NCBI RefSeq assembly: GCF_000758625.1
Contig: NZ_CP009283.1
Span: 1,003,501-1,067,500 of the forward strand
DNA length: 64,000 nt
Source: Paenibacillus sp. FSL R7-0273
GTDB taxonomy: Bacteria > Bacillota > Bacilli > Paenibacillales > Paenibacillaceae
Reading direction: 5' to 3'
Shown here: positions 1 through 64,000 of the stretch, in pieces
Layout: every line of letters starts with the position of its first letter
Position numbering within the stretch: the stretch's first letter is position 1
Program-made: the position numbers and the translations under genes
The notes under the pieces: generated by a model
Databases searched by the model: none
What the model saw: the letters and a program-made list of their open reading frames with translations, nothing else
What the model was told of the DNA's origin: nothing

Positions 1-248
1 AAGAAGGCCGGGATGGCGGATACGCGCTTAACTGTGACCCTGACAAGCTGACCCTTGCCGACGTTTATCAGGCACTTGAGGCAGACGAAGCGTGCAGTAA
101 AGCGGTGAATGAGACGATGTGCGGAAATGCGCTGGGGGAGCAGATGATGGACGCCTGCAGCGATATTTTTAATGAAATGGACCGCAGTATGATGACTGTG
201 CTGGAAAAATATACGCTTGCTGAAATGGTGCGGAGGTCTGGTTGTTGA
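1..248 (+). CDS. Rrf2-family transcriptional regulator, C-terminal part (5' end outside window)
   Basis: The open frame enters from the left edge (first full codon at base 3) and ends at TGA 246-248, so only about the last 81 residues are seen. The motif KLTLADVYQALE and the spaced cysteines that follow are typical of the Rrf2 effector region, although the DNA-binding winged helix lies outside the window. Some Rrf2 proteins hold Fe-S clusters and others sense redox or thiol stress; which applies here cannot be told from the fragment. It lies directly upstream of a nitroreductase, with two near-identical dyad boxes between them, so it probably regulates itself and that enzyme. Confidence 0.75.
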   Translation, partial: EGRDGGYALNCDPDKLTLADVYQALEADEACSKAVNETMCGNALGEQMMDACSDIFNEMDRSMMTVLEKYTLAEMVRRSGC

Positions 249-271
249 CAGGACGCTTTTTTGTGAATTAT

Positions 272-292
272 ACTGTGCATAATAAATTACAG
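272..292. promoter_or_regulatory. Candidate Rrf2 operator, box 1
   Basis: ACTGTGCAT-N8-TACAG is the first of two boxes of the form ACTGTGCATWWTWAATYACAG in the gap between the Rrf2-like gene and the nitroreductase. Its arms CTGT/ACAG form a dyad. Binding by the upstream regulator is inferred from position and repetition only. Confidence 0.45.
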
Positions 293-339
293 TTAAAGGC
301 TTAACGGCACATAGGAACAGTGAATTTTTTTTGAGGTTA

Positions 340-360
340 ACTGTGCATTTTTAATCACAG
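340..360. promoter_or_regulatory. Candidate Rrf2 operator, box 2
   Basis: This second copy of the box starts 68 bp after the first and has perfect CTGTG/CACAG arms around a 10-bp AT-rich centre. It ends 31 bp before the nitroreductase start, where a bound repressor could block transcription. Confidence 0.45.
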
Positions 361-391
361 AATTGGGATCAGGAAGAGGAGGAGTTAGACA

Positions 392-1039
392 ATGACAACA
401 GAATTGAAAGCAGAAGTAGCGTTTAGTAAGGTGATCCGGGATCGGCATTCGGTGCGTAAATATGACCCGTCCTGGAAAATCTCCAATGAGGAGATCAAAG
501 AGATTTTGAATGATGCCATTCTGGCCCCGTCCTCATCCAATCTGCAGCCATGGCGCTTCATTGTGATCACGGATCAGGAGCTGAAGCAGCAGCTGCTGCC
601 CATCGCGTACAACCAGCAGCAGGTTGTTGATGCTTCTGCTACAATTGCTGTTCTTGGGGATATCGAAGCTTACCGCAATGCGGAGAAAATATATGAGTAC
701 GCCGAGGCAGCCGGATATATCACTGCAGAAATAGGTGCAGCGATGGCTAAACGCAGCAGAGACAGCTATTCGGCCATGCCGGCCGGGAAGCTGAAGGAAA
801 TCGCCCTGATCGATGGCGGACTGATCTCCATGCAGCTGATGCTGGCAGCCAAAGCAAGGGGATACGATACCGTACCTATGGGCGGCTTTATTCCCGAAAA
901 ATTACGCGAGCTGTTCAGCATTCCAGAGCGTTATGAGCCGGTGATGCTGATCTCCCTCGGCAAAGCGGCGGCAGAAGGACGCTCCACAGCCAGATTGCCG
1001 CTGGAGGAAGTAACGCAATGGAATGGCTTTGAAGGGTAA
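392..1039 (+). CDS. Nitroreductase-family NAD(P)H:FMN oxidoreductase
   Basis: The protein has 215 residues, normal for the family. The N-terminal RHSVRKYDPSW and SSSNLQPWRF motifs are the FMN-phosphate and isoalloxazine contacts seen in NfsB/YodC-like enzymes, and the C-terminal GYDTVPMGGF region matches the family's second flavin contact. Such cytosolic dimeric flavoproteins reduce nitro compounds or quinones with NAD(P)H; the natural substrate is unknown. A strong Shine-Dalgarno (AGAGGAGG) precedes the ATG. It lies just after an Rrf2 regulator and two dyad boxes, so stress-inducible expression is likely. A terminator hairpin follows at 1129. Confidence 0.88.
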   Translation: MTTELKAEVAFSKVIRDRHSVRKYDPSWKISNEEIKEILNDAILAPSSSNLQPWRFIVITDQELKQQLLPIAYNQQQVVDASATIAVLGDIEAYRNAEKIYEYAEAAGYITAEIGAAMAKRSRDSYSAMPAGKLKEIALIDGGLISMQLMLAAKARGYDTVPMGGFIPEKLRELFSIPERYEPVMLISLGKAAAEGRSTARLPLEEVTQWNGFEG

Positions 1040-1128
1040 GCATACACAGGAGCAGGGGGAATGGCGGTACCTGTAAGGTGTGGCAGATAACCTCTGGTAA
1101 AATATTACCTGTGTGGATTATGGAAGGG

Positions 1129-1160
1129 GCAGCCGGCGTAAGCTGGCTGCTTCTTTTTTA
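1129..1160 (+). terminator. Intrinsic terminator after nitroreductase
   Basis: GCAGCC/GGCTGC stem (1129-1134 with 1145-1150) is followed directly by a T-rich run TTCTTTTTT. Confidence 0.75.
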
Positions 1161-1210
1161 TGGGGCTGTTGGAGGCCCGCATTTTCGGAGCTTACTGCTG
1201 GAAGGAGGCT

Positions 1211-1430
1211 GAAGGTGAGCGAATAAAGGGAAAAATGCCTTTAAATAGGCTGTTGGAGGGCCGAAGGTGAGTAAATAAAGGGAAAAATCCCTTTAAATAG
1301 GCTGGTGAGGGGCCGAAGGTGAGTAAATAAAGGGAAAAATCCCTTTAAATAGGCTGGTGGGGGGCCGAAGGTGAGCAAGTAAAGGGAAAAATCCCTTTAA
1401 ATAGGCTGGTGAGAGGCTGATGGTGAGTGA
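1211..1430. repeat. Tandem array of a 52-bp repeat, about four copies plus a fragment
   Basis: Copies begin with GAAGGTGAG at 1211, 1263, 1315 and 1367, and a degraded start lies at 1419, so the period is exactly 52 bp. Copies 2-4 each carry the inverted repeat AAAGGGA-AAAA-TCCCTTT; copy 1 has one mismatch in it. No unique spacers separate the units, so it is not a CRISPR array, and no convincing reading frame or ribosome site crosses it. Confidence 0.9.
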
Positions 1431-1530
1431 ATGAGCAGGTTGGTAGTGGGGCGCAGGTGCTCGCTTGAATGTTACTGTAGTCTATGTCTAAAAATGCGTA
1501 TCACCAAGTTGCCACGCCAGACCCGTACGA

Positions 1531-1667
1531 CTTGCCCGCCCCCGACTTGCCCGCTCCCGACTTGCCCGCCCCCGACCTGCCCGCCCCCGACTTGCCCGCC
1601 CCCGACTTGCCCTCCCTCCGACCTGCTCGCCCCCGACTTGTCCGCCTCCGACTTGCTCGCCCCCCAA
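1531..1667. repeat. 15-bp GC-rich minisatellite
   Basis: About nine units related to CTTGCCCGCCCCCGA run head to tail. One unit (1606-1621) is 16 bp long and shifts the frame, so the Leu-Pro-Ala-Pro-Asp translation seen in one frame is not maintained across the array. The array is probably non-coding. Confidence 0.85.
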
Positions 1668-1815
1668 AACCTGCCCCCCAGACCCGCCCGCAAACGCTCC
1701 GGCGGCCGCAATTTTCGGTTTCCCGCAGTTTCTGCTATATTATTGTTAGTGCCTGCAGCAAAGGCAGGCTTTGTACATTAGAAAGTTATATTCAGCGGAG
1801 AATATGCAGTATGAC

Positions 1816-1994
1816 TTGTGCTTACGGCTATTGAATCAAGGTTTGTTTGCCCGCAATTGATGGGAGTTTTGTTTGCCGCTATTTAAAAAGTTTGTTTTAC
1901 AGCCATTAAAGCAAAGTTTGTGTTACCGCCCTTAAAGCGAGTTTGCTTTACATCTCTTGAAGCGAAGTTTGCCTTACTATTGAAGCTATATTTG
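1816..1994. repeat. Degenerate 23-26 bp tandem repeat
   Basis: Seven units each start with TTTG (the first with TTG) and contain a TTAC or TTGCC element followed by a run such as TTAAAGC or TTGAAGC. The units differ in length and sequence, suggesting an old decayed array. It ends 112 bp upstream of the pirin start. Confidence 0.6.
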
Positions 1995-2106
1995 TATGCA
2001 CAGTCACCGGAGTATTTACATTTACAGCAATCGCAGCAGAACTAGAACGTGCAACATTCACCAAATCACTAACTGGAATTCATCAGACAATCAGGAGGAG
2101 ATCCTT

Positions 2107-2808
2107 ATGATCAAGGTTTATTCCGCCGCATCCGCGCACCGGTTCGATCACGGCTGGCTGAAGGGCAGCCACAGCTTCTCGTTCGGGGAATTCTACGATC
2201 CGGACAATACGGCCTTCGGCCCGATGCGGGTCTGTAATGATGACACCATTGCGCCGGGCAGAGGCTTCGGGGCCCATCCGCACAGCGACATGGAGATCGT
2301 CTCCATTGTGCTGTCCGGCAGGCTGCGCCATGAGGACAACTTGGGCAATGTGGCAGAGACGGAGTTTGGCGGCGTTCAGCGGATGTCGGCCGGAACAGGA
2401 GCAATCCATACCGAGCATAATCCGTCGGACACGGAGCCGGTGCGGCTGCTGCAGCTGTGGTTCATGCCGCGTACCCGCGGCACGGCACCATCGTATACCA
2501 CCGGGCGGTTTGATCCCGCCAGGCTGGAGGGCAGGCTGCTGCCGGTGGTAGCGCCTGAGCGCGGGCCGGAGATCGTGGACATCGCCCAGGACATGACCAT
2601 TTTCCTGGGCCGGGCTGTGACAGGCCGGGAGCTGGCATTTGAGCAGGAAGAGGGACGGCGGATTTTTATTTACTTAATAGAAGGACAGGTTAAGCTTCCG
2701 GATAATCAGGTGCTGCTGCCGGGAGATTCAGCACGAGTCGAAGGCGTGAGCAGACTTGCGCTTGCCGCTGAAGCGGATACGCTGGTCATGGTTATCGATC
2801 TGCCTTAA
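2107..2808 (+). CDS. Pirin-family bicupin protein (YhhW-like)
   Basis: The 233-residue protein has the pirin N-terminal cupin with metal ligands in HPHSDMEIVS and GAIHTEHN (three His and one Glu) and a shorter C-terminal cupin. Related proteins (E. coli YhhW) are Fe(II) or Ni quercetin 2,3-dioxygenases; the physiological substrate is usually unknown. An upstream in-frame ATG at 1996 exists, but the Shine-Dalgarno CAGGAGGAG ends 6 bp before ATG 2107 and the family similarity begins there (MIKVY), so that start is chosen. The next gene follows after 38 bp and may be cotranscribed. Confidence 0.88.
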   Translation: MIKVYSAASAHRFDHGWLKGSHSFSFGEFYDPDNTAFGPMRVCNDDTIAPGRGFGAHPHSDMEIVSIVLSGRLRHEDNLGNVAETEFGGVQRMSAGTGAIHTEHNPSDTEPVRLLQLWFMPRTRGTAPSYTTGRFDPARLEGRLLPVVAPERGPEIVDIAQDMTIFLGRAVTGRELAFEQEEGRRIFIYLIEGQVKLPDNQVLLPGDSARVEGVSRLALAAEADTLVMVIDLP

Positions 2809-2846
2809 CTGTCTGCGACAATCTAACGCCGAAGGAGGAACCGGAA

Positions 2847-3176
2847 ATGCAGCAGCAGGAAAGGGTACTAGTGAAGCACTCGGTAACAGGGCGAATGCTT
2901 GTCAGCAGCACTGACGGGCTGACTTATTCTTTTGATCCGGAGGGAGAGCTTACGCTGATTAAGATTTACGGTGTATCACCTGCCCAGGGAACGGCCGTAG
3001 TGGAGCTGAATTCCGAGCTTAACGTATTCCGCTTTGAGGAGCCGGCGGAGGGTCCGGTTATCAAGCACTGGTATTATGTCGGGGATAATCCAGTCCGGTA
3101 TGATGCAGATACAGAATGTCTGAGCATCACTGTGCAATCGGAGATTGAATACCGTCCTGATGAATATTGGGAGTAG
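2847..3176 (+). CDS. Hypothetical protein, 109 aa
   Basis: I do not recognise a family. It is a short, acidic, soluble protein rich in beta-forming residues, with neither signal peptide nor membrane segment. A good Shine-Dalgarno (GAAGGAGG) precedes the ATG, and a terminator hairpin begins right at its stop codon, both supporting a real gene. It sits 38 bp after the pirin gene, so they may form a two-gene operon. Confidence 0.72.
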   Translation: MQQQERVLVKHSVTGRMLVSSTDGLTYSFDPEGELTLIKIYGVSPAQGTAVVELNSELNVFRFEEPAEGPVIKHWYYVGDNPVRYDADTECLSITVQSEIEYRPDEYWE

Positions 3177-3197
3177 GGGCCTCTGCCCCTCTTTTTT
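3175..3197 (+). terminator. Intrinsic terminator of the pirin unit
   Basis: AGGGGC (3175-3180) pairs with GCCCCT (3185-3190), followed by CTTTTTT. The stem begins at the stop codon of the 109-aa gene. Confidence 0.8.
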
Positions 3198-3399
3198 GTA
3201 TACAGGATTCCCGGTTCGTTATCCTTGCCGTTCTTCTGCCCGGGATTACACATTACGTTAGTTTGATGTCTGTTATTGGGTTTATTTCGCGGATTCTCCT
3301 AAGAAAAGGACAAATGAACTTGACAATAAAAGTCGGGTGTACTAGCTTTGTTATGAAACGTAACACGCATAATGCGATAAGACAGGAGAAATGGACATA

Positions 3400-4494
3400 A
3401 TGGAATTGTTTGCAGCAATGGAGCGGGACGATTACGAGGAGCTTTTATTTTGCCAGGACAAGGCATCAGGCTTAAAGGCAATCATTGCGATTCATGACAC
3501 AACACTGGGGCCGGCGCTGGGCGGGACAAGAATGTGGACGTATGCGACTGAAGAAGCAGCAGTGGTCGATGCGCTCCGGCTTGCCAAAGGAATGACCTAC
3601 AAGAATGCGGTTGCCGGGCTGAACCTCGGCGGCGGTAAAACCGTCATCCTGGGTGACCCGAAAAAGGACAAGAACGAGGCGATGTTCCGCGCCTTCGGAC
3701 GATACATACAAGGTCTTAACGGCCGTTATATCACAGCTGAGGATGTCGGGACGACAGAGGCGGATATGGATATTATCCATCAGGAGACCGATTATGTAAC
3801 CGGGATTTCAGCCAGCTACGGCTCTTCCGGCAATCCGTCACCGGCAACGGCCTTCGGGGTATATCAGGGAATGAAGGCGGCGGCCAAGGCGGCCTTCGGC
3901 AGTGATTCGCTGGCCGGCCGGAAGATTGCGGTACAAGGTGTGGGTAATGTCTCGTTTACGCTGTGTAAATATCTGCATGAGGAAGGCGCTGAGCTGATTG
4001 TAACAGACATCAGCAAGGATGCAGTGGCCCGTGCCGTGGAGGCCTACGGTGCCAAAACCGTTGATCCGGCAGATATTATCAGCGTGGACTGCGATATTTA
4101 TGCGCCATGTGCGCTTGGAGCAACCATCAATGATGAATCGCTGCCGCTGCTTAAGGCGAAGGTTGTCGCCGGTGCAGCCAATAACCAGCTGAAGGAGCCC
4201 CGCCACGGGGATACCCTGCATCAGATGGGGATAGTCTATGCACCGGATTATGTCATTAATGCCGGCGGCGTAATCAACATCGCCGATGAGCTGAACGGCT
4301 ATAATAAGGAGCGCGCCTACAAGCAGATAGGCAAAATCTATGACAGCATCACCCGTGTGCTGGAAATTTCCCGCACAAACGGTATTCCGGCTTACGTGGC
4401 GGCAGACCGCCTGGCAGAAGAACGGATTGAATTGCTGCGCAGAAGCCGCAGCACCTTCCTGCGTAACCCGCATCATGCCATCAGCAGAAGATAG
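3400..4494 (+). CDS. bcd: Leucine dehydrogenase
   Basis: NAD-dependent oxidative deamination of branched-chain L-amino acids to 2-oxo acids. The 364 residues match the family's usual length. From this start, Lys68 (GMTYKNA) and Lys80 (GGGKTV) fall exactly on the known catalytic lysines of leucine dehydrogenase. The N-terminal substrate domain is followed by a Rossmann domain with GVGNVS. An in-frame ATG nine bases upstream lies only about 2 bp from the AGGAG site, while ATG 3400 is 11 bp away and gives the conserved MELF start. It stands alone here; no branched-chain keto-acid dehydrogenase genes follow. Confidence 0.95.
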
Positions 4495-4505
4495 CTGCAA
4501 TATGA

Positions 4506-4543
4506 AGAAGCCCGTCCCCGGAACATTCCGGAGAGGGGCTTCT
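4506..4543. terminator. Hairpin between convergent genes
   Basis: AGAAGCCCGTCCCCGG (4506-4521) pairs with the complementary run at 4528-4543 across a 6-nt loop, with small mismatches. It lies between the ends of leucine dehydrogenase and the cyclophilin but lacks a clear U-run on either strand, so it is a weak terminator call. Confidence 0.45.
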
Positions 4544-4579
4544 ATGCTGTGCAAGTAAGTTGTACCTTACTAAGAAAGG

Positions 4580-5269
4580 TTATTCCGCCTTGTCCGGCTC
4601 CGGGTAATCAACACCCAGTGTATCTACTGTAACCTTAGTCATTACCGGCGGCGTATCCGGCCGGTCAGAGCTGTTACGCGGCAGGCTGACGATAGCCTGG
4701 ACGACATCCATGCCTTCGGTTACCTTGCCGAAGGCGGCATAGCTGCCATCAAGGCTCGGGTAATCGGCAGCCATTATGAAGAACTGCGAGCCGCCGGAGT
4801 TCATATCCTCGGCTCTGGCCATGGAGAGCACGCCTTCGGTGTGCTGCAGGTTATTGGTGAAGCCGTTCGCCAGGAATTCGCCGGCAATGCTGTAATCCGG
4901 GCCGCCCATTCCGGTGCCGTCCGGATCACCGCCCTGAATCATAAAGCCGGGAATAACGCGGTGGAAGATCGTTCCGTCGTAGAAGCCCTTTTGAATCAGC
5001 GAGATAAAGTTGTTAACGGTATTCGGGGCAACCTCCGGATACAGCTCGGCCTTGATGATACCGTCGTTATCCATTTCAATGGTAACAACAGGATGGCTGG
5101 CTGTGTCCAAAGGAACACCTTCGGTTGGAGCCTGCGTAGCAGGGCTGGCCTGATTGCCGCCGGCATTTCCTGCAGTATTGTTCTTTGCGTTGCCGCAGCC
5201 TGCTGCAATGACCATCAGCAGGGTCATCATCAGCAGCAGGATAACGGGTGCTTTTCTTGTGCGCTTCAC
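4580..5269 (-). CDS. Secreted peptidyl-prolyl cis-trans isomerase, cyclophilin type, probable lipoprotein
   Basis: Catalyses prolyl isomerisation, likely assisting folding of exported proteins outside the membrane. The 229-residue protein starts with a basic, hydrophobic signal sequence ending IAAGC, a permissive lipobox with Cys near residue 25, then a low-complexity Asn/Ala/Gly linker. The cyclophilin domain (about residues 60-220) has the signature FHRVIPGFMIQGGDP with the catalytic Arg, plus GSQFFI. Its start is divergent from the MFS gene about 175 bp away. Confidence 0.92.
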   Translation of the reverse strand: MKRTRKAPVILLLMMTLLMVIAAGCGNAKNNTAGNAGGNQASPATQAPTEGVPLDTASHPVVTIEMDNDGIIKAELYPEVAPNTVNNFISLIQKGFYDGTIFHRVIPGFMIQGGDPDGTGMGGPDYSIAGEFLANGFTNNLQHTEGVLSMARAEDMNSGGSQFFIMAADYPSLDGSYAAFGKVTEGMDVVQAIVSLPRNSSDRPDTPPVMTKVTVDTLGVDYPEPDKAE

Positions 5270-5444
5270 GTTGTAAATCTCTCCTTTTTCTTATGGGTAT
5301 TCTGGTGCACTCAAGCTTCATCATACATGGTTTGTCCCGGCTGATGCAAAGACTGGAGGCATATAGCGTTTGGCAGGGCGGAAAAATAGGTTTAATATGG
5401 TAGTTACTTTACTTCAGGGAGTAACAGAAGGGACGGTGGTTGTT

Positions 5445-6683
5445 TTGGCATTTTCATGGAAGCGGAATCTGATTGTACTCTGGATCGGGGTGTTCTTTTG
5501 CAGCACCGCCTACTCGATCTCGATTCCGTTCCTTTCGATTTTTCTTAGTGACCAGCTCGGTGTAACCAGCCATCTGGAAATCTGGTCCGGTGTAAGCTTT
5601 GGGATTACCTTTCTGGCCAGTGCGCTGATCTCGCCTTACTGGGGATCTCTGGCTGACAAATACGGGCGCAAGCCGATGCTGATCCGCTCGGGCTTCAGTC
5701 TGGCCGCACTTTATCTGATTAATTACTTTGTGCATGACCCTTATGTATTTCTCGTTGTGCGTGTGCTGCAGGGCTTGCTGGCCGGATTCGTTCCGGCGGC
5801 GATTGCGATGGTGGCGACCAATACACCAGAGGAAAAGACCGGCTATGCGCTCAGCGTGATGTCTACAGCGGGAGCGACCGGCAGCATCATCGGCCCGCTG
5901 ATCGGCGGGGTGGTCAGCTTTTATTCGAGCAACCGCAGCGCGTTTCTGTTCTCGGCGGCGATTGTGCTTGTCTCTGCGCTGATTGCCACCTTTTTCGCTA
6001 AGGAAGAGAATTTTAACCGTTCTGCACCCAGGTCGCGCGTCAGTGATGACATCCGTGAGGCGGTGAAGAATAAAGCCTTTATTACACTGCTTTCTTTAGC
6101 CGGCATCAGCACGTTCTCCGTAATGATCCTGGAGCCGCTGCTGCCAATCTACCTTCTTGATATGGGGATCTCGAGGAACACGGCGTCCCTTAGTTCGGGT
6201 ATTGTTTTCTCCGCTGTCGGCATAGCGACGGTGATCATGGCTCCGCAGTGGGGGAGGATCGGCAGCCGCAAGGGCTTCGGATTTATTCTGTTCATCGGTC
6301 TGATCGGCGGAGGGATCGGCAACATCCTGCAGTATTTCGTCTCCGGCTATGTAGAGTTTGCTATCCTGCGGTTTGTCTACGGCCTGTTCTACGCCGGGGT
6401 GCTGCCGTCAGTCAATGCCATGATTGTCCAGACCATTGAGCCGGGCTTCCGCGGACGGGCCTTTGGCCTGAATCAGGCGGCCTCGCAGCTGGCGACCATG
6501 GCCGGTCCGATTATAGGCGGCCTGCTGGGCGCCTTTATTCCGATCCGCTGGGTGTTCGTCGTCAACGGCATGATACTGCTTGTAGCTGCAGTGCTCGTTA
6601 AGGTCCGCAACCTGGAAGCCAAGGTCGGGCAGGCGCGTGCCCGCGGAGAGCAGGGAGATACAGAGGCAGCCGGTAATATATGA
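5445..6683 (+). CDS. MFS efflux transporter, 12 membrane segments
   Basis: Drug:H+ antiporter-like major facilitator of 412 residues with about 12 hydrophobic segments. The conserved loop 2-3 motif GSLADKYGRKPML (motif A) and a weaker repeat GRIGSRKG between the two halves are visible, as is the motif-C-like GPLIGG in segment 5. Start choice is uncertain. A TTG at 5370 has a good GGAGG site but adds 25 unconserved residues; the TTG at 5445 opens just before SWKRNLIVLWIGVF, where similar transporters begin. Substrate cannot be predicted. Confidence 0.85.
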   Translation: MAFSWKRNLIVLWIGVFFCSTAYSISIPFLSIFLSDQLGVTSHLEIWSGVSFGITFLASALISPYWGSLADKYGRKPMLIRSGFSLAALYLINYFVHDPYVFLVVRVLQGLLAGFVPAAIAMVATNTPEEKTGYALSVMSTAGATGSIIGPLIGGVVSFYSSNRSAFLFSAAIVLVSALIATFFAKEENFNRSAPRSRVSDDIREAVKNKAFITLLSLAGISTFSVMILEPLLPIYLLDMGISRNTASLSSGIVFSAVGIATVIMAPQWGRIGSRKGFGFILFIGLIGGGIGNILQYFVSGYVEFAILRFVYGLFYAGVLPSVNAMIVQTIEPGFRGRAFGLNQAASQLATMAGPIIGGLLGAFIPIRWVFVVNGMILLVAAVLVKVRNLEAKVGQARARGEQGDTEAAGNI

Positions 6684-6710
6684 TATCTACCCTCAATACT
6701 CTATAACTAA

Positions 6711-6762
6711 AAAAAGGCCAAAAGCACCGGAAAACGGTTTCCGGAAATGCTTTTGGCCTTTT
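6711..6762. terminator. Bidirectional terminator
   Basis: The long inverted repeat AAAAGGCCAAAAGCA / TGCTTTTGGCCTTTT encloses an inner CCGGAAA/TTTCCGG hairpin. It has A-runs on one side and T-runs on the other, serving both the MFS gene and the convergent acidic-protein gene. Confidence 0.85.
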
Positions 6763-6771
6763 GAACATTCC

Positions 6772-7380
6772 TTAATCCTCTTCACCGGTAGAGCCGTTGA
6801 GCACATCTGTACCTGGCATCGCATCGACGGGCGGGGCAGCCGGATCGACTGCTGTACCGGGCTGCAGCTCGTCTGCATCCGGAATATCCTCCAGCGGCTG
6901 CTCTTCATCTTCCGCGTAGACTTCCTCGTCGTCTGCATAATCAATTACACTGCCGGTTAATCCGGCTGCTCCGGCAGCAAATACCGCATCGGATTCCAGC
7001 AGCTCATCCCGCTGCGGGGCAGGGGAGGCTGTGACACCGCTGCTGCGGTCGGCCCTGCGGCCAAGCGCCGGCTCCGGCTCATTGGCGCCGATGTCGGCGG
7101 CCAGAATGGAGTCTCCCTCAAGCGCCGGATCGGAGCCATCGTCTGCGATACCGTCCACGAAGTCAACGGGACGCTCATGAGCAGGCTCATGGCTGGCCAG
7201 CGCGGACTCCAGCGGCTGCCGCTCCACATCCAGTGTAACTCCGCTCACGCCCTGTTCAGTGATAGTCCCGAGCGGACGCAAATCATCCAGCGGGATATCC
7301 TCCTCGGGAGTGATACCGCCCATTTTCTGATAACGCTCATATGCAAAATCGGCTTCAGTTTTATTGAACTCATTACCCAT
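6772..7380 (-). CDS. Acidic, probably disordered protein, 202 aa
   Basis: No family recognised. The N-terminal 35 residues (MGNEFNKTEADFAYERYQKM, then Gly/Pro) look ordered. The rest is rich in Asp, Glu, Ala and Pro with runs such as YADDEEVYAEDEEQ and no signal or membrane segment. An AAAGGAG site precedes the ATG. It lies 15 bp downstream of a second small acidic protein on the same strand, so they are probably one operon. Confidence 0.7.
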   Translation of the reverse strand: MGNEFNKTEADFAYERYQKMGGITPEEDIPLDDLRPLGTITEQGVSGVTLDVERQPLESALASHEPAHERPVDFVDGIADDGSDPALEGDSILAADIGANEPEPALGRRADRSSGVTASPAPQRDELLESDAVFAAGAAGLTGSVIDYADDEEVYAEDEEQPLEDIPDADELQPGTAVDPAAPPVDAMPGTDVLNGSTGEED

Positions 7381-7395
7381 AGCCGTTCAGCTCCT

Positions 7396-7581
7396 TTAAG
7401 CTTTAGTCTGCTCCTCATCGGGAACAGCGTGATTAATGGCTGCCTCCTGGTCCTCCTCCGGCAGTGCTCCGGGATAAGACCCCTCCTGGAACAGGCCGAA
7501 GTCCTCGTCGATGTCCCGCTCGGTCACAAGATTATCCTCAGCCGGTTCTTTCCCGGCGTCAAGCTTCTTCTGCTCAGTCAT
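7396..7581 (-). CDS. Small acidic protein, 61 aa
   Basis: No family recognised. The protein is strongly acidic and hydrophilic (MTEQKKLDAGKEPAEDNLV at the start) and probably disordered. The AGGAGGT Shine-Dalgarno 7 bp before its ATG is excellent. It is first in a two-gene unit with the 202-aa acidic protein; the 246-bp gap to the divergent sensor kinase must hold its promoter. Confidence 0.68.
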   Translation of the reverse strand: MTEQKKLDAGKEPAEDNLVTERDIDEDFGLFQEGSYPGALPEEDQEAAINHAVPDEEQTKA

Positions 7582-7827
7582 TGCCGGACCTCCTTACCCT
7601 GTTCTATAGTATTTCTATACCCGATTAAGCGGCTGCGAATCTGCGCCTTAATGCTTGTATACGGCATTCTTAATATATTCATTCGTCTGCGGTATTAAAC
7701 GCCGGGAGAATAAAAACAGGGTTTTCGCGGAATTTTGCCGATATAGGCAGGGAAAGTGCGAAGGTTGTCGAAACTAAGAATCATACGAACTAATAAAATC
7801 CAACCAATGATTTATTGAGGAGTCAAC

Positions 7828-9726
7828 ATGAAGCTGGTATCACTAAAAAGAGTGGCCGTCCTTTGCATGCTTCTCCTCTTGACCGTTCTTGTGATTGCAG
7901 GATTAACTGTAGGACGGAACGGCGGGCAGGATATCGTCCTGCTGGACTGGGAGCAGAAATGGGCATATACGGGAGAGGAAACAGTTGCCGCTGCGGCCGC
8001 TGCCCCGGAAGAGGAATGGTCAAAGTTGTCAGCGGATTCAGGCAGGCCGGTAACGCCAGCGGATGCCGACGCAGCCTGGCTGCGTTTTGAAATACCGGTT
8101 AATGAGAACCATACAGCGCTGCTTATTGATAAAGTATATGGAACAACGCTTAAAGCCTACCGTAATAACGAGCTTATCTATGATTCCAGACAGACGGTTA
8201 ATTTTAACGGAACCAAGGTACTGATTCCTTTGTCAGACCGTCAGGGTGACGGGCCGCTGTATCTGTGGAGCACCGGCGGTGACAGAGGGTTCGGGGTAGG
8301 CGGACAGATCCGGGCAGGTAACTACGACGGACTGATGACTTTATATGTCAAGCAGGATATGGTAGACGTAATTCTCGGCACCTCGCTGATGTTTATGGCG
8401 GCTGTCCTGCTGCTCTGTTTATATTTTGTGAAGGTAAGAATGTTCTCCGGCGGGTATTGGCTGGTGATTGTAATCTTTACATTCGGCGTTCTGTTTATTA
8501 CCTATTCTCCATTTCTTGCGCTTATTCTGGGCAGCAGGGAGCGTCTGACCGAGGCTGTCTTTGATATGGCTTTATTTATGCTGCTGCCTGCCTTCACGCT
8601 GTATTTTGAACAGATTTTCGGACCGGGAAGAGGCCGGCATCTGGTCCTTTTCCGTAATATTCAGCTGGGGTATTCGCTCTTCTGCCTCATGCTGCTCCTG
8701 CTGAACACCCTGCTGTCGTATCAGCTGGACGAGCTGTATATAATGATGACCGTTAATGTTACCGGGGTAATGATGATCATACAGCTGATTTATCTGCTCG
8801 GGCTGGCCATTCTTTATGCCTACAGGGGCAATAAGGATGCGGCGATTTTTGCTTCCGGCTTCGCCCTTTTTGCGGTCATTTCGCTCAGTGAGCTGGTACT
8901 GTATTTCTCATCCAGCAGCCCGTTCCATCTCTACTGGTGGAAGTGGGGCGTAGTTGCATTCATCCTTTCGCTGATCGTCATTCTCGGCCGCGGCTTTGCC
9001 AGAAACTACGAGCAGGCGCTTAACTATTCCAGGGAGCTGGAGCAGTTCAATAATGCCGCGCAGCGCTCCGAGAAAATGGAGATTATCAGTGAGCTCGCTG
9101 CTTCCGTAGCCCATGAGGTGCGCAATCCGCTGCAGGTGACGCGCGGGTTCCTGCAGATTCTGGGGGAGCGCTCCGGGCGTAAGGAGAAGGAATATCTGAA
9201 TATGGCGATGCAGGAGCTGGACCGGGCCTCCGTGATCATTACTGATTTTCTTACCTTTGCCAAGCCGGGGATGGAAGAGATCGACGTATTTGAGGTGTCT
9301 GGGGAGCTGAAGCATGTGGCCGGTATTCTGGGGCCGCTGGCTAATCTGCAGGGCGGAACCATTGAGACGCATCTGCAGGAGGAGCTGTTTGTGCTGGGCA
9401 GTCCCGCCAAGTTCAAGCAGGCTTTTATTAATCTGATTAAGAACAGTGTGGAGGCGCTGAAGGAGGATGGCCTGATCAAGGTGTCAGCGCGGAAATCGGG
9501 CCAGCATATTCTCATCAGTGTGGTGGATAACGGGGAAGGCATGAAGCTGAGCGAGCTGGCCCGGCTGGGCGAGCCCTTTTATTCGAACAAGACCAAGGGG
9601 ACCGGCCTGGGCCTGATGGTCACCTTCCGGATCGTCGAGGCGATGAACGGGACCATTCATTTTTACAGCAAAAAGGGACAGGGAACCGAGGTAGTGGTAA
9701 AATTACCAGCTGATCACAATAAATAG
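7828..9726 (+). CDS. Membrane sensor histidine kinase, 7TM receptor type, first of a tandem pair
   Basis: 632 residues. Order: signal-type hydrophobic segment (about 8-28), a secreted beta-rich domain (about 35-175) with WLRFEIP and LYLWS motifs resembling 7TMR-DISM extracellular modules, seven hydrophobic segments (about 180-395), a HisKA domain with H-box SVAHEVRNPLQ (His429), and a HATPase domain with N-box LIKNSVEAL, G1 DNGEGM, F-box EPFYSNK and G2 GTGLGL. The kinase core resembles the Kin-type orphan kinases that feed the sporulation phosphorelay. No response regulator is adjacent. A close paralogue follows after 96 bp, and the RiPP-like unit is convergent beyond that. Confidence 0.9.
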   Translation: MKLVSLKRVAVLCMLLLLTVLVIAGLTVGRNGGQDIVLLDWEQKWAYTGEETVAAAAAAPEEEWSKLSADSGRPVTPADADAAWLRFEIPVNENHTALLIDKVYGTTLKAYRNNELIYDSRQTVNFNGTKVLIPLSDRQGDGPLYLWSTGGDRGFGVGGQIRAGNYDGLMTLYVKQDMVDVILGTSLMFMAAVLLLCLYFVKVRMFSGGYWLVIVIFTFGVLFITYSPFLALILGSRERLTEAVFDMALFMLLPAFTLYFEQIFGPGRGRHLVLFRNIQLGYSLFCLMLLLLNTLLSYQLDELYIMMTVNVTGVMMIIQLIYLLGLAILYAYRGNKDAAIFASGFALFAVISLSELVLYFSSSSPFHLYWWKWGVVAFILSLIVILGRGFARNYEQALNYSRELEQFNNAAQRSEKMEIISELAASVAHEVRNPLQVTRGFLQILGERSGRKEKEYLNMAMQELDRASVIITDFLTFAKPGMEEIDVFEVSGELKHVAGILGPLANLQGGTIETHLQEELFVLGSPAKFKQAFINLIKNSVEALKEDGLIKVSARKSGQHILISVVDNGEGMKLSELARLGEPFYSNKTKGTGLGLMVTFRIVEAMNGTIHFYSKKGQGTEVVVKLPADHNK

Positions 9727-9822
9727 AAATGAAATCCGTTTTTTTAAAGGGATAAGGGCAATGCTGGGCGAAATACTAGCTGTGAATCCTGCAATACTAC
9801 TACTTTCTTTTGGGGTGCTTGC

Positions 9823-11739
9823 ATGCGCTTGATCGGTAAAAGTGTACATATAACAGCGATGCTGCTGCTGCTTCTGATGACGTTCGGGTCGCTGTCAGCC
9901 TCCGGGGAAGGCCGTTACGCCGCAAATGAAATTACAGAGTGGCAGATGCAGTGGGGCAGCGGAGCGGGGGATACCGGGCTTGAAGCTCCGCACAGCGGTC
10001 AGGGACACTGGTTCAGCAGCGGGAGAACCAAGCCTGCCGGCGATCTTCCGGAGGGAATCTCCTCAGCCTGGACAAAGATCCAGCTGCCGGTCTTTAACTA
10101 TGTGTCGCCTGCGGTGTACATCGAGAAGCTCTATGGTCTGCATATCAGGGTGTTTGTGGAGGACCGGCTTGTTCTGGAGGGGGACCGCAGCTACATTAAG
10201 GATAATTATTCATTGCTCGTACCGCTGAGCAGTGAGGACAACGGTAAGACCTTGTATATATGGGCTTCGACACTGCAGGACCGGATCGGAGTCAAGGATG
10301 CGATACAAGTCGGTGAGCACAGCGAGCTAATCCGCCATTTTGTCAAAAACGGACTGATCGACGTCATTCTGGGCGGGGCCTTTATTTTTGTGGCGCTGGT
10401 GCTGTTCATGTGCGGCTTTTTTCTGGACAGGGAGCATTTTTCAATTGCAGTCTCCTTATCCATTGTCATTGCAGCTACAGGGATACTGGCGGTTACTTAC
10501 TCTCCCTTCATTTATACATTCTACAGCTCCTACGGAGCACTAAGCGTAATCTTCCTCGATCTGGGACTGCTCTCCCTGCTGCCGGCGCTTACATTTTTGT
10601 TTGAGCGGATTTTCGGGAGCGGCCGCTTCTCCATCATCCGGCGGTTCCGCATTTTTCAGACGGCCTATTCCCTGTTCTGCATGGTGTTCCTGATTGTGAA
10701 TACGCTGGCAGACAACCGTTTTGTGGAAGGGTATTATTTTGTATCGACTACAGTTATCGGGTTTATTATGATAGCCCAGTTTATCCTCCTTATTGCCTGT
10801 GTGATTTTGTTTTCACTCAAAAAAAATAAGGATGCGATTACCTTCGCCATCGGCTTCGGCACCGCCGCCCTGACAGGTGTATCGGAGCTGGTCTGGTATT
10901 ACATCAAAAACGGCGATTATGATCTGTTCTACTGGAAATGGGCGCTGGTCGTATTCATTCTCTCGCTGATTGTTATTCTGGGCCGCAGGCTGGCCTTGAA
11001 CCACCGGCAGGTAGTGCAGTATTCACAGGAGCTGGAGCTGTTCAACAATGAGCTTCAACGTTCCGAAAAAATGGAAATTATCAGCGAGCTGGCGGCTTCG
11101 GTTGCTCATGAGGTGCGCAATCCGCTGCAGGTGACAAGAGGGTTCCTTCAGCTTCTCAGCGAGAAGGCAAGCGGCAGTGAAGCGCAGTATTTATCGATGG
11201 CGCTTAGCGAGCTGGACCGTGCGGCTAATATCATTACCGATTTCCTGACCTTTGCCAAGCCGGAATTTGAGCAGATTTCCATCCTTAATGTCAGGGAGGA
11301 ATTTAAGCATATCGAGAGTATTATGCTGCCGCTGTGTCATCTAAACGGGGGCAAAATGATCATGGAGGCCGGAGAGGGCCTGTGGGTAAAGGGCAACTCC
11401 TCCAAGTTCAAGCAGGCGTTCATCAATATTATCAAGAACAGCATTGAGTCGCTGGGGGATGAAGGCACGATTCATATGATCGCTTATGGTGTCGGTCCAT
11501 ACGTGTATATTCATATCCAGGATGACGGCGAGGGGATGGACCAGGAGGTGCTGAACCGGCTCGGTGAACCGTATTTCTCGAATAAAACGAAGGGAACAGG
11601 CCTTGGACTGATGGTTACTTTCCGGATCATTGAAGCCATGGCTGGCGAGGTCCGGTTCGAAAGCAAAAAGGGAGCCGGAACCGAAACCGTTACGACTCTG
11701 CCGCTGGCAGAGGCTCCGGGGGGTTCAGACTCCCTGTGA
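9823..11739 (+). CDS. Membrane sensor histidine kinase, 7TM receptor type, second of a tandem pair
   Basis: 638 residues with the same layout as the preceding kinase: signal segment ending near residue 27, secreted beta-rich domain (about 35-175), seven hydrophobic segments, then HisKA with the H-box at the same residue number (His429) and a complete HATPase (INIIKNSIESL, DDGEGM, GTGLGL). The DHp helix is almost identical to its neighbour, while the secreted domains differ strongly, as expected of duplicated receptors that diverged in ligand. GGGGTG before the ATG is a modest ribosome site. The gene ends 21 bp from the end of the convergent RiPP-like precursor, with no terminator visible between. 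Confidence 0.9.
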   Translation: MRLIGKSVHITAMLLLLLMTFGSLSASGEGRYAANEITEWQMQWGSGAGDTGLEAPHSGQGHWFSSGRTKPAGDLPEGISSAWTKIQLPVFNYVSPAVYIEKLYGLHIRVFVEDRLVLEGDRSYIKDNYSLLVPLSSEDNGKTLYIWASTLQDRIGVKDAIQVGEHSELIRHFVKNGLIDVILGGAFIFVALVLFMCGFFLDREHFSIAVSLSIVIAATGILAVTYSPFIYTFYSSYGALSVIFLDLGLLSLLPALTFLFERIFGSGRFSIIRRFRIFQTAYSLFCMVFLIVNTLADNRFVEGYYFVSTTVIGFIMIAQFILLIACVILFSLKKNKDAITFAIGFGTAALTGVSELVWYYIKNGDYDLFYWKWALVVFILSLIVILGRRLALNHRQVVQYSQELELFNNELQRSEKMEIISELAASVAHEVRNPLQVTRGFLQLLSEKASGSEAQYLSMALSELDRAANIITDFLTFAKPEFEQISILNVREEFKHIESIMLPLCHLNGGKMIMEAGEGLWVKGNSSKFKQAFINIIKNSIESLGDEGTIHMIAYGVGPYVYIHIQDDGEGMDQEVLNRLGEPYFSNKTKGTGLGLMVTFRIIEAMAGEVRFESKKGAGTETVTTLPLAEAPGGSDSL

Positions 11740-11760
11740 GGTCAGGAGCGTGATGTAGGC

Positions 11761-12000
11761 TTACCAGGAACCGAGGGGGGTGACATCCGTCTTCATAACA
11801 CCGGAGGACGGGCTGGGCGGAATGACCAGGTAGAATTCGTTGGAGCCTTCCTCTACCGTTTTGAGCGTAATATGGTCGGGCAGATCAATACCTAGTGCTT
11901 CCCGGAGGGCTTCTTTTGGATTGACTAGCAGTTTCTGTTTGAAACCCGGATCCTCCCATGCCTTCTGAATCACCTGATTCTTAAAAATTGCCTCTGACAC
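11761..12000 (-). CDS. NHLP-leader RiPP precursor-like peptide, 79 aa
   Basis: Small peptide with the layout of nitrile-hydratase-like-leader (NHLP) natural product precursors. Residues 9-40 form the alpha leader with QKAWEDPGFKQKLL, NPKEAL and GIDLPD; residues 44-62 carry TVEEGSNEFYLVIPP, where such leaders usually end. The remaining 17 residues (63-79) would be the core and finish with Pro-Leu-Gly-Ser-Trp at the C terminus. The start is GTG 12000, 9 bp after GGAAGG; a GTG at 12009 overlaps that site and is less likely. It lies 64 bp downstream of an isoprenoid-synthase-like gene on the same strand and is probably its substrate, an inference. No dedicated protease or exporter is next to it. 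Confidence 0.8.
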   Translation of the reverse strand: MSEAIFKNQVIQKAWEDPGFKQKLLVNPKEALREALGIDLPDHITLKTVEEGSNEFYLVIPPSPSSGVMKTDVTPLGSW

Positions 12001-12064
12001 AACAATCACCCTTCCCCAAATGGTTTGATTACCCCGTTAGCATACCATAGCATTTTATTACAAT

Positions 12065-13048
12065 CTATGACTTTTTTTGGTTGTTAGCTGAATTTTCAAA
12101 GAATTCCTGGCTTTTCATATGTTTAGATAGCCAATACTGTAATCCGCCGCCCAGAAGCTGCTCTTTTTCCGCTTCAACTGCTGCCGCGATTCTCTGAAGA
12201 TTGTCCGCGAGCATCTGATGGAAGGCGGTCAGGCCGGAAATACGGAAGGTGCCGGCGAGCAGCCGTTCATGATTGTCCGCCGCGGCAGCTGCATACGTCT
12301 TGAGACCTCCGGCTGTATAGATGAAATTCCTGGCCTCGGCGGCAGTAATCCCGGCTTGGGGATGGTCAGGATACAGATGCCTGCGGGCCAGTGCCAGCAG
12401 GCAATTATAGCTGCCCTCCTCCAGATCCTCTTCCCAGTCCTCGTAATCATCGAGCATCTGCAGCGTAATCAGCACCTCCTGCACTGCTTCTTCTGCAGCC
12501 GGAATTGAGGACGCAAGGCCGGTGAGCAGCAGTGCGGCTGCTGCTGAAAGCTTGAGTGGAGCTGCTTTGCCGGCAATCCGGCTGCGGTCGTTATAATAGT
12601 AGTCGCCTGAGGCTTCATTGCTGACGCTGTCTGACCATTCGAAGAGATAACGCTTGAAGTGGCTCCAGAAGGAGGATTCTGCAGGGAAAAGCGGGCGGTA
12701 GCGGTCAAGAAACTCTGAATACAGCAGATTGGCCAGCGGCAGCAGCTCCGCCGCCGAGCTGCGCCGGTTATCCATCAGATCATCCTGCAGGAAGAAGTAC
12801 AGCATCAGCAGGACATTCCCTGTAGACATGATGTGCGTCTCTTCCGGGCTCAGCCCGCATTCCCTGCGGAGCCAGAACGGAAGCAGGTAGCAGATGTAAT
12901 TCTTTTTGCTGCGGGCCCGGAACACATCGAACTGCTCAAGATAGGCAAGCCCCCGGGAGCCCAGCGGCTCCGGAAATCCGGCAATGGCTGCTTTACATTC
13001 CTGAAAAACGGCTTGAAGCTCCAGCTCATAATCGTTCAGCCATTCCAT
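12065..13048 (-). CDS. Class I isoprenoid synthase-fold enzyme (terpene/prenyl synthase-like)
   Basis: 327-residue, helix-rich soluble protein. Two aspartate motifs mark the class I isoprenoid-synthase fold: LQDDLMDN (Asp89, Asp90, Asp93) and LQMLDDYEDWEED (Asp200, Asp201, Asp204 and following acids). These bind Mg-diphosphate in polyprenyl synthases, ComQ and terpene cyclases. The ATG at 13048 has AGGGG 8 bp upstream; the longer GTG start at 13066 has no ribosome site. A near-consensus promoter lies at 13108-13136. The next gene on the strand encodes a RiPP-like peptide ending in Trp, so peptide prenylation is a reasonable hypothesis; making a free terpene is the alternative. Confidence 0.78.
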   Translation of the reverse strand: MEWLNDYELELQAVFQECKAAIAGFPEPLGSRGLAYLEQFDVFRARSKKNYICYLLPFWLRRECGLSPEETHIMSTGNVLLMLYFFLQDDLMDNRRSSAAELLPLANLLYSEFLDRYRPLFPAESSFWSHFKRYLFEWSDSVSNEASGDYYYNDRSRIAGKAAPLKLSAAAALLLTGLASSIPAAEEAVQEVLITLQMLDDYEDWEEDLEEGSYNCLLALARRHLYPDHPQAGITAAEARNFIYTAGGLKTYAAAAADNHERLLAGTFRISGLTAFHQMLADNLQRIAAAVEAEKEQLLGGGLQYWLSKHMKSQEFFENSANNQKKS

Positions 13049-13107
13049 CGGCTTGTCCCCTGTCACTATTAGGATGGTCTGTAAATCTATAGCTGACTGA
13101 TGCTTTG

Positions 13108-13136
13108 ATTGTATGCTGAAATAACGTCTTTTTCAA
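13108..13136 (-). promoter_or_regulatory. SigA-type promoter of the isoprenoid synthase/precursor unit
   Basis: On the minus strand TTGAAA (13136-13131) and TACAAT (13113-13108) are separated by exactly 17 bp. The site lies 60 bp upstream of the ATG at 13048 and is the only good promoter seen for the two-gene unit. Confidence 0.65.
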
Positions 13137-13162
13137 TGAGAACCTGAAGGGGGATGAGACAG

Positions 13163-13483
13163 ATGCAATGGTATACGTTCGGGCAGATGCTGGCGCAGAT
13201 CCGCATCGGGCAGACAGCCGCTACACCCGACGGCCGTGCGGTAATCCGCACGCGTGGCGGACTGCTCTGGCAGGGCGGAAGACTTGGCGGAACAGTGGTT
13301 GAAGTCAGGGATTACCTGTTCTCGGATATCTGGACGATAAGCGAGGATGAAGCTGGGGGGCCGGAGAACGAAATGCGGGAAGCGCATGAGCGCAGGGAAC
13401 GTGAAATGCTGGTGAACCAGTATGAGGAAGTGCGGGAAGATTTCCTGCGGGATAGAAGGCATACGCCGGGAAGAGAAACATGA
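13163..13483 (+). CDS. Hypothetical protein, 106 aa
   Basis: I do not recognise a defined function. Residues 1-60 (starting MQWYTFGQMLAQIRIGQTA) look like a small beta-rich domain, perhaps related to small phage or conserved proteins with a TFGxML start; the C-terminal 45 residues are a charged helix rich in Glu and Arg. The start at 13163 is preferred because AAGGGGG lies 10 bp upstream, whereas the ATG at 13154 is too close. It is divergent from the isoprenoid synthase gene. Confidence 0.65.
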   Translation: MQWYTFGQMLAQIRIGQTAATPDGRAVIRTRGGLLWQGGRLGGTVVEVRDYLFSDIWTISEDEAGGPENEMREAHERREREMLVNQYEEVREDFLRDRRHTPGRET

Positions 13484-13485
13484 GA

Positions 13486-13510
13486 GCAGCCGGAGGAGAT
13501 CCGGCTGCTT
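13486..13510. terminator. Terminator hairpin between convergent genes
   Basis: GCAGCCGG (13486-13493) pairs perfectly with CCGGCTGC (13501-13508), 7-nt loop, followed by TTATT. It separates the 106-aa gene from the convergent hexosaminidase. Confidence 0.7.
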
Positions 13511-13521
13511 ATTGCTGCAGG

Positions 13522-15453
13522 TCAATTCTTTGTATGCTCCGTGAGGCTGAGCAGCAGCGCTTCATAATCTGTCTTGAGGCTGAGCAGTCTGCTGACGCTC
13601 TGCGTAAGTCCACCCGGCCGGTTGCGGCGGATCCAAAGTGTGCGGTATTCGTGCAGCAGAAGCTCAAGATCGCTGATCTGCCTGCGGATAACAGCCGGAT
13701 CAAGCGTATCCGGCGCTCCGGCAAGCTTCAGCTTGATCCGGGCGAGCTGCACGGCATGCTTCACAAAACGGATGCTGTTCTCCAGCTCCAGCATGACAAG
13801 CTCTGCGTCCTCGCAGGCTAAGGACAGCTCCTCCAGGCGGCCCTCAATGCCGAGAATATACGCCTCCAGCTGATCTAGCTGCTCTGGACTAAGCTTGCCG
13901 GCAATTCCCATATTGTCCAGCCGGCTGCGCAGCAGCATGGACATCTCGGAATCATTGGGCCGCAGGGCTCCGGATTCCAGCCTGTAATAATTGCCGAGGT
14001 CAAGCAGCAGCTGACCGATCCCGGACGAACGGTCACGGAAGATCGAGCGGTTCAGGTATCCTGCCGTATCGGCTTCCAGGTTATTCTCGGCACCCCAGGC
14101 CAGCGCAGCCCCGTAGACGTAACCGGCATAGCTGACCGGCAGATGCTGCCAGTGGCCGAAGTCACCCCAGTCGGTGATGAGGTAGCCGATCGCGCCGTTC
14201 GCCTTGCCGTGTACAGCTGCGCTGCGCAGGTTGGCCAGCATGTTATCCGTGCGGCCGGTCAGCGAATTCCAGGAGCTTGTACCGGGACAGACATAGAAGG
14301 GGATTTGTGCCTCGCGGAATTTCAGGGTATCTGCTGCAAAGGGATGCTCCGCACTGTAGCCCCATTCCATCGCAATAATATCCTTCGGAAGAAGGGGGAT
14401 CAGCTCAGGATGCTGGAGTATGATATCTCCCCAGAACTGCATCTTTTTCCCCCGGGCGGTGACCAGCTTATGAATTTCAAGCAGGAAGGACAGGTACAGC
14501 CGGCCCTTGCCCCCGGAATCGGCAAGGGCTTTACTCCGTCCAAGCCCCAGTTCATAAGTTTCATCACAGCCGACATTGAACTGCGCAGAAGTGAAGTAGG
14601 GCAGAAGATCATCGTACATTTTTCCCAGAAGCTCAAGAACCCCGGGGTGCTCTGTACGGAATGTGCCCGGCTGCATGAACAGGCCGTCCGGATACAGGTC
14701 GTGGTCATACATATTCTCCGGGAGCATGAAGCCGTCGGGAATTTCCGCCAGATGGTTAAATTCCGGACGGGTCAGCCAGTGCTCCATATGGCCGAAGCTG
14801 TTCTGGTTAGGCACAAGCTCGATAAAACGCTCTTGGCAATAGGCATTCAGTCGGAGTATTTCATCGCCCGTAACAGGTGTTTCCAGCTCCCAGACCTGGG
14901 GAAAGGACTCATAGGCAAACGGGGAACCTTCTATATATAGCTGCAGCTGATTGAGCTTCAGGTCAGCCATTAAATCAACAATTTTCAGTAGAGTCTCCAG
15001 CTTTGGGATTTTATTGCGGCTGATATCAAGCATCAGGCCGCGGGCGGCAAAATCCGGCTGGTCGCGGATGAGCAGGAAAGGCAGCTCTCTGCCGCACTGC
15101 TCCAGTATTTGCTTCAGTGTAGCTACAGCATAGTAGGCTCCTTCCGGAGTACTGTAGGTTATTGCGATACCGTCCGCTCCGGCTGCAATTTCGTAGCCCT
15201 GAGCAGGGAGCAGCGGACTGTAAATGAAGCTGGCCGCCGGCTGGATGGCAGGGCGGGAGCCGACGGACAGCGGCAGACTGAGCTGCAGCAGCTGGCTGAT
15301 TACCTGCTGAAGCCTGCGGGCAGCGGGCAGTACGTCATGCTTCTCTGCTGGAGCGATAGTAATAGCGCCTCTTTGCGGGATACGAAATAGTCCTTCAGAT
15401 ACGGTAATAGTCTGGGGGCGGGGCAGAAGCTGCAGGGCACAGATTTCCGGCAT
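13522..15453 (-). CDS. Family GH20 beta-N-acetylhexosaminidase, cytosolic
   Basis: 643 residues without a signal peptide, so it likely acts on imported GlcNAc- or GalNAc-containing saccharides. An N-terminal GH20b-type domain (about 1-140) precedes the TIM barrel. FNVGCDETYELG holds the Asp297-Glu298 pair used by GH20 enzymes in substrate-assisted catalysis. WGD and MEWGY motifs line the sugar pocket, and a C-terminal helical region of about 150 residues follows. The gene is divergent from an AraC regulator 82 bp away, which probably controls it in response to the sugar. Confidence 0.9.
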   Translation of the reverse strand: MPEICALQLLPRPQTITVSEGLFRIPQRGAITIAPAEKHDVLPAARRLQQVISQLLQLSLPLSVGSRPAIQPAASFIYSPLLPAQGYEIAAGADGIAITYSTPEGAYYAVATLKQILEQCGRELPFLLIRDQPDFAARGLMLDISRNKIPKLETLLKIVDLMADLKLNQLQLYIEGSPFAYESFPQVWELETPVTGDEILRLNAYCQERFIELVPNQNSFGHMEHWLTRPEFNHLAEIPDGFMLPENMYDHDLYPDGLFMQPGTFRTEHPGVLELLGKMYDDLLPYFTSAQFNVGCDETYELGLGRSKALADSGGKGRLYLSFLLEIHKLVTARGKKMQFWGDIILQHPELIPLLPKDIIAMEWGYSAEHPFAADTLKFREAQIPFYVCPGTSSWNSLTGRTDNMLANLRSAAVHGKANGAIGYLITDWGDFGHWQHLPVSYAGYVYGAALAWGAENNLEADTAGYLNRSIFRDRSSGIGQLLLDLGNYYRLESGALRPNDSEMSMLLRSRLDNMGIAGKLSPEQLDQLEAYILGIEGRLEELSLACEDAELVMLELENSIRFVKHAVQLARIKLKLAGAPDTLDPAVIRRQISDLELLLHEYRTLWIRRNRPGGLTQSVSRLLSLKTDYEALLLSLTEHTKN

Positions 15454-15535
15454 AGCTGGGACACCTCTTATTCATGTAGAATATGATCAACATATTTAAC
15501 GATAGCATGCTGAAACAGGAGGAGGAATAGAGCAT

Positions 15536-16393
15536 ATGCCCAAGGTCATGGATTATATGATCAGCCCTTATCCGGTCAGGATCATAGATCCGAAGCTGGA
15601 TGCATCCATGCTCAGGCTGAAGTCCATCCGGATCGGGCAGGCCGGTCATCTGCCGGGCAGAACGCTGTTCCGCAGGCAGGTGGTGTTCAGCCACTGGGCC
15701 ATGGTCTATATCGTATCGGGTTCAGGGAGCATTTCCGAGAATGGAGGCACTCCCCAGAAGGCTGGTGATGGAAGCCTGTTCTTTTTCCGGCCCGGCTGCA
15801 GCTACAGCTATGGTCCGCCTCCCGGCGGGAGCTGGGATGAATACTATATCAATTTTACAGGAAGCCGGACGGATGAATGGCTGGAGGCAGGGCTTATAGC
15901 AGGCGGAAGCGTATTTCAGGCCGGAGGGCTCCACGGGCTCGCGGATTTTTTTGAGGAGGTTCTGGAGCTAATGGACGGGGGCGTTCCCGCTGATGCAGAC
16001 CGGGCTGCGCTGCGGCTGGAGGCTATGCTGCTGGAATGCTCTTTCGCAGTCCGGGACCATCCACGGCTCTGGCAGCCCGGCGCTCTGCAGCTCATCCGCG
16101 GTGATCTGGAAGCCTGCATCTATGAGCAGCCTGACCTGGCAGAGCTGGCTGCAAAGCACCATATGTCCATGTCCACCCTGCGCCGGCTGGTCCGCAGCAG
16201 CAGCGGCTATCCGCTGCATGAATATGTCCACAGGCTCAAAATGGGAGAAGCAAAGCATCTGCTGCTGAACACCTCCCTGCAGGTCAAGGAGATTTCGGGC
16301 ATGCTGCATTACACTGACCCGTTTTATTTCTCAAGACTGTTCAAGAAATACATGGGCCTCTCCCCGCAGCTCTGCCGCAGCAATATCCGTTAG
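15536..16393 (+). CDS. AraC-family transcriptional regulator
   Basis: 285 residues. An N-terminal cupin-like sensory region (about 30-150, with HWAMVYIVSGSGSI and a Pro-Gly-rich turn) is followed by two helix-turn-helix motifs in residues about 185-280, including LAELAAKHHMSMSTLRRLVR and the conserved DPFYFSRLFKKYMGLSP. It is divergent from the GH20 hexosaminidase gene, so control of that gene by a sugar ligand is the natural reading. AGGAGGAA precedes the ATG. Confidence 0.9.
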   Translation: MPKVMDYMISPYPVRIIDPKLDASMLRLKSIRIGQAGHLPGRTLFRRQVVFSHWAMVYIVSGSGSISENGGTPQKAGDGSLFFFRPGCSYSYGPPPGGSWDEYYINFTGSRTDEWLEAGLIAGGSVFQAGGLHGLADFFEEVLELMDGGVPADADRAALRLEAMLLECSFAVRDHPRLWQPGALQLIRGDLEACIYEQPDLAELAAKHHMSMSTLRRLVRSSSGYPLHEYVHRLKMGEAKHLLLNTSLQVKEISGMLHYTDPFYFSRLFKKYMGLSPQLCRSNIR

Positions 16394-16445
16394 CAGATTA
16401 CAACGGAGTAAATAGCAGAATTTTGTCGGATTATGCTGATTTATG

Positions 16446-16475
16446 TTGACACTCATAAAAATGGGGTGCTATTAT
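16446..16475 (+). promoter_or_regulatory. SigA-type promoter
   Basis: TTGACA (16446-16451) and TATTAT (16470-16475) with 18 bp between, about 60 bp before the ATG of a 56-aa gene. Confidence 0.6.
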
Positions 16476-16535
16476 TTAGATAATATTAACAAAAATTTTA
16501 GTGCTTTCTAACTATGCTATGCCGGAGATGAAATC

Positions 16536-16706
16536 ATGAGCGAATTTTACTGCATTTCCTGCCGTAGTCTCCATAAGGTTGATGTGCGTAATAATCATAC
16601 TGTCCGTGTGCTTTCCACCGGTTATCATATCGTCGGGGAGCAGCGGTACCAGATTTGTATTTGTAATATTAAACAGCCGCAGCACGGGCCGGCAGTATCC
16701 GGATAA
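16536..16706 (+). CDS. Small cysteine-containing protein, 56 aa
   Basis: Short frame starting MSEFYCISCRSLHKV with a CxxC pair at residues 6 and 9 and a CxC pair (CIC) near residue 42, as in small zinc ribbons. GGAGAT lies 7 bp before the ATG and a near-consensus promoter lies upstream, which raises confidence above that of a random short frame. No family is recognised. A 46-nt perfect hairpin follows 40 bp after the stop codon. Confidence 0.55.
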   Translation: MSEFYCISCRSLHKVDVRNNHTVRVLSTGYHIVGEQRYQICICNIKQPQHGPAVSG

Positions 16707-16745
16707 GTATTACCTTATCCGTATATGCCAGCAGCCGATATTGCC

Positions 16746-16791
16746 GCATGCCAAACAGCCTGTCCGCCGCCGGACAGGCTGTTTGGCATGC
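16746..16791. repeat. Perfect 21-bp stem, 4-nt loop hairpin
   Basis: A 21-base arm starting GCATGCCAAACAGCC pairs without mismatch with its complement at 16771-16791, leaving loop CCGC. Outer GCCGC/GCGGC bases extend it with a bulge. No U-run follows, so it is not a classic terminator. A second hairpin of identical dimensions lies at 19398-19443. Confidence 0.9.
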
Positions 16792-16923
16792 TTGCGGCAG
16801 GCAAATAAAGATCGGCTGTACTAGTTTTAGATGTGACGAATAAAAATATAATAAATTCCTCAAAAAAATTAGGTCGCAATGTTATTTATTTGAAAAGAAA
16901 ACGTTGTCAATAAACATAGAAAC

Positions 16924-16952
16924 TTGTTATTGTGATTTTTCTCATGTATGAT
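16924..16952 (+). promoter_or_regulatory. Candidate promoter of the kinase/regulator pair
   Basis: TTGTTA (16924-16929) and TATGAT (16947-16952) with a 17-bp spacer, about 65 bp before the kinase ATG. Confidence 0.45.
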
Positions 16953-17015
16953 GCTTTTAAACAAGGCTTTGATAAGCTCGCATTTTCCAAAAAAGGTGGA
17001 GAATAGGGTGGTGGG

Positions 17016-18662
17016 ATGAAAATCAAAACAACCGCGGAAGACAAAATGATTGCTTTTTACAGATACTTTTCTTTGTCCCTCACATCTCTGATGTACCTCC
17101 TGGACCATACGGGGCCTTCCGTCATTTATAAATCCCTATTAATCGTCTCGCTTTTCTTAATTGCACAAGCATTCGTAATTACTTACCGGAGGCTCCGGAC
17201 CAGACCGCGGGTTCTGATGCTCGCAGTCAGCATAGAGATGGCTGGCGTTATTGCACTGACCTTACTGACAGGCGGTTTTGACAGTGTATTCAAGCTTTAC
17301 GTGCTTAACCCTGTTCTTATCGCGGCAGGATCGTTATCCATGTATTTCGGGTGGGGACTGCTGCTGAGCTATATTGTTATTGTAACCGGCTTTTGCTATA
17401 TATTTGTTAATTCTGCGGGCAAATCGGTAACGGATGCAGTATTGCAGAACGGTAACCTGTTTCTAGCCCTGGTTCTTGCGGTTATAGTAATGCAGATGGT
17501 TAACAGGATCAAGCGGCAGCGGGAAGAAGCGAACGCGCGGACCAACGAAACCATGGAGCATATTAAATCGCTCTATCACATCGTCGAAACCTCCAGCCAG
17601 CATGACTTCATGAACATTGGCCAGGTCATTACCGATTACGTGGTGAAGCTGACCAAGCTGGATAAGGCCTTATTCTGGTTTGCCAAAAAAAGCGGTGAGC
17701 CTGCCCCGCAGAGCCGGCAGACCGGATGGCAGCATGAAGAGGAACGTTTTTTGTTCACAGAGCTGGAAAAGCATGAGCACGAATGGAGGCTGCAGCGTGA
17801 GCCGGTGTTCAAGAGTATGCCTGGCCTTGGCGACTTTTTGCTGATGCCGGTAAGAATGAGCACCCGATTTGTCGGTATGATCGGCGTGAAGCTGGAATCC
17901 TCGGAGGGACTTGAGGGACGCAGGTGGTACATTCAGCAGCTGATGTTTCTGTCAGAGCTGAGTGCGATTATTCTGGAGCGGCATGAGCTGGGTGTCATCG
18001 AGAACCGTCTGATCATCACGAATGAGCAGAACCGGATCGCCGATGAAATGCATGACAGCGTATCGCAGAGCCTGTTCGGCATTGTGTACGCAACCCATTC
18101 GCTGAAGCAGACCTGGCGTAAAATGTCCGACTCCGAGCTTGAGGAGCAGATTGACCTGATTCATGACTCGGCAACGCGGGTTGCCAAGGAGCTGCGGATA
18201 ACGATTTACAGCCTCAGCTCCAAGAAGAGCGGCGGACCAACCTGGCTGGGGATGGTCAGATCACATCTCAAGAGCCTGTCGAGGCTCAATGATGTGGAGA
18301 TTGAACTGAAAATAACGGGGGATGATTTCAGCCTCCCTTATCCTTACCACAAGGCACTCTTCCGGATTATATCCGAAGCGACAGGCAACGCCATACGTCA
18401 TGGTGCGGCCAGCCGGGTGGATGTTGAGCTGTCACTGAAGCCTAAATGGATCAGACTGTCTATTACAGACGACGGAATCGGTTTCGATACGGATCTGCTG
18501 TGGACTACGTCTGAAGATACCACCGGCGGGCTTGGCATGAAGAATATGCAATATCTGACTCAGTCGCTGGGCGGAGAGTTCCATATCTCCAGCAGCGAGA
18601 ATGCAGGCACCAAAATTTCAATTTCGATACCTGTCGGCGTGGCTGAATTAAAGAATGCATAA
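17016..18662 (+). CDS. NarL/LiaS-type sensor histidine kinase (HisKA_3)
   Basis: 548 residues. About six hydrophobic segments lie in residues 15-165, followed by a cytosolic GAF-like sensory region (about 190-325). The HisKA_3 dimerisation helix carries DEMHDSVSQSLFG with phospho-acceptor His346, and a short HATPase has ATGNAIRHG (N-box), DDGIGF and GGLGM. It should phosphorylate the LuxR-type regulator encoded 23 bp downstream. The stimulus is unknown. The pair is immediately upstream of the EPS operon, which it may control. Confidence 0.9.
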   Translation: MKIKTTAEDKMIAFYRYFSLSLTSLMYLLDHTGPSVIYKSLLIVSLFLIAQAFVITYRRLRTRPRVLMLAVSIEMAGVIALTLLTGGFDSVFKLYVLNPVLIAAGSLSMYFGWGLLLSYIVIVTGFCYIFVNSAGKSVTDAVLQNGNLFLALVLAVIVMQMVNRIKRQREEANARTNETMEHIKSLYHIVETSSQHDFMNIGQVITDYVVKLTKLDKALFWFAKKSGEPAPQSRQTGWQHEEERFLFTELEKHEHEWRLQREPVFKSMPGLGDFLLMPVRMSTRFVGMIGVKLESSEGLEGRRWYIQQLMFLSELSAIILERHELGVIENRLIITNEQNRIADEMHDSVSQSLFGIVYATHSLKQTWRKMSDSELEEQIDLIHDSATRVAKELRITIYSLSSKKSGGPTWLGMVRSHLKSLSRLNDVEIELKITGDDFSLPYPYHKALFRIISEATGNAIRHGAASRVDVELSLKPKWIRLSITDDGIGFDTDLLWTTSEDTTGGLGMKNMQYLTQSLGGEFHISSSENAGTKISISIPVGVAELKNA

Positions 18663-18685
18663 ACTTTAGGCAGGAGGTCATTCAA

Positions 18686-19321
18686 GTGAATATCGTCATT
18701 GTTGATGATCACCCGTTGGTGAGAAGAGGATTGGCAGCGGTCATCTCCATGCAGCCTAATCTGCACTTTGCAGGCGAAGCAACGAATGGCCAGGAGGCTC
18801 TTCTGGTTATCGAAGAGACACAGCCTGATCTTGTGCTGATTGATTTGCGGCTGGCGGACGAGTCGGGCCTTGATGTCATCAAGAGTGCACGGGCGCGCGG
18901 ACTTACCAGCAAGTTCATCCTGCTCACCTCCTCGGCCAGCCGGGAAGACTTCCTCAAAGCGGAAGAGGTACTGGTTGACGGATATGTGCTGAAGGAAGCC
19001 TTGCCGGAGGAGCTGCTGTTTGCGATCCAGCTGGTCTACAAGGGCCGCAAGTATTATGATCCCGGCCTGATGGAAGATAAGATGCGGATGAGCGGCAGCA
19101 GTCCTACCGATGAATTGACACCCAAGGAAAAGGAAGTGCTGATTGAACTCGGCCAGGGTGCGTGCAATAAGGACATTGCTTCGCGCCTGTTCATCAGTGA
19201 ATTCACTGTTAAGAAGCATGTAAGCCAGATTCTTGCGAAGCTGCAGGTTGCAGACCGGACACAGGCGGCGCTGTATGCTAATGCAGTTGGACTGACTAAG
19301 TACGAAATGTCCTATGATTAA
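18686..19321 (+). CDS. NarL/LuxR-type response regulator
   Basis: 211 residues, GTG start with AGGAGGT upstream. The receiver domain (1-120) has the acidic pair Asp7-Asp8, phospho-acceptor Asp53 in LVLIDLRL, and conserved Lys103 in GYVLKEA. The LuxR-type helix-turn-helix (about 139-200) contains LTPKEKEVL and FTVKKHVSQILAKL. It is cotranscribed with the preceding kinase. A terminator follows, then the EPS operon leader. Confidence 0.93.
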   Translation: MNIVIVDDHPLVRRGLAAVISMQPNLHFAGEATNGQEALLVIEETQPDLVLIDLRLADESGLDVIKSARARGLTSKFILLTSSASREDFLKAEEVLVDGYVLKEALPEELLFAIQLVYKGRKYYDPGLMEDKMRMSGSSPTDELTPKEKEVLIELGQGACNKDIASRLFISEFTVKKHVSQILAKLQVADRTQAALYANAVGLTKYEMSYD

Positions 19322-19349
19322 CAGCACTTTATAACTTTTATAGCAGCAG

Positions 19350-19378
19350 AACACGGACAGGATTGTCCGTGTTTTTTT
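19350..19378 (+). terminator. Intrinsic terminator of the two-component operon
   Basis: AACACGGACA pairs with TGTCCGTGTT across loop GGAT, followed by a run of T. Confidence 0.88.
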
Positions 19379-19397
19379 GTGTAACAGTAAGAATATT

Positions 19398-19443
19398 ACA
19401 GAAACAGCCCGGGTCTTTTCGTAAAGACCCGGGCTGTTTCTGT
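19398..19443. repeat. Perfect 21-bp stem, 4-nt loop hairpin
   Basis: A 21-base arm starting ACAGAAACAGCCCGGG pairs perfectly with 19423-19443 around loop TCGT. There is no U-run after it. It shares exact dimensions and the core AAACAGCC/GGCTGTTT with the hairpin at 16746-16791. Confidence 0.9.
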
Positions 19444-19739
19444 GCACTCTTTTTCAATAAATCTAACGTGCGATGTAGGTAATCTTCTTCTATATAAGGG
19501 GAGGTTTATGGCTGCCGTCGGCTTAGCTTCCATCCTTTCGGAGGCTTTTCAGCCGGATATGGTACTAAAGTATACCATTCTGCCCTGCATATGCACCAAT
19601 TTCAATCCCTCGAAAGTGAACATTAAAGTGATGGGAGGAGCCATGTGGCAACCCGTACAGATTGATAGAATAAAACACAAGATATCTGAAACTTTCATGA
19701 ATGCTTTCAGAACGTAATGAATGCGGAAGGAGGGTTACT
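19444..19739. other. Leader region upstream of the EPS operon
   Basis: About 300 bp before the first EPS gene. It includes a TATATA box at 19491 followed by AAGGGGAGG and an ATG at 19508 that opens a 69-codon frame ending at 19717. The ribosome site is rather close to that ATG and the product (MAAVGLASILSEAFQPDM...) resembles nothing I know, so I leave it as a possible leader peptide or untranslated leader. Confidence 0.4.
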
Positions 19740-20480
19740 GTGGAAAAGACGATTTTAGATTACATTAACCTGATTAAGAAGAGGCTCTGGCTGATCACGA
19801 TTTTTGTATTAATCTCCTGTGCCACCACCTTCTATGTCAGCAAGAACTTCGTTACACCCGTCTACTCCGCCTCCGGACAGCTGCTGGTCAACAATACCGC
19901 AAATGTACCCGAGAGCAACAATCTCAACAACCTGAACTTCAGCCTGAACCTCATCGAGAGCTACAAGGAAATTATGAAGTCCCCCGCAATTCTCAGCAGT
20001 GTTGTGGCTGATCATCCTGAGTTTGGCCTCACGGAAGAACAGCTTGCCGCAAAGCTGCAGGTAAGATCCTCTGAGAAAAGCTCGGTCATCAATCTGAGTG
20101 TGCAGGACGAAAGCTACAGCACGGCGGCGAACATTGTAAACGCGGTTTCGCAAAGCTTCATCCGCAGCCTGCCGTCACTGATGATGCTGGACAATGTTAC
20201 TTTCCTGACTCCCGCTGATCCGGCCGATGTTCCGGCACCGACCAACGGCGGTGTAGCCATGAATCTGATCATCAGCTTTGTCGTTTCACTTATGGCTGCT
20301 ATCGGAATCATCCTGCTGCTGGAAACGCTGAATGGAACCCTTCGCACGGAGAAGGAAGCAGAGTTTGACGTTGGACTGCCGGTCATTGCCAGCATTCCGG
20401 TCATCCGCAAGCGTGACTTGGGCAAAGCAGGTAATGCCGATGCAAGAGTAGGGGAGGGTGCTTATGTTACGGCTGAATAA
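19740..20480 (+). CDS. Polysaccharide co-polymerase / tyrosine-kinase modulator (Wzz, YveK/EpsA-like)
   Basis: 246 residues. A short cytosolic start (TILDYINLIKKRLWLI) leads into membrane segment 1 (about 15-35). An extracytoplasmic helical region follows, then segment 2 (about 180-205) with the Pro-rich NVTFLTPADPADVPAPT stretch before it, the Wzz-fold layout. It regulates EPS chain length and activates the partner kinase through its C-terminal tail. The start is GTG 19740, 5 bp after GGAAGGAGGG; the longer frame lacks such a site. It overlaps the kinase gene by 17 bp and is the first gene of the EPS operon. Confidence 0.9.
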   Translation: MEKTILDYINLIKKRLWLITIFVLISCATTFYVSKNFVTPVYSASGQLLVNNTANVPESNNLNNLNFSLNLIESYKEIMKSPAILSSVVADHPEFGLTEEQLAAKLQVRSSEKSSVINLSVQDESYSTAANIVNAVSQSFIRSLPSLMMLDNVTFLTPADPADVPAPTNGGVAMNLIISFVVSLMAAIGIILLLETLNGTLRTEKEAEFDVGLPVIASIPVIRKRDLGKAGNADARVGEGAYVTAE

Positions 20481-21105
20481 AAGCTTGATTGCAGACTTGA
20501 ACCCGTCCTCACATATCTCCGAATCCTTCCGCTCGCTGCGCACCTATATCCGTCAGCTCGGGCTGACAGGAGGGGACAGCGGCAAGGTGCTTCTCTTCAC
20601 CTCTGCCGAAGGCGGAGAGGGGAAGACGACGGTTCTGTCCAATCTGGCCGTATCCTTTGTTCAGGACGGCAAGAAGGTAGCCGTTATAGACTGCAATATG
20701 CGGCGTCCGGGACTGCATGCGGTGTTTGAGGTAGAGGGCAGTGAAGGACTTGCCGCTTACCTCAGCGGTCAGGAGGAAGCCAAGGATATTGCCGTATACG
20801 GTAATCTGGCTAATCTGGCTGTCATTCCGGCAGGCAAGACACGCATCAGCCCGCCGGATCTGCTGGGTAATCCCAAAATGACCGCTCTGCTGGAGGAGCT
20901 GAAAAGCAGCTTTGATCTGATCCTGCTAGACACGCCTCCGGCAGTTGAATACAGTGATGCCCGTATCCTTGCCCCGCATACTGATGGAGTAATCCTGGTG
21001 GCCAGGCACGGCAAAACCAAACGCGAAGCGGTCCGCAAGCTGAAGACGCTGCTCGAGCAGAGCGGGTCCAATATTCTTGGCATTGCCATGAACCAGGCCA
21101 GGTAG
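20464..21105 (+). CDS. BY-kinase-type ATPase for exopolysaccharide synthesis (CpsD/EpsB-like), no Tyr tail
   Basis: 213 residues with the bacterial tyrosine kinase signature: Walker A EGGEGKTT, Walker A' VAVIDCNMRRPG and Walker B LILLDTPP. In this family the protein autophosphorylates a C-terminal tyrosine cluster and cycles with the membrane modulator. Here the protein ends at IAMNQAR with no tyrosine-rich tail, so it may act as an ATPase without the usual tail switch or phosphorylate only other proteins. ATG 20464 is chosen because GGGAGG lies 6 bp before it. Confidence 0.88.
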   Translation: MLRLNKSLIADLNPSSHISESFRSLRTYIRQLGLTGGDSGKVLLFTSAEGGEGKTTVLSNLAVSFVQDGKKVAVIDCNMRRPGLHAVFEVEGSEGLAAYLSGQEEAKDIAVYGNLANLAVIPAGKTRISPPDLLGNPKMTALLEELKSSFDLILLDTPPAVEYSDARILAPHTDGVILVARHGKTKREAVRKLKTLLEQSGSNILGIAMNQAR

Positions 21106-21154
21106 AGTCCCTTAAGTCTCAAATCCCACACATAACGATCAGGAGGTAAGTGCG

Positions 21155-22045
21155 ATGAAAAAGGTAAAGAAGGTAATTATCCCTGCAGCTGGGCTAGGAA
21201 CGCGCTTCCTTCCTGCCACAAAGGCTATGCCTAAGGAAATGCTTCCAATCATCAACAAGCCGACCATCCAATATATCGTGGAGGAAGCCATTGCTTCCGG
21301 TATAGAGGACATTATTATCGTTACCGGTAAAGGCAAGCGGGCGATTGAAGATCACTTTGACAATGCTTTCGAGCTGGAATCCAGACTGCTGGAGGATGGC
21401 AAGCTGGAGCTGCTCAAAGAGGTTCAGCGTTCCTCTAAAGTAGAAATCCACTACATCCGCCAAAAGGAAGCAATGGGCCTGGGGCATGCCGTATGGTGCG
21501 CACGCCGCTTTATCGGAGACGAGCCCTTCGGCGTTATGCTTGGCGATGACATCGTAACCGGCAAAACCCCTTGCCTCAAGCAGCTGATCGACCAGTACGA
21601 GGAAACACAGAACTCGGTTATCGGAGTACAGGAGATCGCGGATGAGTTCACCAACCGTTACGGGATTATCGAACCTGACCTCCAGGACGGACGGCTCTAC
21701 CGGGTTAACAACTTTGTGGAGAAGCCGCCGCTGGGTACAGCCCCATCCAATCTGGCAATCATGGGACGTTACGTGTTTACTCCAAAAATTTTCAAGTACC
21801 TCGATCTGCAGGAAAAAGGTGCCGGCGGTGAAATCCAGCTTACGGACGCCATCCAGAAGCTGAATCAGAGCGAACGGGTTTACGCTTATAACTTTGACGG
21901 AACCAGATACGATGTCGGCGAACGGCTTGGCTACATCCTCACTACACTGGAATTTGCCCTCCAGAGTGATGATCTCCGTTACCCGGTAATGGATGCAATG
22001 GCGGAATGGCTCAGCAAAGCCGGACAAACCACACTCAGCAGCTAA
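21155..22045 (+). CDS. galU: UTP--glucose-1-phosphate uridylyltransferase
   Basis: Makes UDP-glucose, the donor for glucosylation and the substrate of the UDP-glucose dehydrogenase encoded later in the cluster. 296 residues with the nucleotidyltransferase signature [20 protein letters not shown] near the N terminus, GLGHAVWCA, and GEIQLTDAI in the sugar-binding half. AGGAGGT precedes the ATG. It is the third gene of the EPS operon. Confidence 0.95.
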
Positions 22046-22081
22046 AAATATTTTTAAACTTTTAGGAGGAATGAGGAGAAA

Positions 22082-22774
22082 ATGAGCATGCAAAAACTGC
22101 CGGAAGACTACGAGGCCGTCCTGCCGAAACTTTACATGCTGCATGCCAAAGAAGGAAGCAAAGGGATGGATTCCTATCTGGTAATGAAGCGGATCATTGA
22201 TATTCTTTTCTCCGCCCTTGGCCTTCTCGTACTGCTGCCGCTATTCGCCCTTGTGGCCATCCTGATCAAGCTGGAGGATCCCAAAGGCAAAGTGTTTTTC
22301 CGGCAGAACAGAGTGGGCAAGGACGAGGTGCAGTTTCCGATGTATAAATTCCGATCCATGGTTTCTAACGCCGAGGAGCTGAAGGCCAATCTGATGGCTT
22401 ATAACGAAGTGAGCGGGGCAATGTTCAAGATCAAGAATGACCCCCGGATCACCCGGATCGGAAAATTCATCCGTAAGACGAGCATCGATGAACTGCCTCA
22501 GCTCTGGAACGTGCTGATGGGCCACATGAGTCTGGTCGGCCCCCGTCCTCCGCTCGTTGAAGAGGTGGCGCAGTATACGGATTACGACAAGCAGCGGCTG
22601 CTCGTTACACCGGGCTGCACCGGATACTGGCAGGTAAATGCCAGAAACAGTGTCGGCTTTGACGAAATGGTGCAGCTGGATCTGACTTATATCCATATCC
22701 GGAGCACGATGCTGGATCTGAAGATTATTTTCAAAACCGGCCTGATGCTGCTCGGTTCCAAGGACGCTTATTAA
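22082..22774 (+). CDS. Initiating sugar transferase (undecaprenyl-phosphate sugar-1-phosphotransferase)
   Basis: Starts EPS repeat-unit assembly by moving a sugar-1-phosphate onto undecaprenyl phosphate. The 230-residue protein is the short, catalytic-domain form. It has one hydrophobic helix (about 35-57), then the conserved KFRSM, KTSIDELPQLWNVL and MSLVGPRPPL motifs with the catalytic Asp-Glu pair, and a TPGCTGYWQVNARN segment. A strong TTAGGAGGA site lies upstream. The sugar is probably glucose or galactose, inferred from nearby GalU. Confidence 0.92.
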   Translation: MSMQKLPEDYEAVLPKLYMLHAKEGSKGMDSYLVMKRIIDILFSALGLLVLLPLFALVAILIKLEDPKGKVFFRQNRVGKDEVQFPMYKFRSMVSNAEELKANLMAYNEVSGAMFKIKNDPRITRIGKFIRKTSIDELPQLWNVLMGHMSLVGPRPPLVEEVAQYTDYDKQRLLVTPGCTGYWQVNARNSVGFDEMVQLDLTYIHIRSTMLDLKIIFKTGLMLLGSKDAY

Positions 22775-22799
22775 AAATATGGGAATTGGGTGATTGCCG

Positions 22800-23735
22800 A
22801 TGACTGAGTACGGAGACATCCCACAGGTTTCCATTATTATCTGCACCTACAACAGGTCAGCGCTGCTGGTCAAAACCCTTCAGTCGCTGACCGGACTTGA
22901 GAATCTGCATCGGGCCGAGATCATCGTGGTGGATAACAATTCCCCGGATAATACGGCAGCAGAGATCAAGGGCTTCATTGGAGCACATGGTGCAGAGATG
23001 GATATCCGTTATCTTCTGGAGCCGGTACAGGGATTGTCGGCGGCCCGGAACACAGGAATTCTGGCTTCCAAATCGCAGATCATTGCCTTTCTGGACGATG
23101 ATGCGATACCTTGCCGGAATTGGATTACAACCATAATCAGCACCTTTGAGGAAAGGCCGGAAGTGATGGCCATGGGCGGAAAGGTTGCCCCGATCTTCGA
23201 AAGCAAGCGTCCGGACTGGCTGATCAAGCCGTTCGAGCTGCCTTACACTATCGTTGATCTGGGCAACAAAGTCAGGGAATATCCGAAACGGCTGCATCCG
23301 TGCGGAGCCAACATGGCGATGCGCAAGCCGGCCTTCGATATCAGCCTGTTCCCGCTGGATCTGGGAAGAAAGGGCGATTCGCTTATCTCCGGTGAAGAAA
23401 CCTGGCTCTTCGGACAGCTGCAGCGGCAGGGACACACTATCCTGTATCATCCGCAGATGGCCGTAGACCATTTCGTGGCTGCAGGTCGCCTGACCGAGGA
23501 CTGGATTATGAAAAGGTATTACAGCCAGGGCATCTCAAATGCCATGAAAAGCGAAGGACTTAAGGGAAATCTGCTGCTGCTGGGCAAGACGGCTGCCAAA
23601 ATCGTGTATGTGATGGCGGACTCCATCTTCTCCAGAAGCCGGGGCAGAAAGCTGCTGAACAGATGCCGCCTGGAGAGCATTCGCGGAACGCTACACATGT
23701 TTTGGAACCGGAAGAGGGAATCTGCAGCGGGGTGA
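22800..23735 (+). CDS. Glycosyltransferase family 2
   Basis: GT-A fold inverting transferase, 311 residues. The opening VSIIICTYNRSALLVKTL, VVDNNSPDNT, GLSAARNTGI and the metal-binding AFLDDDAIP (DxD-like) are classic GT2 features. A C-terminal amphipathic region (about 250-300) may associate with the membrane. It adds a sugar to the lipid-linked EPS repeat; donor unknown. ATG 22800 is preferred to TTG 22794, although the ribosome site is weak. Confidence 0.88.
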   Translation: MTEYGDIPQVSIIICTYNRSALLVKTLQSLTGLENLHRAEIIVVDNNSPDNTAAEIKGFIGAHGAEMDIRYLLEPVQGLSAARNTGILASKSQIIAFLDDDAIPCRNWITTIISTFEERPEVMAMGGKVAPIFESKRPDWLIKPFELPYTIVDLGNKVREYPKRLHPCGANMAMRKPAFDISLFPLDLGRKGDSLISGEETWLFGQLQRQGHTILYHPQMAVDHFVAAGRLTEDWIMKRYYSQGISNAMKSEGLKGNLLLLGKTAAKIVYVMADSIFSRSRGRKLLNRCRLESIRGTLHMFWNRKRESAAG

Positions 23736-23744
23736 GGGAAGACA

Positions 23745-25091
23745 ATGACTAATTTTGAGTGGGGCACTAAATTAAACGCTTTGCCATACGGAATGCTCTA
23801 CCTCGTGTCCGCGCTTCTTCTGGGGACCGCGGTCATTTACCAGCCGGTATTTGCGGTAGCGGCCGTACTCTTGATTATTTTACTGACTGTCTCCATCTCA
23901 CGTCCCGACGTCATTAGTTACTTCGTGCTTTTGACAACGGCGGTCTCGATCAACTTTTTGTTCAGCGGCGGCATGTTCGGTATCGAAATCCTCTCGCTCT
24001 ACAAGCTGATGATCCTGATGCTGCTGGTACCCTGCATTCTGGTGAACGGGCTGCGGCTCAAGCTGAGTCCTCCCCTGTGGGCCATGCTCACACTGCTGAT
24101 CATCACCTTCGGCTTCTCAGTCTGGCTGCCGGAGATGAGCTCATCCATTGCGGTAAAAGCCTTTATCGGATTGTCGCTGCCCTTCGTGTTTCTTCTCATC
24201 AACTGGAAGAAGGAGGTGGCCGACAAGCAGATCCGCATTCTGGCGCTGCTGCCTGTAATCAGTGTCGGGTTAGGGATTCTGCTGCAGGCTGCGGGCATGC
24301 ACTCCCTGCTGGCAGTCGAATTCACGGGTGCTGTACGGCTGCAGGGAGCGAACATTGCACCGCATCTGGCGATGCTGGCCTTCATGGGCGTGGCGGTCTG
24401 CTTTATCGAGATCAAGCGCAGCCCGCAGCATATCCGCTTTTTCTACACCGTACTGGCCTTGAATTTCCTGATCCTGGTTGGAACAGGAACGAGAGGGCCG
24501 ATGCTGGCACTCGTGCCTATGGTTCTCTATTATTTCTACGATATCTCGCGCCAGTACTTAAAAGGCAAGTCACAGTACCTGGTCCCGCTGCTGGGCGGGG
24601 GGGCTGTACTCTCAGGGGCAGTGTATCTGCAGCTTGACAACCTCAGAAAACGTTCCTTTGAGCGGGCCACCGACACGGGTATTGACCTGTCGGGCCGGAC
24701 AGAGGCCTGGGAGTTTTTCCTGAACAAGGCAGCCGGCTCACCCTGGGCGGGCCGTGGACTTGGATCAGCCACCGTAGCCAACGACGGTACACTCTATTAC
24801 GGATTTGTAGTTCCGCATAATGAGTACATCCGGTTTTACTACGATGGAGGGTACATTGGTGCCATCCTGCTGCTGCTTTCCTTATTGGCTGTGTTTCTTG
24901 TAGTTTATCGAGCTTTGGCTCCGCCGGTCAGACCTTATTATGCTCTATTGATTGCAGCGTTTCTCATTTATTCATTTTCAGACAACACGCTGTCGACGGT
25001 CCAATTCATTATTCCGTTCTGCTGGTATCTGAACTGCCTGTATCGATCTTCACAGCCAACCGATTCCCCACAAAAAGAAGTGATACGATGA
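23745..25091 (+). CDS. Wzy/O-antigen-ligase-family membrane protein (putative EPS polymerase 1)
   Basis: 448 residues with about 11-12 hydrophobic segments and a large outside loop carrying GRTEAWEFFLNKA, GRGLGSA and VPHNEYIRFYYDGG, the Wzy_C pattern (Arg and His in the loop). The likely role is polymerising undecaprenyl-linked repeat units on the outer face. Its end overlaps the next gene by 4 bp (ATGA), indicating translational coupling. A second protein of this type is encoded at 25891, so one may be a polymerase and the other a ligase or a polymerase of different linkage. Confidence 0.85.
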   Translation: MTNFEWGTKLNALPYGMLYLVSALLLGTAVIYQPVFAVAAVLLIILLTVSISRPDVISYFVLLTTAVSINFLFSGGMFGIEILSLYKLMILMLLVPCILVNGLRLKLSPPLWAMLTLLIITFGFSVWLPEMSSSIAVKAFIGLSLPFVFLLINWKKEVADKQIRILALLPVISVGLGILLQAAGMHSLLAVEFTGAVRLQGANIAPHLAMLAFMGVAVCFIEIKRSPQHIRFFYTVLALNFLILVGTGTRGPMLALVPMVLYYFYDISRQYLKGKSQYLVPLLGGGAVLSGAVYLQLDNLRKRSFERATDTGIDLSGRTEAWEFFLNKAAGSPWAGRGLGSATVANDGTLYYGFVVPHNEYIRFYYDGGYIGAILLLLSLLAVFLVVYRALAPPVRPYYALLIAAFLIYSFSDNTLSTVQFIIPFCWYLNCLYRSSQPTDSPQKEVIR

Positions 25092-25861
25092 ACCAAGTGA
25101 ATATGTTCGATGTTAACTTTAATAACTATGACTTTATGGACCTGCTGGATTACATCGACAAGACGATTCAGGAGAGGAACCAGTCCTATATCCTGACCTG
25201 CAATGTCGACCATGTAATCAAGCTTCGCAAGGACAAGGAATTCCAGACCGTTTACTCTGAAGCAGGTGCGGTAGTGGCAGACGGCATGCCGCTGATCTGG
25301 GCTTCCAAGATGCTCGGCAAGCCGCTGAAGCAAAAGGTATCCGGTGCGGATCTGTTCAGCCGGCTCGGCAATGCCTTTGAGCAAAGGAAGTACCGGCTGT
25401 TCTTCCTGGGCTCGGCGGAAGGCGTGCCTGAGAAGGCGACGATGAATTTAAAAGCGGCTTATCCCGGAATCAATGTTGTCGGCTGCTATTCCCCATCCTA
25501 CGGCTTTGAGCATAACGAGGAGGAGAACCAGCACATCATCAAGATGCTGACGGACAGCCGGCCTGACATTGTATTCGTTGGAGTGGGCGCACCGAAGCAG
25601 GAGAAATGGATTTACCGCCATTACAACTCCTACCAGGCACCGATTTCGATCGGTGTCGGAGCAACCTTTGATTTTCTCTCCGGTTCTGTGAAGCGGGCAC
25701 CGGACTTTATGCAAAAGACAGGGCTGGAATGGTTCTGGCGGTTAAGCCAGGAGCCGGGAAGACTCTGGAAAAGATATCTTGTAGACGATGCCCAATTCCT
25801 GGTGCTGCTGCTCAAGGAGCTGCGCAAGAAGGACAGAGTGAAGGGCAGAAGCCTTGAATAA
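25088..25861 (+). CDS. WecG/TagA/CpsF-family glycosyltransferase (GT26)
   Basis: 257 residues. YILTCNVDHVIKLRKD, the ADGMPLIWAS motif with the family Asp, and GVGAPKQEKW are typical of GT26 enzymes, which transfer ManNAc(A) or glucosyl-type residues onto a lipid-linked acceptor. The C-terminal amphipathic end (about 215-250) is the part that docks to the membrane. Starts within the stop codon of the polymerase gene. Confidence 0.9.
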   Translation: MNQVNMFDVNFNNYDFMDLLDYIDKTIQERNQSYILTCNVDHVIKLRKDKEFQTVYSEAGAVVADGMPLIWASKMLGKPLKQKVSGADLFSRLGNAFEQRKYRLFFLGSAEGVPEKATMNLKAAYPGINVVGCYSPSYGFEHNEEENQHIIKMLTDSRPDIVFVGVGAPKQEKWIYRHYNSYQAPISIGVGATFDFLSGSVKRAPDFMQKTGLEWFWRLSQEPGRLWKRYLVDDAQFLVLLLKELRKKDRVKGRSLE

Positions 25862-25890
25862 TGAAGCTGCCGGCAGGAGGGGGAAGGAAG

Positions 25891-27384
25891 ATGACGGAGG
25901 AGAAAGAAAGCGGGCTATCGCTGCCCTCTCTGGGCGCCATGAAATCAGGTGCGGCTATGGCGCTGATCTGTGCCATATGTCTTGGAATCCCGCTGGTTAT
26001 CGGGTTTGCGAGTGCGCAGCTCAGTGCTTCCGACAGTCTGCAGGGAGCGATTCTGGCGGGACTTCTCTTTCCCGCCTTCCTGCTGGCACTGCTCAAGCCG
26101 AAGCAGCTGATCGCATACACGCTGCTTATCTGGGCGGTGGCCCCGGAGCTAAGGCGTATTGCGGATTGGTCGGAGGGCGTGTACCACCCGGTATCGCTGC
26201 TCAGTCTGGCACCGCTGCTGACGGGAGCTACGCTTGCTATTCCGGTGCTGCGTGAGATTCACCGGATCCGCAAATCATCGACCCGGATTCTCCTGCTGTT
26301 CTCCGTGGCGCTGGCTTACGGCGCCATCATCGGGCTGGCGAAGAACGGAGTAGGCTCTGTGTACGATCTGGCCAATTACATCGTACCGCTGCTGCTGATT
26401 CCTTATTTTGCAGTAACGAGGTTTACACCGAAGGATATTGACCGGCTGCTGTACGCTTTTGCCAACATTGCTGTACTGGTAGCCGCCTATGGGATCATCC
26501 AGTATCTGACCGTTCCGCCATGGGATGCTTTCTGGATGCGGAACGCGGATATGATCTCCATTGGAACACCGTATCCGCTGGAAGTCCGGGTGTTCTCCAC
26601 ATTGAACTCGCCCGGACCGGCCGCTACCTTCCTGGTTTTTGCCCTGGTACCGATGGTACTGGAGCGGAAATGGCAGGGAACGCTGCGCTGGATCGGCGTA
26701 CTGCTCGTCGTAATTTGCCTGCTGACCACCCTGGTCCGTTCCGCCTGGCTGGTGCTGCTGGTGATGCTGCTGGTTTACATCGCTTCCTCTCCGTCCAAAG
26801 GCAAATGGAAGACACTGCTCCAGCTGGGCTTTGTTGCCGCCGCGCTGTTCTGGATCGTTCCCAAGCTTCCCGGAGCAGAAGGGCTGGTCGCACGGATGGA
26901 GACGCTGACCTCGGTCCAGGAGGATCACTCCTACAATGAACGTCTGGCCCTCTGGCAGAACATGGTGCCGCTCGTAGCCTCCAATCCCGTCGGCGAGGGG
27001 ATAGGCAGTGTAGGGCAGAGTACCAAGCTGGGGAACGGCGGAGAGCTTGGGGAGTACGGCAATATGGATAACGGGTTTATCGCATTGCTGCTTACCTTTG
27101 GTGTACTTGGGGCGTTGTTCTTCTTCGGGGCACTTGGCGCAGTGATCAAGGAGATTGCCCTCAGGGTCACAAGCAAGGACAGCTTTCAGCCGTACGCCAG
27201 GCTTTCACTGGCGGCCTGGACAGGAGCGGTAGTCAGCCTGCTGTCCGATAACGGCTTCCCTGGATTAAAGGGCTACCTGATCTGGATGCTGATTGGCCTT
27301 GGCCTCGGCGCCAAAGAGATTATTGAAAGCAGAAAGAAGGGAACACCGCATGCAGCAGTCGAACGCCAAATCACTTCCCACTAG
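25891..27384 (+). CDS. Wzy/O-antigen-ligase-family membrane protein (putative EPS polymerase 2)
   Basis: 497 residues, about 12 hydrophobic segments. The long outer loop has RVFSTLNSPGPAATFL and YNERLALWQNMVPLV followed by GEGIGSVG, again the Wzy_C-type pattern. The start at ATG 25891 has GGAGGGGG about 7 bp upstream; an ATG at 25861 overlaps the preceding stop but has no site. Its 3' end overlaps the flippase gene by 35 bp. Two such proteins in one locus is notable. Confidence 0.83.
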   Translation: MTEEKESGLSLPSLGAMKSGAAMALICAICLGIPLVIGFASAQLSASDSLQGAILAGLLFPAFLLALLKPKQLIAYTLLIWAVAPELRRIADWSEGVYHPVSLLSLAPLLTGATLAIPVLREIHRIRKSSTRILLLFSVALAYGAIIGLAKNGVGSVYDLANYIVPLLLIPYFAVTRFTPKDIDRLLYAFANIAVLVAAYGIIQYLTVPPWDAFWMRNADMISIGTPYPLEVRVFSTLNSPGPAATFLVFALVPMVLERKWQGTLRWIGVLLVVICLLTTLVRSAWLVLLVMLLVYIASSPSKGKWKTLLQLGFVAAALFWIVPKLPGAEGLVARMETLTSVQEDHSYNERLALWQNMVPLVASNPVGEGIGSVGQSTKLGNGGELGEYGNMDNGFIALLLTFGVLGALFFFGALGAVIKEIALRVTSKDSFQPYARLSLAAWTGAVVSLLSDNGFPGLKGYLIWMLIGLGLGAKEIIESRKKGTPHAAVERQITSH

Positions 27385-28735
27385 CACGGTCTGGTCCTCG
27401 CTCAAACGGTTTACCAAGAGCAAGAACAACAGCTCGGCGGCAGTCAAAACGATGATGGTCAGCGTGCTGATCCTGCTGGTCAATATGCTGACCGGTGTGC
27501 TGACCGCCCGCTACCTCGGGCCGACCGGCCGCGGGGAACAGACGGCGATGGTGAACTGGTCACAGTTCCTGGCGTTCAGTATGAGCTTCGGGATTCCGTC
27601 GGCGCTGATCTACAACGCCAAGAAGAACCCCGATGATGCCGGAGTCCTTTACCGGGTGGCACTGCTGATCGGCCTTGGCTTCGGGATAGCGGCGATGACT
27701 ATTGGGATTTTCGTTCTGCCGTACTGGCTTGATTCCTTCAGCTCCGAGGTTGTGCTGTTCGCGCAAGTGTCCATGATCCTGTGCCCGTTGATTGTAGTCT
27801 CGCAGATCAATAACGCAGCCTTTCAGTTCAGAGGGGACTACAAGACCTTCAACTGGCAGCGGTATCTGGTTCCGCTCCTGACACTGGCAGTCATCGGCAT
27901 TCTGATTGTAACCGGCAATATGAATCCATACACGACCGCGCTGGCTTATCTGATCCCGTCAGTGCCGCTGTTCATCTGGATGACACTGCTGCTGCTGCGT
28001 ACCTACAGAGTCAAAATGAGGGACACCTACCGTAATTTTAAAAGGCTGTTTACTTACGGGCTCGGCTCTTACGGTAATGACCTGCTCGGCCAGTTCTCTA
28101 CTTACATTGACCAGATCATTATCGCCGGCCTGCTGCGGCCGGCCGATCTGGGGCTGTATGCAGTAGCAGTCAGCCTGTCCAGGATGGTCAACTTCTTCTC
28201 GAATTCGATTACTGTGGTGCTGTTCCCGAAAGCCTCCGAGCTTTCGAAAGATGAAGCGATCTCGCTGACCTTCAAGGCTTTCCGGATCAGCACCACCTGC
28301 ACCCTGCTTGGCGCGCTGTTCCTCATGCTGGTAGCTCCCTTAGTCATTCCGCTGCTGTACGGCAAGGAATTCAACACAGCGCTGACGGTGTTCCGTCTGC
28401 TGCTGCTGGAGGTAACGATCAGCGGAGGCACACTGATTCTGGCCCAGGCCTTTATGGCGCTCGGCAAACCGAAGTTTGTCTCTATCCTGCAGGGGGTGGG
28501 ACTGCTGCTGGTAATCCCGATGCTTTTCCTGATGGTGCCGAAGTTCGGATTGTTCGGAGCAGGGGTAGCGATGCTGTTGTCGGCCATCCTGCGCTTCCTG
28601 TTCATTATTCTAAATATCAGATACAACCTTAAGGTTAAGCTTCCCCGCCTGCTGATCAGCAGGGAGGACATCCAATGGATGAAGACAACGATGAATTCTT
28701 ACATCCGCAAGAAACCAGCGGACACCAGTAGTTAG
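27350..28735 (+). CDS. Wzx-type oligosaccharide flippase (MOP superfamily)
   Basis: 461 residues with 12-14 hydrophobic segments. The N-terminal MMVSVLILLVNMLTGVLTAR and RYLGPTGRGE, and the middle YGNDLLGQFSTYIDQIII, match polysaccharide flippases of the MOP group, which move lipid-linked repeats across the membrane. GAAGGG lies 9 bp before ATG 27350, within the end of the preceding polymerase gene, so translation is coupled. A 258-bp gap with a structured element follows before the next glycosyltransferase. Confidence 0.88.
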   Translation: MQQSNAKSLPTSTVWSSLKRFTKSKNNSSAAVKTMMVSVLILLVNMLTGVLTARYLGPTGRGEQTAMVNWSQFLAFSMSFGIPSALIYNAKKNPDDAGVLYRVALLIGLGFGIAAMTIGIFVLPYWLDSFSSEVVLFAQVSMILCPLIVVSQINNAAFQFRGDYKTFNWQRYLVPLLTLAVIGILIVTGNMNPYTTALAYLIPSVPLFIWMTLLLLRTYRVKMRDTYRNFKRLFTYGLGSYGNDLLGQFSTYIDQIIIAGLLRPADLGLYAVAVSLSRMVNFFSNSITVVLFPKASELSKDEAISLTFKAFRISTTCTLLGALFLMLVAPLVIPLLYGKEFNTALTVFRLLLLEVTISGGTLILAQAFMALGKPKFVSILQGVGLLLVIPMLFLMVPKFGLFGAGVAMLLSAILRFLFIILNIRYNLKVKLPRLLISREDIQWMKTTMNSYIRKKPADTSS

Positions 28736-28828
28736 CAGTTAAGTGATTTTGTGTTTTGCAGCGGGCAGAGGATACGATGCGGGCACTTAGCAGCTAAATA
28801 ACCAAGGGACGGTGTATGACGGAGCGGA

Positions 28829-28946
28829 GGGAAAGTTTGGAGCTGTAGAAACGAAGTGTTCGCCTTTGTTTTCTAATTCCAACTGCTAACAGCAGCCTGA
28901 TAAAGAAATTAGAAAACAACAGCGATCGGAAGCCCAAACATTTCCC
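28829..28946 (+). ncRNA. Structured 118-nt element, copy A (unnamed, covariation-supported)
   Basis: Folds as outer P1 GGGAAAGTTTGG/CCAAAC-A-TTTCCC, P2 TCGC/GCGA, P3 TTGTTTTCTAATT/AATTAGAAAACAA (13 bp) and P4 CTGCT/AGCAG. Copy B at 34945-35062 has the same length and helices with compensating changes, while GGAGCTG, CGCCTTTGT, ACAACAGCG and GGAAGCCCAAACATT stay the same. It ends 47 bp before a glycosyltransferase start inside the EPS locus. It could be a cis-acting RNA such as an antiterminator or riboswitch, or a dispersed repeat that folds. I cannot match it to a named family. Confidence 0.7.
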
Positions 28947-28993
28947 GCAGCGACGGCACACACCGGACCACCCAAGTAAAGGAGGAGACCTTC

Positions 28994-29848
28994 ATGGATT
29001 CAGTAACAAGCGTGCTTGGCAGCCCGGGCAGTTACCCGATATCGGTTGTCATCATTGCTCAGGATGACGAAGTTCGCATATCCAAAGCAATTCAGTCCTG
29101 CCGGCCCTTCGCCGACGAGGTAGTTGTAATCGACGGAGGAAGCAAGGACGGGACGGTGCAGCTGGCAGAAAGCCTCGGCTGCCGGGTATACGTCAACCCA
29201 TGGCCCGGATATGCCAAACAAAGGGAATTCGGAGTGGAACGCGCCGTCCATGATTGGGTCTTCCTGATTGATACCGACGAAGTGGTCAGCGATGAGCTGG
29301 CACAGGATATTCTGCAGCGCAAGCCCGGTCTGACGGATCGTGGGGTAGCCTTTTCGCTGTACCGGATCGGTGATTTCCTGGGCAGATGGCTGGATAAAGG
29401 AGAGTACCTGGTCCGCCTGTACAACCGCAAGGCGTACGGCATCCGTAACTCTCTGGTGCATGAAATGCCCGAGGTTGAGGAGGAGCGGACGGTTCAGCTG
29501 AACGGTGTGCTCTGGCATCAGGGCTTCCGCAGCATCAACGATCATGTGGCCCGCTTCAACAAATACACCGATCTGGAAGCACAGGCTGCGTTCGAGAACG
29601 GCAAGCCGTTCAAGCTTAGAAACCTGCTGCTCCGGCCGCCGGCACGCTTCCTGCAGAAGTACTTCCTGCATGGCCTGTTCAAGAAAGGCATTTCCGGATT
29701 TGCGGTATCCGTATTCTGGGTGATGTATGAATTCATGGTCGGCTTCAAGCATTACGAATTAACCAGCTCCGGCAGGCTGGCCCGGCATAATGCGCAGGGT
29801 CAGGCGGAGAAAGGGAAGAAGGGGGAGAGAAGCTATGCCGTACAGTGA
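28994..29848 (+). CDS. Glycosyltransferase family 2 (WaaE/KdtX-like)
   Basis: 284 residues. ISVVIIAQDDE, ADEVVVIDGGSKDGT and the metal site FLIDTDEVV give a GT2 fold. GYAKQREFGV and LVHEMPEV, with a C-terminal segment reading FAVSVFWVMYEFMVGFKHYE, resemble WaaE-like beta-1,4-glucosyltransferases. It follows the structured element after 47 bp, with a strong GGAGGAG site, and overlaps the next gene by 14 bp. Confidence 0.88.
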   Translation: MDSVTSVLGSPGSYPISVVIIAQDDEVRISKAIQSCRPFADEVVVIDGGSKDGTVQLAESLGCRVYVNPWPGYAKQREFGVERAVHDWVFLIDTDEVVSDELAQDILQRKPGLTDRGVAFSLYRIGDFLGRWLDKGEYLVRLYNRKAYGIRNSLVHEMPEVEEERTVQLNGVLWHQGFRSINDHVARFNKYTDLEAQAAFENGKPFKLRNLLLRPPARFLQKYFLHGLFKKGISGFAVSVFWVMYEFMVGFKHYELTSSGRLARHNAQGQAEKGKKGERSYAVQ

Positions 29849-31028
29849 CGGACTGAACATTATGACGACCGGCCTCAGCTGGCCTTCGCTGCAGCCCGGC
29901 GGGCTTAACACGTATTTCAAATCTGTCTGCGAGCAGCTCTCCACACGCAACCAGGTGCATGCGCTGATCTGCAGCCAGGAGACACCGCCGACTCCCAAGG
30001 AACTGATCATCCACAATGCGGGTGATCCGAAGGAGACGATCTGGAAGCGCAAGGATGCCTTCCAGCGCAAAGCGGCTGATCTGATGGGCAGCGGCAGCGG
30101 GCGCATCGATATTCTGTACTCGCATTTTGCTCCTTACGGCGTCGGGCCGGCAATTGAGGCAAAGAAGCGGGGCATTCCGGTCATCATGACCTTCCACGGG
30201 CCGTGGAATGAAGAGATGAAGATTGAAGGCCAGGGCATCAAGCACCGGGTCAAGACAACCATTGCCAAATCCATCGAACGCAAGGCTTATAAGCTGGCTG
30301 ATAAATTTATAGTGCTGAGTGAGTACTTCCGCGACACGCTGCATCAGCTGCACGGAGTACCGCTGCACAAGATCGTTGTCATCCCGGGAGCAGCGAATAT
30401 AGAACGCTTTGTCCCGGCGAATAACCGGCTGGCGGTACGGCGGACGCTGAATTTGCCCGAGGGGGCAACCACCGTTCTGACCGTGCGGCGGCTGATGAAC
30501 CGCATGGGGCTGCTGCAGCTGCTTGAGGCCTGGAAGCAGGTGTCGGAGCGCTTCCCGAATGCGATTCTGCTGATCGGCGGCAAAGGGCCGCTGCGCGGCG
30601 AGCTGGAAGAAAAAATCGCCGATTACGGCCTTAGCAACAAGGTCCGGCTGCTCGGATATATTCCCGATCATCAGCTGGCGTCTTATTACCAGGCCGCTGA
30701 CATGTTCGTGGTTCCCTCACAGGCGCTGGAGGGCTTCGGGCTGATTACCGTCGAGGCACTGGCTTCCGGGCTGCCGGTTATGGCTACCCCGGTAGGCGGC
30801 AACAAGGAGATTCTCCAGGGCTTCCGGCCGGAGCTGCTGTTCAAGAGCGCAGCCAGCGAGGATATGGCGGAGGGCATGATCCATATGCTCAGCAACCGCA
30901 AGCTGCTGCCGACCCGGGAGGAATGCCGGGGACATGTGCTGGAGAAGTACACCTGGCAGCATGTCGGTGATCAGGTCGAATCAGTATTTCTGCAGACTTT
31001 GGGAAAGGGTGTGGCCGCAGGATGCTAA
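29835..31028 (+). CDS. Glycosyltransferase family 4 (1)
   Basis: 397-residue retaining GT-B enzyme. The N-terminal half contains PGGLNTYFKSV and HFAPYGVGP; the C-terminal half has TVRRLMNRMGLLQLLEAW, GKGPLRGELE, and the E-x7-E donor motif in SQALEGFGLITVEALASG. The start ATG 29835 has GGGGGAGA upstream and lies inside the previous gene, giving coupled translation. Sugar specificity unknown. Confidence 0.9.
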   Translation: MPYSDGLNIMTTGLSWPSLQPGGLNTYFKSVCEQLSTRNQVHALICSQETPPTPKELIIHNAGDPKETIWKRKDAFQRKAADLMGSGSGRIDILYSHFAPYGVGPAIEAKKRGIPVIMTFHGPWNEEMKIEGQGIKHRVKTTIAKSIERKAYKLADKFIVLSEYFRDTLHQLHGVPLHKIVVIPGAANIERFVPANNRLAVRRTLNLPEGATTVLTVRRLMNRMGLLQLLEAWKQVSERFPNAILLIGGKGPLRGELEEKIADYGLSNKVRLLGYIPDHQLASYYQAADMFVVPSQALEGFGLITVEALASGLPVMATPVGGNKEILQGFRPELLFKSAASEDMAEGMIHMLSNRKLLPTREECRGHVLEKYTWQHVGDQVESVFLQTLGKGVAAGC

Positions 31029-32161
31029 AAGTCGCCTATATCGATCACACCGCCAAGTGGAGCGGAGGAGAGGTTGCCCTGTTCAACATTCTCACCAACA
31101 TCGGTGAAAATGTGGAGCCGCTCGTTATTCTGGCCGAAGAGGGTGCACTTGCCGACCGGCTGCGTGAAAAGGGCATTGATGTCCGCGTGATTCCGCTGGA
31201 TGAGAGCATCCGCAGCCGCGGCCGCAACGCCGTCAATCTCGGTGCTCCGGCTGCAGCCTTCAAGCTGCTGGCTTACGGCAGCAGGCTGGCTCCGCTGCTG
31301 AAGCGGGAGAAGGTGGACTGTGTGCATACCAACTCGCTGAAATCAGCGTTTTACGGTGCAGTTGCCGCCAAAAAGGCAGGCGTTCCGCTGATCTGGCATA
31401 TCCGGGATCATATCGGGGCCCCTTACTTAAAGCCGGTGGTGGCCAAGGCAATCCGGACGATGTCGCGCATGCTGCCGAACGGGGTTATCGCCAATTCGCA
31501 CTCTACACTGAGCGCCCTTGAGCTGCCCCGGACCAAAAAGACACTTGTTGTCTACTCCGCCTTCGCCAAGGCAATCAGCGAGGGTGTCCGCAGACAGGAT
31601 CAGAAGGATTTCAACGTGCTGCTGGTCGGACGGCTGGCACACTGGAAAGGCCAGCATGTCGTGCTGGAGGCAGCCAAAGCCTTCAAGCAGGACAGCAGAG
31701 TGAAATTCTGGCTGGCCGGTGATGCGCTGTTCGGAGAAGAGGAATACAAACAGGAATTAATCCAGACGATCCGGCAGAATGATCTGACGAATGTCAGCCT
31801 GCTGGGCCATGTGGATGACATACAGGGACTAATGCAAAAAGCCGATCTGCTGATTCATACGTCGGTTACGCCTGAGCCGTTCGGCCAGGTTATTGTCGAA
31901 GGCATGGCAGCCGGACTGCCGGTTATCGCCTCCAATGAAGGCGGTCCGGTAGAGATCGTAGTGCCGGGTGTAACCGGAATGCTGATCCAGCCCGGAGATG
32001 CCGGGATACTCGCGGAGTCCATCACATGGATGCTGGAACATCCCGAGGAGCGCAGAATGATGGCGGAGAACGGAACAAAACGGGTGAAAGAGCATTTTGT
32101 CATCGAGAATACCGTCAAGGACATTGTTGATTATTACAAAGGCCTGCTGGCGGCTACCTGA
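31022..32161 (+). CDS. Glycosyltransferase family 4 (2)
   Basis: 379-residue GT-B enzyme. AKWSGGEVALFNIL near the start, VGRLAHWKGQHVVLEA and the donor motif TPEPFGQVIVEGMAAGLPVI are typical of GT4. The ATG overlaps the end of the preceding glycosyltransferase by 7 bp. It follows two other transferases and precedes a third GT4, consistent with step-wise building of one repeat unit. Confidence 0.9.
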   Translation: MLKVAYIDHTAKWSGGEVALFNILTNIGENVEPLVILAEEGALADRLREKGIDVRVIPLDESIRSRGRNAVNLGAPAAAFKLLAYGSRLAPLLKREKVDCVHTNSLKSAFYGAVAAKKAGVPLIWHIRDHIGAPYLKPVVAKAIRTMSRMLPNGVIANSHSTLSALELPRTKKTLVVYSAFAKAISEGVRRQDQKDFNVLLVGRLAHWKGQHVVLEAAKAFKQDSRVKFWLAGDALFGEEEYKQELIQTIRQNDLTNVSLLGHVDDIQGLMQKADLLIHTSVTPEPFGQVIVEGMAAGLPVIASNEGGPVEIVVPGVTGMLIQPGDAGILAESITWMLEHPEERRMMAENGTKRVKEHFVIENTVKDIVDYYKGLLAAT

Positions 32162-32206
32162 TCTTGCTTGATGATGCGGCTCCATAAAACTTTGAGGATG
32201 ATTTAC

Positions 32207-33307
32207 ATGAAAATTGCGATAGCGCACGATTACTTAATCCAAATGGGCGGGGCGGAAAGAGTAGTGGAAGTATTCCACCACATGTATCCGGAGGCTCCGA
32301 TCTTCACAACCGTGTTTAACGGAAGCCGATTGACCGACAACCTCAAAGACGCGGACATCAGAGCCTCCTGGCTGCAGAAAATTCCGGGAGTGAAGACCAA
32401 TTTTAAAGGGGTGCTGCCGCTTTATCCGATGGCCATCCGTGATCTGGATTTCAGCGGGTATGATATCGTCCTGAGCTCAAGCAGCGCTTTTATGAAAAGC
32501 ATTCAGGTACCCGAATCGACGTTCCATCTCTGCTACTGTCATACACCGATGCGTTTTGCCTGGGATTATGACACGTATATGGAGCGGCAAACGAATTCCG
32601 GCCTGTTCAAAAGACTGCTGAAGGTCTACATGCAGCGGCTCAAGACCTGGGATCAGCGGACGAGTAAAAATGTCAATCAGTTCGTGGCCAACTCTTCCGT
32701 CGTGAAGACGCGGATCCAGAACTATTATCACCGCGATGCGGATATTATCTTCCCGCCGATCAATACGGCGCGGTTCTCCAGCTCCAACTCCATCGGTGAC
32801 TACTATCTGATCGTCTCGCGGCTTGTATCCTACAAGCGGATTGATCTCGCGGTGGAGGCCTTTAACCGTAACGGGCTGAAGCTGTTCATCGTCGGAGACG
32901 GACCGGACCGCAAGCGTCTGGAAGGCATGGCCAAAGGCAATGTATCCTTCCTGGGCCGGCTGGAGGATGCCGAGGTAACTGGGCTGATGTCACAGTGCCG
33001 GGCCTTTATTTTCCCGGGAGAAGAGGATTTCGGTATCACGCCGCTGGAGGCGAATGCTGCAGGCAGACCGGTTATTGCTTATCAGGCCGGAGGGGCACTG
33101 GATACGATTGTGCCTTATGTGAACGGGGTGTTTTTCCAGCACCAGGAGGTTGACGATTTACTGAAGGCCATAAATGAAGTGGAGTCCTATGCATGGGATA
33201 TCAGCCGGATTATGGGGCATGCCCGCAAGTTCGACGAACAGGCATTTATGGTGCAATTCAAGCAGTATGTAGAGCAAGCCTACGTTAATTTCCTAAAAGG
33301 AGGATGA
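32207..33307 (+). CDS. Glycosyltransferase family 4 (3)
   Basis: 366-residue GT-B enzyme. HDYLIQMGGAERVVEVFH at the start, CHTPMRFAWDYDTY in the middle, VSRLVSYKRIDLAVEAF and PGEEDFGITPLEANAAGRP as donor motif resemble the WbaZ-like mannosyltransferases often found in EPS loci with GDP-mannose supply. Mannose transfer is therefore a reasonable inference. ATG 32207 is used because TTGAGGATG lies before it; the longer frame has no such site. Confidence 0.9.
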   Translation: MKIAIAHDYLIQMGGAERVVEVFHHMYPEAPIFTTVFNGSRLTDNLKDADIRASWLQKIPGVKTNFKGVLPLYPMAIRDLDFSGYDIVLSSSSAFMKSIQVPESTFHLCYCHTPMRFAWDYDTYMERQTNSGLFKRLLKVYMQRLKTWDQRTSKNVNQFVANSSVVKTRIQNYYHRDADIIFPPINTARFSSSNSIGDYYLIVSRLVSYKRIDLAVEAFNRNGLKLFIVGDGPDRKRLEGMAKGNVSFLGRLEDAEVTGLMSQCRAFIFPGEEDFGITPLEANAAGRPVIAYQAGGALDTIVPYVNGVFFQHQEVDDLLKAINEVESYAWDISRIMGHARKFDEQAFMVQFKQYVEQAYVNFLKGG

Positions 33308-33311
33308 TTGT

Positions 33312-34649
33312 ATGAAGCTGGCAGTTATCGGTACCGGCTATGTCGGTCTTGTATCAGGCGTATGCTTTACGCTGAATGGTAATCATGTGATCTGTGTCGA
33401 TAAGGATGAGGAGAAAATCAATAAGCTTAACCGCATGGAATCCCCCATCTATGAACCGGGTATTGAGGCATTGATTGAAATGAACCTGCGTGAAGGCAGA
33501 TTGTCCTTCTCGTCAGATCTTCAGGAGTCGGTACGCCGCTCTGATATCGTTATCCTGGCTGTAGGAACCCCGTCACTGCCGGGCGGTGAAGCCGATCTGC
33601 AGTACATCGAAGGGGCGGCTGCTGAAATTGCCGACGCCATGGAGGGCTACAAGATTATCATGACCAAGTCGACGGTTCCGGTCGGCACGAATGAACGAAT
33701 CCGCAAGCTCATCGCTTCCCGCACCAATCACCCCTTTGATATTGTCTCCGCACCTGAATTCCTGCGTGAAGGCTCCGCGATCCGCGATACCCTGCACCCG
33801 GACCGCATCGTTATCGGCCTTGACAATCCGTCGATTGAGCCGGTCATGCGCCAGCTGCATCAGGGCTTCACCGAAAATATTTTTGTAACCGACATCCGCA
33901 GTGCGGAAATGATCAAATATGCATCCAATGCATTCCTGGCGACCAAAATCTCCTTCATCAACGAGATCGCCAACATTTGTGAAAAAGTGGGAGCTGACGT
34001 GACCATGGTGGCGGAAGGCATGGGGATGGACCGGCGAATCGGCTCCTCGTTCCTGCAGGCCGGCATCGGCTACGGAGGCTCCTGTTTCCCGAAAGATACA
34101 AATGCGCTGATCCAGATTGCCGGCAACGTGGACTACGAGTTCAAGCTGCTGAAATCAGTGGTCGAGGTGAACAAGGACCAGCGGTTCATGATTATCTCCA
34201 AGCTGCATGAATCGCTCGGCAGCCTGCGCGGCGCCGTAATCGGCATCTGGGGCCTGGCCTTCAAGCCGAACACCGATGATGTCCGCGAGGCTCCGGCCCG
34301 CGAGATCGTGGAGGCACTGGTAGCGGAGGGCGCTACAGTGAAGCTGTACGATCCGATCGCCGCCGCCAACTTCCGCGCACAATATGACCATCCGCAGCTG
34401 CGCTGGTGCGGTGTGCCGGAGGAGGCTGCTGAGGGCAGCGATGCGATCTGCCTGCTGACCGACTGGTCGCAGTTCAAGGATATCGATCTGCATCACCTGT
34501 CCGGCACCATGCGCCGCCAGATCCTGATCGACGGCCGTAACGTGTACTCCAAGGAGCAGATTGAGGGCACTGGGCTGGAGTATCATTCCGTCGGCCGTCC
34601 GCAGATGGGCGGGCTTAGCGGATATTCTCCGGTTGCCGGCGCGGTTTAA
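33312..34649 (+). CDS. ugd: UDP-glucose 6-dehydrogenase
   Basis: Oxidises UDP-glucose to UDP-glucuronate with NAD+, giving an acidic EPS sugar. 445 residues: Rossmann start GTGYVGLVSGVCF, VGTPSLPGGEADL, central dimerisation helix, and the catalytic Cys in YGGSCFPKD, followed by the UDP-binding C-terminal domain (GLAFKPNTDDVREAPA). The related GDP-mannose dehydrogenases share these motifs, so that activity cannot be excluded; GalU in the same operon favours UDP-glucose. The gene follows the GT4 gene by 4 bp. Confidence 0.9.
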   Translation: MKLAVIGTGYVGLVSGVCFTLNGNHVICVDKDEEKINKLNRMESPIYEPGIEALIEMNLREGRLSFSSDLQESVRRSDIVILAVGTPSLPGGEADLQYIEGAAAEIADAMEGYKIIMTKSTVPVGTNERIRKLIASRTNHPFDIVSAPEFLREGSAIRDTLHPDRIVIGLDNPSIEPVMRQLHQGFTENIFVTDIRSAEMIKYASNAFLATKISFINEIANICEKVGADVTMVAEGMGMDRRIGSSFLQAGIGYGGSCFPKDTNALIQIAGNVDYEFKLLKSVVEVNKDQRFMIISKLHESLGSLRGAVIGIWGLAFKPNTDDVREAPAREIVEALVAEGATVKLYDPIAAANFRAQYDHPQLRWCGVPEEAAEGSDAICLLTDWSQFKDIDLHHLSGTMRRQILIDGRNVYSKEQIEGTGLEYHSVGRPQMGGLSGYSPVAGAV

Positions 34650-35207
34650 GCTTTAGGCTTTTAAGCTTTTTGACTTTAAAGGTTGTGCGCTTGTGCGTTC
34701 TTATCTCTTTCTTGCATAGCGTAAAACTCTGACATAGCTATAGACCCGATTTTTAGCTCTTAGCTCTTAATCTCTGGACCTTAATCTTTGGCTCTTAATC
34801 TTCAGCTGCCGCCCAACCAAGCGGCAATTCCGGATCTTTAGCAGGGAGCCTTCCCTGTTGGGGGAGCATGCTTTGGATGCTTTTGGAATGCTTGGTGAGG
34901 CAAGCAAAGATTTTTACAACCAAATTTTATGAAATGGAACGGAGAGGAATTTTGGAGCTGGAGGAGCGAATGCGTCCGCCTTTGTCTTCGGATTTCTACC
35001 GCGGCCAGCGGTTCAAATCAGGAAATCCGAAGACAACAGCGGCCGGAAGCCCAAACATTCCTTGCAGTGACTCTCATAAAAGTGCAATCTCTAAAAATCT
35101 TGCGCAGCATAAAGAATTTCCGAGGAGCATCAAGATTTCGCTCCCAGAACAAGCTCCCAATAACAATCCGAAATTTTCGCGTCACACATACCAAGGAGGG
35201 GTTCCAC
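34650..35207. other. Large internal gap of the EPS locus
   Basis: 558 bp without a gene. 34666-34806 is built from degenerate TTAAG(C)TTT and TTAATCTNNGGNTC-like repeats. Then come hairpins TGCCGC/GCGGCA (34807-34826) and CAGGGA/TCCCTG (34843-34858), the 118-nt structured element (34945-35062) and a leader of about 145 bp before manC. A frame open from 34929 to manC is not supported by a ribosome site. Confidence 0.65.
34945..35062 (+). ncRNA. Structured 118-nt element, copy B (unnamed, covariation-supported)
   Basis: P1 AGGAAT-TTTGG/CCAAA-C-ATTCCT, P2 CCGC/GCGG, P3 TTGTCTTCGGATTTC/GAAATCCGAAGACAA (15 bp) and P4 ACCGC/GCGGT. Relative to copy A, three P3 pairs and one P2 pair changed on both sides, and P4 differs completely in sequence but still pairs. 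It lies 145 bp before the manC start. Function unknown. Confidence 0.7.
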
Positions 35208-36581
35208 ATGAAACTAGTACTTCTATCAGGCGGCTCAGGTAAACGGCTCTGGCCATTGTCCAATGACTCACGCTCCAAGCAATTTCTGAAGGTACTGGAA
35301 AGCCCGGCAGGTGAACCGGAATCCATGGTTCAGCGGGTCTGGAGACAGCTGGAGGAAGCTGGGATGACGGGCTCCTCCTATCTGGCTACGGGCCGCAGCC
35401 AGGTGGAATCGATCCAGAGCCAGCTCGGCAGCCATGTGCCGATTATTGTGGAGCCCGAGCGCCGCGATACATTCCCGGCTATTGCGCTTACAGCAGCCTA
35501 CCTGTATTCTATCGCCGGTGTTTCTCCGGCGGAGACAGTAGCCATCCTGCCTGTCGATCCTTATGTGGAGGCTTCCTTCTTCGACACCGTTGTCCGGCTG
35601 GAGCAGACGATGGAGGAGAGCGGCGCAAATCTGGCGCTGATGGGCGTAGTGCCTGAGCATGCGTCAGAGAAATACGGATATATTATTCCTACCAGTGCAG
35701 CGCCAGGGGAAGGCGGCTACCTGCAGGTAAGCCACTTCCAGGAAAAGCCTGACCGGGTGCAGGCGGAAGGACTAATCAGCAAAGGGGCCCTTTGGAACTG
35801 CGGCGTATTCGCTTTCCGCCTCGGTTATCTGCTTGATATCCTGCAGAGCAAGGGCCTGCCGCTGAATTATGAGGAGCTGCAGAAGCAGTATAAGCTGCTG
35901 GCATCCATCAGCTTTGATTATGAAGTGGTGGAAAAAGAGGAGAAAATCGTTGTACAGCCATACGCCGGCTTCTGGAAGGATCTTGGCACATGGAATACGC
36001 TGACTGAGGAGATGAGCAGCAATCTGGTCGGCAAAGGGGTAGTAACCTCTGATTCCGAGCGGACCTGCCTGATCAATGAGCTGGACATTCCGATTACAGT
36101 AATCGGGGCCAAGGACCTGATCATCGCCGCCAGCCCCGACGGAATTCTCGTCACTCATAAAGCGGAAAGCCCGCGCATCAAGGAAGTACTGAAGTCTCAC
36201 GAGCAAAGACCGATGTACGAGGAACGCCGCTGGGGCCATTACAAGGTTATCGACTATGTGAAGTATGATGAGGGAAATGAAGTGCTGACGAAGCGGATTT
36301 TTATCGAGCAGGGTAAAAATATCAGCTATCAGCTGCACCACAAGCGCAGTGAAATCTGGACCTTTGTCAGCGGGGAAGCAAGCATTGTCATCAATGAAAA
36401 AATGCATACGGTAAAAGCGGGCGATGTTGTCCGTATCCCTGAAGGCACTAAGCATGCCATCCTGGCACTGACAGATGTGGAGTTTATAGAGGTGCAGAGC
36501 GGCTCGGAGCTGGTGGAGGAGGATAACATCCGGATTACGCTGGACTGGGAGGACATTGAATTGCATCAGTTTATTTCATAG
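35208..36581 (+). CDS. manC: Mannose-1-phosphate guanylyltransferase / mannose-6-phosphate isomerase (type II, bifunctional)
   Basis: Makes GDP-mannose for the EPS. 457 residues: the N-terminal nucleotidyltransferase has LSGGSGKRLWPLSNDSRSKQ and the FQEKPDR motif, and the C-terminal cupin (about 345-450) with YQLHHKRSEIWTFVSGEA and PEGTKHAI is the isomerase half. The start at ATG 35208 follows AAGGAGGGG. It is separated from ugd by 558 bp that includes the structured element, so it may have its own transcript control. No GDP-mannose dehydratase is present in the window. Confidence 0.93.
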   Translation: MKLVLLSGGSGKRLWPLSNDSRSKQFLKVLESPAGEPESMVQRVWRQLEEAGMTGSSYLATGRSQVESIQSQLGSHVPIIVEPERRDTFPAIALTAAYLYSIAGVSPAETVAILPVDPYVEASFFDTVVRLEQTMEESGANLALMGVVPEHASEKYGYIIPTSAAPGEGGYLQVSHFQEKPDRVQAEGLISKGALWNCGVFAFRLGYLLDILQSKGLPLNYEELQKQYKLLASISFDYEVVEKEEKIVVQPYAGFWKDLGTWNTLTEEMSSNLVGKGVVTSDSERTCLINELDIPITVIGAKDLIIAASPDGILVTHKAESPRIKEVLKSHEQRPMYEERRWGHYKVIDYVKYDEGNEVLTKRIFIEQGKNISYQLHHKRSEIWTFVSGEASIVINEKMHTVKAGDVVRIPEGTKHAILALTDVEFIEVQSGSELVEEDNIRITLDWEDIELHQFIS

Positions 36582-36713
36582 GTCTAATTAATCTATTTAA
36601 CCAATTGTGAAAAGTGTGAAACGGGTATTTGGAACTATTTATTAAGAGTTCTTCATTTTTGCTATAAACCTACAACTTCATAGAGTCGATACTTACGGTA
36701 AGAGGGATAACAC

Positions 36714-36804
36714 CTTCCAAAACGACAAAGGCAAACCTAATCGAAAGATAGGGACGCAAAGCTATAGGGCCTCTCCCAAGTGGCAGCCTGGCTACCGAAA
36801 GGAA
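36714..36804 (+). promoter_or_regulatory. Cyclic di-GMP-I (GEMM) riboswitch
   Basis: Contains the conserved aptamer elements in order: AAAGGCAAACC, a GAAA tetraloop hairpin, GGGACGCAAAGC, a GGGCCT stem, and GGCAGCC-TGGCTACCGAAAGG. P1 pairs CTTCC (36714-36718) with GGAAG (36800-36804). The GGAAG strand is also the Shine-Dalgarno of the gene starting at 36810, so ligand-stabilised P1 should hide the ribosome site (an OFF switch); this last step is inference. Confidence 0.88.
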
Positions 36805-36809
36805 GATAA

Positions 36810-39701
36810 ATGTTGAAAGCTTACCGTAAGTCTCGTCTGTTGTCTGCCGTATTGTCCGTGGCCGTTTTATTGTCCGCTGTACCTATAGGATTAGGCGTTG
36901 CACCGTCAAATGTGCAAGCAGCTTCCGTGACCGGAGCACCAGTGAATGACAATGCTTCAGCAGAGGCGGTTAAGCTGCTGGACAAAATGTACGCAATCTC
37001 CGGAAAAGGGATTATTACAGGACAGCATGACTATTTCGAAAGTCCGGATGAGCTCAGCAACAAGCTGAAGGCCACAAGCGGACAGTATGCCGCACTGCAC
37101 GGCTATGAGCTTGGAGCGATCGGCGGGCAATCAGAGAGTGGAGTAGCTGCACAGCGTAAGAACATTGTATGGAGCGCTACGAACTGGCACAAAACCGGCG
37201 GGATCGTAGCAATGACCTTTCACCAGAATCTGCCAGGCACCAAATACGAGTGGGGTAATGTGCAGAAGAATATCACTCAGGCAGAATTCAATAAATATGT
37301 AACCCCCGGCACGACTGAATATAATGCCCTGATTGCAGACCTTGACAAAGTAGCCGTTTCTCTCAAAAGCTTGCGTGATGCAGGGGTTCCGATTCTCTGG
37401 AGACCTTATCATGAAATGAACGGCGGCTGGTTCTGGTGGGGCAAGAAAAATAATTTTGCTCAATTGTGGAATATCATGTATGACCGTTTCGTCAACGTTC
37501 ATCAATTAAACAATCTGCTGTGGGTGTGGAATCCGAATGCTCCCAACTCCAATTCTGATCCCTATGAGCTGACTTATCCGGGTGCGGATAAAGTGGATGT
37601 GCTTGCAGTAGATATATATAATAACGATTATCTGAACAAATATTACGACAGTCTTCTTAGCCTGGCCGCCGGTAAACCGATTGGTATTGGTGAAAACGGT
37701 GAAATGCCGAGCATTGCCAAGCTGAAGCTTTCCCAGCAGAATTATGTATTTATGATGAACTGGGGAAAAATGCTGTATGAAAACAACAGTACGGATACGA
37801 TCAAAAATTTTATGAATGACAGCTATACCCTGACCCGTGACCAGTATAAGGTATGGGCCGCACCGACAGCGACACCTACACCGACAGTGAAGCCGACGGC
37901 TACACCAATGCCTACACCGACAGCTACACCGGTACCGACAGTGCAACCAACAGCTACGCCGGCACCGATAGTGCAGCCGCCGGCAATTCCGGTACCTGCT
38001 CCGGATTCAGCAGTGCAGGAGCCGGCAGTTAACGGGCTCAAAGGTGAGTATTATAAGAATATGACGCTTACCGGTACTCCGGCGCTCGTGCGCAATGATG
38101 CACAGATTAATTACAGCTGGCGCCAGGGTTCCCCGGATCCTGTAATTCCGGTAGACAGCTTTTCCATCCGCTGGACCGGCCAGATCAAACCGGCCTATAG
38201 CGAAACCTACCAGTTTTATACCAACTCGGATGATGGCATCCGTGTCTGGGTTAACGGGACAGCAGTCATCGACAGCTGGATGAAGCAAAGCGGTACCGAG
38301 AGAACCGGAAGCATTGCCCTGAAGGCGGGACAGCTGTATGACATCAAGTTGGAATACTACGAGAATGCCGGCGATGCCAGTGTTCGTCTAATGTGGCAAA
38401 GTGCAAGCCAGCCGAAGGTTGTTGTTCCTGCAAGTGCATTGTTTGTAAAGAGTGCGGCTGTCAGCCAGCCGGCAGCGGCCGCACCAGCACCGGCAGCAAC
38501 GCCTGCACCAACACCGGTACCAACACCAACACCAACACCAACACCAACACCAACACCAACACCAGTACCAACAGCAACGCCTGCACCGACCCCGGTTTCT
38601 GTACCTACAGAAGCTCCGGTACAGGCTGCCAAGCCGGGCCTGACTGAGGATTCAGCATTGCAGGAGCCTGCAGTGAACGGACTAACCGGAGAATATTTCA
38701 AGAATATGACGCTGTCCGGCACTCCGGTGCTTGTACGTAATGATGCACAGCTGAACTTCAGCTGGCGGCAGGGCTCTCCTGATCCTGTAGTTCCGGTTGA
38801 CGGCTTTTCGGTCCGCTGGAGCGGTCTGATCAAGCCGGCCTACAGTGAAACTTATCAGATTGTTACAAATTCCGATGACGGCATCCGTGTCTGGGTTAAC
38901 GGTACATCAGTGATTGACAGCTGGGTGAAGCAGAGCGGCACTGAGCGTACCGGCAGCATTGCCCTGCAGGCAGGACAGCAGTATGACATTAAAGTGGAAT
39001 ACTATGAAAATGCCGGTGATGCCAGCGCCCGCCTGATGTGGCAGAGCCCGAGCCAGCCGAAGGTTGTTGTTCCTGCAAGTGCGTTGTTTGTGAAGAACGC
39101 AGCTGCAAGCCAGCCGGCAGCGCCGGCACCAACACCAGTACCAACAGCAACACCAACAGCGGCACCGACGCCAACAGCAACGCCAGCACCAACACCAACA
39201 GTAGTACCAACACCAGCACCAACACCAGCACCAACACCAGTACCAACAGCAACGCCAGCACCCGCAGTTAACGGGCTGCAGGCTGAATACTTCAATAATA
39301 TTCAGCTGAGCGGTACTCCGGCACTGGTGAGAACGGATGCTGTACTCGATTTCAACTGGCGTCAGGGTACACCGGATGAAGCAATCGGCATTGATTTCTT
39401 CTCCGTCCGCTGGAGCGGAAAGATTAAGCCGCTGTACAGTGAAACCTACAATATTTACACCACATCAGATGACGGCATCCGCGTCTGGGTTGATGGCAAC
39501 ATGATCATCGACAGCTGGGTGAAGCAGAGCGGAACCGAACGCGTAGGAAGCATCAGCCTGCAAGCCGGGCAATTATATGATATTAAAGTGGAATATTATG
39601 AAAACCAGGGGGATGCTAAGGCCAAGCTGATGTGGGAGAGTGCCAGCCAGAGTAAGTCGGCTGTTCCTGCAAGTGCCTTATTCCTGCCTTCCGCTTCCTG
39701 A
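36810..39701 (+). CDS. Secreted GH26 endo-mannanase-like hydrolase with three PA14 domains
   Basis: 963 residues. A signal peptide ends near NVQAAS (about residue 37). The GH26 domain (about 45-345) has acid/base Glu202 in [11 protein letters not shown] and candidate nucleophile Glu295 in GIGENGE. Three PA14 domains follow (about 402-547, 616-761, 818-960), each with GEYY/GEYF or [21 protein letters not shown] and KVEYYEN motifs. They are joined by Thr-Pro linkers encoded by six-base repeats. The likely role is cutting a mannose-containing polysaccharide, probably the EPS made next door, with PA14 modules binding it. Translation is probably controlled by the c-di-GMP riboswitch just upstream. 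Confidence 0.92.
38514..38575 (+). repeat. Hexanucleotide microsatellite coding for Thr-Pro linker
   Basis: About eight near-perfect ACCAAC-type units encode alternating Thr and Pro between PA14 domains 1 and 2. Six-base slippage would change linker length without shifting the frame. Confidence 0.85.
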
Positions 39702-39916
39702 TCAGGCAACATAACGTGTTCAACTGAATTCACCGCCGTCACTGATGCTGGTAAAGCCGTTACAATACTACATCCTCAAAGACCACCTTATGGGCCCTGC
39801 TTACCGGCAGGGCTACTAGGCTATAGTCCTCATCCGGATGCTACTTTAGGATGCTTCTGCCAAGGAAGCTGTCCCGTGCACCTGTGCGGCTATGCGGTTG
39901 GAGAAAGGAGATAACA
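39702..39916. other. Intergenic region between the two GH26 genes
   Basis: Holds a GCCCTGC/GCAGGGC hairpin (39794-39813) and CATCCGGATG, but none of the c-di-GMP aptamer signatures. No T-run terminator is visible. Possibly a structured leader. Confidence 0.4.
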
Positions 39917-41434
39917 TTGAACACTTACCGCAAGTACCGGCTGTATACTACTATTCTGCCTATTATCTTTATCCTTTCTTTGCTGCCCTGGTCCGAGGTG
40001 CGCAGTCTTCCGGTTGTCCATACCCCGGTTGCCCCGGCAGCAGATATTACTCCCATTAATCCCAAAGCTTCCCGTGAAGCGGAGGAACTGCTGGATTATC
40101 TCATCGGCCTGAGCGGCAACGGTCTGATCTCCGGGCAGCATGATTATCTGGAGAGCCCAGATGAGTTCAATGAGAAGCTGAAGAAAATCAGCGGAGAATC
40201 CGCCGTGCTGCATGGCTATGAGCTCGGGGCGATCGGTAATCAGAAGAAATCCCTTATAGCCCAGCAGCGCCAGTGGGTTACGGACAGTGCAATCCGCTGG
40301 CATGAAGGCGGAGGCATTGTAGCCATGACCTTCCATCAGAATCTGCCCGGAACTTCCGATGAATGGAAAAACGTGCATATGGGGCTCAGCCAGGAGAAAT
40401 TTGATGCTTATGTAACTCCAGGCACGGCGCAATATAAGAAGCTGATTGCTGATATCGACGAAATTGCCGTCTATCTGGAGCAGCTGCAGGATGCCGGAGT
40501 TCCAGTGCTGTGGCGGCCCTATCATGAAATGAACGGGGGCTGGTTCTGGTGGGGGCAGAAGGATAATTTTGCCGAGCTCTGGGACATTATGTACAACCGT
40601 CTAACCCTCACGCACGGGCTGAACAATTTACTGTGGGTATGGAATCCCAACGCGCCTAATGATTCCTCTGACGCCTATGATCCTTATTTTCCCGGCATAG
40701 ATAAAGTGGATGTTCTGGCCGCAGATATTTACAACGACGATTTCAAGCAATCCTACTATGACAAGCTGCTGAAGCTGGCGGAAGGGAAGCCGATTGGAAT
40801 CGGAGAGAGCGGAGAGCTTCCAGACCCTGTAACATTGTCTCAAACCCAAAGTAAATGGGTATATACGATGACATGGGGGAAAATGCTGACGGAGAACAAT
40901 AATCTCCAGGAAATTACCAGCTTTATGAACAACAAATACATTGTTTCCAGGAATGATTATATTGTTGATCTGGCCAGCAAGGTGACGACACCGGCAGCGA
41001 AGCAGACCAAAGGCTTAAGAGCGCAGTATTTCAATAATAAGGATCTATCCGGCGGTGCCGAGCTTATCCGCAATGACAGCAGGATCGATTTCAACTGGCA
41101 TCAGAATTCCCCTGCAGTCGGAATTAACAAGGACCTTTTTTCAGTCCGCTGGACCGGAACCATCAAGCCTTTGTACAGTGAAAAATACACCTTTATCTCC
41201 TCCTCGGATGATGGCGTCCGCGTCTGGATCGGAGGCAGGCTGATCATCGACAGCTGGAAGAAGCAGAGCGGTGACAGCCGGGAGGGCAGCATTCTGCTGA
41301 CAGCAGGAACCCCTTATGACATCAAAGTAGAGTATTATGAGGACCACGGTAATGCAAGCATCGGTTTGCAATGGAAGAGCGCCAGCCAGAAGCAGGGGGT
41401 TATTCCCCAGAGCGCATTGACTCCTCCGAAGTAA
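39917..41434 (+). CDS. Secreted GH26 hydrolase with one PA14 domain
   Basis: 505-residue paralogue of the preceding enzyme. It begins at TTG 39917 (AAAGGAG 7 bp upstream), giving MNTYRKYRLYTTIL and a signal sequence; the longer frame lacks a site. The GH26 domain (about 50-355) has acid/base Glu204 in [11 protein letters not shown] and candidate nucleophile Glu297 in GIGESGE. A single PA14 domain (about 360-500) has SDDGVRVWIGG. It probably acts on the same mannose-containing polymer. The next gene starts 31 bp on, so the two are likely cotranscribed. Confidence 0.9.
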   Translation: MNTYRKYRLYTTILPIIFILSLLPWSEVRSLPVVHTPVAPAADITPINPKASREAEELLDYLIGLSGNGLISGQHDYLESPDEFNEKLKKISGESAVLHGYELGAIGNQKKSLIAQQRQWVTDSAIRWHEGGGIVAMTFHQNLPGTSDEWKNVHMGLSQEKFDAYVTPGTAQYKKLIADIDEIAVYLEQLQDAGVPVLWRPYHEMNGGWFWWGQKDNFAELWDIMYNRLTLTHGLNNLLWVWNPNAPNDSSDAYDPYFPGIDKVDVLAADIYNDDFKQSYYDKLLKLAEGKPIGIGESGELPDPVTLSQTQSKWVYTMTWGKMLTENNNLQEITSFMNNKYIVSRNDYIVDLASKVTTPAAKQTKGLRAQYFNNKDLSGGAELIRNDSRIDFNWHQNSPAVGINKDLFSVRWTGTIKPLYSEKYTFISSSDDGVRVWIGGRLIIDSWKKQSGDSREGSILLTAGTPYDIKVEYYEDHGNASIGLQWKSASQKQGVIPQSALTPPK

Positions 41435-41465
41435 GCTAATCCCGGAAGAAAGCGAGGACAAGGGA

Positions 41466-44156
41466 ATGAGGACCAGAAATAAGAAGAAAAAAACCATTAA
41501 ACCTCTTCATCTACTGCTTAAATTCGCAGCCTTAGCTGTCTTGTTTCTAGTGTCTGTTTCTGTCTTCGGAGAGGACGGTACCAAGCAGGGCGAGGTAGAA
41601 GTAGATATGACCAAGCTGTCATCAGCAAGTGATGCAGGACCTGAACTGCCTGAGGGTTCTGTGCTGTGGCAGCTGGGCCGTCAGGATGGCTCGTCAGCGG
41701 AATTCGCGGCAGCCGGCTCTGCAGGTGTCCAGGCCGCTTACACTGTTTCTTCCTCTTCTGCCAAGTCGGCCACGAATCTCCAGAGCGTGCCTTCGGGACT
41801 TAGGGGAGATACCAATCCTGAGCTGAGCATTACGTATAATCTGAATAAGATCCCGGAGAACGGGGTCTTATTTCGCGTAAGCATTATCGACGCCTACAAA
41901 TCGGTCCCGCAAATGAGTGTTTTCTCCAACCGCCAGCTGTCCGGCATTATCCAGATTGCAGGAGTAGCCGGCACAGACAGCGAGTACAGCTTCCGCAAAG
42001 CCTATGAGCTCTATATTCCAAAAGAGCAGCTGGTGGAAGGCAGCAATGAGCTGAAGCTGCAGGCAACACGCGGTATTTATTCATCCAAGACGGAGGATAA
42101 ATACAACTGGTGGACCTGGGATGCGCTTAGCCTGGAATCCTTAAATACTCCGATTCAGGAGCCGATTCACGGCAGCTACACACTGACCGGCACGATGGTC
42201 AACAATAAACAGTTTTATTTTGATGAAGGAGCCGTCAGTCATCTTCCTTATATTATGAAATGGCTCGGCGTGGCCTACAGCGGCAATATTATGCGCACCA
42301 GCTGTGCCAGCGACGTCGGCCGTTCCTGCTCTAACATGGGAGATTACTACAAGGTGCTTAAGGATTACAATATGCAGTCGGTAGCCTTGTACCTGTATAC
42401 GGGGGATATCAAGCTGAATGCCGACGGCTCGCTGCCGGCGGATGCCGAGAAGAAGCTTACGGATTACTTTGAGCAATACAGCCCTTACTTCCAATATTAT
42501 GAGGTGGATAACGAGCCGGGGCTGTTTAACCGTTCCAAAGCGGTCAATCTGGCCGTTGCCGACTGGCTGAATACAAAGGGCAAGACCATTGCCCCGCACC
42601 TGCAGACTGTGGCGCCCGGCTGGGCCTACTGGCCGGAGTACAGCACAGATTCCTGCGGCAATCAGAAGGGAACGCTCAAGCAGTGCGGCGATCCCGACGG
42701 CTGGGAGCGTGATCCCGCCCAGCGTAACGAATTGGAAGAGGTTACGGATTTGACCAACGGGCACTCCTATGGGGAATCCTATATTTTTAGCGACGGGGGC
42801 AGCTTCACCGAAAATCTTAAAACCTTCGGCGGAGCGGCAGACGGACTGAGCAAGCAAATGCTGACCACTGAGTTCGGCACTTCGGACTCGCATACCGATG
42901 CTCACCAGTATGGCGCTTCCGAGCCGACGGCAGCAGTGTTTGACCGGATCATGCGCGCCCATATCGGCTATGCGGATATGTTTGTGCAGCATGCCGCCTT
43001 TTTCAAAAATTTCAGCCTGTTCAAATATGGCTTCAATCTGGAAGAGCATGATCCGGCCAAGACGGAAATCTACTATACGAAGGAAAATGAGGAATCCCGG
43101 GTCAGCATCATGCGCAGATTGAGCCTTGCTTATGCCACACACGGAGCACCTTTGACCTATCAGATTAGCAACAAGGATCAGCTGGCCGACAAGCTGGTGT
43201 ATGTCCGGGCTGTAGATACCTCTGCACTTGCGCCTCTGGCCGGTACCGGGGCTACTTCCAACAAGGTGCTGGTCAATTTCGTCAACTTTGAGGATACGGA
43301 GCAGACGGTAACGGTGAAGGTTACTATGCCGGAAAAAACAGTCTACGAAGGCGAGCGTTACGGCAATGGGGATACCTATGAGACAGCACGCAGTTATGTA
43401 TCCGGTAAAAATGCGGCGCCTGAGCTTGAGTTCACAGAGACGCTGGCACCGGGAGAGGCGGTCCAGTATATTCTGGAGCCCTCTTCCGAGGTAGCGGATG
43501 CAGCACCTCAGGGCTTCAAGGCGGCAGCGGTCAAGGGGCTGTCCATGAAGCTAAGCTGGCTGGAGGCTCCCGGGGCAAGCTATGAAGTGCTCCGGGCCGA
43601 CGGCTCCGGCGGGGATATGAAGGTTATAGCAACGAATGTGCAGAGCACCGGCTATACAGACAGTAAGTTGCAGGAAGGCACGCTTTATACTTATGCAGTA
43701 AGGGTTACCGGATCGCGTCTTCAGTCGGACACCGCGCAGATTACGGCTACAGGCCTGGTGCCGCTGGACCGTTCTGAATGGAAGGTCTCTTCCAACGTCA
43801 GCACCAGCGTATCCAATCCTGGAGGTGCCATTGACGGAGACCGGCGTACACGCTGGGATACCGGCAAGCATCAGGCATCAGGGGAATATTTTCAGATTGA
43901 TCTCGGCAAAGCCCATACGGTTGAGGCTGTAGAGCTCGATTATACCTTATCCTCCTATGATTATCCCCGCGGCTATGAGCTATACGTTTCAGATGATGCA
44001 AAGAACTGGAAACGGGCGGCCAGCGGTAAAGGCCAGCTCAGCATGACCCGGATCAGCTTTCCTCAATTAAAGACGCGTTATATCAAAATTCTGCAGACAG
44101 GAGCCGGGGGGAATTACTGGTCCATTCAGGAACTGCAGGTATACTCAAGAGAATAG
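41466..44156 (+). CDS. Multidomain secreted glycoside hydrolase-like protein with discoidin domain
   Basis: 896 residues. A signal/anchor segment (about 15-36) leads into a beta domain (about 60-230) with VLWQLGRQDGSSAEF, resembling the carbohydrate-binding part of rhamnogalacturonan lyases. A TIM-barrel-like region (about 235-560) follows, with YYEVDNEPGLF and LTTEFGTSD that look like acid/base and nucleophile Glu of a clan A glycosidase. Then come a beta region, a fibronectin-III-like domain (about 675-760) and a C-terminal F5/8 type C (CBM32-like) domain (about 765-895). The exact GH family is not assigned. It follows the GH26 gene closely and probably helps degrade the EPS. Confidence 0.75.
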   Translation: MRTRNKKKKTIKPLHLLLKFAALAVLFLVSVSVFGEDGTKQGEVEVDMTKLSSASDAGPELPEGSVLWQLGRQDGSSAEFAAAGSAGVQAAYTVSSSSAKSATNLQSVPSGLRGDTNPELSITYNLNKIPENGVLFRVSIIDAYKSVPQMSVFSNRQLSGIIQIAGVAGTDSEYSFRKAYELYIPKEQLVEGSNELKLQATRGIYSSKTEDKYNWWTWDALSLESLNTPIQEPIHGSYTLTGTMVNNKQFYFDEGAVSHLPYIMKWLGVAYSGNIMRTSCASDVGRSCSNMGDYYKVLKDYNMQSVALYLYTGDIKLNADGSLPADAEKKLTDYFEQYSPYFQYYEVDNEPGLFNRSKAVNLAVADWLNTKGKTIAPHLQTVAPGWAYWPEYSTDSCGNQKGTLKQCGDPDGWERDPAQRNELEEVTDLTNGHSYGESYIFSDGGSFTENLKTFGGAADGLSKQMLTTEFGTSDSHTDAHQYGASEPTAAVFDRIMRAHIGYADMFVQHAAFFKNFSLFKYGFNLEEHDPAKTEIYYTKENEESRVSIMRRLSLAYATHGAPLTYQISNKDQLADKLVYVRAVDTSALAPLAGTGATSNKVLVNFVNFEDTEQTVTVKVTMPEKTVYEGERYGNGDTYETARSYVSGKNAAPELEFTETLAPGEAVQYILEPSSEVADAAPQGFKAAAVKGLSMKLSWLEAPGASYEVLRADGSGGDMKVIATNVQSTGYTDSKLQEGTLYTYAVRVTGSRLQSDTAQITATGLVPLDRSEWKVSSNVSTSVSNPGGAIDGDRRTRWDTGKHQASGEYFQIDLGKAHTVEAVELDYTLSSYDYPRGYELYVSDDAKNWKRAASGKGQLSMTRISFPQLKTRYIKILQTGAGGNYWSIQELQVYSRE

Positions 44157-44192
44157 GGTACAGGAGGCAGCTTTCTGCATTCCTGTGAAGGG

Positions 44193-44219
44193 ACCCCGCC
44201 GCTGCCGGCAGGGTTTTTT
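44193..44219 (+). terminator. Intrinsic terminator of the hydrolase cluster
   Basis: ACCCCGCCG pairs with CGGCAGGGT (one mismatch), followed by TTTTT. Confidence 0.8.
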
Positions 44220-44386
44220 GCTGTGCATAGGAAGGCGGGATTTGCACATTCTACATTTGTGTCAGATTTTATCCCGCTGCCAGGTGATTTATGTCAATAT
44301 GGCTATGATTTGCTGATTGTGATACAAATAACAGGCTTCTCATAACAGGTATGCTAGAATTTGCAGCAGCAAAAACGTAAAGCACC

Positions 44387-44416
44387 TTGCAAAACAGCAT
44401 ATCTTTGTGTTATATT
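44387..44416 (+). promoter_or_regulatory. SigA-type promoter of dps
   Basis: TTGCAA (44387-44392) and TATATT (44411-44416) with an 18-bp spacer. The dyad box that follows overlaps the expected start point. Confidence 0.6.
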
Positions 44417-44424
44417 GTATATAG

Positions 44425-44443
44425 ATTTAGAACGAGTCTAAAT
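44425..44443. promoter_or_regulatory. PerR/Fur-like operator
   Basis: ATTTAGA-ACGAG-TCTAAAT is a perfect 7-bp inverted repeat. Its centre TTAGAACGAGTCTAA agrees with 10 of the 14 defined positions of the PerR consensus TTATAATNATTATAA. Placed just after the -10 box, it would repress dps until peroxide or iron status changes. Confidence 0.5.
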
Positions 44444-44481
44444 ACAATAACAAATAATTAAACTATAGGAGGCTGTTTAGA

Positions 44482-44937
44482 ATGAGTACCCATGTCAATA
44501 ACCAGACCGAACTGCACGCCGCATTGAACCGCCAGACTGCAAACTGGACACTGCTTGGAGTGAAGCTGCATCATTATCACTGGTATGTGAGCGGAGCACA
44601 GTTTTTCACCCTGCATGCCAAATTTGAAGAGCTCTATACTGAGGCTGCTACCTATGTGGATGATCTGGCTGAACGTCTGCTCGCTATCGGCGGTAAGCCG
44701 GCCTCTTCAATGACCCAATACCTGGCCCTCTCCGAGCTGAAGGAAGCAGCCGGCGGTGAGAGCGCGAAGGATATGGTGGCCCAGCTGATTAAGGACTTTG
44801 CACAGGTATCCGAGGAGCTTAAGAGTGCAATTTCCGCAGCGGAGGAGCTTAGCGACCAGCCGACAGCTGATCTTCTGATCGGAATCAGAACCAGCGTTGA
44901 GAAGAACGCCTGGATGCTGAATGCCTATCTGGCTTAA
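44482..44937 (+). CDS. dps: Dps-family mini-ferritin
   Basis: 151-residue four-helix protein. LHHYHWYVSG and FFTLHAKFEELYTEAATYVDDLAERL carry the His, Asp and Glu ligands of the inter-subunit ferroxidase site of Dps dodecamers, which oxidise and store iron and protect DNA from peroxide. AGGAGG precedes the ATG. It is a single gene with its own promoter, operator-like box and terminator. Confidence 0.95.
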   Translation: MSTHVNNQTELHAALNRQTANWTLLGVKLHHYHWYVSGAQFFTLHAKFEELYTEAATYVDDLAERLLAIGGKPASSMTQYLALSELKEAAGGESAKDMVAQLIKDFAQVSEELKSAISAAEELSDQPTADLLIGIRTSVEKNAWMLNAYLA

Positions 44938-45000
44938 TAATAACAGCCTGATGAAAAATAGCTGATGCTGCCTTGCCCCTGTGCAGGCTGCTGGAGCGTT

Positions 45001-45034
45001 AAAGTGCCCGTGCGATAACCGCACGGGCACTTTT
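45001..45034. terminator. Bidirectional terminator
   Basis: AAAGTGCCCGTGCG (45001-45014) pairs perfectly with CGCACGGGCACTTT (45020-45033). It has A/T runs on both flanks and lies between convergent dps and the AIM24 gene. Confidence 0.9.
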
Positions 45035-45044
45035 GGTATACAGC

Positions 45045-45752
45045 TTATTTAATGAATACGCCGCCGAACGGCAGCGCCTCGCGCAAAAAGCGCTTGATGA
45101 TGCCGTCCTCGTCATTCTCACGTTCAAAGCGGCGGCTCTGGCGTCCTGCCTGGAACAGCACCGGCCCGTGGCCGGTCATTTTCCAGTGGTAGCTCATGTG
45201 CTGGCTGGCCAGATGGTTTCCGTAGACGGTCAGCTCAAGCCTGGCGTTCTCAGGATAGGCAATAATACTGCCTGCATCCACATATAGCGGCTCAGTGGGG
45301 TGAAGCTCTGCCTCACAGACTGTTCCTTCGGTAAGAATGCCGATGCTGCCGTGGCCGGCAAATTTCACCTTTACTACATCACGGGTTACCAGCATGTTCT
45401 TCATGCTCAGCACCCGGGTCTGCATCGAAATTCCGTTGCTGTAAAAGAACAGATGCCTGAAATCATAGAGCAGGTCACTTTTGCCCTCGAGCTGCAAGGT
45501 TTTTACCCGGTAGCCCGGCGGCAGGGCCGCAACGAATCTGCAGGGCCCGGACAGGTCCGAACGGATCAGCTTGCGCTTGCGGTACATCCCCTTGACATCC
45601 ATCAGCCGGTCTGCCCGTCCGGAAGAAGGGCCCTGATAGGCGATAATCTGCTGGGGATGCAGGACATGGATTTCTTCATTCTCCCCGACTGTAAAAGCGA
45701 CGGCTTGTCCGCTGCCGCTGTCGCCTTCATCCTGGATGTCGATGTTCATCAT
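45045..45752 (-). CDS. AIM24-family protein
   Basis: 235 residues of repeated short beta strands with Gly-rich turns, the beta-prism layout of AIM24/TerD-like proteins of unknown biochemical role. Recognisable family segments include EGTVCEAELHP, YVDAGSIIAYPENARLELTVYG and a Gly-Pro-Val-Leu-Phe-Gln stretch near the C terminus. No signal or membrane segment. It follows a membrane-anchored coiled-coil gene by 40 bp on the same strand, so they likely form one operon. Confidence 0.82.
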   Translation of the reverse strand: MMNIDIQDEGDSGSGQAVAFTVGENEEIHVLHPQQIIAYQGPSSGRADRLMDVKGMYRKRKLIRSDLSGPCRFVAALPPGYRVKTLQLEGKSDLLYDFRHLFFYSNGISMQTRVLSMKNMLVTRDVVKVKFAGHGSIGILTEGTVCEAELHPTEPLYVDAGSIIAYPENARLELTVYGNHLASQHMSYHWKMTGHGPVLFQAGRQSRRFERENDEDGIIKRFLREALPFGGVFIK

Positions 45753-45792
45753 GCATACTCCTTCCTATTTTAAATGCTATTGCCGTGCAGCT

Positions 45793-46320
45793 TCAGCGCA
45801 GCCGGTCACGCAGGCTGTCCCCTTTTCTGGAGCGGTGGCGCATTGTAAAGCGCAGCAGCCGGATGATTACAAAGTAGCCGAGAACAAGGGCGATTCCGGT
45901 AATAAACGTAACCTTAATCCGGTTATAATAATTTTCGCGCTCGGTGCGGTCATTTTTTAGCTCATCCACAACCAGGCTAAGCTGGCGGTTCTGCTCCTGC
46001 AGCGCTTCATTCTGGGCCTGATAGGTCTGCATCTGCTCCAGGGTCTGGCCCAGCTGGGTCTGTGTTTCCCCCAATGCGTCAACAGTCTGCCCCAGCTGAT
46101 CCTTAGTCTGCTGCAGCTCTTCAACCGTATCCTGATAATTCTGCTGCAGCCTGTTCACTTCGCCGGGCAGCTCTGAAAAATTCTGCAATCCATTATATAA
46201 ATCACTGAAATAATTGGCCTTTGCGGTTTGAGCCGGCAGGTAGACGGAAATACCGAGCAGCAGCAGAGCCGATAACGACAGTTTTTTCCATGCTCGGGTG
46301 AGCCGTGTTTTGCTGTTCAT
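45793..46320 (-). CDS. Exported coiled-coil protein with C-terminal membrane anchor
   Basis: 175 residues, no named family recognised. A signal peptide (about 1-35, ending AQTAKA) is followed by a Gln-rich coiled coil (about 50-130, repeated QTKDQLGQTVDALG-like heptads), then a hydrophobic segment (about 136-158) and a basic cytosolic tail. ATG 46320 is chosen because AGGTGG lies 8 bp upstream. Upstream of, and probably cotranscribed with, the AIM24 gene. Confidence 0.72.
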   Translation of the reverse strand: MNSKTRLTRAWKKLSLSALLLLGISVYLPAQTAKANYFSDLYNGLQNFSELPGEVNRLQQNYQDTVEELQQTKDQLGQTVDALGETQTQLGQTLEQMQTYQAQNEALQEQNRQLSLVVDELKNDRTERENYYNRIKVTFITGIALVLGYFVIIRLLRFTMRHRSRKGDSLRDRLR

Positions 46321-46592
46321 ATCATTCACCACCTGTAATAGGTTCGTACTGCTAATAGTTTAGCATAGAGAGGGATATATAGGCACTTTTGATCGAAGTG
46401 TGGCAGCATTTGGCGTAATAATAGGGCAAATGCTGCACTATTATATAGGAACATAGCGGTTTAAGCATTTTTACCCCTGCGCTGCCGGACGTAACCAAAG
46501 AGTAATACCGTAATGGAGCGGGGCTGGTTTCATTTTGGCTTTCCATGCAGCGGATAATTAACGTATACTGTGAACGGGGAGGGGCTGATCGT

Positions 46593-47279
46593 ATGAATAA
46601 ATGGCTGAAAACATTGCTGTTTCTCGCAGGCTCTGCGCTTTTGACACGTCTGATTCCGTTCTCATCGGTGTTCCGTAATCTGGACACCATGTTTCATGAA
46701 TTCGGGCATGCGCTGGTTACCCTGCTGCTCTCAGGAAAAGTGCTGAGGATTGAGCTGTACGCTGACCATAGCGGTGTAACCTATTCGGCGGTGGAAGCAG
46801 GCTGGAGGCCGGTGCTGGTATCGCTGTCAGGGTATCCGCTCGCTTCGCTTTTTGCCCTGCTGCTGTTTTATCTGTATGCCAGAGGGCGTGAACGGTGGGG
46901 GCTGCTGTTATCCTCGCTGGTCGCACTGATTATGCTTGCGCTGTATGTCAGGGGCGGCTTCGGCATGCTCTGGCTGGGCGGGTTCATTGCCCTCAATCTT
47001 GCTATGCTGTACCTCTGGCCCAAGGCAGGCAAATACTATTATCTGTTTTTGGCCTTCCTGACACTGGAAGAGTCGGTGCTGGGAACGCTATTCCTGTTCT
47101 CCGCTTCGCTGCTGTCCCCTTCAAGAGCCGGGGATGCTGCAAATCTGGCGGGACTGACGTTTTTGCCGGCAGTTTTCTGGGCCGCGTTCTTTGTTCTTTT
47201 TTCATTATTCTGTGCAAAATGGTCGCTTGGCTATTTTTTCAGGAGCGAGGGGATGCGCAGCTACAGGAAAAGCCGGTGA
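46593..47279 (+). CDS. M50B-like membrane metalloprotease family protein
   Basis: 228 residues with about six hydrophobic segments. MFHEFGHALVTL contains the HExxH zinc motif within or next to a membrane helix, as in site-2-type proteases. A clear second metal-ligand (N/LDG) motif is not seen, so activity is uncertain. GGGGAGGGG precedes ATG 46593; an earlier ATG at 46545 lacks a site. Divergent from the coiled-coil/AIM24 operon. Confidence 0.75.
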   Translation: MNKWLKTLLFLAGSALLTRLIPFSSVFRNLDTMFHEFGHALVTLLLSGKVLRIELYADHSGVTYSAVEAGWRPVLVSLSGYPLASLFALLLFYLYARGRERWGLLLSSLVALIMLALYVRGGFGMLWLGGFIALNLAMLYLWPKAGKYYYLFLAFLTLEESVLGTLFLFSASLLSPSRAGDAANLAGLTFLPAVFWAAFFVLFSLFCAKWSLGYFFRSEGMRSYRKSR

Positions 47280-47465
47280 GGGGGCAGAGGAATTTCGTCA
47301 TTTTTAGACAAAAGGGCATGTTTTCATAAAGAGGCAATCTGCTTTTAAGTAGAGTGGCTCTTTTTTTGTCGATAATATAGAGGCGAACATATATTCCATG
47401 ACAAGGAGTTGTCCGCCATTATTGGTACATTAATAGAAGAACCAAAAAAAGAAAGAGGTGGAAAT

Positions 47466-48116
47466 ATGCAAGCAAGTATCCAGCCCATATTTACATGGAG
47501 CCGAAGCCGGATTTTTGCCGGGAATTCCCGGAATTTAATATTGCTTGTGGAATGGAAAGGCCTGTCCCAGGGAGAGGAGGCGCGCAAAAAAAGCCGTAAG
47601 GTGGTAGCACGGGAAATCGAGCTTCGCATCTGGCTGGAGTCTCATTTAACCTTTATCGGAGCCCATGGCTGTACCGCTGAAGCCGGTGAAGGAAGATCGC
47701 TGCTGCTCAGGCTGGGCAAAATCCACTCCGGTGCCCGCAAATTTATCTGTCTGGAGTTCGAAACGAAGGGCATGCCTGCCGGAATCCACGAGGCGCTCTG
47801 GCTGCAATGGCAGTACAAGCAGCCGCCGGTGGAACGGATCAGGGAGCTGCCGCTGCAAAAGCTGGGACTGGAGTATTCGCATCATACCGATGTGCTGGCT
47901 ATGGAAGGCAGCTTCCATGTCGAGAAGCATCTGGAGCTGCTGAAGATGATTAGGGTGCTGGAGGAGGCATCATCGTTCCACAATCGCAGCAATGATCCGG
48001 TGCTGGCGGAGAGAATCCGCAGACAGGCGGATAAGCTGCTGCTGCTGGCAGCACGCTCAGGTGATATGCAGCTTGTGAAGGAAGCGGAAGTGCTGTATAA
48101 GCGGCTTGAGGCATAG
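47466..48116 (+). CDS. Conserved hypothetical protein, possibly a VWA-family protein without the VWA domain
   Basis: 216 residues. The opening IQPIFTWSRSRIFAGNSRNL and the middle LLLRLGKIHSGARKFICLEF faintly resemble the beta regions flanking the VWA domain in bacterial VWA (Ca-activated chloride channel-like) proteins. The C-terminal helical HVEKHLELLKMIRVLEEA resembles their helical tail. The metal-binding DxSxS motif of a VWA domain is absent. This likeness is from memory and weak; function unknown. AGAGGTGG precedes ATG 47466. Confidence 0.6.
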   Translation: MQASIQPIFTWSRSRIFAGNSRNLILLVEWKGLSQGEEARKKSRKVVAREIELRIWLESHLTFIGAHGCTAEAGEGRSLLLRLGKIHSGARKFICLEFETKGMPAGIHEALWLQWQYKQPPVERIRELPLQKLGLEYSHHTDVLAMEGSFHVEKHLELLKMIRVLEEASSFHNRSNDPVLAERIRRQADKLLLLAARSGDMQLVKEAEVLYKRLEA

Positions 48117-48372
48117 CCTGCTGCTGATGGCGTTAATGGGGATAACGAAGCATCAGGGCTGTGAGCGGGAAAAAATTGCGATACATACATAATGGAGAAC
48201 CCGTCGTTAAAGGCTGCTTCACAGATTATGCATTATATAAATGTGGTAATGTAGTAAAATAGTTCTATTATCTTTTTGTGACTCGGTTATTAGATTCTCA
48301 TTCATGGATAAATATAACTAATTTATATAAAATAATGGGTCTATTTTACCATATATCAAGGGGAACTGAAAA

Positions 48373-49338
48373 ATGACAGACCGATTAATCCGGCTGATGC
48401 GCATCATCACGTTAGTGCAGGCCAAACCTGGGATTCTGGCGCGTGAGCTGGCAGAACGCTGCGGTAACAGCGAAAGAACGATCTATCGGGATATGGATGC
48501 GCTCAGCGCCATGCACATCCCGATCACCCACTTGGGGCATGGGAAGGGATACGCTTTTATCGGTAATTTTGCATTGTACCCTTTGGATCTGACAGATGCT
48601 GAGGCGGCCGCCTTTTCACAGCTGCGCAAAGTTATGAAGGACATCAAGCCTTTGCTGCCGACGGAATTTGAAACGGCCTATGAAAAAATAATGGCTGCAC
48701 AATATAAGCGAAATGCGGAAAGGGAAGAAACGATGGAAAGTACAAAAAAGGAATCCAGGCAGCCCGGGACGGACTGGAATAGGGTGCAGCTGGAGCAGCC
48801 GGCTTTTCTTACAGAAATATTATCTGCTGTGATGAAGCAGCGGAGCGTGCAGGCAGACTACATGGAGAACGGGAGGGAGGAGCAGGGGATAAGGATTGAT
48901 CCCTACTGCTTAGTTCCGCTGGAGAGCCGGATGTATCTGATCGGTGCCTGCCACCGGTTCGGGAGAATCCGCGCTTTTCACATTAACGGCTTCTCCAAGG
49001 TGAATCTGCTCGATAACTGGTTTTCCAAGGAACGCTTTGACCTGCAGGCCTTCATGTCCCAGAAATGGAGCCTGAATCAGGACAGTGTGCAGGTTGAATT
49101 CAGAATACGGTTCTCGGACAGGATGATGGAGCGGCTGAAGTATGAAGAGCTTCTGGTGAAGCCGAGCAGGGTGGACAGGCAGAACGGCTGCATGCATTTT
49201 AAGGTGGCTATTGAGGAGGATATCGCTTTTGTCCGCTGGCTGATGAGGTTTGAAGAGGAGGCGGAGATTCTGGAGCCGTATTATTACAGGGATGTGCTCA
49301 GATATCATATGGAGCAATGGCTGGTTCTCTACAGATAA
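48373..49338 (+). CDS. WYL-domain transcriptional regulator with N-terminal HTH
   Basis: 321 residues. The N-terminal winged helix (about 1-60) has LARELAERCGNSERTIYRDMDAL, typical of DeoR/HTH_11. The WYL domain (about 140-250) has RIDPYCLVPLESRMYLIGACH, the pattern that senses ligands or nucleic-acid signals, and the WCX extension follows. AAGGGGA precedes the ATG. The target is unknown; a pair of oppositely oriented TAAAATAG boxes upstream may be its own operator. Confidence 0.88.
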   Translation: MTDRLIRLMRIITLVQAKPGILARELAERCGNSERTIYRDMDALSAMHIPITHLGHGKGYAFIGNFALYPLDLTDAEAAAFSQLRKVMKDIKPLLPTEFETAYEKIMAAQYKRNAEREETMESTKKESRQPGTDWNRVQLEQPAFLTEILSAVMKQRSVQADYMENGREEQGIRIDPYCLVPLESRMYLIGACHRFGRIRAFHINGFSKVNLLDNWFSKERFDLQAFMSQKWSLNQDSVQVEFRIRFSDRMMERLKYEELLVKPSRVDRQNGCMHFKVAIEEDIAFVRWLMRFEEEAEILEPYYYRDVLRYHMEQWLVLYR

Positions 49339-49419
49339 TCCGGAACGGGCAGGAATAACCCTGTCCTGTCTTGGATTTTTAAGCCGGGTATACACATTCC
49401 AGAGCTTCACTGGGGGCAT

Positions 49420-49450
49420 TTGACCTTTGTTCAATTTCAATACATATACT
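49420..49450 (+). promoter_or_regulatory. Candidate modAB promoter
   Basis: TTGACC (49420-49425) with CATATA at 17 bp or TATACT at 19 bp as the -10. The -10 overlaps an arm of the inverted repeat CATATACTATT (49443-49453) / AATAGTATATG (49499-49509). Confidence 0.5.
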
Positions 49451-49512
49451 ATTTATGTCTAAATATAAACAAACATAACTAAACATATAGTAAAGTGGAA
49501 TAGTATATGCTA

Positions 49513-49543
49513 GAATTACATCAAAATATATTAGATGTAATTC
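49513..49543. promoter_or_regulatory. Perfect 10-bp inverted repeat before modA
   Basis: GAATTACATC-N11-GATGTAATTC, ending directly before the modA Shine-Dalgarno GGGGAGG. It could be an operator or an RNA hairpin next to the ribosome site. Confidence 0.55.
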
Positions 49544-49558
49544 GGGGAGGAATTGGGC

Positions 49559-50347
49559 ATGCTCAAATTCAGGAAATTAGCGGCAGTGATGATGTCTGTA
49601 TTGCTGGCAACAGGGGTATCGGCTGCAGCGGGCAGCCAGGCCGAGGCAGCAGTCAAGAAGACAGAAATAATCGTATCCGCAGCAGCCAGCCTGCAGGACA
49701 GCCTGGACAAAATCGCAGTTCAGTATGAGAAGCAGCACCCTGACATTGACCTTGTGTTCAACTATGGAGCTTCCGGCACGCTGCAGAAGCAGATTGAACA
49801 AGGGGCACCGGCCGACCTGTTCTTCTCTGCCGGAGATAAGCAGATGAAGGCACTGGTTGACGGCGGGCTTATCTCGGAGAATAAGCAGCTTTTAATGAAC
49901 CAGCTCGTACTGGTTGTTCCTTCTAACTCGCAGACGAAAATTACAACTATTACACAGCTTACTGATAAAGCCTTTAAGAAGGTAGCCGTCGGCCAGCCCG
50001 AGTCCGTACCTGCCGGCCAGTACGCCCAGCAGTCATTGACGGCCAAGAAGGTATGGGATACACTGCAAAGCAAGCTGGTCTTTGCCAAGGATGTCCGCCA
50101 GGTCCTTTCCTATGTAGAGACAGGTAATGCTGATGCAGGCTTCGTATATAAGACAGATGCCCTGACCTCTAAGAAGGTGAAGATCGCGCTTACTGTAGGC
50201 GGACATGTACATAAGGCCATCAACTACCCTGTAGGCATTGTTAAGGAATCTGATCATCAGGCAGAAGCGAAGGCCTTCTATAATTATGTTCAGACAAAGA
50301 CAGCGGGCAGCGTCTTTACAAGCTACGGCTTCTCGCTGGCTAACTAA
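49559..50347 (+). CDS. modA: Molybdate (or tungstate) ABC transporter substrate-binding protein
   Basis: 262 residues. IIVSAAASLQDSLDKIA, NYGASGTLQKQIEQGAPADLFFSAG and the later VRQVLSYVETGNADAGFVYKTDA are the ModA oxyanion-binding motifs. The signal sequence (about 1-30, MLKFRKLAAVMMSVLLATG then Ala-rich) has no lipobox cysteine, unusual for a Gram-positive binding protein, which is normally lipid-anchored. ATG 49559 is 8 bp from GGGGAGG. ModB follows after 31 bp. Confidence 0.93.
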   Translation: MLKFRKLAAVMMSVLLATGVSAAAGSQAEAAVKKTEIIVSAAASLQDSLDKIAVQYEKQHPDIDLVFNYGASGTLQKQIEQGAPADLFFSAGDKQMKALVDGGLISENKQLLMNQLVLVVPSNSQTKITTITQLTDKAFKKVAVGQPESVPAGQYAQQSLTAKKVWDTLQSKLVFAKDVRQVLSYVETGNADAGFVYKTDALTSKKVKIALTVGGHVHKAINYPVGIVKESDHQAEAKAFYNYVQTKTAGSVFTSYGFSLAN

Positions 50348-50378
50348 TACCGAATGAAGATAAGCGGGGTGGAAGCGG

Positions 50379-51041
50379 GTGGAGATTAACTGGACTGAAT
50401 TTTTCGCCCCTGTCTGGCTTTCCGTCAAAATTGCTGTCATTACCAGCATTATTGTATTTATTCTGGCTTCCTGGGCGGCTAAGCTGATGGCAGGCCGGAA
50501 ATTTCCCGGCTACAGTCTGCTGGAGACTGTATTGATGCTGCCGCTTGTCCTGCCGCCGACGGTAGTCGGCTTTGTGCTTCTGGTCATTCTGGGGCGCAGG
50601 AGCTGGATCGGTGAGCTGTACGAGCGGCTTACGGAGCAGACTATACTGTTTACATGGGGAGCAGCGGTTATAGCTGCGGTAGTGGTTGCATTTCCGCTGG
50701 TCTACCGGACAGTCAAGGCCGGCTTTGAGGAAGTGGATAAGGATATTGAGGATGCTGCACGTGCCCAGGGGGCCAGCGAGCTGCAGGTGCTGCGCTATGT
50801 GACCCTGCCGCTGGCGGGCCGTGCGCTGTCTGCCGGGTTCGTGCTGGGCTTTGCCCGGGGGCTTGGGGAGTTCGGGGCTACTATTATGGTGGCCGGAAAT
50901 ATACCGGGGCGGACCCAGACTGTGCCGACGGCTATTTATGTTGCCGTTGACGGCGGCAATATGACGCTTGCCTGGATGTGGGTCTGTTCCATTATTATTA
51001 TTTCTGCGCTTATGCTGATGTTTGTGAACCGCCGTTCCTGA
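50379..51041 (+). CDS. modB: Molybdate ABC transporter permease
   Basis: 220 residues, five to six hydrophobic segments, GTG start. The EAA loop AARAQGASELQVLRYVTLPLAG contacts the ATPase, and the downstream FARGLGEFGATIMVAGNIPGRTQT is diagnostic of ModB. No ATPase gene (modC) follows: the transcript ends in a terminator and the next gene is on the other strand. An ATPase encoded elsewhere must serve it. Confidence 0.93.
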   Translation: MEINWTEFFAPVWLSVKIAVITSIIVFILASWAAKLMAGRKFPGYSLLETVLMLPLVLPPTVVGFVLLVILGRRSWIGELYERLTEQTILFTWGAAVIAAVVVAFPLVYRTVKAGFEEVDKDIEDAARAQGASELQVLRYVTLPLAGRALSAGFVLGFARGLGEFGATIMVAGNIPGRTQTVPTAIYVAVDGGNMTLAWMWVCSIIIISALMLMFVNRRS

Positions 51042-51068
51042 ACGGCGGAAGCGTACAGCTGCAGACTA

Positions 51069-51112
51069 AAAACTCCGGCTTCGCCTGTTCATTCAGGAAG
51101 AGCCGGAGTTTT
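51069..51112. terminator. Bidirectional terminator
   Basis: AAAACTCCGGCT (51069-51080) pairs with AGCCGGAGTTTT (51101-51112) over a 20-nt loop; it sits between convergent modB and the PBP-domain regulator. Confidence 0.85.
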
Positions 51113-51129
51113 GTCTGTGCAGCCAAGGT

Positions 51130-52143
51130 TCAGGTCTCGTATATAATGTCGCCTGTGCCTGTAAGATCATAGCTGTGAATCGAATTAAGCTCATTTTTGA
51201 AGGCCGGAGAGCGCAGAATATCAAGAACCGCGCTGATCCATTGTTCATTCTCCGGCTTCTTGAGCATTACCAGGTCATAACGCTCCTTAATCAGCGGGAT
51301 GAATTCCAGGCCGTCAATAATTTTGGCGGCCTTTTCGATGCCTATGCCCACATCGGCTTCCCCGCGTGCTACGCGGCCGGCTACAGCCAGATGGCTGTTC
51401 TCCTCGGTCCCATATCCGCTGAGCCCGGCTGCAGGAATTCCGTGCAGCCGCAGCTGCTCGTCCAGCAGCACCCGTACGCCGGAGCCGCGCTCACGGTTAA
51501 TCAGCTTCAGGCCCGGCTGCTGCAAATCCTGCCAGCTCCGGATACTCCGCGGATTGCCCTGCTGTACATAGAAGCCGGCGCTGCGGGTCAGCATGTGCAC
51601 GACGAGATAGGAGAAGCCGACCATCAGCTTACGGATGTAGGGAAGGTTATACTCTCCTGTGTCACCGTCCAGCAGATGGGTGCTGACAATATCAGATTCG
51701 CCGTGATACATGGCGATCAGGCTGTCGAGGCTGCCGGCATAGGAGCGGAGCGGCCGTGAAGAGGGCAGGCTGCGCTCCAGATGGGTTGCCAGAATATCAA
51801 GGGACATATCCTGTCCGGTAATCACAATGTTCGTTACGGCAGTCTTCGCCGGTCCTGTTCCAGGCTGGCCGAGATGAAGCGGAGGCGAGAAGGTGGCCGG
51901 CGGCAGAACAAACGGCGTACCCGTCTGCAGAGGAACGGGAGCTGCGCTTTGCGGAGCTGCAGCTGCACCGCTGCTGCGTGAATGCTGCTTATATGCTTCC
52001 AGATCGGAGTGGTCCACCCGCATCTGCTTGCCTACCCGGTAGGAAGGCAGCTCGCCTTTTTTGATCAGATCATAAACCTTTAATTTGGATATTTTCAACA
52101 GCCGGGCTATTTCCTCGGTTGTATAGGAAGTATTCTCGGACAT
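51130..52143 (-). CDS. HTH regulator with periplasmic-binding-protein-like sensor domain
   Basis: 337 residues. An excisionase/MerR-type helix-turn-helix (about 1-55: TTEEIARLLKISKLKVYDLI) is joined by a Pro/Ala linker to a PBP-like domain (about 95-335) with SGVRVLLDEQL, ADVGIGIEKAAK and LVMLKKPEN. Similar one-component regulators sense molybdate or related oxyanions. Convergent with modAB, it is the likely regulator of that operon, replacing ModE. No signal peptide, so it acts in the cytosol. Confidence 0.82.
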   Translation of the reverse strand: MSENTSYTTEEIARLLKISKLKVYDLIKKGELPSYRVGKQMRVDHSDLEAYKQHSRSSGAAAAPQSAAPVPLQTGTPFVLPPATFSPPLHLGQPGTGPAKTAVTNIVITGQDMSLDILATHLERSLPSSRPLRSYAGSLDSLIAMYHGESDIVSTHLLDGDTGEYNLPYIRKLMVGFSYLVVHMLTRSAGFYVQQGNPRSIRSWQDLQQPGLKLINRERGSGVRVLLDEQLRLHGIPAAGLSGYGTEENSHLAVAGRVARGEADVGIGIEKAAKIIDGLEFIPLIKERYDLVMLKKPENEQWISAVLDILRSPAFKNELNSIHSYDLTGTGDIIYET

Positions 52144-52258
52144 AAGCTAAAGCCTCCTGGAGGTGCACTGCGGCAGCGCTCATTAAGTCTAAAAGATAGA
52201 TCAAGCCTACCTTATTTTGAGAGCGTACGCAATGAATAACGGCAGACTGGACTTGCTG

Positions 52259-53032
52259 TCAGTAGGCCAGCTGCCTGCCCTCTGCCGCCTTCTCGGAGGC
52301 CGACAGCCGGATCAGCTCGGAAACGGTAACGAAGCGGTACCCCTGCTTCTCCAGGGCAGGCAGAATAATCTGCAGGGCTTCATGGGTCTGGGACTGTCCG
52401 TGCACATAATCATGGAAAAGCACAATATCCCCGCTGCGGGCGTTCTTGATCACTTTGCTGGAAATGCTCCATACGCCCGGGCGGTTCCAGTCACGCGTGT
52501 CCTGATGCCAGGACCACAGGACCGGCTTCAGGCCCATGAGGTTCGAGACCTTGACCAGCGTCTCATCATACATCCCGCCTGGCGGCCGGAAGAGGCTGCT
52601 GTGCCTGCCGGTTACCTTTACAATCTCGTCCTCGGTCTGCTTCAGCTCCTTCATTACCTGATCAACAGAAGTAGGCCGTTTAAAGTACACATGGTTATAC
52701 GTGTGGTTGGCCAGCTCATGGCCTTCCGAGATGACCCGGCCGGCTATTTCAGGATAGGCGGCGATTTTTTTGCCGATTGCAAAAAAGGTGCTCTTCGCGT
52801 TGTATTCGTGCAGAACATCAAGGATCTGGGCAGTCTCTGTCGGGTCAGGGCCGTCATCAAAGGTAAAGGCTATTACCTTCTGGCTGATGGGCACTTCCCA
52901 GATCATATCGCCCCGCTGCTCGTGATACTGGCGGTTTTTAATATCGGCAAATGCATGTGCATGGCCCCGGCAGCTGATCAGCAGCAAAAGCGGGATTAGC
53001 AGTACAGCAGAAAGTCGGCGGATGCTATTCAT
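52259..53032 (-). CDS. Polysaccharide deacetylase (NodB homology), probable lipoprotein
   Basis: 257 residues. The N-terminal signal has a plausible lipobox LLISC. The NodB domain (about 55-240) has motif 1 TFDDGPD with the catalytic Asp pair, motif 2 HELANHTYNH with the zinc histidines, RPPGG, and the late LFHDYVHG. It removes acetyl groups from N-acetyl sugars in peptidoglycan or another surface polymer. Similar in size to PdaB-like sporulation enzymes, but that role is not proven. Divergent from the dGTPase-like gene. Confidence 0.88.
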   Translation of the reverse strand: MNSIRRLSAVLLIPLLLLISCRGHAHAFADIKNRQYHEQRGDMIWEVPISQKVIAFTFDDGPDPTETAQILDVLHEYNAKSTFFAIGKKIAAYPEIAGRVISEGHELANHTYNHVYFKRPTSVDQVMKELKQTEDEIVKVTGRHSSLFRPPGGMYDETLVKVSNLMGLKPVLWSWHQDTRDWNRPGVWSISSKVIKNARSGDIVLFHDYVHGQSQTHEALQIILPALEKQGYRFVTVSELIRLSASEKAAEGRQLAY

Positions 53033-53198
53033 GGGTTGTCAGTTTCACTCCATACCGGACCCGCATTCGTGGAGCGGGCTATTTTGACCTTAGCATGCTC
53101 CGGCCTGGTGCTGAAATATTCACTTTTAGAGTGAAAGTTCTGCCGGAAATGACTTATAATGAATTACTAAATACAGAACATGGATAGGGGCAGCGGAT

Positions 53199-54608
53199 AT
53201 GACACTAATCGAGAAAAGAGAGCACCGGCAATATCCGGAGGTTACCCGCCTGGAAACATCGAGAGCAGCCTATGAGCGTGACTACTCGCGCCTGATTCAT
53301 TCACCGACCTTCCGCCGGCTGCAGGGCAAGTCCCAGGTATTCGGCGCGGGCACGGGTGATTATTACCGGACTCGTCTGACCCACTCGCTGGAGGTGGCGC
53401 AGATTGCCCGGGAAGCAGCCAAAAGCCTCCTGCGCTCTTATCCCGGGATTGAGACCGGCCAGGCGGACAACCCCGGGCTTGTCATTGATCCTGAAGTGGT
53501 GGAATGCGCGGCCATCGCCCATGATTTCGGCCATCCGCCGTTCGGGCATAAAGGCGAAGAGGTGCTGGACAATATCCTTGAACAGCTCATCGCCAAAAAA
53601 ACAGCCGAGGAAGCGCTGAAATCAGGCGCCGGTCCGGTGCAGAAGCAGACGATTGAAGGGAATATGAAACGGCAGTATGAGCATTTTGAAGGCAATGCGC
53701 ATAACTTCCGGCTGATCATGTTCCTGGAGAAGCGCGAAAATATTGACGGGCTGAACCTGTCCGATGCCGTTCTGCTTGGGATCAACAAGTATCCTTTTCC
53801 CGGCACGGTGCTGAAGAAGGGTATGTATCTGTCCGAATGGAATTATATCTCCGAGATCCGCAAGGACTGGGGAATCCCGGACGGCAAAAAGACACTCGAG
53901 GCCCAGCTGATGGACCTGTGCGACGATATCGCCTATTCTGCGCATGATCTGGAGGACGGAATCAAGGCGGGCAAAATCGAGGTCCATGAGCATTTCATGC
54001 ATGATGCCTATATTCAGCGGCTGATTGTGGAGAAAATTACGACGCTGGAGGATGCCTTCTGGAAGGGCTGGCAGCCTGAGGCCATCCATATTAAGGTGGA
54101 AGCCGTGCTGAGCGAATTCCTGCGGGTCTGGATGGAGAAGATGCCCACCTGCGAGAATGATTACTCCCGCACCCGCCGCGAAGTGAAGGCTTACTGGGTC
54201 AGCACGTTTGTAGCCAGCCTGGGGGTTATCGCAGACGGGGATTGGAAGAAGGTAACCTTCATTAAGGAAGGCGCTGAGGATGAGGACATGCTGAGAACGG
54301 TCAGCGTGCTCAAAAGCTTTGCCTGGGTTACGATGATCCGCGACCTGCGTGTGCAGCGCCTGCAAAAGCGCAGTGAATGGATTCTCCGCCGGCTGTGGGG
54401 GGCGTTCAATGAGCCGGAGACCTCCAAGGCCATTATTCCGAGCGACTGGCTGCAGCGCTTCGAGAAGGACCAGCGGCAGGCGAAGCCGATCTGGACCTGG
54501 GAGCATATGGTGATCGACTATATCGCCGGGATGACGGACGCATTTGCCGAGAAAATCTATAATGAGCTATACGGCCTGAAGGTTGGCTCCATTTACGACC
54601 TGGATTGA
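53199..54608 (+). CDS. dgt: dGTPase-like HD-domain triphosphohydrolase
   Basis: 469 residues. The N-terminal RTRLTHSLEVAQIAR supplies the first His, and AAIAHDFGHPPFGHKGEE supplies the His-Asp pair and neighbours of the HD metal site; SPTFRRLQGKSQVF is also typical of Dgt. The family hydrolyses dNTPs (classically dGTP) to deoxynucleoside and triphosphate, controlling nucleotide pools or phage replication. It is transcribed alone and ends in a strong terminator. Confidence 0.9.
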   Translation: MTLIEKREHRQYPEVTRLETSRAAYERDYSRLIHSPTFRRLQGKSQVFGAGTGDYYRTRLTHSLEVAQIAREAAKSLLRSYPGIETGQADNPGLVIDPEVVECAAIAHDFGHPPFGHKGEEVLDNILEQLIAKKTAEEALKSGAGPVQKQTIEGNMKRQYEHFEGNAHNFRLIMFLEKRENIDGLNLSDAVLLGINKYPFPGTVLKKGMYLSEWNYISEIRKDWGIPDGKKTLEAQLMDLCDDIAYSAHDLEDGIKAGKIEVHEHFMHDAYIQRLIVEKITTLEDAFWKGWQPEAIHIKVEAVLSEFLRVWMEKMPTCENDYSRTRREVKAYWVSTFVASLGVIADGDWKKVTFIKEGAEDEDMLRTVSVLKSFAWVTMIRDLRVQRLQKRSEWILRRLWGAFNEPETSKAIIPSDWLQRFEKDQRQAKPIWTWEHMVIDYIAGMTDAFAEKIYNELYGLKVGSIYDLD

Positions 54609-54624
54609 TGCTGCGGATATAGTT

Positions 54625-54653
54625 CCGGACTCCCTGCTGGAGTCCGGTTTTTT
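54625..54653 (+). terminator. Intrinsic terminator
   Basis: CCGGACTCC / GGAGTCCGG with a 5-nt loop, then TTTTTT. Confidence 0.9.
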
Positions 54654-54823
54654 GCGGGACAATAAGCATTTATCCGGGAATTGAAAGGGTTGGGATGATC
54701 TAAAAATATCCGATATCCGTGCCGAAATATAGAGAGTAGTGTATCGTTGTGCCTAAAAATGAAAATGAAAGCAATCGGTTGGAATTACATGGAAAGTTTT
54801 CGGAGACCAGAGGAGGCGTATTT

Positions 54824-56599
54824 GTGGGAAAAGAGCGGAACCGCATGGACTCCGTACTACAGCAGGCAAAAGGTACTGTGAAAAAGGTCATGGAGGCCAG
54901 AAAAAAAAGTGTAGGGGCTAAAGTCGCATCAGGCTACGCAGCCTTGGCGGTACTTGTACTGCTGATCGGGGGGACTTCACTCTATCAAATGTACAATATG
55001 CAGAAAAACACGGGGAATATTGTTGAAGAATCGATACCGGCGCTGAATCAGATTCATGATATCAACTATTACACGGAACATGTTATGGCGCTCAGCATGC
55101 AGCATATTCTCAATACAGACAGTGCGGAGAAAGCAAAGCTGGAGGAGCAGAGAGTCGAAGTCATCCGTACGGTGGCTGAAGCAATGAAGCTTTACAGAGA
55201 ATCGCTTGCCGGTGAGAGGGGACTGGAGCAGCTGTCCGCCCTCAGTGACAAGTGGGGGGAATTCATGACCATTAATAATCAGGCGATTAAGCTCAGTGAC
55301 GCAGGGGATGAGGAGCTGGCGCTGGAGGTTTCACAAAAAGGGATTGACGCCTTTAATGCGATGCAGATTGATCTGGAGGCGCTGGTAAAATACAGCCAGG
55401 AGGGTGCTGAGCAGGAAGGCCGCCACTCCGAGGAAACCTTTCACACCTCAATTATTGTCAATAGCGTAATCATTGTGCTCGTACTGGTTGTTATTGGCCT
55501 GATTAATATGATAATCCGCAAGACCATCATTAATCCGATCAAGACCGTAACCGCTCATCTGCAGCAGATTGCGGAGGGGGATCTGACCGCAGAGGAAACC
55601 TTGATCCGGAATGAGGATGAAATCGGACGGCTGGCCAAAACAGTAAATGATACGAACCGTACGCTGCTGGCCATCGTCAGCCAGATCCGCAATGTCTCGG
55701 AGATTATTGCCCGGCAGGGCGAGGAGCTGGTACGGACAGTTTCAGGTACCAAGGAAGGGAGCAGCCAGATCGCGGTAACGATGGAGGAGCTGGCCAATGC
55801 CGCCGGCAGCCAGGCTGAATCCGCGGTGGAAGCCTCCAAGGCGGTTGAGGACCTGAACAGGCTGATCAGTGATTTTGCCGCAAAAGGAAACGAGCTGATG
55901 CAACATTCCGGTCAGGTACGGACCAGGGGGGAACGCGGCAGAGCGCTGATGGAAAGCTCGGTGGCACAGATGGGGCAGATCGCCGAGGTTGTATCCCAGT
56001 CAATGGATACAGTAGAGGAGCTGAACCGGAAGAACCAGGGGATTTTCCGGCTGGTTGGCTCGATCCGCAGCATTTCAGAACAGACGCATCTGCTGGCAAT
56101 CAACGCGGCGATTGAGGCAGCCAGAGCCGGGGACAGCGGCCGCGGCTTTGCTGTTGTCGCCCAGGAGGTGCGCAAGCTCTCGGAGGATGTGCAGCAGACC
56201 GTATCCGAAATCACCAGCATTACTCAGGGAATCCAGGCTGATTCCAGAGACATGGTGGAGCAGCTGCGGGAAGGTGTCCTGAAGACTGAAGAGGGCGGCC
56301 GGCAGATTCTGGAGACGGGCAGCGCCCTGGCTGAGATTAACCAGTCAGTGGATGTAATGGCCGGAACGATTGAGAACATGGGCGGCGATATCGAGCGGAT
56401 GGCCGGCGCCAGTGAGACAATGAATGAATTCAGCCAGCATATTTCCGCGCTTGCCCAGCAGTCGGCAGCGGGAGTAGAGGAGACGTCAGCCTCTGCCAAC
56501 GAGCAGGTGCAGGCAACCAGTGAGGTGGCGGCGGGTATCGGCGAGCTGCGCAGCCGCCTGGTCGAGCTGGAGGAGTCAGTCACACGGTTCCGGATCTAA
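54824..56599 (+). CDS. Methyl-accepting chemotaxis protein
   Basis: 591-residue chemoreceptor. A cytosolic start and membrane segment 1 (about 35-55) are followed by a four-helix-bundle-type ligand domain (about 60-205, [15 protein letters not shown]). Segment 2 (about 210-233) and a HAMP region with [18 protein letters not shown] come next, then the signalling hairpin whose tip reads [18 protein letters not shown] and [17 protein letters not shown] 54824 follows GAGGAGG by 7 bp; the upstream ATG at 54749 has no site. No other che genes are nearby, so it is an orphan receptor. Confidence 0.93.
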
Positions 56600-56621
56600 C
56601 CGCAGGGACCGGCCAAGAGAT

Positions 56622-56671
56622 AAAGGGGTATTCCCGGCCAAGTAAGAATGGCTGCGGGAATACCCCTTTTT
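56622..56671. terminator. Bidirectional terminator
   Basis: AAAGGGGTATTCCC pairs with GGGAATACCCCTTT, with A/T runs on both sides, between the chemoreceptor and the convergent dehydrogenase. Confidence 0.9.
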
Positions 56672-56705
56672 GAATGATATTCTATGGTTATAATGTCAGA
56701 CGGTA

Positions 56706-57641
56706 TCAGTACTGGCGGCTGTAATCCACCAGATTGCGTGAAGGCTTGCCATCCTTCAGGTAGGCTTGTACATTCTCTGTAAAGAGCTCCACGATCCGGT
56801 CGGCATAACGGTCTGTTGTACCGGCGCAGTGCGGGGTAATAATGACCTGCTCCATACCCCAGAGAGGATGCCCGGCCGGCAATGGTTCGGGATCAAAGAC
56901 ATCCAGGCCGGCTCCGGCCAGCTGCCCGCTGTTCAGCGCAGCCATAAGAGCTTCAGTATCCGTGGTCGCCCCGCGTCCGATGTTGATATAATAAGCGCCC
57001 TCCGGGCAGGCATTGAATACATCTGCATTGAATAGTCCCTGCGTCTCATCGGTAAGGGGCAGCGTATTGACCAGGAAGTCTGCCGCTTCGGCTGCCTTCC
57101 GCAGCTCAGCGGTGGTATAGACCTTATCAAATCCGTCAACGGCTTTACCGGAACGGCTGACTCCGACTGTATTCATCCGGAAGGCCTTGGCGATCCGTGC
57201 GGTCTCGCTGCCAATGGAGCCTGTACCGGCAATCACTACCGTTTTACCTGTCAGCTCGCTTTCTTTACCGTCAGAATGCCATTTACGTTCCAGCTGATTG
57301 CGTAGCGCCGTGTGCAGATTGCGGGTAAACATCAGCATGAACCCGATTATAACAGCTGTAATCGGTTCGGCGTGGACGCCGCTGGCGTTGGTCAGAAGAA
57401 TGCCGCGCTCCTCCAGCCGCCCGAGCGGCAGCTTCTCTACGCCTGCAGACCAGGTCTGCACCCAGCGGAGCGGTGAATCGGACTGCAGGACAGTATCACT
57501 GATGCCCTTGCCCCAGCCGATTATAATTTCCGCGCGGGCAAGCTGGTCAAGATCCGGGCTTTTGGCATTTCCGAGTGTAAGGGTATAACCTAGAGCAGCG
57601 GCGAGAATAGTCTCCTGCTGCTGTGCAGTAAGCGGCTGCAA
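56706..57641 (-). CDS. D-2-hydroxyacid dehydrogenase family protein
   Basis: NAD(P)-dependent reductase of 2-oxo acids, at least 311 residues. The Rossmann motif GTGSIGSETARIAKAF, the Arg-containing NIGRGATTDTEAL, the late Glu in DVFDPEPLP, and the catalytic His in ITPHCAGTT are clear. The exact start is unusual. The first standard start is TTG 57641, but the ribosome site GGGAGG lies about 30 bp upstream of it, and the in-frame codons between read Ile-Ile-Thr-Lys-Ser-Ile-Val-Cys, like a normal first strand. An ATC or ATT start is therefore possible. Confidence 0.88.
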   Translation of the reverse strand: MQPLTAQQQETILAAALGYTLTLGNAKSPDLDQLARAEIIIGWGKGISDTVLQSDSPLRWVQTWSAGVEKLPLGRLEERGILLTNASGVHAEPITAVIIGFMLMFTRNLHTALRNQLERKWHSDGKESELTGKTVVIAGTGSIGSETARIAKAFRMNTVGVSRSGKAVDGFDKVYTTAELRKAAEAADFLVNTLPLTDETQGLFNADVFNACPEGAYYINIGRGATTDTEALMAALNSGQLAGAGLDVFDPEPLPAGHPLWGMEQVIITPHCAGTTDRYADRIVELFTENVQAYLKDGKPSRNLVDYSRQY

Positions 57642-57753
57642 ACAAACAATGGATTTAGTGATGATGGTTCCCTCCCGTTATGCAATTTTCGTAAAAATGG
57701 CTGAACCTGTATACAATAAGGATAACAAATCTGCCCCGAAAGGTGAAATTCCT

Positions 57754-58359
57754 ATGGAAAACCGCTTGACTGGCCGTGATACTGAACGTCTGTTTATTGC
57801 CGTAAAGCTGCCTGAAGAGCCGGCAGGACTGCTGGGACAGGAAGCTGCCGCCTTGTCGTCCAGGCTTAAGTTCGCCAAATGGACATATCCTGATGATTAT
57901 CATATTACCCTCCAGTTTCTGGGTGACACCCCTGCTGCCAAAATTCCTGAGCTGCTGGCTGCCCTGGAGGTAATTTCTGCCGGGCAGGAGCCCTTCACCC
58001 TCCGTCTGGGTGAATGGGGAACCTTCGGTGCTCCGGAATCACCCAGAGTGCTGTGGGCAGGGGTTTCCGGTGAGCTGGAGCAGCTGCGGAACCTGCAGCG
58101 GAAGATTGTTTCTGCAACTTCACCGCTGGGGTTTAAGGAGGAAAAAAGAACCTATTCCCCTCATCTTACACTTGCCCGGAAATACCGGGATGAGCGCGCT
58201 TTCAGCAGCGGGCTGCTTAGTGATCTAAGGAGCCGTACAGAGAATATAGAGAACAATTGTTCGGTTAAAGACTGGACGATTGATGCTTTTGTGGTGTATG
58301 CTACTAGAATGCATGCCATTCCTATGTATGAAATGATCGGAAAAATGACATTTTTCTAA
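57754..58359 (+). CDS. thpR: RNA 2',3'-cyclic phosphodiesterase (2H family, LigT/ThpR-like)
   Basis: 201 residues. The two HxT motifs of the 2H phosphoesterase fold are YHITLQFLGD and SPHLTLARK, giving the two catalytic His-Thr pairs. The enzyme opens 2',3'-cyclic phosphates of RNA or tRNA fragments. ATG 57754 has AAAGGTG 8 bp upstream; the longer frame from 57649 runs through the divergent promoter region. The next gene starts 82 bp downstream. Confidence 0.92.
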   Translation: MENRLTGRDTERLFIAVKLPEEPAGLLGQEAAALSSRLKFAKWTYPDDYHITLQFLGDTPAAKIPELLAALEVISAGQEPFTLRLGEWGTFGAPESPRVLWAGVSGELEQLRNLQRKIVSATSPLGFKEEKRTYSPHLTLARKYRDERAFSSGLLSDLRSRTENIENNCSVKDWTIDAFVVYATRMHAIPMYEMIGKMTFF

Positions 58360-58441
58360 GCTTAAATCGACAAGAAAGTTTTCAAAGCTTCCATTTTCGG
58401 TTACATACAATAGGAATGTGCCGTAAATTAGGAGGTAAAAA

Positions 58442-59335
58442 ATGGATATTTTCAAACAAAACCGCTGTATTGCGCTGCTTGTTGGCGTTATTCTAGTGTG
58501 TTTCTCAGCGATAAGCCTGTTTAGCCCCGGCGCGATTACCGAAGGACAGAATACACAGCAACTGGATACATTGGGTGGAGCCGGTTATGCTGCTGCAGCA
58601 GCATTGACGGAGCAGCAGCCGCCTACCGCAGAGAGGATGAACAGGACAGCTGCAAGCACCCCTGTTTTTTATACATCAGCAGCTGGTCTCAGCCATATCT
58701 GGCAGGACAAGCATAAGGCAGGATGGTTCGGTCCTGACAAGCTCAAGCTTGCGAAGGCAGCCGTGAAGCAGCCTGAGCAGCCCAAAGCCACTCTGATGAA
58801 GGCCCCGCCGGCAGTGCAGACAACACTTAAGCAGGCGGCAGCCAAGGGGAATCAGACCGTAAAGAATGTAAGCACGGCATCTCAGCACAATCCCCCACTC
58901 AAATTGTTCTTCTCCCGGACAAAGCTACTAAGCCAGGAACAGCAAGCGGAAGCAACCTGGAGCTACGCCGTATCCGATGAAGACCTGCTACTGCTGCAGA
59001 AGATTGTAATGGCAGAAGCGGAGGGTGAACCGTACCAGGGCAAGGTGGCAGTCGCCAACGTTGTTCTGAACCGGCTACGGTCAGCCAATTATCCCGACAC
59101 TATATATGAGGTCATTTATCAGAAAAGCCAGTTCAGCCCGGTTGCTAACGGGCGTCTTAAGCGTGTAAAACCTAATGAAGACAGCATTAAAGCGGTCAAT
59201 GCCGCTCTTTCCGGAGTGAAGGAGGTTACGGATGATACGTATTTTTTCCTGTCGCTGCAGCTTGCCCAGGATCTGACTGTGCATCATTCGCGCACCTATG
59301 CCAAGACGATCGGCAATCATACCTTTTATAAATAA
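58442..59335 (+). CDS. SleB-like cell wall hydrolase (Hydrolase_2 domain)
   Basis: 297 residues. An N-terminal membrane/signal segment (about 10-30) and a long Ala/Gln/Lys-rich linker lead to the C-terminal Hydrolase_2 domain (about 180-297). That domain has IVMAEAEGEPYQGKVAVANV with the catalytic Glu, RLRSANYPDTIYEVIYQ and SQFSPVANG. This is the fold of lytic transglycosylase-like SleB/CwlJ enzymes active on spore cortex or vegetative wall. No peptidoglycan-binding domain is present, so it resembles vegetative or mother-cell variants. AGGAGG precedes the ATG. Confidence 0.9.
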   Translation: MDIFKQNRCIALLVGVILVCFSAISLFSPGAITEGQNTQQLDTLGGAGYAAAAALTEQQPPTAERMNRTAASTPVFYTSAAGLSHIWQDKHKAGWFGPDKLKLAKAAVKQPEQPKATLMKAPPAVQTTLKQAAAKGNQTVKNVSTASQHNPPLKLFFSRTKLLSQEQQAEATWSYAVSDEDLLLLQKIVMAEAEGEPYQGKVAVANVVLNRLRSANYPDTIYEVIYQKSQFSPVANGRLKRVKPNEDSIKAVNAALSGVKEVTDDTYFFLSLQLAQDLTVHHSRTYAKTIGNHTFYK

Positions 59336-59360
59336 GCTTCAGTCAAATTGCAGACAAACT

Positions 59361-59406
59361 AAAAAACCCCCCATATCTGCGTTAGGCAGGATGGAGGGTT
59401 TTTTTG
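59361..59406. terminator. Bidirectional terminator
   Basis: AAAAAACCC-rich arm pairs with GGGTTTTTT around an inner CTGC/GCAG hairpin; between two convergent genes. Confidence 0.85.
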
Positions 59407-59411
59407 GCTGT

Positions 59412-60599
59412 TCAGGGGGTGACATAGACTGCCTCTTCCGTCCGGGCCTGGGCCCGCGTGCTCCTCAGCTCTGCTGTCACGTCTGCAGTCTTGCCAAGAA
59501 GCTGCAATACGGCGGAGGCACAGTTATGCGTCTGCTGGCGCTCCTGGGCGAGCCGGCGTCTGCGCTGCTCCTCGATTCCCTTGTACTCGCGAAGGAGCAT
59601 GGAGAACCATTTGTCCACTACCCGGGAATTAAGCTCCTCGGCAAGACCGAGCTCTACGAAATACTGGCAGTTCTTTTCTTCCTGGCCGGGGATCGCACTG
59701 TAGAACAGCATCGGAATTCCTTTGGCCTGGCCTTCCGTGCAGGTCATTCCGCCCGGTTTGGTTATAAGCAGGTCAGAAACATCCATAAGCTTGTTGATCT
59801 CGTTGCTGTAGCCCAGGATTTTTACATTGGGATGATTCAGCAGCGGTGTCGAGCGCATCCTTGCCACCAGCTTGTCGTTGCTGCCCATACAGAAGATCAG
59901 CTGTATCTGATCCATTCTGGCGGTAAGTGAATCCATAACATCCTGTCCGAACATCAGCCCCCAGCCTCCGCCCATAATCAGGACGGTTGGGATATCAGCC
60001 AGCCCCAGCTCTTTACGGAGCAGTGTCTTATTGGAACGCTCCCAGAACTTGGGGTGTACCGGAATTCCGGTCACTGTAACCAGCTCGGGTGAGACACCCC
60101 GGCCGGTAAGAACGGATTTGACGCGGGAGGTGGAGACCAGATAACGGTCAGTTTCAGGATTCACCCAGCTGGCGTGCGCATCATAATCTGTAATTAATGT
60201 ATACAGCGGTACATCCAGGCCCTGCTGCTTCAGCCTTGCGATAACTGCGGCAGGAATCGGATGGGAGCAGATAATGAGATCAGGCTTAAGCTGCTCAATT
60301 ACCTTTTTGGCACGTGTATAAAAGACCCGGTGCAATGCTGCCCGGGTCAGCCGGCTCAGTGATTTATGATATTGGGTTTTATACATCATGCCGACCAGCT
60401 TCGGCTGGCTGCTGACTGTCTTTCGGTAAGCGGAAAGGATCCAAGGCGCAACCGTAGGATTCAGGAATTTGCCCAGCTCAATGACCCGGCACTGGACGTC
60501 CGGGCTAAGCAGTCTGATTCCCTCGGCCAGAGCATAGGCTGCCCCTGTATGGCCCGTGCCGAAGCCTTCCGAAAACAGCAGTACTCTTTTCTTTCGCAT
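59412..60599 (-). CDS. Diacylglycerol glucosyltransferase-like GT28 (UgtP/MGDG synthase family)
   Basis: 395 residues. SEGFGTGHTGAAYALAEG at the N terminus is the acceptor-side glycine loop of the MGDG synthase/UgtP group. CSHPIPAAVI and LITDYDAHASWVNPETD follow. The C-terminal half has MGGGWGL and LITKPGGMTCTEGQAKGIP, the UDP-sugar site. The likely reaction is transfer of glucose from UDP-glucose to diacylglycerol, making membrane glycolipid and lipoteichoic acid anchor. MurG-like activity is less likely because a MurG context is missing. Confidence 0.85.
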   Translation of the reverse strand: MRKKRVLLFSEGFGTGHTGAAYALAEGIRLLSPDVQCRVIELGKFLNPTVAPWILSAYRKTVSSQPKLVGMMYKTQYHKSLSRLTRAALHRVFYTRAKKVIEQLKPDLIICSHPIPAAVIARLKQQGLDVPLYTLITDYDAHASWVNPETDRYLVSTSRVKSVLTGRGVSPELVTVTGIPVHPKFWERSNKTLLRKELGLADIPTVLIMGGGWGLMFGQDVMDSLTARMDQIQLIFCMGSNDKLVARMRSTPLLNHPNVKILGYSNEINKLMDVSDLLITKPGGMTCTEGQAKGIPMLFYSAIPGQEEKNCQYFVELGLAEELNSRVVDKWFSMLLREYKGIEEQRRRRLAQERQQTHNCASAVLQLLGKTADVTAELRSTRAQARTEEAVYVTP

Positions 60600-60834
60600 A
60601 AGTTCACCTGCTACTTTCCTTCATTTAGGTAGAATTGCGGGTTCTCTTTTTAGATCGAATAGGAGATACCTCTTAGTAAAGCTCTTCTTCCATTATAAAT
60701 TAATTAGACTACTTCTCTCACATTATACAAATAAGACGTAAATGGAAAGTTAAAACACTGCAATAAATAAAAATAAAGAAGAGGCACGGGTATTGCCAAG
60801 CGAATGTGAAAGTGTTAAAGTAGGTGTTGACCAA

Positions 60835-60858
60835 ATGACCGGAATAGTAAAGTGGTCA
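60835..60858. promoter_or_regulatory. Candidate TetR operator, copy 1
   Basis: ATGACCG-N11-TGGTCA, 24 bp, 42 bp before the tetR start. The same dyad occurs at 61587-61610 before the YhgE-like gene, which strongly suggests one shared operator. Confidence 0.7.
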
Positions 60859-60900
60859 GAGTGGTGTGGCAGCGATTTTTTGCAGGAAAGGGAGTGGACG

Positions 60901-61479
60901 ATGGTGGCTGTGGTAGATCGAAGGCAGCTGGTGCTTCAGGCCGCGACGAAGTGTTTTTCATTATTCGGCTATAAGGCAACAACAATGGATCAGGTCGCAA
61001 AGATCGCAAATGTCGGAAAGGGTACGATTTATACCTTTTTTACGAATAAGGAGCAGCTGTTTGATGAGATTCTGCGTGATGTCATTACCGAGATGAAGCA
61101 TATCGCCGAGCGGGAGATCAGACGGGATAAGCCGTTTTTTGATAACCTGCACAGGGTACTGGATGCACTGCTTGAATTTCGAAGCGAACACGAGCTGTTT
61201 ATCAAGCTTTCCCAGGAAAGTCGCGATTTCGGAACGCCGCAGGCCGGTGACGGGCTCGACAAGCTTGAGAACGTTGTGCTGGAATATTTGGAGCGGGAGG
61301 TGGAACAGGCCGTAGAGCAAGGAGAGATCAAGCCGTGTGACCCCAAGATTGTGTCGATAGTAATGTTCAGGCTCTACATTGTGCTGACTGCTGAGCTGAA
61401 TAAGGTGCATGTGCCTTTAAGCAAGGAGCAGATCAAGGATTATTTCCATCTATTTTTAACGGATGGCCTGGCACAGTAA
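60901..61479 (+). CDS. TetR-family transcriptional regulator (YhgD-like)
   Basis: 192 residues. The N-terminal helix-turn-helix (about 10-55) reads FSLFGYKATTMDQVAKIANV and GTIYTFFTNKEQLF. The C-terminal helices form the ligand/dimer domain. ATG 60901 follows AAGGGAG; the longer frame from 60793 would include the operator-like dyad and is rejected. In Bacillus the yhgD-yhgE pair has the same order, and here matching dyads lie before both genes, so it probably represses itself and the downstream YhgE-type gene. Confidence 0.9.
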   Translation: MVAVVDRRQLVLQAATKCFSLFGYKATTMDQVAKIANVGKGTIYTFFTNKEQLFDEILRDVITEMKHIAEREIRRDKPFFDNLHRVLDALLEFRSEHELFIKLSQESRDFGTPQAGDGLDKLENVVLEYLEREVEQAVEQGEIKPCDPKIVSIVMFRLYIVLTAELNKVHVPLSKEQIKDYFHLFLTDGLAQ

Positions 61480-61586
61480 ATGCTGAACTGATGAGGGGCC
61501 GGCGCACAGGCTGTCCGCTGTCCCTGAACACGGTGCTGTATTGTGAAAAGCCGGCAGGCTGAAAGTGAAATTTTTTTTGTCCTTAA

Positions 61587-61610
61587 ATGACCGAATGAGG
61601 AAAATGGTCA
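61587..61610. promoter_or_regulatory. Candidate TetR operator, copy 2
   Basis: ATGACCG-N11-TGGTCA with the same 24-bp length as copy 1 and perfect ATGACC/GGTCAT arms, 120 bp before the YhgE-like start. Confidence 0.7.
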
Positions 61611-61729
61611 TCTGGTGTTACTGTAACTTTCATCCGGCTATCAAGTTAGCAGTCCCGCAGAGATAAAGAGAGATTTATAGCATTTATAGCATTATAAAAA
61701 GAGCATATGATTATAAGGAGAGAACCAGA

Positions 61730-64000
61730 ATGAAATCTTTATCCGTCTTTTTTAAGGATCTGGGCGCGGCGCTGAAGAATCCCAAGGTGCTGATTCCCAT
61801 GTTCGTTGTCCTGTTCATTCCCGTACTCTACAGCGGTTTGTTCCTCAAGGCCTTCTGGGACCCGTACGGTAAAATGAACGAGCTGCCTGTTGCCGTTGTT
61901 AATGAGGATAATGGAGCAGAATACGAGGGCTCCCGGCTTACCGCCGGCAGTGATCTGGTAGAGGAGCTCAAAAAAACCGACGGGTTCAAGTGGGATTTTG
62001 TAACCCGTGCCGAGGCTGAGGCCGGGCTGGACGATGATACGTATTACATGGCGATTATTGTTCCTGAGGATTTCTCCGCCAGCGCGACGACGCTGCTGGA
62101 GGCAGACCCGCAGCCGGCCAAAATCATTTACGAGCCGAATGAAGGCTATAACTTCCTGGCCGGCCAGATCGGCGGAACCGCTGTTAAGGATATCAAGACC
62201 AAGGTATCTGCCAAAATTACAGAAGCGTACACGACTTCTGTGTTCGACAAGATTACAGAAATTGCTGACGGCCTCGGGGATGCCGGAGACGGGGCGACCC
62301 AAATCGCCGACGGTGCAGCCAAGCTGGATGACGGTGCGCTCAAGCTCAAGGATAATCTGCTTGTACTGACTGAGGGTACCGGCAAGCTGGTAGAGGGAGT
62401 AGCACCGCTGACTGAAGGCGTAACAGCCCTTAATAACGGAGCAGCGGCGCTGGAGAGCGGCAGCAGCACCCTGGCAGGCGGACTTGAGCAATTGTCCGCC
62501 GCACATAAAAAGCTGCAGGCCGGCGTATCGCAGACAGCGGACGGCAGCAAGCAGCTCAGCGCAGGCCTGAAGCAGTCCGAGGCCGGAGCCAAGGCTCTTC
62601 AGACCGGCACGCAGTCGGCAGTCGACGGAACAGCGAAGCTGCAGGCCGGCACGCAGTCCGTAGTGGACGGCAGCGCCAAGCTGGCAGCCGGACTGACGGA
62701 CGCAAGTGAAGGCAGTGCGAAGCTGGAAGCCGGTCTTCAGGCTTCCAAGGAAGGCAGCGCTAAGGTAAGCGCCGCTGCCAAGGCGGTGTCCGACGGCCTG
62801 CAGCAGCTGGCCAAGTCGAACCCGCAGCTTGCTGCAAGCGCAGATGTGCAGAAGCTGCTGGCCGCAAGCGCCGCTGTAGCCGAAGGCACAGCGCAGCTCG
62901 ATCAGAGCCAGCAGCAGCTGCTGGCTGGCGCAACGTCGCTGCACAGCGGCCACGGGCAGCTGGTGCAGGGCGCGAACCAGCTGCAGGCGGGAACGCAGCA
63001 GCTGGACGCGGGGGTTACGCAGCTGCATGAAGGTGCGCAGCAGCTGAATGCAGGCAGCACGCAGCTGCTGGCCGGGCAGCAGCAGCTCCTGGCCGGCGCA
63101 GCGAAGCTGGAGACCGGCGGCGGCACGCTGTCCGCCGGGATGCAGCAGTTCGGCGCGAAGCTGGACGAAGCGGCCGCAGGCGGTGCGAAGCTGGCTGACG
63201 GCGGCAAGGCGCTGGAGGCGGGCACCTCTAAGCTGCTGGCAGGCGCAGGCCAGCTCAGCAGCGGGCTTAGCTCAGTGGCCGACGGCTCGAAGCAGCTTAG
63301 CGATGGTGCGGGCCAGCTGAAGGACGGCCTCGATGAGCTGAAGACCGGCTCCGGCGAGCTGGCCTCCAAGCTTGGGGATGCCGCTACGCAGACCAGCACC
63401 GTGAACAAGAGCGATGCGCTGGTAGCCATGTTCGCACAGCCGGTGCAGATTGAAGAAGTAAAGGTCAGCGCAGTGCCGAACTACGGCACAGGATTCGCCC
63501 CTTACTTCCTGTCACTCGGACTATTCGTAGGCGCGCTGATCTGTACGCTGGTCATTCCGATGAGCAGCTCCGAGGTTCCCGGCGCAAGCCGGTTCAACCG
63601 GTTCATCAGCCGCACGCTGACCTTCTCGATGATGAGTGTGCTCCAGTCGCTGATGGCGGCGATGATAGTACTCTACGGGCTGGGCCTTGAAGTGCAGAAT
63701 GTAGCCTTGTTCTATGCATTTACCTTTATTACGAGCATCTCGTTTATGTGGATGATTCAGGCGATTGTAACCTGGCTGGATCAGCCTGGGCGGTTTGTAG
63801 TCATTGTGATCCTGATCTTCCAGCTGACTACAAGTGCAGGAACCTTCCCGCTGGAGCTGATTCCGGGCTGGATGAAGTTCTTCAATCCGCTGCTTCCGAT
63901 GACCTACAGCGTCCGCGGATTTAAGGCAGCCATCTCCACAGGCAATTACGGTATGATGTGGAGTGATGCGGGAGTCCTGGCCATTTATGGAATTGTATTC
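61730..64000 (+). CDS. YhgE/Pip-family membrane protein (3' end outside window)
   Basis: 757 codons are seen with no stop before the window ends. An N-terminal membrane segment (about 20-42, VLIPMFVVLFIPVLYSG) is followed by the Pip domain with LPVAVVNEDNGAEYEG. A very long extracytoplasmic coiled region (about 170-560) is made of repeats such as AGTQQLDAGVTQLHEGAQQL. A C-terminal ABC-2-permease-like block follows with at least four segments (from about residue 580). Related proteins act as phage-infection receptors or as part of type VII-linked export. AAGGAG precedes ATG 61730. Confidence 0.9.
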   Translation, partial: MKSLSVFFKDLGAALKNPKVLIPMFVVLFIPVLYSGLFLKAFWDPYGKMNELPVAVVNEDNGAEYEGSRLTAGSDLVEELKKTDGFKWDFVTRAEAEAGLDDDTYYMAIIVPEDFSASATTLLEADPQPAKIIYEPNEGYNFLAGQIGGTAVKDIKTKVSAKITEAYTTSVFDKITEIADGLGDAGDGATQIADGAAKLDDGALKLKDNLLVLTEGTGKLVEGVAPLTEGVTALNNGAAALESGSSTLAGGLEQLSAAHKKLQAGVSQTADGSKQLSAGLKQSEAGAKALQTGTQSAVDGTAKLQAGTQSVVDGSAKLAAGLTDASEGSAKLEAGLQASKEGSAKVSAAAKAVSDGLQQLAKSNPQLAASADVQKLLAASAAVAEGTAQLDQSQQQLLAGATSLHSGHGQLVQGANQLQAGTQQLDAGVTQLHEGAQQLNAGSTQLLAGQQQLLAGAAKLETGGGTLSAGMQQFGAKLDEAAAGGAKLADGGKALEAGTSKLLAGAGQLSSGLSSVADGSKQLSDGAGQLKDGLDELKTGSGELASKLGDAATQTSTVNKSDALVAMFAQPVQIEEVKVSAVPNYGTGFAPYFLSLGLFVGALICTLVIPMSSSEVPGASRFNRFISRTLTFSMMSVLQSLMAAMIVLYGLGLEVQNVALFYAFTFITSISFMWMIQAIVTWLDQPGRFVVIVILIFQLTTSAGTFPLELIPGWMKFFNPLLPMTYSVRGFKAAISTGNYGMMWSDAGVLAIYGIVF

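Follow-up and report, generated by a model that had tools for sequence, protein, structure and literature searches.

The 64,000 nucleotides of Paenibacillus sp. FSL R7-0273 that were analysed (the window) carry a palP-palX-palQ unit with a duplicated kinase, which belongs to the PalQ/PalX/PalP kind described in Paenibacillus alvei in 2023 by Miyata, Ito and Fujinami, where an NHLP leader is paired with an enzyme of the isoprenoid-synthase fold in a cluster that includes the kinase PalP (PMC10853753). Prenylation of the C-terminal Trp79 at the window, a reaction shown in P. alvei, is very probable by homology. For the chain as a whole, a prenylated pheromone feeding the Spo0 phosphorelay is the reading that we moderately favour, its signalling and output parts being those that we infer.

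In the proposed mechanism, PalQ, helped by the NHLP leader, would prenylate indole C3 of Trp79 with a C5-C15 group to give a tricyclic pyrroloindole, and a host protease would remove the leader near the K-T/D junction, leaving about DVTPLGSW(prenyl), which would then leave the cell. Sensing of this prenyl peptide by the extracellular beta-sandwich and seven-transmembrane (7TM) domain of the neighbouring kinase HK2 is considered reasonably probable. Transfer of phosphate from HK2 to Spo0F, which would make the peptide a cell-density input to the sporulation phosphorelay, is put forward tentatively.

Organisation of the locus

The features of the unit are collected in Table 1. The enzyme reading frame spans 12065-13066, and within it the ATG at 13048 is favoured as start because of the conserved ribosome-binding site and the relatives. 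The promoter scan matched TTGAAA-17-TACAAT at 10 of 12 positions, which alone is weak since two sites were found against 1.0 expected in shuffles; ATTGAAA and TA-AAT are however invariant upstream of the enzyme gene in 12 aligned sequences (the window and 11 relatives), and this conservation supports the promoter better than the scan does. The precursor leader was assigned to the NHLP type by NCBIfam TIGR03793 (67.1 bits, cut-off 50.9), and the codon of Trp79, the last residue, lies at 11764-11766 directly before TAA. A Pfam scan of the same peptide at E<=1 returned NHase_alpha, Frankia_peptide and DurB-like and no PF05952 (ComX).

Table 1. Features of the palP-palX-palQ unit and the second kinase, in window coordinates
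Feature	Coordinates	Strand	Basis or remark
Promoter of palQ-palX, TTGAAA-17-TACAAT	13108..13136	-	Scan and alignment of upstream regions
Ribosome-binding site AGGGGA of the enzyme gene	13056..13061	-	Inside conserved TGACAGG-GA
PalQ-type Trp prenyltransferase, 327 aa from ATG, class I isoprenoid-synthase fold	12065..13048	-	
First acid motif D89-D93	12770..12784	-	D89 and D93 in 140/140 sampled relatives
Q197 and second acid cluster D200/D201/D204/D208	12425..12460	-	Each in 140/140 sampled relatives
PalX-type precursor, 79 aa from GTG at 12000, NHLP leader, C-terminal Trp79	11761..12000	-	TIGR03793
Predicted processed core DVTPLGSW	11764..11787	-	Inferred, aligned with the T72/D73 cut of P. 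alvei PalX
HK2, PalP-type orphan histidine kinase, convergent with palX	9823..11739	+	Domain and structure basis
HK1, second kinase of the type of HK2	7828..9726	+	Clade kept in relatives without HK2-palX-palQ

The sequence-only reading of this DNA had proposed the two genes, their promoter, the acid motifs at D89-D93 and D200-D208, a 79-aa peptide with an NHLP-type leader and its C-terminal Trp, all of which were recovered here, with both genes on the minus strand and the motifs as numbered from the ATG at 13048. Its unit of enzyme and peptide was correct as far as it went, the two adjoining histidine kinases having been left unmentioned, and its statement that no characterised system pairs an NHLP leader with this fold is contradicted by the 2023 publication of PalQ/PalX (PMC10853753).

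No exporter or protease gene was found within the unit at the window, which counts against the proposed chain, and an MFS gene at 5370-6683 is not tied to it because relatives lacking palQ and palX retain that gene too. The small open reading frame at 13154-13483 (+), divergent from palQ and without Pfam or NCBIfam match, occurs in many close relatives and at several loci without palQ and palX. At 17016-19321 (+), a HisKA_3 kinase and a LuxR-type regulator adjoin a Wzz-type gene in an order that is kept in relatives devoid of palQ and palX.

The PalQ-type enzyme

The window enzyme carries D89, D93, Q197, D200 and D204 at the numbers of P. alvei PalQ when counted from the 327-aa start, and also D208. 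The FARM (D89/D93), the SARM (D200/D204) and Q197 are thus all present on the isoprenoid-synthase fold, and these residues together with D201 and D208 are invariant in the 140 loci sampled, a set chosen by us across the listed genera out of 326 genomes with PalQ. In P. alvei, a D200A/D204A PalQ mutant is reported to be still active in an endpoint assay (PMC10853753). The predicted model of the window enzyme is all helical and aligns with polyprenyl synthases. A cyanobactin prenyltransferase identity, for which an alpha/beta barrel is expected, was rejected on this ground. Neither NCBIfam (at E<=1) nor Pfam (above cut-off) gave a match for the enzyme, and a sequence link of PalQ to solved structures was dropped for want of a confident match (best E 0.73); kinship to these structures is, as judged from the predicted model, visible only through the fold.

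The enzyme is 38% identical to that of relative L092, which stood in for P. alvei in this comparison since its PalX has DNVRR from residue 73, as published. The L092 PalX (L092:7560-7856) combines this P. alvei-type core start with a divergent tail, and its end is not the published FFW.

Probable prenylation and processing of the precursor

According to the published in vitro work, P. alvei PalQ prenylates the C-terminal Trp of PalX with C5, C10 and C15 donors while the wild-type enzyme refuses the C20 donor; NMR of the C5 product places the attachment at indole C3 of the last Trp, forming a pyrroloindole, and the NHLP leader boosts the reaction without being essential (PMC10853753). A 2026 review likewise treats PalQ as an established Trp prenyltransferase. 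The prenylated or terpenylated, bioactive peptide that had been proposed from the sequence is therefore very probable as regards the prenylated Trp, except that a C20 group is not accepted by the P. alvei wild type and that a signalling activity is deduced indirectly.

The boundary of the 17-aa core given in the sequence-only reading found no support, as recombinant P. alvei PalX is cut by cell lysate between T72 and D73, leaving 8 aa (PMC10853753). A cut at the junction aligned to T72/D73 would leave DVTPLGSW at the window.

Of the 140 sampled loci, 133 have PalX next to PalQ and 3 have it at up to 4 kb; in the last 4, PalX is encoded in another part of the genome. One of the 133 neighbouring peptides is cut by a contig end, and of the 132 complete ones, 130 have Trp among their final five residues, the remainder of the core being variable. 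The two exceptions are L092, with a tail extending beyond the core, and L180, in which the frame continues and encodes no tail Trp. Trp is followed by no residue in 81 of these peptides, by one in 22, two in 18, three in 2 and four in 7, so that the conserved C-terminal aromatic residue that the earlier reading looked for is borne out as a tail Trp but as the very last residue only in 81/132.

One to four residues thus follow Trp in 49 of 130 natural PalX substrates, and this conflicts with the strict terminal rule of P. alvei PalQ in vitro, where an Ala appended after Trp abolished the reaction (PMC10853753). Either PalQ pockets that differ or prior trimming would account for the non-terminal Trp. 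Natural PalQ variants facing Trp plus 1-4 residues would be useful for the question of position selectivity.

Several PalX variants were also recorded. A subgroup with NCGPWR tails (L138, L139, L141, L143, L147, L148, L152, L154 and others) has Cys three residues before Trp and two or three residues after it. At L176:7496-8978 (+), five tandem PalX-like genes with differing tails (KYTWV, KFVWI, KYNWL, KYVWF and PFIWT) stand beside one PalQ and one kinase, possibly as a multi-peptide signal. In genome G356, four PalX matches lie on contigs C4 and C41, and three of these fall inside 1.4 kb of a single contig.

Distribution of PalQ and PalX

In the family, order and class surveys, where scoring was limited to a few PalQ candidates from each genome, PalQ was detected in 326 of 394 genomes of the family of the window (Paenibacillaceae), in 272 of 392 genomes drawn from the order, 48 of these in three other families, and in 26 of 299 genomes drawn from the class, all within the window's own family. 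Searches with PalX matched 338 family genomes, 326 of them strongly, which are precisely those with PalQ, and 12 weakly; the occurrence of the small gene with homologues of the enzyme, an expectation of the earlier reading, was thereby confirmed without exception among the enzyme-bearing family genomes. A survey of named species genomes yielded 22 loci, 21 of them from records with Paenibacillus in the title, and PalX was recovered at 21 of the 22, always ending in Trp, the remaining locus being cut by a contig end.

These counts bear on whether the enzyme might yield a free terpene or prenyl diphosphate with the peptide not a substrate, as its polyprenyl-synthase fold and the former annotation of PalQ as a terpene synthase (PMC10853753) would allow. 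A terpene synthase with a free product was excluded on the strong peptide match in each surveyed enzyme-bearing genome (326/326), and with the tail Trp in 130/132 and the prenylation performed in vitro by the P. alvei enzyme (PMC10853753), such an activity is hardly credible.

The distribution also weighs against a prenylated lipopeptide of antimicrobial or membrane-active nature, whose detection by the kinase would serve immunity or autoregulation. NHLP leaders are usually found on precursors of RiPP natural products, and antimicrobial peptides prenylated with PalQ are, according to the 2026 review, most active with a C10 group; presence in 326/394 family genomes with a conserved gene order is, we would argue, unlike that of a sporadic bacteriocin, the unit holds no immunity or export gene, and the kinase has no adjacent partner regulator. 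This function is consequently regarded as unlikely.

The neighbouring kinases as candidate receptors

HK2 is built of a signal/transmembrane helix, an extracellular beta-sandwich, 7 transmembrane helices and HisKA and HATPase domains. Both window kinases match HisKA PF00512, and HisKA_3 PF07730 was listed for neither. Wntless, the lipid-Wnt carrier, stood in the first Foldseek row for the sensor (E 1.6e-5), but a particular resemblance to it was discarded, as the TM score was 0.30 and the rmsd 14.5 and Wntless was not among the 50 rows of a second structure comparison; the match was taken as a common 7TM arrangement.

A convergent kinase lies near PalQ-PalX in 130 of the 140 sampled loci. Among the other ten, five are complete with PalX in place (L076, L078 and L081 with an upstream kinase only, L136 and L170 with no kinase in the stretch), another is truncated at a contig end and the remaining four have PalX elsewhere; these loci slightly lower the odds of the whole signalling chain. 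A receiver domain was found between -3.5 and +6 kb of PalQ in 1/140 loci, a test made with one LuxR-type receiver query on stretches of 8-14 kb in which distant receivers may be missed, and the kinases therefore look like orphans. In the genome of FSL R7-0273, 7.6 kb separate the start of the HK2 HisKA domain from that of the closest receiver domain.

Variation in peptide and kinase was compared in 125 PalX-kinase pairs (from the window and from those 124 of the 140 loci where a strong kinase stands no more than 700 bases away and the last six PalX residues include Trp, a selection that makes Trp conservation among them no result). Pairwise identity is 0.11-0.26 in the ten PalX columns before Trp and 0.17-0.35 per 20-residue block in kinase residues 1-180, against 0.96 in the block of the phosphorylated His. 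A variable core and a variable sensor would fit a ligand-receptor pair, although a variable sensor on a fixed kinase core is common among kinases and counts against the receptor reading.

Further information, in part against the signalling reading, came from genomes negative for palQ. A kinase with the HK-type sensor is kept in 24 of the 34 such family genomes tested (out of 68) and in 16/16 palQ-positive controls, and neither PalQ nor PalX was found near the sensor kinase in the 20 loci fetched out of these 24. A kinase tree combined the 2 window kinases with 96 taken from some of the 140 loci and 21 from loci without palQ and palX; several of its deep nodes have low support, and its root was set by us. 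In this tree, 9 of the 20 fetched loci hold the HK1 type only, 7 only the type that lies upstream of palQ at other loci, one two types and 3 the adjacent type. The adjacent-type kinase is thus kept without palX in 4/20 and missing in 16/20 while another type remains. At L305, for instance, the flanking genes follow the window order and HK2-palX-palQ is absent as a block between HK1 and the gene at 13154. In two clades HK2, palX and palQ go together as a unit, and the four loci with an adjacent-type kinase and no peptide may represent recent losses or another kinase input. The HK1-type kinases at L303:6222-7688 and L308:6858-8342, both without palQ and palX, are of about 490 aa with a sensor match starting near position 160, and their extracellular domain seems to be missing.

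Joint loss was not retained as proof of receptor function, as only two clades lack the adjacent kinase and four loci kept it; the joint absence is supporting and not decisive, because the pattern would be identical had those clades never gained the unit. The kinase could also be a mere neighbour that senses, for example, a glycan, its outer domain resembling sugar-binding domains, with an unrelated role for the prenyl peptide. The convergent pairing in 130/140 loci across genera and the absence of the adjacent-type kinase from 16/20 loci without palQ and palX while another type remains make such a coincidence improbable. A role of the peptide as a signal tied to sporulation is suggested, though not proven, by the conserved neighbouring sensor.

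A possible link to the sporulation phosphorelay

The residues governing partner choice were read at six positions, which we take to be His+7, +8, +11, +12, +14 and +15, chosen on kinase sequences so as to reproduce the strings of PMC6136694. At these positions 164 of 173 kinases of the sampled loci have QVGFQ[LI]; HK2 has QVGFQL and HK1 QVGFQI, with Gln replacing at position 1 the Thr of Spo0F kinases (T-x-G-F-Q-L/I). The strings listed for B. subtilis KinA-KinE are TAGFQL, TVGFQL, TSGFQI, TGGFQL and TAGFQL (PMC6136694), so that HK2 equals KinB at five of six positions. Within the FSL R7-0273 genome, HExRNP with GFQ[LI] occurs in 7 of 71 HisKA kinases, all seven without a receiver within 3 kb, against 7/64 of the others (PF00072, start-to-start distances). 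The phosphorelay is described as conserved in Paenibacillus (PMC12826061).

Gln at position 1, present in 170 of 171 kinases with a motif, distinguishes the PalP-type kinases from KinA-KinE as well as from the other five GFQ kinases in the FSL R7-0273 genome, which have Thr or Ala there, and this is why the Spo0F link is kept as a hypothesis. With the prenylated signal and its receptor unchanged, the kinase could instead target Spo0A directly or an unlinked regulator, as Kin1038 of P. polymyxa is suggested to reach Spo0A directly (PMC6429003). The other five positions match KinB, and the direct Spo0A kinases listed for C. acetobutylicum differ more (NVSAQV, NISAQL and SVGLQL; PMC6136694), which makes a receiver other than Spo0F rather unlikely. 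Among the openly licensed PMC papers listed, no title or opening of an abstract connects PalQ or PalX with quorum sensing or sporulation.

If the prenylated-pheromone reading is true, most Paenibacillaceae genomes would have one lipidated-peptide signal in common through which cell density could set sporulation, the short core of each lineage would be a testable pherotype, and PalQ, studied as a biocatalyst, would gain a biological role.

Comparison with known systems

The window unit resembles P. alvei PalQ/PalX/PalP in its NHLP precursor with C-terminal Trp, its isoprenoid-synthase-fold enzyme with D89/D93/Q197/D200/D204 and its histidine kinase. It differs by two tandem kinases, where the published description names one (PMC10853753), and by its core sequence; the enzyme identity given above refers to L092 and not to P. 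alvei PalQ itself. The prenyltransferase domain of ChrPC is, according to the 2026 review, a trans-IDS-like Trp prenyltransferase of a common superfamily; unlike the window enzyme, ChrPC has a C domain that cyclises the prenyl group, and its substrate is an internal Trp. With KinA-KinE the kinases share the orphan state and most specificity residues, while HK2 differs in Gln at position 1 and in a 7TM sensor with a beta-sandwich ectodomain.

Like ComQXPA of Bacillus subtilis, the unit combines an isoprenoid-synthase-fold enzyme that very probably acts on a near-C-terminal Trp, a short variable peptide and a multi-pass membrane kinase. Membership of ComQXPA was nevertheless ruled out by the precursor, which has an NHLP leader and is not of the ComX family, by kinases of HisKA and not HisKA_3 type, and by the missing adjacent response regulator; a convergent kinase is a further difference. 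More speculatively, PalQXP might be an ancient prenyl-peptide quorum sensing system across the order, wired to the sporulation phosphorelay with no dedicated response regulator. With its 7TM receptor kinase it would then be the equivalent of ComQXPA in Paenibacillus, including lineages in which the signal would have been lost and the receptor-type kinase kept.
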